From Acidimicrobiia bacterium (GTDB lineage Bacteria; Actinomycetota; Acidimicrobiia; IMCC26256; JAMXLJ01): a stretch of DNA of 37,750 nt. Every line of letters starts with the position of its first letter. The stretch's first letter is position 1. Both the position numbers and the translations under genes were made by a program. The notes beneath the pieces were generated by a model, which made no database searches, was not told where the DNA came from, and saw nothing but the letters and a program-made list of their open reading frames with translations. Below, in pieces: positions 1 to 37,750 of this stretch. The stretch is taken from assembly GCA_024281095.1 (NCBI GenBank), contig JAMXLJ010000018.1, forward strand, positions 1-37,750, written 5' to 3'.

Positions 1-139
1 GTCCGTCGGGCGGGCGGTCCGGCGGCTCGTCGTGACCGTCCTTGCCGTCGTCGTGCACCAGTGCCGTCGGTGTTCCAGCGGAGAACCAACGCTGCTCGTG
101 CCGCCCGTACGGATCGAGGTACCACCCCTCGGCGTCCAT
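1..139 (-). CDS. DUF2510-like N-terminal protein, partial (5' end only)
   Basis: The gene runs leftward off the window edge, so only the first 46 residues are seen. It starts at the ATG whose complement is at 137-139 and reads MDAEGWYLDPYGRHEQRWFS, then a PTALVHDDG stretch and an acidic, proline-rich tail. The GWY-DP-G-x-H-x-x-RW pattern is the short N-terminal DUF2510-type module common on actinobacterial membrane or secreted proteins. The function of the module is unknown. It points the same way as the ATPase gene to its right, 136 bp away, but an operator-like palindrome at 175-191 lies in that gap, suggesting its own promoter. A GGAGGA lies rather far upstream, so the start is probable, not certain. 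Confidence 0.6.
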   Translation of the reverse strand, partial: MDAEGWYLDPYGRHEQRWFSAGTPTALVHDDGKDGHDEPPDRPPDG

Positions 140-174
140 GCCAGGAGAGAATCATCCTCCAAGCGGATCCATCG

Positions 175-191
175 TCATCCTGATCGGGCGA
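175..191. promoter_or_regulatory. Operator-like palindrome, TCATCC-TGATC-GGGCGA (one mismatch)
   Basis: The site matches the window-wide 17-bp palindrome TCAYCC-N5-GGRTGA at all but one position (GGGCGA for GGGTGA). It lies 35 nt before the start of the leftward DUF2510-like gene. An extra TCATCC half-site with a GGAT follows the wrong spacing at 152-168. Confidence 0.5.
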
Positions 192-275
192 TTGCGCGAG
201 CCGGTGCGGCCACCACCCGCCATGACTGCGCGGCATGTCGTCGGCGGCCGCGGCCGCGCACCGGCGTCACCGCGG

Positions 276-3014
276 TCATGATGACGTCACACGCCGTCCC
301 GCTGAGCCGGTTCGCTTGCGGACGAGCAGCTTTCCGACCTCCCACACGATCAGAAGTCCGATCGCCGGAACCAACGACCACGCGAACTGGCGCATGTCGA
401 GCTCGGCGGTACCGAGAATGCGCCGCAGGGCATCCATCTGGGTGCACAGCACCGCAACGACGAACTCGCCGAGGGCCACCCAGTTCATCTGTTTGCTCTC
501 GAAGGCCGCGGTCGTCAGCGCCGTCGCCGTCTCACTCCGGCACTCGAACGCGGCGACGATGAGCATGAGCGCGAACGAGGTGAACGCCATGGATTGGCCG
601 ACGGCGACACTCCCGAAATGATGCTTACCGAGCTGGATCAAAGCGAGCATGCCCACGGACATCGCCAGCCCGACGAGCGAGACGGTAAGGATCAGCCCTC
701 GCGTCAGGACCGACTGGCCACGGGGCTCCGGGTGACGTGCCATGAGCCCGGGCGTCTCGAAGTCGAAGCCGAGCGCGAAGCCGAACGGCGCGTTGACGAG
801 GAAATGGATCCACAAGACCTGCGCGGGCGTGAACGGCTCGCCGGCCGCGATGTTGAACAGCGTCGCGCCGAGGAACGTGGCAACGAAGGCTACGAGAAGG
901 ACGAGCACGAAGCGGATGTACTTCGTGAGGTTGTCGTAGATCTTGCGGCCCTGCTCGACGGCGTAGACGATCGTGGCGAAGTTGTCGTCGGACAGGATCA
1001 TCCGCCCCGCGTTCTTCGCGACTTCGGTGCCGCTGCCCATTGCGATCCCGATGTCGGCCGCCTTGATGGCGGGCGCGTCGTTCACGCCGTCGCCGGTCAT
1101 CGCGACGACGTCGCCCCGCTTCTTGAGCGTCTCGGCCAGCATGACCTTGTGCTCCGGTGCCACCCGTCCCACGACGCCGATCCGGTCGATTCGCGCGAGC
1201 CGTTCTTCTTCGGACATCGCCGCGAAGTCGGCGCCGAGGATGGCTTCACCGGAGATGCCGACTTGTTTGGCGATCGCAGCGCCCGTCGTGACGTCGTCGC
1301 CCGTGACCATGCGCACGCGTATGTGTGCAGCCTGCGCGTTCGCGACCGCGGCCTTCGACTCGTCCCGCGGCGGATCCACCATGCCGACGAGGCTGGTCAT
1401 CTCGAGGTCCGTGACGTAGGCGAGCAGATCAGCCGACGGGTCGAACCGCTCCGGATCGATGTCGCGCACGGCCGCGGCCATGACCCGACGTCCTTCGCGC
1501 TCCATGCGCTCCATCTGCGCCTGTGCGCGATGGGCCAAGTCGTCGTCCCAGGTGATCGTCGCTCCTGCAGATCGAGCGGTCGTGGCCCGGCCCATGACGG
1601 CGGGCGCCGCGCCTTTGACGAAACAGCGGACCACGGGCCGTCCGGCGGCGTCGCGTGTCGTGTTGAACGTCGCCATGAGCTTGTAGGTCGGATCGAAGGG
1701 CAGGGTCGCGACCCGTGGCAGCTTCTCCCGCGTTCCGGCGATCTCGAGGCCGGCCTTGTACGCGAGCACGAGCAGCGCGCCCTCGGTCGGGTCGCCGACG
1801 ACGCGGCCGTCCACGAGCTCGGCGTCGTTCGCGATGAGATACGGGAGGATCGCGTCATCGAGCGTGTCTGTTGCGCCCGCGGCGTGCTGCACGGTTCCGT
1901 CGAGGCCGTAACCGATGCCGGAGATGGTGTACCGGTCCGTCGGGTCGACCACCTCGACGGCCGTCATCTGGTTCATCGTCAGGGTGCCGGTCTTGTCGGA
2001 GTTGATCGCCGACGTGAAGCCGAGCGTCTCGACGGAAGGTAAGTCCTTGACGATCGCGTTTCGCTTGGCGAGGTCGACACTGCCGAGCGACAAGATCACC
2101 TGTGTCACGGTAGGAAGCGCCTCGGGTATCGCGGCGATGGCGAGCGACACCGCGCTCACGAACAGTGCGTCCCACGCGCGGCCCCGGGCCCGACCGAGGA
2201 CGAACATCACGATCATGGTGAGTCCCGCGGCTGATGCGATCCACACGCTCAACCGGTTGAGCTCCCGTGTGAGCGGCGATTGCTCGACCGCCGTCGCGCG
2301 CAGCATTCCGGAGATCTTTCCCAGTTCGGTGTCTGCGCCCGTGGCGGTCACGACCATGGTGCCGCTGCCGTGCGTCACGGGCGTGTTCATGAACGCCATG
2401 TTCGACTGGTCGCCCGGCCCGAGCCCGTTCCCGCTGAGCGCACCGGCGTCCTTGGCGGCCGGCACACTCTCGCCCGTCAAGGCAGACTCGTCGATCTGCA
2501 GTGCGCTCGCAGCGACGATGCGGCCGTCGGCGGGCACCTGATCCCCGGCCGCGATGGTCACGACGTCGCCGACCACGAGTTGCTCGGCCGGCATGTCGCG
2601 ATCGACGCCGTCGCGCCGCACGCGCGCGCTCGCCTTCATCATCGACTTCAGCGCGTTCATCGCGCTCTCCGCCTTGCCCTGCTGGCGAAGGCCGACAACG
2701 GCGTTGAAGAGCGTGAGCAGCACCAGGACCACGGCGGTGCTCCACTCCTGGATCGCCAACGAAACGATCGCCGCGCCCGAGAGGATGAGCTGCATGTAGC
2801 TGCGGTACTCGTCGACGAACCGCCGCCACCCGGGGATAGCCGGCTCCTCCGGCAGCGCGTTGGGGCCGTTCGCAGCGAGCAGCTGATCCGCCGTCGCGGA
2901 CGACAGGCCGACCGCAGTGTCGACGCCGAGTGCGCTTTCGACCTCCTCCGGCGAATGTCTGTACCAGCCGGGTTCCGGCGCCGGTGCCGGCGGCTGTTCG
3001 ATCCGTATCGTCAT
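276..3014 (-). CDS. P-type ATPase, type II-like, cation uncertain
   Basis: This is a 912-residue membrane pump. An N-terminal cation-ATPase domain (about 15-70) is followed by the actuator TGES motif at 180-183, PEALP in M4 at 297-301, the phosphorylated aspartate D340 in DKTGT, and later the TGD and TGDGVNDAP hinge motifs. All catalytic residues are present, so it should hydrolyse ATP. By eye against SERCA, the M5/M6 calcium ligands are not kept: the M6 N-x-x-TD stretch reads HFLVNAP here, and the M5 Asn and Glu are hydrophobic. The glutamate in M4 remains. I therefore do not call it a calcium pump. Start is ATG with GGAAGAG immediately before it. Mycobacterial CtpF, a DosR target, is a functional comparison only. 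Palindromes lie upstream at 3147 and 3321. Confidence 0.9.
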   Translation of the reverse strand: MTIRIEQPPAPAPEPGWYRHSPEEVESALGVDTAVGLSSATADQLLAANGPNALPEEPAIPGWRRFVDEYRSYMQLILSGAAIVSLAIQEWSTAVVLVLLTLFNAVVGLRQQGKAESAMNALKSMMKASARVRRDGVDRDMPAEQLVVGDVVTIAAGDQVPADGRIVAASALQIDESALTGESVPAAKDAGALSGNGLGPGDQSNMAFMNTPVTHGSGTMVVTATGADTELGKISGMLRATAVEQSPLTRELNRLSVWIASAAGLTMIVMFVLGRARGRAWDALFVSAVSLAIAAIPEALPTVTQVILSLGSVDLAKRNAIVKDLPSVETLGFTSAINSDKTGTLTMNQMTAVEVVDPTDRYTISGIGYGLDGTVQHAAGATDTLDDAILPYLIANDAELVDGRVVGDPTEGALLVLAYKAGLEIAGTREKLPRVATLPFDPTYKLMATFNTTRDAAGRPVVRCFVKGAAPAVMGRATTARSAGATITWDDDLAHRAQAQMERMEREGRRVMAAAVRDIDPERFDPSADLLAYVTDLEMTSLVGMVDPPRDESKAAVANAQAAHIRVRMVTGDDVTTGAAIAKQVGISGEAILGADFAAMSEEERLARIDRIGVVGRVAPEHKVMLAETLKKRGDVVAMTGDGVNDAPAIKAADIGIAMGSGTEVAKNAGRMILSDDNFATIVYAVEQGRKIYDNLTKYIRFVLVLLVAFVATFLGATLFNIAAGEPFTPAQVLWIHFLVNAPFGFALGFDFETPGLMARHPEPRGQSVLTRGLILTVSLVGLAMSVGMLALIQLGKHHFGSVAVGQSMAFTSFALMLIVAAFECRSETATALTTAAFESKQMNWVALGEFVVAVLCTQMDALRRILGTAELDMRQFAWSLVPAIGLLIVWEVGKLLVRKRTGSAGRRVTSS

Positions 3015-3146
3015 CTCTTCCGGCCTTTCGCGACCCGCGTCGGGTTGCTCGTGCGAGCCGGCTCGCGGTCAACCGACACAACTTGCGTGCCCATCGCTCG
3101 CCGGGCGCGGGTAAGACCAGCGTCCGGGCGAGTCGGGTCGCGGGCA

Positions 3147-3163
3147 TCGCCCAATGAGGATGA
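3147..3163. promoter_or_regulatory. Operator-like palindrome, TCGCCC-AATGA-GGATGA (one mismatch)
   Basis: One position differs from TCAYCC-N5-GGRTGA. It lies 132 nt upstream of the P-type ATPase start and on the ATPase side of the divergent gap. Confidence 0.5.
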
Positions 3164-3320
3164 AGGGTCGCTGTCAGCGGCGATGCCGGCACGACGAACT
3201 CCGCGTTCGCCCCGAAGTCGCCCGGGCTGCGCGCTCGCAGGGGAGTGCCGCGGCCACCGTCGGTTCCGTGCTCGACCTCATGGGTGAGCTGGCAGGACTC
3301 GGTCGCGAGAAGGTCGAGGA

Positions 3321-3337
3321 TCATCCAACCGGGGTGA
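3321..3337. promoter_or_regulatory. Operator-like palindrome, TCATCC-AACCG-GGGTGA
   Basis: This is a perfect match to TCAYCC-N5-GGRTGA, 56 nt upstream of the ATG at 3394. The short distance suggests it overlaps or abuts the promoter of the 3394-4137 gene pair. Confidence 0.75.
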
Positions 3338-3393
3338 TGGCAGACACCCGTTCGCGCGACACGCTCCGATCGGACCGGAAGGAAGGACATGAC

Positions 3394-3660
3394 ATGGCGA
3401 AGAACCACAACGGTGCGCCAGGGCTGCAGCTCAACAACCGGTTGTTGATCGGAAGTGCGGTTCTCGTCGGTGTGGCCGGGTTCGTTGGAGCGACCGGCCT
3501 GGTCCTCGCGGGCGCTGCGTTCACGTCCGCGGGGCGTCAGTGGGTTCGTTCGCTGGACCACCCTCCGAGTGAGACGGCGAAAACCATGGCCAACCGGCTC
3601 GTGGCCGCGACGTCGGCCGGTACGAAGGCCTGGCGGAGTGAGGCAACCCTCGGCAGATGA
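3394..3660 (+). CDS. Small membrane protein of unknown family
   Basis: The 88-residue product begins MAKNHNGAPGLQL and has one long hydrophobic segment at about 18-45 (alternating Val/Gly/Ala, possibly a hairpin). A polar tail follows with DHPPSETAKTMANRL. I chose the ATG at 3394 because GGAAGGA lies 6-8 nt before it and the upstream in-frame extension looks non-coding. I do not recognise the family. It is the first gene of an apparent pair with the DUF7144 gene 24 nt downstream, and a perfect palindrome lies 56 nt upstream. A role in the membrane under the same stress control as its neighbours is inferred. Confidence 0.7.
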   Translation: MAKNHNGAPGLQLNNRLLIGSAVLVGVAGFVGATGLVLAGAAFTSAGRQWVRSLDHPPSETAKTMANRLVAATSAGTKAWRSEATLGR

Positions 3661-3684
3661 CCGGGGCCCAAAAGGAGAGGCGCG

Positions 3685-4137
3685 ATGACGACGACAAGTG
3701 GTCGGGACCGCACCGTTTCGGCGGCGACCGACGATCAGCTCGTGGTGTATCCGGATGCACAACGCGGCTCGGGCTGGCTGTTCTTCGCCGGCACCGTGAT
3801 GGGCATCGCCGGAATCATGCGGATCGTGGATTCGATCTGGGCGTTCAGCTACCACGGAGCCTTGCCCGACAACTTGAAGGACGGTGTCCTCGGTTCGGAC
3901 CTGAAGAGCTACGCGTGGGCGTGGCTCGCCGTCGGGTGTGTCCTGATCCTGGCGAGCTTCCTCGTCCTCGTGCGATCGCAGTTCGCCCGCTGGATCGGAA
4001 TCATCGCCGCGGCGTTCGGGGCCATCAGCGCCGTCGCGTGGATGCCCTATTACCCCATCTGGTCGCTGACCTACGTCGGGCTCGGGGTGATGGTGATCTA
4101 CGCGCTCACCCGCTACGGCGGCCGGGAAGCGATATAG
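3685..4137 (+). CDS. DUF7144-family four-helix membrane protein
   Basis: The 150-residue product has a polar N-terminus of about 28 residues and then four hydrophobic segments. Conserved stretches include GWLFFAGTVMGIAG, PDNLKDGVLG, RSQFARWIGI and WMPYYPIWSL. These match the protein at 29888-30283 along nearly its whole length. This is the DUF7144 family of actinobacterial membrane proteins, whose function is unknown. The start is ATG with GGAGAGG just upstream. It follows the 88-residue gene by 24 nt and probably shares its promoter. Confidence 0.85.
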   Translation: MTTTSGRDRTVSAATDDQLVVYPDAQRGSGWLFFAGTVMGIAGIMRIVDSIWAFSYHGALPDNLKDGVLGSDLKSYAWAWLAVGCVLILASFLVLVRSQFARWIGIIAAAFGAISAVAWMPYYPIWSLTYVGLGVMVIYALTRYGGREAI

Positions 4138-4157
4138 CGACTCCCTCGCGCGCCGTT

Positions 4158-4172
4158 TCAACCGCTGGGTGA
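4158..4172. promoter_or_regulatory. Short-spaced palindrome, TCAACC-GCT-GGGTGA
   Basis: It has the outer half-sites of the window motif, with one change, but a 3-nt rather than 5-nt spacer. It sits only 15 nt before the ATG at 4188. The altered spacing and position make it a doubtful member of the set. Confidence 0.25.
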
Positions 4173-4187
4173 GAGGTAGCACGCACA

Positions 4188-5573
4188 ATGGCGCGACGGG
4201 TGAGCGCGGCTACAGCGATCGTGGCGGGCTGCGCCGCGCCGGTCGGCGCGGTGCTGTTCGCACTCGGGCACATCGGGCTTCTGGTCGGCGTGCTCCTCGC
4301 CATCGTGTTCGCGGGCGCGATGGGCTGGGTGGCCGTGACCCGGCGCGGAGCGACACGCGTGATCGGGGCGACCCTCGCGTTGGCGGGGCTGATCGGAGCC
4401 ATGGTCGCATTCTTCGTCGTGCTGTCGGCGGAACGCGCTGTTCGCGACGTCGTCGTCATCGTTTTGCTCCTCGCACTCGCCGGTGTAGCTGCTCGGCACG
4501 CGCTCGAGGCCGAGACCGTTCGCGCCGACGAGGTGCCGGAGACGATCCCGGCGCCGCGGCCGGCGCACCCAGTGCTCCTGATGAACCCGAAGTCAGGTGG
4601 CGGCAAGGTCGAGCGGTTCGGGCTCGTTGAAGAGGCACGCCGCCGTGGCATCGATCCGATCGTGCTCGGCCCGGATGACGACTTCTACGAGAAGGCCATG
4701 GATGCGATCCATCGCGGTGCCGATGCTCTCGGTGCCGCCGGGGGCGACGGCTCCCAAGCGGTTGTCGCAACCGTCGCGCTCCAACACGATCTGCCCTATG
4801 TGTGCATCCCGGCCGGAACAAGGAATCACCTGGCGCTCGACCTGGGTGTCGACCGCGACGACGTCGTGGGTTCGCTCGATGCGTTCGTCGACGGGAGGGA
4901 GCGGCGAGTCGACGTCGGCGTTGTGGGTGACCGCGTCTTCGTCAACAACGTGTCGTTCGGCGTGTACGGCGAGATCGTGCAGTCGGAGGAGTACCGGGAC
5001 ACGAAGGTGCGCACGGCGGCAAACATGCTTCCCGACCTGTTGGGCCCCGGCGGACGCGCTCCAGAGCTGCGGTTCAAAGGGCCCGACGGCAGGCCCCGGC
5101 GAACGACGGATCTCGTTCTCGTGTCGAACAATCCGTACAACGTCACACGGACAGGCGGGTTCGGTACGCGGCCACGTCTTGATTCAGGCACGCTTGGGAT
5201 CGTGAGCATCCACGTGTCCGACGCCGCGCGCGCGGCCCAGCTCACGGCCATGCAGGCGTTGGGGCGGATCCGCGACTTTCCCGGCTACGACGAGTGGACC
5301 ACTGAACGGTTCGAGCTCGAGGCCGACGGACCCCTCGCGGCCGGCATCGACGGTGAATTCGTCAAGGTCGAGCCTCCGGTCGTCGTCACGATCCGACCGG
5401 GCGCGCTGCGCGTCCGGCTCGCTCCCGGTGCGCCCGGCGCGTCACCCGCAGCAAGAGCCAGACGAATGGACCGGCCGACGTTCCGCGCCCTGTGGAATCT
5501 CGCGTGGCACGGAAGCACGACGAACGGTCACTCGCCGTCGAAACGATCCGCGTCTACCGGACCGGCGTCCTGA
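4188..5573 (+). CDS. Diacylglycerol kinase / LCB5-like lipid kinase with N-terminal membrane domain
   Basis: The 461-residue protein has about four N-terminal transmembrane segments (roughly 10-105) and then a DAGK/sphingosine-kinase-type catalytic domain. Visible motifs are the NPKSGGGK nucleotide loop at 133-140, the GGDGS signature at 185-189 (GGDGT in most members) and PAGTRNHLALDLG a little later. Such enzymes phosphorylate a lipid alcohol with ATP at the inner membrane face; which lipid is used here cannot be read. A C-terminal basic tail continues past the fold. Its last 46 nt overlap the 3' end of the convergent SulP gene. It follows the DUF7144 gene by 50 nt, so it may be the third gene of that operon. 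Confidence 0.8.
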   Translation: MARRVSAATAIVAGCAAPVGAVLFALGHIGLLVGVLLAIVFAGAMGWVAVTRRGATRVIGATLALAGLIGAMVAFFVVLSAERAVRDVVVIVLLLALAGVAARHALEAETVRADEVPETIPAPRPAHPVLLMNPKSGGGKVERFGLVEEARRRGIDPIVLGPDDDFYEKAMDAIHRGADALGAAGGDGSQAVVATVALQHDLPYVCIPAGTRNHLALDLGVDRDDVVGSLDAFVDGRERRVDVGVVGDRVFVNNVSFGVYGEIVQSEEYRDTKVRTAANMLPDLLGPGGRAPELRFKGPDGRPRRTTDLVLVSNNPYNVTRTGGFGTRPRLDSGTLGIVSIHVSDAARAAQLTAMQALGRIRDFPGYDEWTTERFELEADGPLAAGIDGEFVKVEPPVVVTIRPGALRVRLAPGAPGASPAARARRMDRPTFRALWNLAWHGSTTNGHSPSKRSASTGPAS

Positions 5574-7321
5574 GTCGCCGCGCTCCGAGGCTCTTCCTGT
5601 CTGATCGCGCCGATCGCGTCGTCGATGGACGCGTAGAAGCGGTCGCGATCCAGCGTTTCGAAGAGACCGTAACGCCAGATCAGGTCGTGAAGACGGCTGC
5701 GCATCTCCACGAAGGCCATGTGAACGCCCAACCCGTTGAGCTCGATGTCGAGACGTTCGAGCATCTCGGCGGCGGTCACATCCACATCGGTGATCGCCTG
5801 ACACTGCAAGACGACCCAGGACGGGTGCCGGTCGCGAACGAGGCGGCGGATCTGCTGTCGAAACGAACCCGCGTTCGCGAAGAACAGCGGTGCCTCCCAC
5901 CGGTACACGACGATGCCGGGTATCTCCTGGACGTCCTCATGCGTTGCGACGTCGTGCCATTCGTTGGTTCCGACGAGACGCCCCAGTACCGCGCCGGGCG
6001 GCCACCAGATGCGACGAAACACCAGGAACACGGCCAGGACGATGGCGATGACGATGCCGGCCAGCACACCGAACACGATGACGCCCGCCGTCGCGACCAG
6101 CGACAACAGCACCGCGCTCTTTCGCACGCGCGAGTACCGGCGCAGGGTCGCGATGTTCAACAACGACAACGCAGCGGCGATCACGACCGCAGCGAGTGCG
6201 GACTGCGGCAAATCGGCGAGTAGTGAGTTGAAGAAGACAAGGAGCAGTACCACCAGGCTGGCGCCGATCAGACCCGTCATTTGGGTCTTCGCGCCGGCCT
6301 GGTCAGCGACAGCTGTACGTGACCCACTCGTCGAGACGGCGAAACCCTGGAAGAACCCTGCGGCAACGTTCGCAGCACCGATGCCGATCATTTCCTGGTT
6401 CGCCTCGACCTCGTCACCGCGTCGCGCCGCGAAGCTCGAAGCGGTCGCGATCGTGTCGGTGAGTGAGACGAGCGTGATACCGAATGCAGCGATGAGGAGC
6501 GGCCCGAGGTCGTGGACACCGGTCCACGGCAGCGACGGCGTCGGAACACCGCGTGGCAGTGTACCGACGGTCTTGACTCCCTCGGCGCTCAGCCCGAAGG
6601 CGGCCGAGACGAGCGTGGCACCCACGACGGCGACGAGCACGGCGGGCACTCGTGGCACGAGCTTCGGCAACGCGATCAACGTCACCAGTACCGCCACGCC
6701 GACCAAGAGTGCGGCCCCCTTGGTCTGATCGAGACCCCTGACGAACGCCTCGACCTCGCCGGTGAACGTGTCTGCGTCGGTCGAGAAGCCGAAGAGCTTC
6801 GGGAGCTGACCGACGATGATTGTCACGGCGAGCCCGTTCATGTAGCCGATCTGCACCTCAGTCGACAGCAGATCGGCAACGAAGCCGAGCTTGGCTGCGC
6901 CGAGTCCGATCTCGATCAGACCGACCATGACCGCGAGCATCCCGGCGAGCGCGATGGCGGTGGTGCTGTCGCCGGCGACGAAAAGCGGTGTGATGGCAGC
7001 AAGGATCAACGGGGAGACGGACGAGTCCGGGCCGAGCACGAGCACCTTCGACGGACCGAATACTGCGTACCCCACGAGGCATGCGATCGTCGTGTAGAGG
7101 CCGGTGACCGCGGGGAGCCCCGCCAGCTCCGCATAGGCCATGCCTTGCGGTACGAGGATGGCTACGAGCACCAGACCCGCGACGGCGTCGCTACGCAGCC
7201 ATGAGCGACGGTACGTGCGGCCGGCACGGATCCCGGGGATCCAACGGTCGACCGATCGGATGTGCGGCAAGTCGTCAGAACCGTTGCGGGACGAAATTGT
7301 GCGCCCGCACGGGTTCCACAT
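5528..7321 (-). CDS. SulP-family anion transporter with STAS domain
   Basis: The product of up to 597 residues has the SulP core of many transmembrane helices, opening with VPQGMAYAELAGLPAVTGLY, a typical SulP first-helix signature. A C-terminal STAS domain follows (from about 465), with TDVDVTAAEMLERLD. The family moves sulfate, bicarbonate or other anions across the inner membrane, coupled to ions; the substrate here is unknown. The ATG at 7321 overlaps the end of the PPK2 gene by 47 nt. A TTG at 7270, just past the PPK2 stop, is an alternative start. Both lack a good ribosome site, suggesting translation coupled to PPK2. Last gene of the leftward operon from 8778. Confidence 0.88.
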   Translation of the reverse strand: MWNPCGRTISSRNGSDDLPHIRSVDRWIPGIRAGRTYRRSWLRSDAVAGLVLVAILVPQGMAYAELAGLPAVTGLYTTIACLVGYAVFGPSKVLVLGPDSSVSPLILAAITPLFVAGDSTTAIALAGMLAVMVGLIEIGLGAAKLGFVADLLSTEVQIGYMNGLAVTIIVGQLPKLFGFSTDADTFTGEVEAFVRGLDQTKGAALLVGVAVLVTLIALPKLVPRVPAVLVAVVGATLVSAAFGLSAEGVKTVGTLPRGVPTPSLPWTGVHDLGPLLIAAFGITLVSLTDTIATASSFAARRGDEVEANQEMIGIGAANVAAGFFQGFAVSTSGSRTAVADQAGAKTQMTGLIGASLVVLLLVFFNSLLADLPQSALAAVVIAAALSLLNIATLRRYSRVRKSAVLLSLVATAGVIVFGVLAGIVIAIVLAVFLVFRRIWWPPGAVLGRLVGTNEWHDVATHEDVQEIPGIVVYRWEAPLFFANAGSFRQQIRRLVRDRHPSWVVLQCQAITDVDVTAAEMLERLDIELNGLGVHMAFVEMRSRLHDLIWRYGLFETLDRDRFYASIDDAIGAIRQEEPRSAATQDAGPVDADRFDGE

Positions 7322-8138
7322 AGCCGTCGGGCTCCTGCCGCGCAGGGAGCTCGACCTTCTCCGCCGAGAGAGGCTTGTACGGGATCTGGTCGAGGAGATG
7401 GCCGATGATGTTCAGCCGCGCCCGTCGTTTGTCGTTGGAATCGGCAACGTACCAAGGAGCGAAATGTGTGTCGGTCGCCGCGAACATGTCATCGCGGGCC
7501 CTCGAGTAGTCGTACCAGCGGCTGTACGACTTCAGATCCATGGGTGAGAGCTTCCACGTCTTGCGTCCATCGTCGATACGCGCCTCGAGGCGGCGCGTCT
7601 GCTCGTCCTGACCGACCTCCAGCCAGTACTTCAGCAAGATGACACCCGAGTCGATGACCGCCTTTTCGACGAACGGCACCAGCGCGAGGAATCGCTGACT
7701 CTCCTCCTCGGTGCAGAACCCCATGACGCGCTCGACGCCGGCGCGGTTGTACCAGCTGCGGTCGAAGATCACGACCTCGCCGCCGGCCGGCAGATGGGGC
7801 ACATAGCGTTGCATGTACATCTGGCTCTTCTCGCGGTCGGTCGGCGCCGGCAGGGCCACCACTCGGAAGATGCGTGGGCTCACCCGCTCGGTGAGCCGTT
7901 TGATCACGCCGCCTTTCCCCGCACCGTCGCGCCCCTCGAAGACGATGCAGACTTTCGCCCCTTCCCGCACGACCCATTGCTGAAGGTGTACGAGCTCGAT
8001 TTGAAGCAGCTCGAGCTCGTGCTCGTAATCCCTGCGTTTCATGCGCGCACCTGCGGCGCTCGTGACCCCAACTCCCGGGCTGCGCACATCTGCGCTCATG
8101 TTGAGGTGATGCTTCTTCTGCTTCTTCTTCTTCGCCAT
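7275..8138 (-). CDS. ppk2: Polyphosphate kinase 2 family protein
   Basis: The 287-residue product is a PPK2-type P-loop kinase, which transfers phosphate between polyphosphate and nucleotides (mostly NDP or NMP to NTP or NDP). The Walker A loop GRDGAGKGG is at 69-77 and the Walker B/lid motif DRSWYNR at 126-132. The full single-domain core follows, with WKLSPMDLKS and YVADSNDKRRARLN. The very basic N-terminus (MAKKKKQKKHH) is a lysine-rich extension that may touch polyphosphate. Length fits single-domain PPK2. It lies 52 nt after the CMD-like gene and overlaps the SulP gene, so it belongs to the leftward operon behind the palindrome at 8847. A role in energy reserve use under stress is inferred. 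Confidence 0.92.
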   Translation of the reverse strand: MAKKKKQKKHHLNMSADVRSPGVGVTSAAGARMKRRDYEHELELLQIELVHLQQWVVREGAKVCIVFEGRDGAGKGGVIKRLTERVSPRIFRVVALPAPTDREKSQMYMQRYVPHLPAGGEVVIFDRSWYNRAGVERVMGFCTEEESQRFLALVPFVEKAVIDSGVILLKYWLEVGQDEQTRRLEARIDDGRKTWKLSPMDLKSYSRWYDYSRARDDMFAATDTHFAPWYVADSNDKRRARLNIIGHLLDQIPYKPLSAEKVELPARQEPDGYVEPVRAHNFVPQRF

Positions 8139-8190
8139 CTCGCATCCTCGATCAGGACGTCGCCGCGAAGACCGCCCGGGCGCGAGCGCT

Positions 8191-8523
8191 CTACTCGCCG
8201 GGCGTCGAAGCCTCTTCGCCGGCGACGATCACCACACCGAGGGCCTCGGTAACGCCGACGGCTGCAGAAACCACCCGGGGAGTACCGATGATCGGTGCAA
8301 TGGCCACGAGAACGTCCTGCATCTGCTCGACTGTGACGCCGGATTCGACGGCCGCGCCGAGGTTGGCCAGATACGACAGCGGCCGCGCGTCCATTGCGGC
8401 GAGCGCGGCGAGGCGCACCAGCATGAGCTCGTTGTTGTCGAGGTTGCAACGTTCGATCGACTCCGCCGTGAGTGCGGCGACCGTGTCGAGAAGGGGGTGT
8501 TCGGCTGTTGTTACTTCGGACAT
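8191..8523 (-). CDS. Carboxymuconolactone decarboxylase (CMD/AhpD-like) family protein
   Basis: The 110-residue product carries the helical CMD fold, seen in LVRLAALAAMDARPLSYLAN and VTVEQMQDVLVAIAPIIGTPRV as separate pieces. No CxxC pair is visible, so an AhpD-type peroxidase role is not supported. Close relatives are annotated only as CMD-family proteins. I start it at the ATG at 8523 (MSEVTTAEH) because GAGGAG lies 7 nt upstream; the longer open frame from 8598 adds unlikely sequence. It is followed by PPK2 with a 52-nt gap and preceded by a tiny membrane peptide gene. Confidence 0.78.
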   Translation of the reverse strand: MSEVTTAEHPLLDTVAALTAESIERCNLDNNELMLVRLAALAAMDARPLSYLANLGAAVESGVTVEQMQDVLVAIAPIIGTPRVVSAAVGVTEALGVVIVAGEEASTPGE

Positions 8524-8658
8524 GAGTCCACTCCTCGCGTGAAAGGTGGCCGCACGGGTCGTGCCGCCGTCACCGTTGCACCAAGCCACCGTCAGCATGT
8601 GGCCTCGGCCAACTGGACGTCGTCCCCCAGAAGGGATGACCGTGCCGAAGGGTCCGTT

Positions 8659-8778
8659 CTACGGAGGCTCGATTGCGTCGACGAAGGCGCGACATCGTCG
8701 TTCGACATACATCGCTGCGGCGATGACACCTGCGATCGCCGTGAGCATGGAAATCAGGATGGTCCGCCTGATCAGCAC
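8659..8778 (-). CDS. Tiny single-helix membrane peptide (39 residues), putative
   Basis: Beginning at the GTG at 8778, the product is one hydrophobic helix (LIRRTILISMLTAIAGVIAAA) followed by a short polar tail ending AFVDAIEPP. A GGAAGGGG site lies 5 nt before the GTG, which favours this start over the ATG at 8835. The perfect palindrome at 8847-8863 is 68 nt upstream, the usual distance in this window. It would be the first gene of the operon with CMD, PPK2 and SulP. No family is recognised and coding status is an inference from start signals and hydrophobicity. Confidence 0.45.
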   Translation of the reverse strand: MLIRRTILISMLTAIAGVIAAAMYVERRCRAFVDAIEPP

Positions 8779-8846
8779 GGCCTGCCCCTTCCGCGAGCAA
8801 CGACCACCGGCAGGGGGAGCGTCGTGCAGCAGCATCCGGCCCGACA

Positions 8847-8863
8847 TCACCCGAGACGGGTGA
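8847..8863. promoter_or_regulatory. Operator-like palindrome, TCACCC-GAGAC-GGGTGA
   Basis: A perfect copy, with one further matched base pair on each side (A...T). It lies 68 nt before the GTG at 8778 and so heads the leftward operon that includes PPK2 and SulP. Confidence 0.78.
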
Positions 8864-8978
8864 TCCCGGCCGGTCGGAGTGACACGGATGTCTCAGGCGG
8901 CGAACGCGGACTGCGCCATCCTGCGGTATACCCGGCGCGGATGAAGCGTGGCCTTCCGGTTCCCTGACGTGGTCCAAG

Positions 8979-8995
8979 TCATCCGGTCCGGGCGA
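8979..8995. promoter_or_regulatory. Operator-like palindrome, TCATCC-GGTCC-GGGCGA (one mismatch)
   Basis: One position differs from the consensus, yet GTCATC and GATGAC at the outer edges (8978-8983 and 8994-8999) also form a perfect wider palindrome. It sits 64 nt upstream of the ATG at 9060. Confidence 0.6.
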
Positions 8996-9059
8996 TGACT
9001 GCGCTACGGGGTGAGCTCACGATGCGGGGGACCCAAGACAAGGTGCTCGAGGAGCCGGG

Positions 9060-9230
9060 ATGCCCTGGTATACGACGTTCGGCGTCATCTATTTCGTGCT
9101 GGGTCTCACGCTTGGCGTGATCAGCATCCGCAGGGGCCATTGGATCATGTTCCTTCTCGGGTTCGTCGTCCCGTTCCTGTGGCTGGTCGGCGCGATGATG
9201 CCGCCCACGCGGCGTGCGCGCGTTCTCTGA
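9060..9230 (+). CDS. Small two-helix membrane protein (56 residues)
   Basis: The product begins MPWYTTFGVIYFVLGLTLG and has two hydrophobic segments, about 5-20 and 27-46, separated by a short basic loop (SIRRGHW), with a basic tail PTRRARVL. GAGGAG lies 5 nt before the ATG. I do not recognise a family. A near-consensus palindrome is 64 nt upstream and the next gene begins 11 nt after its stop, so the two form an operon. It is too short for many gene finders. Confidence 0.65.
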   Translation: MPWYTTFGVIYFVLGLTLGVISIRRGHWIMFLLGFVVPFLWLVGAMMPPTRRARVL

Positions 9231-9241
9231 AGGAGGCCGCA

Positions 9242-9613
9242 ATGCGCGGGTCCCGTCTTCGGCGTGGGCTCCCCTCGAGGGAGCGCTGCGAAGCCGTGTC
9301 GCCGGTAGATGCGATGGTTGCCGCGATCGATGCCGCGCTGCGTTTCGCCGGTTCTCGAAAGCTGCTTGCTCGGAAGGACGTCGGCGGCGTCTTCGCGATG
9401 CTCCGAGTGGCGTCGCCCGTGGCCGATGAGCCCGGGGCCGTGTGCGAAGCCCTGGACCGTGCTCAGAGATCGTTTGCGGGCGACGACGTGATCTCGGGCA
9501 CGGCCCTGGTCGACCGTCTCCTCGATGTCCGGCTCGCGGTGCGTGAGCCGCTCGAGCAGTCGCGGGTCGTGAATTTGGAGGCTTCGGGCGCATTTCGACT
9601 CGTGCGCATGTGA
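9242..9613 (+). CDS. Hypothetical 123-residue soluble protein
   Basis: The product starts MRGSRLRRGLPSRERCEAV and continues as an alternating helical, Ala/Leu/Arg-rich sequence with no membrane segment. A recognisable domain is not apparent. The start is set by AGGAGG at 9231-9236, 5 nt before the ATG at 9242, directly after the stop of the 56-residue membrane protein. The longer open frame from 9011 is not supported. Co-transcription with the upstream small membrane protein is likely. Confidence 0.6.
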   Translation: MRGSRLRRGLPSRERCEAVSPVDAMVAAIDAALRFAGSRKLLARKDVGGVFAMLRVASPVADEPGAVCEALDRAQRSFAGDDVISGTALVDRLLDVRLAVREPLEQSRVVNLEASGAFRLVRM

Positions 9614-9662
9614 CACAACGCGCGCTGGTCGCGCGCCGAGACCTCCGCCGCTGGTTCGAACC

Positions 9663-9872
9663 CTAGATCTCGTTCTTGTCGCTGACGCGCTGTACGTCAA
9701 CGAGCACGAGGCCGAGATCGCTGATCTGCTCGAGTGCCCGGTGGAGCATCGCCTGATCCGGCACTTCGGCCCGCAAGACGGTCTCGGTCGAGATCTCGAA
9801 TCCTTCGAACGCGATTGCGACGCGCTCGCCGATCGCGCCCTTGATCCTGATCTCGTACTCCGCGACGCTCAC
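9663..9872 (-). CDS. Small paralogous protein B of a tandem pair (69 residues)
   Basis: From the GTG at 9872 the product reads VSVAEYEIRIKGAIGER and ends with a LVLVDVQRV stretch. It shares YE-[IL]-R-x-x-G, a VLRA-x-VPDQA-x-LH block and LG-x-x-LVDV with the 74-residue protein just upstream, so the two arose by tandem duplication. Similar small proteins occur widely in actinobacteria without a known function. The start codon overlaps the upstream stop (GTGA), a translational coupling sign. Start from the longer frame at 9950 is unlikely for that reason. Confidence 0.7.
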   Translation of the reverse strand: MSVAEYEIRIKGAIGERVAIAFEGFEISTETVLRAEVPDQAMLHRALEQISDLGLVLVDVQRVSDKNEI

Positions 9873-10093
9873 CGCTTGCCACCTGATCGTCGTGCGGGTG
9901 ACCGCGCCGGTCGAACATCGACGAGCTCGACCCCGAGGGTGTCGATCCACGCGAGGAGTCCGTGCAGGGCGGCCTGGTCGGGCACGCCCGCCCGTACAAC
10001 GCTTTGAACCCTCACGCGCGCGTGGGTGAGGGTCTCCGGAAGACGATCGGAGACGTCACCCTGTACCCGGAGCTCGTACACGAATCCCGACAT
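9869..10093 (-). CDS. Small paralogous protein A of a tandem pair (74 residues)
   Basis: The ATG at 10093 begins MSGFVYELRVQGDVSDRL, with an AGAGG site a few bases upstream. The core VVRAGVPDQAALHGLLAW followed by LGVELVDVR is shared with the downstream paralog, while its basic C-terminal tail (ARSPARRSGGKR) is unique. A perfect palindrome lies 64 nt upstream at 10158. The family is small, soluble and of unknown function. The two paralogs overlap by 4 nt and probably act together, perhaps as a heteromer (inference). Confidence 0.72.
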   Translation of the reverse strand: MSGFVYELRVQGDVSDRLPETLTHARVRVQSVVRAGVPDQAALHGLLAWIDTLGVELVDVRPARSPARRSGGKR

Positions 10094-10157
10094 GTCGAAA
10101 CCTCTGTGTGTCGGGGGGAATTTCACCAGAGCTTCGATGATCTGCCCTGGCGGGTAA

Positions 10158-10174
10158 TCACCCCCAACGGATGA
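10158..10174. promoter_or_regulatory. Operator-like palindrome, TCACCC-CCAAC-GGATGA
   Basis: A perfect copy 64 nt upstream of the leftward ATG at 10093. It lies between the RDD gene (which ends at 10224) and the tandem small-protein pair, so it marks a separate promoter for the pair. Confidence 0.75.
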
Positions 10175-10223
10175 TCCGACGGTTCGCCGGGGTGATTCGG
10201 GCCCGGCGAAACGAGCGGCGCGA

Positions 10224-10745
10224 TCATCGGCGTGCCCGGCGGTCGACGGTCGGCGGCGTGCGCGCGCGGCCCACAGAGCCCGGGTGCGGCGTCCAGTCGT
10301 AGACGACCCGGGTTCCGGCGAGCATGTCGTGCCACGCGCGGCGGCGACGGTCGACGGCCACCCAGGCGAAGCCGACGCCGAGCGACATCACCGAAAGCGC
10401 ATAGCCCGCGACACGAACCAGGGCACGGGCCCAGCTCACGGTGGCCCCGTCGAGCTGCACCACCCGCAGGCCGAGAACTGCCTTGCCGACTGTCTTGCCG
10501 AACAACCACCAGGCGGCCCAGAAGTAGAAGGCCGTCCACGCCGCCAGCATGATCGACGCCACCGTGGCGGAGATCGCGGTGGGGTCGAGACGATTGAAGG
10601 TCAGCACCTGCGCGGTGAGAAGACCGAGCGCGAGCGCCCCGTAGAACGCACCTGCGATCACCGTGACGTCGATCACCAGCGCGGCGGTTCGGCTCACTAC
10701 ACCTGCAACAACTCCGCCCTCGTCCAGTGAAGGCGCGTCGATCAC
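10224..10745 (-). CDS. RDD-family membrane protein
   Basis: The 173-residue product has the RDD hallmarks: an R-x-x-A-x-x-x-D first helix (SRTAALVIDVTVIAG), the loop GKTVGKAVLGLRVV after the second/third helix, and RRRRAWHDMLAGTRVVYD near the end. RDD proteins are small integral membrane proteins, some linked to ion exchange; the substrate is unknown. Its GTG start at 10745 overlaps the TGA of the upstream gene (10742-10744), so it is translationally coupled to it. Confidence 0.88.
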   Translation of the reverse strand: MIDAPSLDEGGVVAGVVSRTAALVIDVTVIAGAFYGALALGLLTAQVLTFNRLDPTAISATVASIMLAAWTAFYFWAAWWLFGKTVGKAVLGLRVVQLDGATVSWARALVRVAGYALSVMSLGVGFAWVAVDRRRRAWHDMLAGTRVVYDWTPHPGSVGRARTPPTVDRRARR

Positions 10746-11422
10746 GCCGGCGCGAGCGGAGTCGGGGCGACGGGTCCCTGCTCGCCCCGCGAGACGTGGG
10801 AATGACGTGCGCGCCCCACAGCTCGGTCCACCAGCGCGTCGGCACCGACGACCCGGGCCCGGGCCTTGTCGAGAACGTGGCCGGTGACGCCACCGCTCGA
10901 CGACAGGATCACATCGGTCAACTCCAGGCCGGCGATGATCTCGTCCAGGCGCAGTCGTTCGACGATCCGATTGACATCGAGTCGTTCGACGATCCAGTCG
11001 GTTAGGAAGCCGGCGGCGAAGTCGAGGCCGACCGCGGCTGTGGCCCGGCTGCGGTTCCGTTCCTCTCTGCCCAGCTCACTCCAAGCCGACAACCGCCGCG
11101 AAACCGGAACACGCACGCCCGCGGGAGCGGTTCGAGCGGCGGCGATCACGGCACGACCCATCCTGTCGGCGCAGTGCCCTGTCGCGCCGACGATGCCCGA
11201 CGACACCTGCCGCGGGCGGCCGCCGGCGCGGCCATCGCGTGCCGGTCCGGCAGCCGCGACGTCGGCGCCGGCCGCGGTCTCGACGAGGCGGGTCAGACCT
11301 GTCCCCAGGAGCATGGCGCTGCCCGCGCCGAGCCGGAAGGTGGCGAGGAGCATTGCGCCCGCCGACGGATGGCGCGCGCTGTCGGCGGGTACCGCCCGTG
11401 CTTCGGACTGATCCGCACTCAC
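10742..11422 (-). CDS. RDD-partner protein with short helical repeats
   Basis: The C-terminal half holds degenerate short repeats: DWIVERLDVNRIVERL, then LRLDEIIAGLELTDVI, followed by a TGHVLDKARARVVGAD stretch. Proteins with this RLDVxxIVxRxDLxxI pattern are found next to, or fused with, RDD domains in many actinobacteria, and here the RDD gene overlaps its stop. The N-terminal half is Ala/Gly-rich with a possible helix near ATFRLGAGSAMLLGTGL. The start is uncertain: GTG at 11422 gives 226 residues, ATG at 11353 is another option, and neither has a clear ribosome site. The open frame to 11836 would run antisense through the divergent flippase gene. Confidence 0.65.
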   Translation of the reverse strand: MSADQSEARAVPADSARHPSAGAMLLATFRLGAGSAMLLGTGLTRLVETAAGADVAAAGPARDGRAGGRPRQVSSGIVGATGHCADRMGRAVIAAARTAPAGVRVPVSRRLSAWSELGREERNRSRATAAVGLDFAAGFLTDWIVERLDVNRIVERLRLDEIIAGLELTDVILSSSGGVTGHVLDKARARVVGADALVDRAVGRARHSHVSRGEQGPVAPTPLAPA

Positions 11423-11456
11423 GAGGGCAGGGTGATCCGTCGCGCCGCCGTCCGCC

Positions 11457-11473
11457 TCATCCCACGCGGGTGA
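11457..11473. promoter_or_regulatory. Operator-like palindrome, TCATCC-CACGC-GGGTGA
   Basis: A perfect copy in the divergent gap between the RDD-partner gene and the flippase-like gene. Nearer the leftward gene (34 nt from the GTG at 11422, 103 nt from the ATG at 11353). Its centre is 43 bp from that of the next copy. Confidence 0.75.
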
Positions 11474-11499
11474 TCGTGAGCAGCGCGACGCGCTCGGAA

Positions 11500-11516
11500 T
11501 CACCCTGGGAGGATGA
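11500..11516. promoter_or_regulatory. Operator-like palindrome, TCACCC-TGGGA-GGATGA
   Basis: A second perfect copy in the same divergent gap, 90 nt before the GTG at 11607. The pair of sites suggests one per direction. Confidence 0.72.
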
Positions 11517-11606
11517 GGTCGAAGCCGGGCAGTGACCGCATCCTCGACATGCCATGCGCGGAGCGCCCGGCGTGGTGTCCCGGTCTGATGCGGGCTCGGG
11601 GGTGCC

Positions 11607-13973
11607 GTGAAAGTCGACGCGACGCGACGAGCAACCCGCGCCACCGTGGAGGCGCCGGATGCTCCCGCGCCACCCGGCCGCTCCCGGCACTGGCGCGAGC
11701 GAGGGTTCGGACCCACGTCGGAGACCCCGTATCGGCGCAGATGGAGCGACTGGATCCGTGTGCTCGTCGCGACGGCGTTGCTCGTGCCGCTGTCGCGTCG
11801 CGCCGGCGAACTGACACAGACCGAGCGCGACATCACGAAGTTGTTCCGCGACCTGCCCGGAGGCCTACACCCGCTGTTTCGCCTGTTCTACGGGCTCGGT
11901 ACGACATGGGCGGTGGGCCTTGTCTTGGCTGCTGCGCTCGTGGGACGCCGCTGGCGTCTGACCCGCGACCTCGCGATCGGGGGAAGCGCAGCGTGGGTCG
12001 TGGCGCGCTGGAGCTTCCCGTTGTCGCGGGTCGCCGTTGTCGCGGCCATCGTGTTCGTGGCCTCGCCGTACGTCTCCCGCCCGACCCGCCGCGTGGGTCA
12101 CGTGCTGCTGTTTCTCCTCGCCGCCGCAGCGATGTACCTCGACGCCGGCAAGCCGGCCGCCATGCTCGGCGGGATCGTGCTCGGGTGGGGCATTGCCGCA
12201 GCCGTCCACCTCGTCTTCGGCTCGCCCGGGGGACGGCCGACTGCGCGGCAGGTCACCGCCGCGCTCGACGAGCTCGGCATCGCCGCTCGCAATGTTCGCC
12301 TCGCGGCGAGACAGCCGACCGGGTTCACGCTCATGCTCGGCACGGACGCGGTCGGACCGCTCTCCGTGCGCGTGATCGGACGGGACGAAAGCGACGGGCA
12401 GGCGATGTCGAGGTTCTGGCGCTTCGTCGTCTACAAGGACGCCGGGCCGCAGCTGTACTTCAACCGTCAGCACGACGTCGAGCACGAGGCCTACACGATG
12501 CTGCTCGCCGAGCGTGCAGGTGTGCGCGTCCCCGCGGTAGTCGGCGCCGGGAAGGCGGGCCCCGGCGCCGCGCTCATCGTCTCTCGGCCGCCATCCGGCA
12601 CTCCGCTCTCCGACGCACCCAAGCCGTCCGTGACCGACGAGCTCCTCTGTTCGGTGTGGCACCAGGTCGCGGTCCTGCGCGCGGCCGGCATCGCGCACGG
12701 ACGGCTGAACTCGGCGGCCGTGGTGCTCGCCGACGCCGGCCCGGCAATCGTCGACTTCGACATCGCCGGGACCACCACCCAGACCGCGCGGAGATCAGCG
12801 GACGTGGCGGAACTTCTGACCTCCACTGCCGGGATCGTCGGCGACGAACGGGCGGTCGCGGCCGCGGTCCGGGAGCTTGGACCGGACGCCGTCGCCGCGG
12901 CCTTGCCGATGCTGCAGCCCGCGGTGCTGTCCCGTGCCACGCGCCACGGGATGAAACACAAGGAGCTCGAGCGCCGCATGACAGCGCTGCGCGAGGAGGT
13001 TGCGCGAGCTACCGGCGTCGAAGTTCCGCCGCTCCAGCAACTGCACCGGGTCAGCGGCTCGAATCTCGCCATGGCGATCGGGACGCTGGTCGCCCTCGTT
13101 GTGCTCATGGGGCAGATCGGGAGCCCACAGCAGATGTGGGAGACGATCAAGAACGCCAACTGGTGGTGGGCCGTGCTCGCCTTCGTCCTGTCGCTGGCGA
13201 CGAACTTCGGGTACGCGATCGCGCTCATGGGCAGCGTGCCAAATCAGCTGCCGCTGCTTACCACCACGGAAACCGAGCTCGCGATGTCGTTCTCGAATCT
13301 TGCAATCCCGGCCATCGGCGGCATCGCGATGCAAATCCGCTATCTCCAGAAGCAGGGCGTTCCGCTTGCTTCGGCAGTGGCCGCCGGCGGGTTTCTGACC
13401 GGCTTCGCGAACGGCGTCGAGTCGATCGCGTTGTTCTGTATCGCGATTGCCTTGTCACCAGCGTCGTTTCGCATCGGCGACATCCCGACCAGCAGCGTCG
13501 TCGCGATCGTGCTGATCGTCATCCTCGTCGCCGGCGTAGCCGCCGGACTGCTCTTCGGCCTTCCACGGCTGAGGCGTCGCGTGATGCCCCCACTCACCGA
13601 GGCGCTCCGCACGCTCTGGTCGGCGTTGCGTTCACCACGACAGCTGGTGCTCCTGTTCGCGGGCAACATCCTGGCCACTCTTCTGTATTCGTTCGTCATG
13701 GTGTCGTGCATCCTTGCGTTCGGCGGGAGCATTTCGTTCTGGACCGTTCTTGCGCTGAACATCGGAGTCAGCACGATCGCGTCGATGGTGCCGGTTCCGG
13801 GGGGCACCACCGCAGTCGGGACAATCGGCATGTCGGGCGGACTCACCGCGGTCGGGGTGAGCACGGAGGTGGCAGTCGCGGCGGTGCTGCTCGACCAGAT
13901 CGTCGTGACCTACCTGCCCGCGGCGATGGGGTGGTTCGCCACGCGGCACCTGATGCAGCGGGGCTACATCTGA
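11607..13973 (+). CDS. Flippase-like (LPG synthase TM family) membrane protein with degenerate kinase-like domain
   Basis: The 788-residue protein has three parts: about five N-terminal membrane helices (45-210), a cytosolic kinase-like region (about 220-470), and a C-terminal multi-helix domain of the lysylphosphatidylglycerol-synthase TM / flippase-like family, ending near PVPGGTTAVGTIGM and a YLPAAMGWF helix. In the kinase-like part, H364-G-R-L-N stands where kinases have HxD, so the catalytic aspartate is missing, while D383-F-D resembles DFG. It is probably a binding or regulatory module. The paralog at 30296-32737 has the same layout. GTG start at 11607, GGGGG upstream. It probably acts in lipid or cell-wall precursor handling (family inference). 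Confidence 0.78.
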   Translation: MKVDATRRATRATVEAPDAPAPPGRSRHWRERGFGPTSETPYRRRWSDWIRVLVATALLVPLSRRAGELTQTERDITKLFRDLPGGLHPLFRLFYGLGTTWAVGLVLAAALVGRRWRLTRDLAIGGSAAWVVARWSFPLSRVAVVAAIVFVASPYVSRPTRRVGHVLLFLLAAAAMYLDAGKPAAMLGGIVLGWGIAAAVHLVFGSPGGRPTARQVTAALDELGIAARNVRLAARQPTGFTLMLGTDAVGPLSVRVIGRDESDGQAMSRFWRFVVYKDAGPQLYFNRQHDVEHEAYTMLLAERAGVRVPAVVGAGKAGPGAALIVSRPPSGTPLSDAPKPSVTDELLCSVWHQVAVLRAAGIAHGRLNSAAVVLADAGPAIVDFDIAGTTTQTARRSADVAELLTSTAGIVGDERAVAAAVRELGPDAVAAALPMLQPAVLSRATRHGMKHKELERRMTALREEVARATGVEVPPLQQLHRVSGSNLAMAIGTLVALVVLMGQIGSPQQMWETIKNANWWWAVLAFVLSLATNFGYAIALMGSVPNQLPLLTTTETELAMSFSNLAIPAIGGIAMQIRYLQKQGVPLASAVAAGGFLTGFANGVESIALFCIAIALSPASFRIGDIPTSSVVAIVLIVILVAGVAAGLLFGLPRLRRRVMPPLTEALRTLWSALRSPRQLVLLFAGNILATLLYSFVMVSCILAFGGSISFWTVLALNIGVSTIASMVPVPGGTTAVGTIGMSGGLTAVGVSTEVAVAAVLLDQIVVTYLPAAMGWFATRHLMQRGYI

Positions 13974-13996
13974 ACCGCCGACATCGCGAAGAGAGT

Positions 13997-14013
13997 TCAC
14001 CCGAAGCGGGTGA
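13997..14013. promoter_or_regulatory. Operator-like palindrome, TCACCC-GAAGC-GGGTGA
   Basis: A perfect copy just after the flippase stop and 74 nt before the GTG at 14088. It separates the HdeD-SHOCT pair from the gene upstream. Confidence 0.78.
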
Positions 14014-14087
14014 CGACAGCGCTTCTCGCGGCTCCGACCATGCGGGGTCGTAGGCCGCACGCAAGCCGGGATGGCGGGAGGGTTCCC

Positions 14088-14669
14088 GTGAGTCGCATCG
14101 AGGTGTGGGCCGTCGACGAAGGCAGGGTCGAGCGAATCACGGAGCACCCTTTCGCTTGGAGGCTGCTCCTGGGTCTGGGGATCGCCTGGATTCTCCTGGC
14201 GATCGTCATACTGTCGTATCACGTCGAGACGCTGACCGCGCTCGCGGTATTCACGGGAATCGTGTTCATCGCCGGCGGTGCGTCCACGATCGTCCGGGCG
14301 TCCAGCGTGCGCAGCCGGCACAGATGGTTGTCAGTGCTCCTCGGGCTGAGCGGTATGGCTCTCGGCGTTGTTCTGCTCCTGTGGCCCGCGCCGACGATGT
14401 ATGTCGTCGCGGTGATGGTCGGGTGGTACCTCGTGGCCATGGGAATCGTCCACTTCGTCGAAGCGCTCTTCCATACCTATGAGCGGTACTGGTGGGCCGG
14501 CATGTTGCACGGCCTCGCCGAATTCGCCATCGGCGCGTGGGCGGCGAGCTATCCCGGCAAGTCGTTGAGCGTCTTCGCGACGCTGATCGGGGTGTACGCA
14601 CTTGTGCACGGGGTGCTGGAGACCTTCGGAGCGTTCGCCTTGCGAGGACTCGAACGGGACCTCGCGTGA
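14088..14669 (+). CDS. HdeD-family membrane protein
   Basis: The 193-residue product begins VSRIEVWAVDEG and then has six hydrophobic helices, with internal similarity between halves (ALAVFTGIVFIAGGAS and VVAVMVGWYLVAMGIVHFVEA) that is typical of the DUF308/HdeD family. HdeD of enteric bacteria is linked to acid stress, but the biochemical role of the family is unclear. I set the start at GTG 14088, with GGGAGGG about 5 nt upstream; the frame to 14010 crosses the palindrome. A SHOCT protein gene follows after 18 nt. Confidence 0.82.
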   Translation: MSRIEVWAVDEGRVERITEHPFAWRLLLGLGIAWILLAIVILSYHVETLTALAVFTGIVFIAGGASTIVRASSVRSRHRWLSVLLGLSGMALGVVLLLWPAPTMYVVAVMVGWYLVAMGIVHFVEALFHTYERYWWAGMLHGLAEFAIGAWAASYPGKSLSVFATLIGVYALVHGVLETFGAFALRGLERDLA

Positions 14670-14687
14670 ACGCGTGTTGAGGGCCTC

Positions 14688-15074
14688 GTGACCATCGCAG
14701 CCACCGACATCGGCTTCTGGCCGGCGATGCTCATACTCTTCGTCTGGGTGCCGTTCGCAATGGCGTGGGTCTTCGCCTTCTTCGATCTGTTCCGGCGCGA
14801 CGACGTCGGCGGGGTGTCGAAGGCGCTGTGGCTCGTCGTCATGGTGCTGCTTCCGCTGGTCGGTACGGTGGCCTATCTCGCTCGCCGTCCGACCGACGCG
14901 GGCGGCCCGGGAAGCTCCGCGGGAGAAATTCCCGGGCGGCGCTTTCATTGGGAGTACTCGGGTCCGGCACCCCGCAGGCTACGCGAGTTGCAGCTGCTCT
15001 CGGACCTCCACGATGCCGGCAAGCTGACGGATGCCGAGTTCGCGGATCAGAAGCGGAAGGTCCTGGCCGCGTGA
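14688..15074 (+). CDS. Membrane-anchored SHOCT-domain protein
   Basis: The 128-residue product has two hydrophobic helices (about 12-35 and 45-66) around a FFDLFRRDDVGGVSKALW loop, a PLDc_N-like layout. A linker follows, then a C-terminal SHOCT motif (LSDLHDAGKLTDAEFADQKR). SHOCT is a short oligomerisation or interaction motif. It is the second gene after HdeD and has a GTG start with GAGGG upstream. Its stop is only 3 nt from the stop of the convergent LAL gene. A close relative is at 26031-26441. Confidence 0.82.
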   Translation: MTIAATDIGFWPAMLILFVWVPFAMAWVFAFFDLFRRDDVGGVSKALWLVVMVLLPLVGTVAYLARRPTDAGGPGSSAGEIPGRRFHWEYSGPAPRRLRELQLLSDLHDAGKLTDAEFADQKRKVLAA

Positions 15075-15077
15075 TGT

Positions 15078-17528
15078 TCAGATGAGGTCTTGTCGCCGCG
15101 CGGTCTCGACAGCATCGGCTCGGGATTGCACGCCGAGTTTGCGATAGATGCTTCTCAGATGGGTCTTCAGCGTGTTCTTCGAGATGAAGAGATCAGCGGC
15201 GATCTGAGCGTTGCTGGCCGGCCCGGCGAGCCGTTGCAGTACGACGAGCTGCCGACCGCTCAAGGGCGCTGCGGCTTCGAGCTCGGGCGGCTCAGGTGGC
15301 GTGGGCGGCATGATCTGCGCACGTTCTTCGAAGAAGACCAGCACGAAGCCTTCCGGCTCGGCCAGCTCCATCGCCCGCCGTACGTGGCGGTCCGACGCTG
15401 CGGCCGTGCGGCTCGTCCGAGCGAGCAACAGCTCCCGCACGATCCGCTCTCGCAGCGTCGACAGGTGCAGCGATGCGAGACGCAGGTGCGCGAGGTCCCG
15501 ATCGGTATCCGCCAGGAGGCGGAGCTCGAGCAGCGCTCGTTCGCTGCTTTCCGGAAGCGACGCGGTGAGCGCTGCCGCGCGTTCCCGATCACCTGCCGCG
15601 AGGCGGACCTGGGCTTCCAGAGCGTCGACACGATGCGGTAGGGCCGGCCCACCCGAACGCTCGGCGCACCGCCGCGCCTCAGCGAGGTGGCGAAACGCGC
15701 GGTCGAAATCACCCCTGCGCCAGGCGAGCCGTACCCGACCGAGCTCGGCGAAGCTTGCGTGCAATGTCGAGTCAAGCCTGGCCGCCAACTCGTGGAGACG
15801 ATCGAGCTCGATGCCCGCTGCTTCCAATTGGTCACGTTCGAGGTGCACCGCCGCGAGTGCGAGGCGGGCGTCGAGCGTGCCGAAGTGCCGAGGGGTGAGC
15901 AGGCCGGCGTGGCGAAGCGCGCGTTCAGCGAGCCTGCTCGCCTCGCTGAGCGTTCCCCGGGCCACCTCGACGTTCGCCCGCAGCGCCGGCACGACCACGA
16001 GGGACGCAACCTCGGAGAGGTTGTGGTGCGCCGCGAGAAGATCGACCATCGCTCGCGCCGCCTCGACCTCACCGAGCACCAGGTGCGAACGGGCAATGTT
16101 GACCGGTAGCCGCTCGAAGACGATGTCGTCCCGTTCGAGGTCCGCGTCGATCTGGCGCAGCGGCGGGATGTCCCGTAACGCGCCTTCGGCGTCACCACGT
16201 AGCGCGGAGACCTGATGTCGCATCGAGGCAAGCCGGCGCCGCTGAAGGGTGAGGTCCTCCGTGTCGAGCTGGGCTTCGGCTCGCCGCAGCCACGTTTCGG
16301 CACCCTCGAAGTCCGACGCGAGGGTGAGTGCGACGACGAAACGCGCCATGCGCTCGGGGTCGTTCGCGACGAAGGAAGGTGGGATCGCGTGCAGCCAGTC
16401 ACCGGGGTCGTTCTGCAGTGACGCCGCTTCGGCCGCCGCGACGGCGAGGTCGAACGCTTGCGTGGTGTCACCGGCTGCCAACATGTGCGCGATGGCAAGG
16501 CGCACGTCACCTTCGGCTGCGAACCAGCGCCCCGCCGTGGCGTGAAGCCGTCGCAAGCGCATCGGATTCCGGCGTTCAAGGTCGGTGACGACGACGTCGC
16601 GAAGGAGCTCGCGGTAGCGGAACCATTCTCGCCGGTTGTCGAGGGCGACCAGAAGGTTGTCGTCCTCCATCTCTCGGAGCATTGCCTGTGCATCGGCGCG
16701 CGAAGTGAGCTCGCGGCACAGAACCGCGTTGAGACGCTCGACCACGCACGTCGCTCGAACGAAGTCCTGGATGTCCCTCGACTGCCTGTCGACGACCTCG
16801 CGCATGAGGTACTCCGCGACCGCGCTGGTGCTTGCGGCGGCGCGCTGCTGACGATCGGGTGTTCCCTGCAACGCGCGCAAGGACCGCGCGACGCGCACGA
16901 GGCCCATGGACCATCCTTCAGTACGGTCCAGGAGCCACGCCGCGATATCGGTATCCAGGTCCAGCCCTTCGAACGTCGAGAGCAGCGCAGCGGCCTCGTC
17001 GCGCCGGAACGCGAGGTCCGCTTCGGAGACTTCGCCGGCCACGCCTCGAGCCCGCCAGCGTCCCACGGGAAGAGCTGGGCGTCGTCGACCCACGAGTACG
17101 AGATGCAGCATCCCAGGAGCACGCTCCACGAGTTGTTCGAGGCTTACGTGAACGCGTCGATCCTCGATGAGGTGAAGGTCGTCGATCACGACGATCGGAT
17201 GTACAGCCGTGTGCCCGACAGCGTTGAGGAGTGCAGGAACCAGGACGTCATCCGAGGCCACGGCGGCGCGCGAGGTTTCCGGCCCAGATCGGCCCGCCCC
17301 GGGCAGGACCGCGCCCACCGAGGAGAACGCATGCCGCCAGAACCCAAGGAGGTGATCGTCCGCGGCGTCGACCGTCAGCCACGCAGCGGCCGAAGGAGCG
17401 CGCGTCAGCCAATCGCGAACGGCGGTGGTCTTTCCCCATCCCGCGGCCGCGGTCACAAGGGTGACCGGACGAGAGTCCGTCGGTGCCAACAGCGGGTCGA
17501 GCCGAGGACGCGGCACGGTGTCGTTCAT
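15078..17528 (-). CDS. LuxR-family LAL/STAND transcriptional regulator 1 (816 residues)
   Basis: This is a large ATP-dependent (MalT-like) regulator: an N-terminal P-loop at 27-35 (AAAGWGKTT), Walker B VVIDDLH, a winged-helix and tetratricopeptide-like middle, and a C-terminal LuxR-type helix-turn-helix with the recognition segment ISKNTLKTHLRSIYRKLGV. It acts as a nucleotide-switched DNA-binding protein; the signal is unknown. Its ATG overlaps the TGA of the upstream potassium channel gene (ATGA at 17525-17528), so both are made together and lie behind the palindrome at 18399. It is a candidate regulator and possible self-target of the window motif. Confidence 0.9.
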   Translation of the reverse strand: MNDTVPRPRLDPLLAPTDSRPVTLVTAAAGWGKTTAVRDWLTRAPSAAAWLTVDAADDHLLGFWRHAFSSVGAVLPGAGRSGPETSRAAVASDDVLVPALLNAVGHTAVHPIVVIDDLHLIEDRRVHVSLEQLVERAPGMLHLVLVGRRRPALPVGRWRARGVAGEVSEADLAFRRDEAAALLSTFEGLDLDTDIAAWLLDRTEGWSMGLVRVARSLRALQGTPDRQQRAAASTSAVAEYLMREVVDRQSRDIQDFVRATCVVERLNAVLCRELTSRADAQAMLREMEDDNLLVALDNRREWFRYRELLRDVVVTDLERRNPMRLRRLHATAGRWFAAEGDVRLAIAHMLAAGDTTQAFDLAVAAAEAASLQNDPGDWLHAIPPSFVANDPERMARFVVALTLASDFEGAETWLRRAEAQLDTEDLTLQRRRLASMRHQVSALRGDAEGALRDIPPLRQIDADLERDDIVFERLPVNIARSHLVLGEVEAARAMVDLLAAHHNLSEVASLVVVPALRANVEVARGTLSEASRLAERALRHAGLLTPRHFGTLDARLALAAVHLERDQLEAAGIELDRLHELAARLDSTLHASFAELGRVRLAWRRGDFDRAFRHLAEARRCAERSGGPALPHRVDALEAQVRLAAGDRERAAALTASLPESSERALLELRLLADTDRDLAHLRLASLHLSTLRERIVRELLLARTSRTAAASDRHVRRAMELAEPEGFVLVFFEERAQIMPPTPPEPPELEAAAPLSGRQLVVLQRLAGPASNAQIAADLFISKNTLKTHLRSIYRKLGVQSRADAVETARRQDLI

Positions 17529-18289
17529 ACGGATTGCTCAGTCGCAGGGTGGTCTCCGTCAGCTGCGTGGACGGGCCGTGTGCCACGCGGGCGGCCGCTG
17601 ATCGCTCCCACGAGCAACGCGACGACTGTGACGAGGTAGATCTGGCCGAGAAGAGCCTCGAGGACGGTCACCGCGCGGCCCAGGCCACCCGCGGCCGTGA
17701 GGTCGCCGTACCCGACCGTCGTCAGAGTCACGAAGCTGAAGTAGAGGTAGTCCGAGATCGTGGCGTGTGCCTGCTGCGCGAAAAAGGCATGCGAGGAAAA
17801 GGCGCCAATTGTTGCGTAAGTGAACGCAAAGAGCATTCCGATCAGTACGTAGACACAGAGCGCGCCGAGGACTGTCCTCGCGTCGATGACCGGTCGAAGC
17901 ATGAGGCCGCGCACGATCACGATCGGAGCCGTCAGGACAAGGAGCGCGCTGATCAAGAAGAACGATCCGCGGATGCCGTCGTTGGTCGCCCCGGAAGACG
18001 CGACGAAGACGGCCGCCAGCAACGCCACGCCGACGATCAACGTCGTCACCCGTACGACCGAGGGACTCACACCTGACGCGGCCATCGCAACGAGCAGCGT
18101 GAATCCTTCGAGTGCCAGCGTGACCACCCGGCTCCACGAGCCGCCGGGTGCGGCGACCTCCACGACGTACGTCACGATCAGCAGCAACAGGACGATGCCG
18201 TACCGATAGCCCTGCCGACGCCTCTCGAGCGATCCGTTGTCAGGCGCGCCCGCACGTCGCCTCGCCTGGCGCACACTCATCGTCGCCAT
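17525..18289 (-). CDS. Potassium channel protein with TVGYGD filter
   Basis: The 254-residue product (from the ATG at 18289) begins with a basic polar N-terminus, then about six hydrophobic helices. The last pair flanks the pore loop SFVTLTTVGYGD, with the filter TVGYGD at 191-196. This is an Ion_trans_2-type potassium channel, probably tetrameric in the inner membrane. The longer frame from 18397 begins beside the palindrome and adds doubtful sequence; ATG 18280 is also possible. None has a strong ribosome site. The 3' end overlaps the LAL1 start by 4 nt, an unusual channel-regulator coupling. Confidence 0.82.
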   Translation of the reverse strand: MATMSVRQARRRAGAPDNGSLERRRQGYRYGIVLLLLIVTYVVEVAAPGGSWSRVVTLALEGFTLLVAMAASGVSPSVVRVTTLIVGVALLAAVFVASSGATNDGIRGSFFLISALLVLTAPIVIVRGLMLRPVIDARTVLGALCVYVLIGMLFAFTYATIGAFSSHAFFAQQAHATISDYLYFSFVTLTTVGYGDLTAAGGLGRAVTVLEALLGQIYLVTVVALLVGAISGRPRGTRPVHAADGDHPATEQSV

Positions 18290-18398
18290 GCGACCGCGGT
18301 GCGCCGACGTCCTACCGGTCGCCGGCGTATCGGAGATTCCATTCGCGCTCCGGAGATCGGCGCAGCGCAGCCATTGTGCGACGGAATCGTGTGGCATA

Positions 18399-18419
18399 CA
18401 TCACCCCCGTGGGGTGATG
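18399..18419. promoter_or_regulatory. Operator-like palindrome, perfect with 9-bp arms
   Basis: The core TCACCC-CCGTG-GGGTGA lies at 18401-18417 and the match extends to CATCACCCC and GGGGTGATG arms around CGT, the most extended copy seen. It lies 111 nt before the channel ATG at 18289 and about 256 nt before LAL2 at 18674, in the divergent gap. Confidence 0.78.
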
Positions 18420-18673
18420 ACTTCATGGACTCTTGCGGGTTAATTGTGAGTGCGTGGAGCCTTCCGTCTCGGCACGGGGCGATTCGGGACGAAGGTCGGA
18501 AAGCAAACCGCCCCCAGTCCCCTGTCGGATTCCGCTACGAACTGGTGGCATACGCAGGCAATGGGTTGGTCGTTGCGGATCTCATCTGAGTCTCGGGCAC
18601 AGGCAGAGCGGACAGTTGTCGCGCGCTCCACCGTCGCGGCGTTCACCGTGCTCGCCTCACGCGGTCCCGCCTG
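18420..18673. other. Intergenic region between the channel operon and LAL2
   Basis: With the 18290-18419 part this gap is about 384 bp. It contains the palindrome at 18399 and, from 18425, a 54-codon open frame (MDSCGLIVSAWS...) that has no ribosome site and abuts the operator, so I do not call it. The stretch is somewhat less GC-rich than its surroundings. Nothing else stands out. Confidence 0.5.
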
Positions 18674-21325
18674 ATGTCCTCGCAGCCCGCCGCCAATCAA
18701 TGGCGTCCCCTCCCGAGCACGGAGCCTCCAGAGCTCGGGGCGTTGGGCGCGAGCAGCACGGCTCCGCTGCTCCCTGAGCGGTTCGTCCGGCGACCCCGAG
18801 TGGTCGCATCCTTCGCTTCCGCAGCCGGCGCGCGGCTGACAGTCGTCACCGGCCCGGCGGGCGTCGGGAAGACGATGGCGGTGCGGGAGTGGCTGCTCCA
18901 CGAGAACGCGTCCGTCGCCTGGCTGACGGTCGAGTCGCGGGACAACGAGTTGGGCGCGTTCTGCAACGATGTTCTTGCCGCGATGCAGGTGCAGGTGCCG
19001 CCCTCCAAATCAGTATTTCAGGCGGGTGGGCCGAGGCATACCGGGCGTGGCGGCCTTGCCCGTGTGCTGCACGACGTGCAGCGGCCCGACCGCCCGACGG
19101 TGCTCGTCCTCGACGACTTCCACGTCGCCAAGAGCTCCGCAGTCATGAGCGAGCTCCAAACCTTGTTGGACCTCAAGCCTGAGTGGCTGCACGTCGTCGT
19201 TGTCAGTCGCTCCGATCCACCCCTACCACTGGCGCGGTGGCGCCTCCGGGGTGAGCTCCACGAGATCCGAGAGGCGGACCTCCGGTTCCGACGGGACGAG
19301 GCCGCGGCCTATCTCGCAACATTCACCGATCTCGTACTGGAGGAATGGGCGACCAACACCCTGATCGCGCGGACCCACGGATGGATCGCGGGGCTGCAGC
19401 TCGCTGCGATCTCGCTTCGCGCGAGCGCGGACACGGCCGCGTTCCTCGCGCGCTTCGACGGAACCGACCGGTTCATCGCGGACTTCCTGCTCGACGAAGT
19501 GCTCGCGTACCTCCCCGCCGACGTCCTCGACTTCCTGCTCGAGACGTCGGTGCTCGATCGATTCGACGCGGAGCTGTGCAACACCATGACCGGACGCTCC
19601 GACGCCGCGCTCCTGCTCCGTCGTATCGAGGCGGCGAACCTCTTCCTCGTCCGGCTCCCGGCGGATGGGACGTGGTTCCGGTACCACCCCCTGTTCCGCG
19701 ATCTGTTGCGATTCGAGTTGGAGTCGCGGAGACCGGACCGCGCCCGAGAGCTCTCTCAGCGCGCCGCGCGGCACTTCACCGCGCGAGGTGAGAACGCTGC
19801 CGCTGTCCGCCTGCTCCACGCGGCCGGCGATGACGACGCCGCGTTCTCCTTGGCGCTGCGATTCGGAACGGAGCTGAGCCCGGGTGCGCAGGCCGTAGCC
19901 CGGGCGTGTGCCGGCGCACTGTCGTCGAACTTCATCGCCGACGACGTGGGGCGCATGCTGCAGTTCGCCGACCTGCTTCGCAAGGCGGGTCGCCTCAATG
20001 ACTCGGCGGTCTGGCTCGAGCGCGCCAGCGCCGGGAGCCGCCGGCGCCCCGACGACGCTGCGGTTCGCGCGCCCTTGGAGGCGATCTGGAGCAAGTGGTA
20101 CCAGGCACAAGGCGACTGCGACGCGGCCATCGAGCACGCGAATCGAGCGCTCCGGCTCGCACGCCCCGAGCAGCTGACCGGTGACCCCGGGTTCGAGGGG
20201 TTGTCGTTGTTCCTCGCCCGCGCGTGGCTGCTGCACTCGGACCCTGAACGAGCCCGTGTTGCACTCGAATCTGTGCCGCGAACGAGCATCGACCCGTTGA
20301 CGACCGAGGCCGCGGTTCCGGCGCTCCTCGCCCGGATCGCCGCGCTCAGGGGGCAGCTTCGGGAGGCGAGCGTCTTCGCCGAGCGAGCGCTCTGGATGGT
20401 CGAGGCGCTCGGCGACGAACGTCACCCCGCAACGATGGACGCGCTACTGGCCCGAGCCCGCGTTCGGCGCGAACGAGACCAACTCGCGGAGGCTATCCAA
20501 GACGCGGACGCCGAGCTCGCGCTCGCGGCAGACCTCGCCTCACACCCGTACATCGTGCTCGGCGAGATCGAGCGATGCCGGATCATCGCCGCACTGGACG
20601 GACCGGCGGCCGGCCTCGAGCGCCTCGACGCCATACAAGGTTCAACCTCACAGCGCCTGGTCGGATCCTTGGCCGAGGCGCTCCGTGTCCTCGAGATCGA
20701 GCTCTCCGCACGGACGGGCGACCACCGACGTGCCGCACACCTGACGAGCACGCTCCCGGCGGGACTGCAGCGCGAGATGCTCGCCGCCGCAGGCGAGATT
20801 GCGGGCGGGCGGATCGAGGACGCCCGCGACCGGTTGGCCGCGCTCGTGCCAATTCGTCTGCTCGACCGCATCCGGGTCGAGCTGCTCCGCGCGGCCGTGG
20901 CGGTCAATGTGGACGATCGGCGACGGCACGTGGCTACAGCCGCCGCGCTCGCCGCGCCCGAAGGCTTCCGGAGGATCTTCATCGAGAAGGGTGCGGCGGT
21001 GTCTCGCGCGCTCCGCTCCCTCGCGGCATCGGCCGACGTCGAACCGCCGGCCCTCGAGCTCCTCGCCGCTGTAGCTCCGCTGCCGCGGGTGCAGGTCGAC
21101 ACGCGCATGGTGTACCGGCTGACCGAACGTGAGCAGTCGATTCTGCGCTTCTTCCCAACGCAGTTGAGCTACCAGGACATCGCGACCGAGCTCCTCATCT
21201 CTGTGAACACGCTCAAGAGTCACGTCAAGAGCATTCATCGCAAACTGGGTGTCTCCTCCCGGGCCGCGGCGATCGACGAGGCCCGGCGACTCGGCATGCT
21301 CGGACGCGCTCACGCCACCGCATGA
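18674..21325 (+). CDS. LuxR-family LAL/STAND transcriptional regulator 2 (883 residues)
   Basis: Same architecture as LAL1: a P-loop GPAGVGKT at 60-67, Walker B VLVLDDFH, a winged helix and repeat-rich middle, and a C-terminal LuxR helix-turn-helix with ISVNTLKSHVKSIHRKLGV. Its recognition segment is close to that of LAL1 (ISKNTLKTHLRSIYRKLGV), so the two may read similar DNA. The ATG at 18674 has no clear ribosome site. It is divergent from the channel-LAL1 operon with the palindrome at 18399 between them. The signal and targets are not known. Confidence 0.9.
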   Translation: MSSQPAANQWRPLPSTEPPELGALGASSTAPLLPERFVRRPRVVASFASAAGARLTVVTGPAGVGKTMAVREWLLHENASVAWLTVESRDNELGAFCNDVLAAMQVQVPPSKSVFQAGGPRHTGRGGLARVLHDVQRPDRPTVLVLDDFHVAKSSAVMSELQTLLDLKPEWLHVVVVSRSDPPLPLARWRLRGELHEIREADLRFRRDEAAAYLATFTDLVLEEWATNTLIARTHGWIAGLQLAAISLRASADTAAFLARFDGTDRFIADFLLDEVLAYLPADVLDFLLETSVLDRFDAELCNTMTGRSDAALLLRRIEAANLFLVRLPADGTWFRYHPLFRDLLRFELESRRPDRARELSQRAARHFTARGENAAAVRLLHAAGDDDAAFSLALRFGTELSPGAQAVARACAGALSSNFIADDVGRMLQFADLLRKAGRLNDSAVWLERASAGSRRRPDDAAVRAPLEAIWSKWYQAQGDCDAAIEHANRALRLARPEQLTGDPGFEGLSLFLARAWLLHSDPERARVALESVPRTSIDPLTTEAAVPALLARIAALRGQLREASVFAERALWMVEALGDERHPATMDALLARARVRRERDQLAEAIQDADAELALAADLASHPYIVLGEIERCRIIAALDGPAAGLERLDAIQGSTSQRLVGSLAEALRVLEIELSARTGDHRRAAHLTSTLPAGLQREMLAAAGEIAGGRIEDARDRLAALVPIRLLDRIRVELLRAAVAVNVDDRRRHVATAAALAAPEGFRRIFIEKGAAVSRALRSLAASADVEPPALELLAAVAPLPRVQVDTRMVYRLTEREQSILRFFPTQLSYQDIATELLISVNTLKSHVKSIHRKLGVSSRAAAIDEARRLGMLGRAHATA

Positions 21326-21350
21326 CGAAGCCTCGTATTCGCCGCCCGAA

Positions 21351-21367
21351 TCATCCCTTGTGGGTGA
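21351..21367. promoter_or_regulatory. Operator-like palindrome, TCATCC-CTTGT-GGGTGA
   Basis: A perfect copy 65 nt before the GTG at 21433, just after the LAL2 stop. It gives the following small gene its own control. Confidence 0.76.
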
Positions 21368-21432
21368 GGAGCACCGACCGCATCAGGCCTCAGGCTGCGC
21401 TCACGAGCATGCCCCTCGAGAGGAGAAGTGCT

Positions 21433-21687
21433 GTGCGACAGCTTGCTGCGGACTCCGCCGGCCCTCGGGCTGTGACCGGCGGGGGCGGTACACACGAAGA
21501 CAGGGTGCTTCGGACCGTCGGGCGGCTTGGTGAACAGTTCGAGGGATTCGTCGATCGTGACGTTCTCGAAAAGCGCGTCCGCGAATTCTTCGCCCGTTTC
21601 GAGACGGCGCCGGTCCAGGAGTTCGTCCCCATACTCGCCGAACGAGAGCTGAGGAAAGAGCTGTTGCGGCCAGAGGACGCTGCGTGA
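21433..21687 (+). CDS. Small helical protein, likely three-helix-bundle dimerisation type (84 residues)
   Basis: From the GTG at 21433 the product has a flexible N-terminus and then a charged helical core (VLRTVGRLGEQFEGFVDRDV, EKRVREFFARFETAPVQEF, ILAERELRKELL). The spacing of the helices resembles the actinobacterial three-helix-bundle dimerisation family, known from sequence only. GAGAGGAGAAG lies 4-8 nt upstream and decides this start over the frame from 21322, which runs through the palindrome. The perfect palindrome lies 65 nt upstream. Confidence 0.65.
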   Translation: MRQLAADSAGPRAVTGGGGTHEDRVLRTVGRLGEQFEGFVDRDVLEKRVREFFARFETAPVQEFVPILAERELRKELLRPEDAA

Positions 21688-21712
21688 CGGGACCGAAGGG
21701 CGAGCTCCGGAA

Positions 21713-21729
21713 TCATCCATGCCGGATGA
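21713..21729. promoter_or_regulatory. Orphan operator-like palindrome, TCATCC-ATGCC-GGATGA
   Basis: A perfect, fully symmetric copy between convergent genes (21687 rightward stop and 21881 leftward stop). I find no credible gene start within 120 nt on either side. It may drive a small RNA or a tiny peptide. Confidence 0.65.
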
Positions 21730-21880
21730 CGTAGTCGCCGGGGCCCGCGTCTGATACTGCGTCGCGCACCCGTCGTACGCCGCCTGAGAAGGTTTCCCCC
21801 ATCCAGTCTCGGGCGGCGTGCGGCGCGCCTCGACGGAGGCAGCGCTCATTGGCCGCTCAATGGGGCTCAGTGTCGGATCA

Positions 21881-22063
21881 TCAGATGCCCACCGCGGTTG
21901 CCAGCCGCGTCACCGAGCGCTCGACCACCGGCACGAGGACGATGGCGGTGATCGTGCCGACAAGTCGGTTGGTTCGCCGCCCCACATAGGCGCCCACTGC
22001 GGCGCCCACCATGACGCCGAGCACCTCGGCGGCAAGTGACGAGTCGTGGGGCGGTCGCGTCAT
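21881..22063 (-). CDS. Small glycine-zipper-like membrane protein (60 residues)
   Basis: The product from the ATG at 22063 is MTRPPHDSSLAAEVLG, then a GVMVGAAVGAYVGRR segment with Gly every fourth residue, and a second helix (LVGTITAIVLVPVVER). The Gly pattern fits helix-helix packing in the membrane. No family is assigned. It follows the 70-residue gene by 20 nt, so it is probably co-transcribed. A ribosome site is not obvious. The larger frame up to 22363 is not used. Confidence 0.55.
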   Translation of the reverse strand: MTRPPHDSSLAAEVLGVMVGAAVGAYVGRRTNRLVGTITAIVLVPVVERSVTRLATAVGI

Positions 22064-22083
22064 CGGCCGGGCGGCGTTGACGA

Positions 22084-22296
22084 CTAATCCACCCAGTCCA
22101 GCCACGCCTTCAGCCGCCGCCACACATGGCCCGCTTCGAGCCCGAGCCACAACGCGATGATCGCGAGATTGATGAAGCGGACTTCCGCGCGCAGGATCCA
22201 GGGCACGTTCTCGTGCCCGGCTGGTGCCGGCGTCGGGGTGCCGACGGGTGGAACAACGACGGTGCGCCGGGGCCGGTGGGCCACGAACTGCGACAT
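22084..22296 (-). CDS. Small single-helix protein (70 residues)
   Basis: The product begins MSQFVAHRPRRTVVVPPVG, with a Pro-rich N-terminus, a hydrophobic stretch (FINLAIIALWLGLEAG) and an aromatic tail HVWRRLKAWLDWVD. The ATG at 22296 has GAGAGGGCAGAG directly upstream. A perfect palindrome lies 63 nt upstream at 22360, at the end of the MFS gene. Unknown family; probably a membrane-associated small protein forming an operon with the 60-residue gene. Confidence 0.62.
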   Translation of the reverse strand: MSQFVAHRPRRTVVVPPVGTPTPAPAGHENVPWILRAEVRFINLAIIALWLGLEAGHVWRRLKAWLDWVD

Positions 22297-22359
22297 CTCT
22301 GCCCTCTCGCTCGCCGGAGCCCAACCCGTGCAGGCTGAACCGTCCGGACGGCGGCGTCG

Positions 22360-22376
22360 TCATCCATCCCGGGTGA
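22360..22376. promoter_or_regulatory. Operator-like palindrome, TCATCC-ATCCC-GGGTGA
   Basis: A perfect copy that overlaps the last codons and stop of the MFS gene. It is 63 nt before the leftward ATG at 22296, so it would give the two small genes a promoter of their own behind the GH15-MFS operon. Confidence 0.74.
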
Positions 22377-23850
22377 TGTCGCCGGCTACGGGCCTGATGG
22401 TCGGTGCCTTCGCCTTCTCGCGAGGGAGGCGGAGGGCGGTGGCGAGACCGATCACCGCGATGACGACGAGCGTGCTCAGGGCCAGCACGTAGTGCCAGTT
22501 CCCTTTGACGACAGGCGACACGAGCACGGACCCGACCAAGGCTGTGCCGAGCGACGAGCCCAGGTTCGACACGCTCCTGGAGACGCCGGAGATCTCACCT
22601 TGATCCTCCTCCGGGAAGGCCGACTGGACGACGTTCACGGATGCCGTCAGCATCACGCCGGCACCGAGGCCCACGGCGAGGAGGCCGGGGACGTAGGCGA
22701 GGAAGCTCGACGTGGCCCGGGCCAGCAGCAACAACAGGCCGAGGCCCACTGCCGTCGTGGCGAATCCCGCCCAGATCAGGGTGCGCTGCGGACGCCGCTT
22801 CGCGAGCCGTTCTGCGACCGCGGACGCCATCAGGATGCCTGCGGTCGCGGGAGTCAACGTCAGCCCGGTGCGGATCGCACTGAAGTGGCGCACGGTTTGG
22901 AGGTACACGGAGATAACGAAGAAACCGCCTTGCATGATGAGCCATTGGAGGTTCTGCGTCACGAGGCCGAGGTTCGATGTGCGATTCCGGAGCACGCGCA
23001 TCGACACCAGCGGTTGCTTCCCTCGACGCTCGTCGGACCGGATGTGCAGGAAGAACCAGCCGAGGAAGACCGCGCCAAGGCCGAGGAACAGCCACACCGG
23101 CGAGATGCCGCCCTCGTGGATGATGACCGTGTTGCCCAGCGAGAAGTCCTTGCGGGCCTTGAACCAGCCGTAGTCGCCGCTCTGCAGGACGCCCACCACG
23201 ACGAAGACGAGGCCGGTGGCCGACAACAGCGTGCCGGTGATGTCGAAATGAGGCTTGGCGCGAGCCGCGGGCGGGCTCGGAACCCGGAGCGTGAGGAAGA
23301 TGACCGCGGCGACGATTGCGACCTGCAGTCCGAACGACGCCCGCCAGCTGACCGTGCTGGTGATCACACCGCCGATCAGCGGACCGGCGGCCGCGCCGAT
23401 GCCCGCGGCTCCGCTGACCACGCCGAAGAACTTCGCCCGTGTCTGGATGTCACTGAACAGGACCGTGACGAGGATGTAGATGGGCGGGATCATGAGCGCC
23501 GATCCCACGCCCTCGAAGAGCGAGTAGCCGATGGTCAGCGACGTGATTCCCTGCGAGAGGGAGGCGATGAGCCCACCGGTGCCGTAGATGACGAGGCCGA
23601 GCAGGAAGCAGCGTTTCCGGCCCCAGATGTCGGTCAACTTGCTGCCGGGGATCATCAACGCCGCCATCGTGAGCGTGAAGAGGGTGATCGCGGTCTGGAC
23701 GCCACGGACGTCGGTGCCGATGTCCTTGGCAATGCTGTCGACAGCGACGTTCATCGTGGTTCCGGCATAGCTGGCGACGAACTGCGCCAGTGCGAGCGGC
23801 AACACGAAGGTCCACGGCGAAAGCGAAGCCTTCGATGTGGGTTCGGTCAT
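22360..23850 (-). CDS. MFS transporter, DHA2 (EmrB/QacA-like) type
   Basis: The 496-residue product has about 14 hydrophobic segments and the MFS motif A (GSKLTDIWGRKR, about 69-80). A later GAAAGPLIGGVI stretch matches motif C of drug exporters. These proteins export drugs or metabolites with proton exchange; the substrate is unknown. It starts 11 nt after the stop of the GH15 gene and so belongs to the same leftward operon. The 3' end contains a palindrome that serves the genes downstream. Confidence 0.9.
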   Translation of the reverse strand: MTEPTSKASLSPWTFVLPLALAQFVASYAGTTMNVAVDSIAKDIGTDVRGVQTAITLFTLTMAALMIPGSKLTDIWGRKRCFLLGLVIYGTGGLIASLSQGITSLTIGYSLFEGVGSALMIPPIYILVTVLFSDIQTRAKFFGVVSGAAGIGAAAGPLIGGVITSTVSWRASFGLQVAIVAAVIFLTLRVPSPPAARAKPHFDITGTLLSATGLVFVVVGVLQSGDYGWFKARKDFSLGNTVIIHEGGISPVWLFLGLGAVFLGWFFLHIRSDERRGKQPLVSMRVLRNRTSNLGLVTQNLQWLIMQGGFFVISVYLQTVRHFSAIRTGLTLTPATAGILMASAVAERLAKRRPQRTLIWAGFATTAVGLGLLLLLARATSSFLAYVPGLLAVGLGAGVMLTASVNVVQSAFPEEDQGEISGVSRSVSNLGSSLGTALVGSVLVSPVVKGNWHYVLALSTLVVIAVIGLATALRLPREKAKAPTIRPVAGDITRDG

Positions 23851-23861
23851 CCTGCGTCGGT

Positions 23862-25706
23862 TCAGCGCGCGGACACCACGTCGACCTGACCGGCGCCGTG
23901 GTCGAGTTGGTAGTCGAGGTTCACGGCCGCGTCGATGAGCGCGAGGTGGGTGAAAGCCTGCGGGAAGTTGCCGAGCTGTTCACCGCTCAGCCCGATCTCC
24001 TCGGAGAACAGTCCGACGTGGTTCGCGTAGGTGAGCATCTTCTCGAAGGTGTACCGGGCGTCTTCGAGCCGCCCGGAGCGCGCAAGCGCGTCGACGTAGT
24101 GGAACGTGCACAGGGAGAAGGTGCCTTCGGACCCGCGCAAACCGTCGGGGGAGGCCGCCGGATCGTAGCGGTAGACCAGACTGTCGGACACGAGCACCTT
24201 GTCCATCGCGGCCAAGGTCGACTGCCACTTCTCGTCGCCGGGTACGACGAACCCGACGAGAGGCATCAGCAGGAGCGAAGCGTCGAGCACGTCGCTTCCC
24301 TCGAACTGCACGAAGGCCTGCATCGACTCGTTCCAGCCCTTCGACATGACCGCGCGATACACGTCGTTGCGCGCGCGGTGCCAGCGCCCGAGGTCTGCCG
24401 GCCGGCCGTGCTCCATCGCGATCCGAATGGCCCGGTCGAGCGCGACCCAGGTCATCACGCGGCCGTAGGTGAAGGGTTTGCGTCCGCCGCGTGTCTCCCA
24501 GATTCCCTCGTCGGGTTGATCCCAGTTCTCGCACAGCCAGTCGGTGATCCGGATGACGTTGTCCCAGCCTCGATCCGCGACACCGGCCAGAGCCAACGAG
24601 CGGTCGAGCAGCCAGACCGAGTCCATTGCCTCGCCGAAGATGTCGAGTTGGAGCTGGGTCGCGGCGCCGTTTCCGATGCGTACCGGTCGTGACCCCCGAT
24701 ATCCCTCGAAGTGGTCGAGGGTCTCCTCCTCCAGGTCGGGGCTGCCGTCCACGCGGTACATGATGTTCAGTGGCGCGTTGTGCCCGTTTTGCGCGTTCTG
24801 CTCGGCCGCCTTGCGCAGCCACACGCCGAACGCGGCGGCCTCGTCGGTGTAGCCCAGACCCAGGAGCGCGTACACGGAGAACGATGCATCCCGGATCCAG
24901 GTGTAGCGGTAATCCCAGTTCCGTTCCCCGCCCACCTGTTCCGGAAGCCCCGCCGTGGGCGCCGCGACCAGACCGCCCGTCGGGGCATACGTCATGAGCT
25001 TCAACGTGATGGCCGAACGCTCCACGGCCTCGCGCCAGCGGCCGCGATAGCGGCCGCGCGCGAGCCACCGCCTCCAGTACGCGACCGTGTCGGCGAAGAG
25101 CGTCGCGAGCTCGCCATGCCCGATCGTGGTGGGCGACGTCACGCCGCCCGACTCGAGCACCATGCCCACGAAGTCGCCCGCTCGCACCGTGAACCGTGCG
25201 CGCACGTCCTCGCCGTCGCGCTCGAGCGGCACCGAGCTCGTGAGGTTCAGCGTCAACGCCGGCGACTCGAAGATCGCGCTCGTGTGATTCAGATGCAGCT
25301 TGTGGTCCTGACGTGCGTAGTCGAACCGGGGTCGAATCCGCGCCTCGAACTCCAGCTGGCCTCGTATTCCACGTACGGCGCGTACGACACGGTGACGGTC
25401 GGAGGCCACGTCGGGCCGGTCGACCGGCATGAAGTCGATCACCTCGGCAACACCCTCGGGTGACAACGATCGGGTCACCAGCACCGCGGTGTCGGGCAGG
25501 TACATCTGTTTCGCTACGTTCCCCGACCCGGTCGGCGCGAGAGCGAACTCGCCACCGTTGCGGTGATCGAGGAGCGACGCGAACACGCTGGGCGAATCGA
25601 ACCTCGGGGTGCAGAACCAGTCGACGGTGCCGCTCGTCGTCACGAGCGCCGCCGTCTGCATGTCACCGATCAGGCCATGGTCCGCAATGGGGGGATACGC
25701 CGGCAT
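23862..25706 (-). CDS. GH15 glycosidase (trehalase / glucoamylase-like)
   Basis: The 614-residue product has the two-part GH15 form: an N-terminal beta domain beginning MPAYPPIADHGLIGDMQTAA and a catalytic alpha-barrel. Visible signatures are RNWDYRYTWIRDASFSVYAL, PDEGIWETRG (with the expected catalytic acid glutamate) and LFSEEIGLSGEQLGNFPQ (with the expected base). Mycobacterial relatives of this family hydrolyse trehalose, others act on glucans; the substrate here cannot be read. AGGAGCGA lies 6 nt before the ATG. It heads an operon with the MFS gene, and the palindrome at 25859 lies 152 nt upstream. Confidence 0.9.
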   Translation of the reverse strand: MPAYPPIADHGLIGDMQTAALVTTSGTVDWFCTPRFDSPSVFASLLDHRNGGEFALAPTGSGNVAKQMYLPDTAVLVTRSLSPEGVAEVIDFMPVDRPDVASDRHRVVRAVRGIRGQLEFEARIRPRFDYARQDHKLHLNHTSAIFESPALTLNLTSSVPLERDGEDVRARFTVRAGDFVGMVLESGGVTSPTTIGHGELATLFADTVAYWRRWLARGRYRGRWREAVERSAITLKLMTYAPTGGLVAAPTAGLPEQVGGERNWDYRYTWIRDASFSVYALLGLGYTDEAAAFGVWLRKAAEQNAQNGHNAPLNIMYRVDGSPDLEEETLDHFEGYRGSRPVRIGNGAATQLQLDIFGEAMDSVWLLDRSLALAGVADRGWDNVIRITDWLCENWDQPDEGIWETRGGRKPFTYGRVMTWVALDRAIRIAMEHGRPADLGRWHRARNDVYRAVMSKGWNESMQAFVQFEGSDVLDASLLLMPLVGFVVPGDEKWQSTLAAMDKVLVSDSLVYRYDPAASPDGLRGSEGTFSLCTFHYVDALARSGRLEDARYTFEKMLTYANHVGLFSEEIGLSGEQLGNFPQAFTHLALIDAAVNLDYQLDHGAGQVDVVSAR

Positions 25707-26030
25707 CGTTCTCGCTCCTGTGGAAGCAGCTGGTGTTTCGGAGGTGTTCGCAGATCACGCGAAGAGCCCCGCGCGTCACGGAAGCGTCGAGACGACTCCT
25801 TCGTGAATGGAGCGCTTGCCCGCGTCGAAGACGCTCACAGATGCGTCAGGACGACCCATCATCCGACGCGGGTGAAATGTGCGCCCGTCGCAGCGGCTCG
25901 TCGCAACCAACCCGGACTGCCGAATCGCCCGCTGTGGGGGATGGAAGGCGGTGCCGCGTCCGTCACCCTCTACCCGACGGGTGGCGCGACAGCCAGCCCA
26001 GTTCCCCGAGCCGGGGATGAACGGGAGGAA
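25707..26030. other. Divergent intergenic region, GH15 operon versus SHOCT gene
   Basis: A 324-bp gap with the perfect palindrome at 25859-25875 near its middle, about 152-155 nt from each start. A further TCACCC...GGGTGG pair with a 10-nt spacer lies at 25963-25984, 46 nt before the SHOCT start, which could be a variant site. I see no convincing gene here. A 27-codon leftward frame next to the palindrome lacks a ribosome site. Confidence 0.55.
25859..25875. promoter_or_regulatory. Operator-like palindrome, TCATCC-GACGC-GGGTGA
   Basis: A perfect copy, nearly central in the divergent gap between the GH15-MFS operon and the SHOCT gene. It may serve either or both directions, but the distances are longer than elsewhere. 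Confidence 0.72.
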
Positions 26031-26441
26031 ATGATCGTGACCCTTGCATCGACGTGGGGATCCGGGCAGGTCTTGTTGAGCATGTTCTGGTTCTTCTTGT
26101 TCTTCATCTGGATCTGGCTGCTGATCGTGGTCTTCGGCGACATCTTCCGGAGCCGCGACATGGGCGGCTGGGCCAAGGCGGCCTGGACGATCTTCGTGAT
26201 CGTCGCCCCGTACCTCGGGGTCTTCGTCTATCTCATCGCCCGCGGCCACAAGATGGGCGAGCACGCCGCGCAGCAGGCTGCAGAACAGGATCAGGCGTTC
26301 CGTGCCTACGTGAAGGACGCCGCCGGGAACGGCTCGAGCAGCCCGGCAGCCGAGATCGACCGGCTCGAAGATCTGCGCCAACGCGGCGTGATCGACGACG
26401 CCGAGTTCGTCCGGCTCAAGGGCAAGGTCGTCACCGGATGA
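26031..26441 (+). CDS. Membrane-anchored SHOCT-domain protein
   Basis: The 136-residue product has two hydrophobic helices (about 14-37 and 49-68) around a FGDIFRSRDMGGWAKAAW loop. A charged, Ala/Gln-rich linker follows, then a C-terminal SHOCT motif (RLEDLRQRGVIDDAEFVRLK). It is the same design as the protein at 14688-15074. GGGAGGA is 3 nt before the ATG at 26031 and 8 nt before the GTG at 26037, so the GTG may be the true start. A strong hairpin follows its stop. Confidence 0.82.
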   Translation: MIVTLASTWGSGQVLLSMFWFFLFFIWIWLLIVVFGDIFRSRDMGGWAKAAWTIFVIVAPYLGVFVYLIARGHKMGEHAAQQAAEQDQAFRAYVKDAAGNGSSSPAAEIDRLEDLRQRGVIDDAEFVRLKGKVVTG

Positions 26442-26468
26442 CGAAGCGAGTGGACTGACCGGACGTTC

Positions 26469-26499
26469 CGGCGCGGCGAGCGTGTTGCTCGCCGCGCCG
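26469..26499 (+). terminator. Strong GC-rich hairpin after the SHOCT gene
   Basis: A perfect 13-bp stem (arms 26469-26481 and 26487-26499) with a 5-nt loop lies 27 nt past the stop at 26441. There is no clear T-run, so it may be a GC-type intrinsic terminator or an mRNA 3' stabiliser. Confidence 0.65.
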
Positions 26500-26551
26500 T
26501 CGCGTGTAGCGGTGCCGTCGCCGGCCCGGCCGTTATCACCCAGCCTGGTCG

Positions 26552-26825
26552 ATGCATGGGCGCATGCCTGGCGGTTTGCTCCCAAGCCGTCAGAAGCGCG
26601 CATCAGGGACGGTCCGCTTCGACGTCGTCGACGCCACGCGTACACGCCATTGGTACGTCGCGGTGAACAAAGGCGACGTGAGGGTGTCACATCAGAGTCC
26701 GGTGACCGATGCGAGCGTGCGCGTCGACAAAGCGTTCTTCGACGACGTCCCTTCGACGACGCGCGATGACGGACGCGACGGGGGCTCGCTCCGTCACGTA
26801 TTGGTCACGTATCGGTGTCGGGTAG
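26552..26825 (+). pseudogene. SCP2-like sterol-carrier domain fragment, probably broken
   Basis: The frame from 26552 gives residues resembling the core of small actinobacterial SCP2-type proteins: GTVRFDVVDATRTRHWYVAV, then NKGDVRVSHQSPVTDASVRV and DKAFFDDV. Past about 26750 similarity stops in this frame, while a +1 frame reads DAMTDATGARSV before a stop at 26823, as if a frameshift cut the usual C-terminus. It then runs into the 3' end of the SnoaL-like gene. A weak palindrome (TCACCC-AGCCT-GGTCGA, 26536-26552) precedes it. The SCP2 similarity is from memory of the family pattern; a sequence search is needed. Confidence 0.4.
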
Positions 26826-27251
26826 GAGGCCCAAGCCTTCCAAGAGCGCAACCTCGTCCCAGTACTGCCGAAACGACTTGATTCGATCGCCGCGAAACTC
26901 CGCAACGGTCATGCCCCGAAGTGCGACACGCCGTCCGGTGGGCTCCACGATCACGGCGTCGTCGAGCACGAAGGGTCCCGTGTGTGTTGCCGACACGGCC
27001 CATTCGGCAAACGCCTTGTCGTCGACGAGGTCGATCGGTTCGATGGCCACCGCGATCTCGGTGAACGCGCCGGCGCGCTCCTCGACTTCGACGGCCAACT
27101 CCTCCCGCGACGAGATGCTGATCGCCGGCGACCAGCCGTGCACGTCGTCGGTGTAGAGATCGGCAAGGAGCTCGGCATCACCGGCGACGCTCGCCTCGAG
27201 GGCAAGGCGCAGGTTCGTGGCTCGTTGCTCGTTCAGCGTTCCCGTGGGCAT
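26805..27251 (-). CDS. SnoaL / nuclear transport factor 2-like protein
   Basis: The 148-residue product begins MPTGTLNEQRATNLRLALEA and has the NTF2-like cone pattern: an N-terminal helix, a LLADLYTDDVHGWSP segment, and C-terminal strands with GMTVAEFRGDRIKSFRQYWD. This fold includes steroid isomerases, SnoaL cyclases and many binding proteins; no catalytic residues are assigned here. The ATG at 27251 has AGGGGAA upstream. It lies 17 nt after the stop of the SHOCT gene, forming a leftward operon behind the palindrome at 27650. Confidence 0.82.
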   Translation of the reverse strand: MPTGTLNEQRATNLRLALEASVAGDAELLADLYTDDVHGWSPAISISSREELAVEVEERAGAFTEIAVAIEPIDLVDDKAFAEWAVSATHTGPFVLDDAVIVEPTGRRVALRGMTVAEFRGDRIKSFRQYWDEVALLEGLGLLPDTDT

Positions 27252-27268
27252 CGCCGTTCCCCTTTTCG

Positions 27269-27565
27269 TCACACGCCGAGGAGATGGGCCTTGGCCGCCC
27301 CGAACTCCTGGTCGGTCAGCGCACCGGAATCGTGCAACTTCGCGAGTCGTTCGAGCTCGCCGGTCGCGTCGACCGGCTGCGCCGGGGCCGGCGCGGGCGC
27401 GGCGTATTGCGGTGGAGACTGCGTCGACGCATAGGCCGCGCTTGCCTGCTCGTTGTACGCGTCCTGCTCCGACCGCCGCTTCCCGGCGTGGTACGCGACG
27501 CCGGCGGTCGCCGCACCTGCCGCGAGGCGCATGAGTGGCCGTCTCGGTCGCATCAGCAGCCCCAT
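27269..27565 (-). CDS. Short SHOCT-domain protein (98 residues)
   Basis: The product starts MGLLMRPRRPLMRLAAGAAT, with a modest hydrophobic N-terminal stretch, then a linker rich in Ala, Pro and Gln (APAPAPAQPVDA), and a C-terminal SHOCT motif (RLAKLHDSGALTDQEFGAAK). GGAGAAG lies a few bases before the ATG at 27565. A perfect palindrome sits 84 nt upstream. First gene of a two-gene operon with the SnoaL-like gene. It is the third SHOCT protein of the window. Confidence 0.8.
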   Translation of the reverse strand: MGLLMRPRRPLMRLAAGAATAGVAYHAGKRRSEQDAYNEQASAAYASTQSPPQYAAPAPAPAQPVDATGELERLAKLHDSGALTDQEFGAAKAHLLGV

Positions 27566-27649
27566 AGCGTCTTCTCCTTCGTTCACCGCGCCGAAATGAG
27601 CGACGCGTTGGAACTGCGGTCACTGTCATGGAGGTGTGACGAACGTCCA

Positions 27650-27666
27650 TCATCCGAAGCGGATGA
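27650..27666. promoter_or_regulatory. Operator-like palindrome, TCATCC-GAAGC-GGATGA
   Basis: A perfect, fully symmetric copy 84 nt before the leftward ATG at 27565. Its centre is 48 bp from that of the rightward-facing copy at 27698. Confidence 0.76.
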
Positions 27667-27697
27667 ACGGCCCGGCCGTGGCTGACAGGCCATCGAG

Positions 27698-27714
27698 TCA
27701 CCCCGTCTGGGTGA
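27698..27714. promoter_or_regulatory. Operator-like palindrome, TCACCC-CGTCT-GGGTGA
   Basis: A perfect copy 68 nt before the ATG at 27783. It faces the rightward 27-residue peptide gene, lipoprotein and DUF2252 genes, opposite the copy at 27650. Confidence 0.76.
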
Positions 27715-27782
27715 TGCACGGCATACAGATGGCGGTTGGAATCAGTCGACGGGTCGTCAACTGCGTCGAAGAGAGGACGTGC

Positions 27783-27866
27783 ATGAAGTTGGGACTGGTC
27801 GAGTACGGAGCTCTTGCGCTCGCGAGGATTGACGCGGCGGCCGTCGAGCTCACCGCGGCAGGTTGA
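27783..27866 (+). CDS. Possible 27-residue leader peptide before the lipoprotein gene
   Basis: The frame is MKLGLVEYGALALARIDAAA followed by VELTAAG. GAGAGGA lies about 6 nt before the ATG, the best ribosome site near this promoter, and the palindrome at 27698 is at the usual 68 nt distance. Its stop is 3 nt before the lipoprotein ATG, whose own ribosome site is weak, so the short frame may load ribosomes for it. It shows no recognisable attenuator features such as repeated codons. A true peptide is possible but unproven. Confidence 0.4.
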   Translation: MKLGLVEYGALALARIDAAAVELTAAG

Positions 27867-27869
27867 CCG

Positions 27870-28373
27870 ATGCGACGACTGTTCTTCGCGATCACGTTGA
27901 TCGGTGTCGCGTGCTTCGCCGTTCTCGGCTGCTCGAGCTCGGCAAAGAGCGCGCAAACGACCTCGACGACGCGAGGAAAGAACTATCAGGTCACGACAGC
28001 CGACGGGCAGGTGACGGTGTCGCTCGACGGCCATCTCCCACCCGGCTGGCCGAGTGGGTTCCCGGTACCTCCGGACGCGAAGGTGGCGGGCTCCGGATCC
28101 GTCCAGGGCGAGTCCGGCGTGATGGTGGCTGTCTATACCTTGTCCGGCTCGCCCCAGGACGCGTTCAACTTCTACAAGACCAACGGTCAGCTCACCGTGG
28201 ACAGTTCGTCGTCGGTCGGAGGAAGCCGCGCGTTCGTCGGCACGGTGAAGATCTCGGGAACCTACGATGGTCGCGTCACCATCGGGGCCGTCGGTGACAC
28301 GAACGGTGTGGTCGTCGTCCTGAACACCGGCGGCTCGTCGAACTCGTCGTCCACGAGTACGTCGACGAGTTGA
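27870..28373 (+). CDS. Secreted lipoprotein, unknown family
   Basis: The 167-residue product has a lipoprotein signal peptide (MRRLFFAITLIGVACFAVLG, lipobox VLGC with Cys21), so it should be anchored outside the membrane. A Ser/Thr-rich linker follows, then a beta-rich domain with LPPGWPSGFPVPPDAKVAGS and QDAFNFYKTNGQLTVDS, and a low-complexity Ser/Thr tail. I do not know the domain. Adjacent to DUF2252 (28375), whose ATG lies 1 nt past its stop. Confidence 0.78.
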   Translation: MRRLFFAITLIGVACFAVLGCSSSAKSAQTTSTTRGKNYQVTTADGQVTVSLDGHLPPGWPSGFPVPPDAKVAGSGSVQGESGVMVAVYTLSGSPQDAFNFYKTNGQLTVDSSSSVGGSRAFVGTVKISGTYDGRVTIGAVGDTNGVVVVLNTGGSSNSSSTSTSTS

Positions 28374-28374
28374 G

Positions 28375-29784
28375 ATGCCACCCGCGCCGGTTCATCGAAG
28401 TGTCACCGACCGCATCGCGATCGGCAGGCAAGCACGGACGGCGGTGCCGCGGTCGAGTCATGCGGACTGGGCGGCCGGCGGTGACCGACCAGACGCCGTT
28501 GTTCTCCTGAAAGAGCAGGACGCAACGCGCGAGCCCGACCTCGTTCCCGTCCGTCACGGCCGCATGATGCTGTCGCCCCTCACCTTCTACCGCGGCGCGG
28601 CGAAGGTCATGGCGGCAGACCTGCGTCACACGCCGCGCTCCGGGCTCGACGTCCAGCTCTGCGGCGATGCGCACTTGTCGAACTTTGGCGTGTTCGCGTC
28701 GCCCGAACGCACGTTGCTGTTCGACCTCAACGATTTCGACGAGACGTTGCCGGGCCCGTTCGAGTACGACGTCAAGCGATTGGCGGCGAGCTTCTTCATC
28801 ACCGGCCGGAACAACGGATTCGTCGAGGACGACAGCGCCGAGGCCGCCATGGCGTCCGTTCGGTCCTACCGGACCGCGATGGCCGAATTCGCGGAGATGG
28901 GAAACCTTGCCGTCTGGTATTCCCGCCTTCCGGCCGACGAGGCGCTCGATCTCGCCCGGCGTTCGGCAACCAAGAAGGAGCGCGGCGAGCTCACGAGAGC
29001 GGAGCGGAACGCTGCTCGGGCGCGAACCCGCGACAGCCTGCGAGCACTCTCGAAGCTTGCCGAGGTGGTCGACGGCGAGTACAGGATCGTGAGCCAGCCA
29101 CCTCTCCTCGTCCCGTTGCGGGAGATCTCCTCGAACTACGGCATGGACGCAGACGAGCTCGAAGCGTCGCTGCGCGACCAGCTCCGTTCCTACAAGGCCA
29201 CGTTGCCGGATGACCGGAGGCAGTTGCTCGGCCGGTACCGCATGGTCGACGCAGCGCGGAAGGTCGTCGGCGTCGGAAGCGTGGGCACCCGCGCGTTCAT
29301 CGCACTGCTGCAGGGTCGTGACGAACAAGACCCCCTGTTTCTTCAGGTGAAGGAGGCGACCCTTTCGGTGCTCGAGGACCACCTCCCACGCAGCCGGTAC
29401 CGCAATCAGGGACAGCGAGTGGTGTCCGGTCAGCGGATGATGCAAGCCGCGAGCGACATCTTCCTGGGCTGGACGAAGGGCGTGGACGTCTCGCGGCACT
29501 ACTACTGGCGACAGCTGCGCGACATGAAGGGGTCGGCTGTGGTCGACGCAATGTCGCCGACGGCCCTTGGCGTCTACGCCCGGCTGTGCGGGTGGACCTT
29601 GGCGCGCGCACACGCCCGGTCGGGTGATCCCGTCGCGATCACCGCATACCTCGGCCGAAGCGACTCGTTCGACCGGGCGATCGCCGAGTTCTCGCGTCGC
29701 TACGCCGATCAGAATCAGCGGGATCACGAGAACTTCGTCGACGCGGTCGAGTCGGGTGCGCTCGAAGCTCGCGAGGGCGTGTGA
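28375..29784 (+). CDS. DUF2252-family protein
   Basis: The 469-residue product shows the DUF2252 signature: TFYRGAAKVMAADL, then LCGDAHLSNFGVFASPERTL and FDLNDFDETLPGPFEYDVKR. The family has a kinase-like pattern, including GDAHLSN and DLNDFDE that resemble the catalytic and metal-binding loops of phosphotransferases, but no reaction is established. It starts right after the lipoprotein stop, so translation is coupled. No membrane segment or signal peptide is visible. Length is normal for the family. Confidence 0.88.
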   Translation: MPPAPVHRSVTDRIAIGRQARTAVPRSSHADWAAGGDRPDAVVLLKEQDATREPDLVPVRHGRMMLSPLTFYRGAAKVMAADLRHTPRSGLDVQLCGDAHLSNFGVFASPERTLLFDLNDFDETLPGPFEYDVKRLAASFFITGRNNGFVEDDSAEAAMASVRSYRTAMAEFAEMGNLAVWYSRLPADEALDLARRSATKKERGELTRAERNAARARTRDSLRALSKLAEVVDGEYRIVSQPPLLVPLREISSNYGMDADELEASLRDQLRSYKATLPDDRRQLLGRYRMVDAARKVVGVGSVGTRAFIALLQGRDEQDPLFLQVKEATLSVLEDHLPRSRYRNQGQRVVSGQRMMQAASDIFLGWTKGVDVSRHYYWRQLRDMKGSAVVDAMSPTALGVYARLCGWTLARAHARSGDPVAITAYLGRSDSFDRAIAEFSRRYADQNQRDHENFVDAVESGALEAREGV

Positions 29785-29799
29785 GCGAGTGTCGCACGA

Positions 29800-29816
29800 T
29801 CCTCCACTGTGGATGG
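29800..29816. promoter_or_regulatory. Degenerate operator-like palindrome, TCCTCC-ACTGT-GGATGG
   Basis: Two changes from the consensus, but correct spacer length and 71 nt before the GTG at 29888, the typical position. Listed as a probable weak copy. Confidence 0.35.
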
Positions 29817-29887
29817 TTCGCGCCGCCGGCCCGCCTGCAATGTTGGGAATGCGAATTTCGGGCTGTCGAAACGAGGAGGCTCGGTCC

Positions 29888-30283
29888 GTGGACGAGCGAC
29901 ACAACGGCGAGGGTTGGCTGATCTTCTCGAGCATCGTGCTCATGACGGCCGGCGTCATGCGGTTCTTCGACGGACTCTGGTCGCTGAGGTACAGCGGCAG
30001 TGTGCCCGACAATCTCCAGGACGCCGTCCTCGGCCACAGCCTGACGACCTACGGCTGGACCTGGATCGCCGTCGGTGCCGTCCTCTTCGTCGCCGGCCTG
30101 GGCGTACTGACTCGTTCGCAGCTGGCGCGCTGGACGGGCATCGCCGCGGCGTCCATCGGCGCGATCACCTCGACGTTCTGGATGCCGTACTACCCCGGCT
30201 GGTCGCTCCTCTACATGTTTCTCGCCTTCTTCGTTATCTACGGCCTCGCCACATATGGAGCCCGGGAGATTCCCGCCCGCTGA
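29888..30283 (+). CDS. DUF7144-family four-helix membrane protein
   Basis: The 131-residue product (from the GTG at 29888, with GAGGAGG 8 nt upstream) has four hydrophobic helices and the same anchors as the protein at 3685-4137: GWLIFSSIVLMTAGVMR, PDNLQDAVLG, RSQLARWTGI, WMPYYPGWSL. Function unknown. It lies 12 nt before the second flippase-like gene, so the two share a transcript. The pair echoes the DUF7144 and flippase genes in the first half of the window. Confidence 0.86.
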   Translation: MDERHNGEGWLIFSSIVLMTAGVMRFFDGLWSLRYSGSVPDNLQDAVLGHSLTTYGWTWIAVGAVLFVAGLGVLTRSQLARWTGIAAASIGAITSTFWMPYYPGWSLLYMFLAFFVIYGLATYGAREIPAR

Positions 30284-30295
30284 GGGGTAGGCCCA

Positions 30296-37750: not shown

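What the first reader, a model, noticed from the sequence alone, without database searches (positions are those of the whole stretch)
8659..9230. Very small membrane proteins as first genes of motif-controlled units
A 39-residue single-helix peptide (8659-8778) and a 56-residue two-helix protein (9060-9230) lie directly behind operators, each with a good ribosome site. The 88-, 70- and 60-residue proteins elsewhere are similar. Small membrane proteins often modulate transporters or sensors, so these may tune the neighbouring transporters. Gene finders commonly miss them.
Basis: partly seen in the sequence, partly recalled or inferred. Interest (0 to 1): 0.5.

Follow-up and report, generated by a model that had tools for sequence, protein, structure and literature searches.

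The report
Conserved small membrane protein, shared promoter
A 56-residue two-helix membrane protein is a real, conserved gene, in many cases switched on from a promoter type shared by several groups of actinobacteria, while the 39-residue peptide next to it has the same kind of promoter but no known relative and remains unproven.

Summary
Observation largely right. The 39-residue frame (minus strand, GTG start) and the 56-residue frame (plus strand) start 67 and 63 nt behind a 19-bp palindrome, RTCAYCC-N5-GGRTGAY. I add a second element: a -10-like nAnnnT hexamer 21-22 nt past the palindrome (20 of 23 units), which puts the palindrome near -44, an activator position. The combined promoter occurs 22 times in this genome against 1 reversed control, 16 against 0 in its congener.
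The 56-aa protein is real: 12 genomes have it, omega is below 1 among the nine members compared, its turn R-x-G-H-W is invariant in those nine, and 7 of 12 keep the promoter. No Pfam, NCBIfam or PDB match. Likely regulator: a MalT-like LAL protein (full-length match in 5 of those 7 genomes, 0 of the other 5).
The 39-aa frame has the promoter but no relative in 395 searched genomes of the class: a candidate, not shown.
Tuning of neighbouring transporters is not supported: none of the window's transporters lies beside the gene in 11 relatives. In four of the 11 it lies near other proteins of the same cluster, so an envelope-stress role is likelier.

The parts
9060..9230 (+). 56-aa two-helix membrane protein, first gene of its unit; conserved family, no Pfam/NCBIfam match
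8978..8996 (+). operator of the 56-aa unit (GTCATCCGGTCCGGGCGAT, 1 mismatch), 63 nt before the start codon
9018..9023 (+). -10-like hexamer CACGAT, 21 nt behind the operator
8659..8778 (-). 39-aa single-helix frame (GTG start), the only candidate first gene of its unit; no relatives found
8846..8864 (-). operator (perfect palindrome, ATCACCCGTCTCGGGTGAT read on the minus strand), 67 nt before the 39-aa start
8818..8823 (-). -10-like hexamer GACGCT, 22 nt behind the 8846 operator (the one-base-longer spacing); no exact hexamer in the + direction, though a one-mismatch one is listed there
8191..8523 (-). next gene behind the 39-aa frame: carboxymuconolactone decarboxylase-family (CMD) protein, with its own operator at 8622-8640 and CATGCT hexamer
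9242..9613 (+). 123-aa frame 11 nt behind the 56-aa gene with a strong ribosome site; no ortholog in the congener loci examined
3394..3660 (+). 88-aa membrane protein, first gene behind operator 3320-3338 (gap 55, CACGCT); 61% identical ortholog in the congener, also behind an operator
22084..22296 (-). 70-aa frame, first gene behind operator 22359-22377 (gap 62, CAGCCT); a 60-aa frame 21881-22063 follows it
34911..37190 (+). LAL (ATPase with GerE helix-turn-helix) regulator, candidate activator of the operator; one of three LAL proteins in the window

Best explanation
The 56-aa frame is a genuine small membrane protein (two-helix hairpin with a conserved R-x-G-H-W turn) and, in part of its range, a member of an uncharacterised regulon of Actinomycetota. 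Its promoter has two parts at fixed spacing: a 19-bp palindrome RTCAYCC-N5-GGRTGAY and, 21-22 nt further, a -10-like nAnnnT (mostly G/C-A-N-N-N-T). A dimeric LuxR-type regulator, most likely a MalT-like LAL protein of the same cluster, binds the palindrome at about -44 and activates transcription. Translation starts some 25-40 nt into the message. The product sits in the membrane as one element of an envelope-stress toolkit, working with or beside other membrane proteins of that set (DUF308/HdeD-type, the 449-aa type, LPG-synthase-TM type) rather than on an adjacent transporter. The 39-aa frame probably is a further first gene of the same kind, found so far in this genome only. Shown here: sequence, conservation, selection, promoter layout, co-occurrence, partial gene linkage. 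Inferred: activation rather than repression, LAL as the binder, membrane insertion, the function.
For: Conservation in 12 genomes, the window's included, with 17 invariant columns among the nine aligned members. Omega below 1 in all 35 pairs with finite dS. Operator (<=2 mismatches, within 200 nt) with nAnnnT at exactly +22 to +27 in 7 of 12 members (window, L002, L034, L035, L036, L037, L054); the reversed pattern reaches <=2 mismatches in 0 of 12. Five of those seven were in the set that revealed the hexamer; L036 and L037 were not. A-N3-T at +23/+27 in 15 of 23 units and one base later in 5 more, mean 0.82 per offset. Combined promoter, <=1 mismatch, both strands, against reversed control: 22/1, 16/0, 11/0, 10/0, 6/0, 4/0 in G000, G001, G062, G063, G061, G329. 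LAL: match reaching the helix-turn-helix in 5 of the 7 genomes with the promoter, 0 of the 5 without. Operators at <=2 mismatches in 8 of 19 LAL-hit loci (1.5-kb flanks), all eight in those five genomes, reversed control 0 of 19; two pairs of the eight share one operator, and L062 has only a 2-mismatch site. The MalT box GGA[TG]GA (passage of PMC9628970) resembles the half site GGRTGA. In G062 the LAL lies in an operator-headed row DUF7144 - CMD - LAL. Linkage: L055 and L056 have the 56-aa gene beside a homolog of the window's 449-aa protein, with a DUF308/HdeD-type (L055) or SHOCT (L056) homolog near; L039 and G001 have the LPG-synthase-TM-type homolog near.
Against: No expression, binding or proteomic data. 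Five of 12 genomes have the 56-aa gene without the promoter at <=2 mismatches. G063 and G064 have the promoter but no LAL match reaching the helix-turn-helix; G063, G271 and G401 do have LAL-like proteins with shorter matches, so the 5-of-7 against 0-of-5 contrast concerns this LAL type only. The window's own LAL locus 34911-37190 (L059) has no operator within 1.5 kb at <=2 mismatches, while the other two LAL loci do. In 7 of 11 relatives no other window protein lies in the flanks examined. The 39-aa frame lacks any relative. In 3 of the 23 units the hexamer is missing. No partner or phenotype points to the function.
Confidence: 0.72

Rival explanations
1. The small proteins tune the neighbouring transporters (SulP, cation ATPase), as AcrZ does AcrB.
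For: Small size, predicted membrane location, transporters in the same cluster; precedent AcrZ (abstract in listing); a Sap/SfLAP protein beside the 56-aa gene in L055.
Against: No SulP, cation ATPase or MFS homolog of the window beside the 56-aa gene in 11 relatives; SulP is on the opposite strand in the window.
Confidence: 0.15
2. The palindrome is a repressor site or the site of another regulator (for instance of the TetR type), and the LAL link is incidental.
For: Palindromes of this size serve many dimeric regulators; no LAL match reaching the helix-turn-helix in G063 and G064, which have the promoter.
Against: Fixed 21-22 nt distance to the -10-like hexamer puts the site at about -44, not over the start; half site resembles the MalT box; LAL loci carry operators.
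Confidence: 0.2
3. The 39-aa frame is not translated; the 8846 promoter simply serves the genes behind it (CMD, PPK2), and the frame is a chance reading frame in the leader.
For: No relatives in 61 genomes or 395 genomes of the class; GTG start; an antisense frame scores 9.1 bits against 14.1; 39 codons without a stop are not rare by themselves.
Against: It is the only candidate first frame at the canonical distance, and CMD has its own promoter; such a frame is found at about 0.15% of sites per strand.
Confidence: 0.42
4. The 56-aa protein is a divergent member of a known small-protein family (PLDc_N, Pmp3/YqaE type).
For: Similar size and layout (recalled); PLDc_N proteins lie in the same cluster.
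Against: Best Pfam E-value among the nine members is 0.18; profile comparison with the cluster's PLDc_N proteins gives nothing (probability 0.2%); no PDB sequence match at E<=10. Pmp3 was not tested beyond the Pfam scan.
Confidence: 0.08

Closest known systems
DosR (DevR) dormancy regulon of Mycobacterium
   Same: Gene content includes a possible sulfate transporter (Rv1739c) and a cation transport ATPase (ctpF) (table passage of PMC4082495); the window has SulP and a P-type cation ATPase.
   Different: Candidate regulator here is an ATP-binding LAL protein, not a two-component response regulator; the DosR box was not compared (recalled only).
MalT / LAL regulons
   Same: Regulators with an ATPase domain and a GerE helix-turn-helix, two of the three with a MalT-type TPR match; MalT box GGA[TG]GA close to the half site GGRTGA.
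   Different: Inverted repeat with 5-bp spacer, and stress/envelope-type genes rather than maltose or antibiotic genes.
MgrB
   Same: Small membrane protein encoded within the regulon of a stress system (abstract of PMC8404706 in listing).
   Different: No sequence relation tested or seen; partner of the 56-aa protein unknown.
SCO6993 of Streptomyces coelicolor (LAL)
   Same: LAL regulator that binds palindromes, also in its own promoter (passages of PMC9628970).
   Different: No consensus could be derived for its sites; it represses antibiotic genes.

Membership tests
Selected protein-coding gene (56-aa) | Purifying selection on the frame in relatives | tested here: met
   omega 0.11-0.72 in 35 of 36 pairs of nine members, the remaining pair with infinite dS
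Selected protein-coding gene (39-aa) | Conservation of the frame in relatives | tested here: not met
   only itself at E<=0.01 among 61 genomes (next best 0.011) and among 395 genomes of the class
LAL-controlled regulon | LAL regulator co-occurs with the operator | tested here: inconclusive
   match reaching the helix-turn-helix in 5 of 7 genomes with the promoter and 0 of 5 without
LAL-controlled regulon | Binding of the LAL protein to the palindrome | not testable with these tools
   needs gel shift or footprint
DosR regulon | DosR-type response regulator in the cluster | tested here: inconclusive
   the only regulators found among the window proteins scanned with Pfam are three LAL proteins; not every frame was scanned and DosR itself was not searched for
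PLDc_N small membrane proteins | Match to PF13396 or to the cluster's PLDc_N proteins | tested here: not met
Transporter-modulating small proteins | Conserved linkage to a transporter gene | tested here: not met
   window transporters beside it in 0 of 11 relatives; a Sap/SfLAP protein beside it in L055, the only relative whose neighbour was scanned with Pfam
Transporter-modulating small proteins | Physical interaction with a transporter | not testable with these tools
   needs pull-down or genetics

The most novel reading that the evidence does not exclude
The 56-aa hairpin is a membrane sensor or anti-activator for the soluble LAL ATPase: in resting membrane it tethers and silences the LAL protein through its conserved R-x-G-H-W loop, and envelope stress releases it, giving a feedback loop like MgrB but acting on an ATPase-type activator (compare MalK on MalT, recalled). 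The genomes with the gene but without a full match to this LAL type speak against it as the only role.
Probability: 0.07. Interest if true: 0.8.

Novelty: new member of a known kind. Interest (0 to 1): 0.5.

Why it matters
It gives a small-protein family for which the database searches made here found no model, together with a promoter that controls it in several groups of actinobacteria. The two-part promoter predicts the start, strand and first gene of a unit, so small genes can be looked for by their promoter rather than by length. The cluster resembles the dormancy set of mycobacteria in part of its content but seems to use a different class of regulator, which can be tested directly.

Tried and rejected
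Pfam, NCBIfam and PDB sequence searches for the 56-aa protein gave nothing credible (best NCBIfam hit SCO2097 family, E 0.015, 15.6 bits against a cut-off of 110). Profile comparison with PLDc_N proteins: no similarity. Plasmid collection: no match. Relatives of the 39-aa frame: none; the ten outside hits (E 0.011-0.94) all lie in open frames of 272 aa or more and were taken as chance. CMD ortholog in G001 and G035: none at E<=0.001 (the tool warns that an empty answer without a known positive shows little), so the 39-aa neighbourhood could not be compared in the congener. Literature: the two half sites together gave 347 papers, of which I saw a 15-row listing with unrelated titles; MalT + LuxR + Solirubrobacter + regulon gave 0 papers; LAL regulator + palindromic + Actinobacteria gave 3, listing seen and one read by passages. 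Structure search with the hairpin model was not run, since two short helices would match too much.

Corrected while checking: I had first written that the gene's neighbours differ in every relative; searches show shared cluster neighbours in 4 of 11, and the text now says so. I had also halved the counts (in notebook entry 1 too); they are 166 and 32.

Rows dropped before counts: of the 13 matches the first three were kept (the other ten had E 0.02-0.67); the hits G219 and G291 (E 6e-5 and 1e-4, in open frames of 268 and 271 aa) were dropped; repeat fetches of one gene (window L001/L053; G001 L002/L015/L041; G035 L003/L016/L038/L042; L034/L049; L035/L052) count once. The 23 units were picked by me, by eye, mostly for a nearby start codon and before the hexamer was known. 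In one search one reversed-control site (L002, 4 mismatches) also has an nAnnnT at the right place.

Full report
The frames. Both small frames exist at the stated coordinates. 9060-9230 (plus strand) encodes MPWYTTFGVIYFVLGLTLGVISIRRGHWIMFLLGFVVPFLWLVGAMMPPTRRARVL with a good ribosome site. 8659-8778 is on the minus strand and starts with GTG. Codon scores against a table trained on 17 long frames of the window are 27.1 bits for the 56-aa and 14.1 bits for the 39-aa frame; the latter's best rival frame reaches 9.1.

The operator. RTCAYCC-N5-GGRTGAY occurs 166 times at <=2 mismatches in the 4.39-Mb genome against 32 for the reversed pattern; 7 of the 9 perfect copies lie in this window. In the congener G001 there are 19 at <=1 mismatch against 0; 10 of the 19 are on contigs C12 and C43, parts of which carry orthologs of much of the window.

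A second promoter element. Aligning 23 operator-headed units on the operator end shows A+T peaks at +23 and +27: A at +23 with T at +27 in 15 of 23 and one base later in 5 more, mean 0.82 per offset. This nAnnnT is a -10-like hexamer. It puts the transcription start near +34 and the centre of the palindrome near -44, an activator position (inference from general promoter knowledge). In the window 18 operator-hexamer pairs at <=2 mismatches were found. The 8846 site has an exact hexamer only towards the 39-aa frame. Genome-wide the combined pattern (<=1 mismatch, both strands, spacing 21 only) gives 22 against 1 reversed control in G000, 16/0 in G001, 11/0 in G062, 10/0 in G063, 6/0 in G061, 4/0 in G329, and in the other ten genomes searched G035 2/1, G009 4/4, G020 0/0, G004 2/1, G039 1/0, G271 4/2, G401 1/1, G064 1/1, G065 1/2, G066 1/0. 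A palindrome can be counted in both directions there, so the numbers are sites and directions, not units.

The 56-aa family. Relatives: G001 (64%), G035 (taken to be the same contig as L038 by length and sequence), six further named MAGs (L034 Solirubrobacterales, L035 Solirubrobacteraceae, L036 Streptosporangiaceae, L037 labelled Acidobacteriaceae, L039 Acidimicrobiaceae, L040 Actinobacteria), and G329, G271, G401 (L054-L056): 12 with the window. It is rare: 6 of 396 phylum genomes match at E<=1e-4, two of them doubtful; 3 of 58 genomes of the order match. Among nine aligned members 17 columns are invariant, with R-x-G-H-W in the turn; L054-L056, outside that alignment, keep G-H but not the whole motif. 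Omega is below 1 in all pairs with finite dS (dS is large in many pairs, so the values are rough). AlphaFold2 predicts two helices, 2-24 and 28-46.

Promoter conservation. Within 200 nt upstream, 7 of 12 members have the operator at <=2 mismatches, and all 7 have the hexamer at exactly +22 to +27 (CACGAT, GACGCT, GAGGCT, GAGGCT, CAGGCT, CACTGT, GACACT in window, L002, L034, L035, L036, L037, L054). The other five have no site at <=2 mismatches; the reversed pattern reaches <=2 in none. Distance to the chosen start codon is 58-67 nt in five and 119 and 125 nt in L036 and L037. L036 and L037 played no part in finding the hexamer; the other five did.

The regulator. The LAL protein 34911-37190 has a match reaching its helix-turn-helix in G000, G001, G062, G061 and G329, all with the promoter in front of the 56-aa gene. 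G063 and G064 have the promoter without such a match, and G035, G065, G066, G271, G401 have neither; G063, G271 and G401 do have shorter LAL matches. Operators at <=2 mismatches lie in 8 of the 19 LAL-hit loci (1.5-kb flanks) and the reversed pattern in none; the LAL loci of the two middle genes share one operator in the window and another one in G001. The locus of 34911-37190 itself has none. In G062 the order behind two operators is DUF7144, CMD, LAL. The MalT box quoted in PMC9628970 (passages only), GGA[TG]GA, resembles the half site. LAL is therefore the likeliest regulator, but which of the three, and whether it binds, is open.

The 39-aa frame. It is the only candidate first frame behind the 8846 promoter, and a frame of that quality at that distance is found at about 0.15% of sites per strand (the figure includes the frames under test). 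But it has no relative, and CMD, its neighbour, was not found in G001 and G035. I put translation at about 0.58.

Neighbours and function. The 34 window proteins were compared with the flanks of the 11 relatives. Four share cluster proteins: G001 (the two small proteins 9663-10093 and the LPG-synthase-TM type), L039 (LPG-synthase-TM type), L055 (DUF308/HdeD type and the 449-aa type, the latter directly behind the 56-aa gene) and L056 (449-aa type and SHOCT type). Seven share none in the stretch held. No SulP, cation ATPase or MFS homolog of the window appears in any of the 11; L055 has a Sap/SfLAP protein just upstream of the 56-aa gene. The 449-aa type has no Pfam match. L039, L055 and L056 lack the operator, so the protein keeps company with this membrane set even without the promoter. 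The window also holds a P-type cation ATPase, SulP, PPK2, a diacylglycerol-kinase-type protein, an ion-channel protein, DUF7144, PLDc_N and SHOCT proteins, GH15 and DUF2252. PMC4082495 (table passage) lists a sulfate transporter and ctpF in the DosR regulon, hence the comparison. The likeliest reading is an envelope or dormancy stress set in which the 56-aa hairpin is one membrane element, possibly a partner of the 449-aa type.

Noticed in passing
window 15078-17528, 18674-21325, 34911-37190: Three LAL (MalT-like) regulators in one 37-kb cluster; the congener loci hold matches of 49%, 50% and 56% identity to the three.
   Followed up: partly
window 9663-9872 and 9869-10093 (minus): Two overlapping genes for small related proteins (69 and 74 aa), conserved as a pair in the congener (73% and 61%) beside the 56-aa gene; no Pfam match.
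   Followed up: partly
L055 1477-3141, L056 177-1665: 56-aa gene next to a homolog (28-30%) of the window's 449-aa membrane protein in two genomes without the operator at <=2 mismatches: a possible functional pair.
   Followed up: partly
window 276-3014 and L018 3-269: The last 89 residues of the P-type ATPase recur at 97% identity at the start of contig C76 of the same genome, with a similar operator behind them: duplication or strain variation in the assembly.
   Followed up: no
L037: A contig labelled Acidobacteriaceae carries the 56-aa gene with the same operator-hexamer promoter; transfer or a binning error.
   Followed up: no
L021 3184-3451: In the congener a short frame behind a perfect operator resembles the C-terminal membrane segment of the window's 70-aa frame (43% over 21 aa, E 0.04; weak).
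   Followed up: partly
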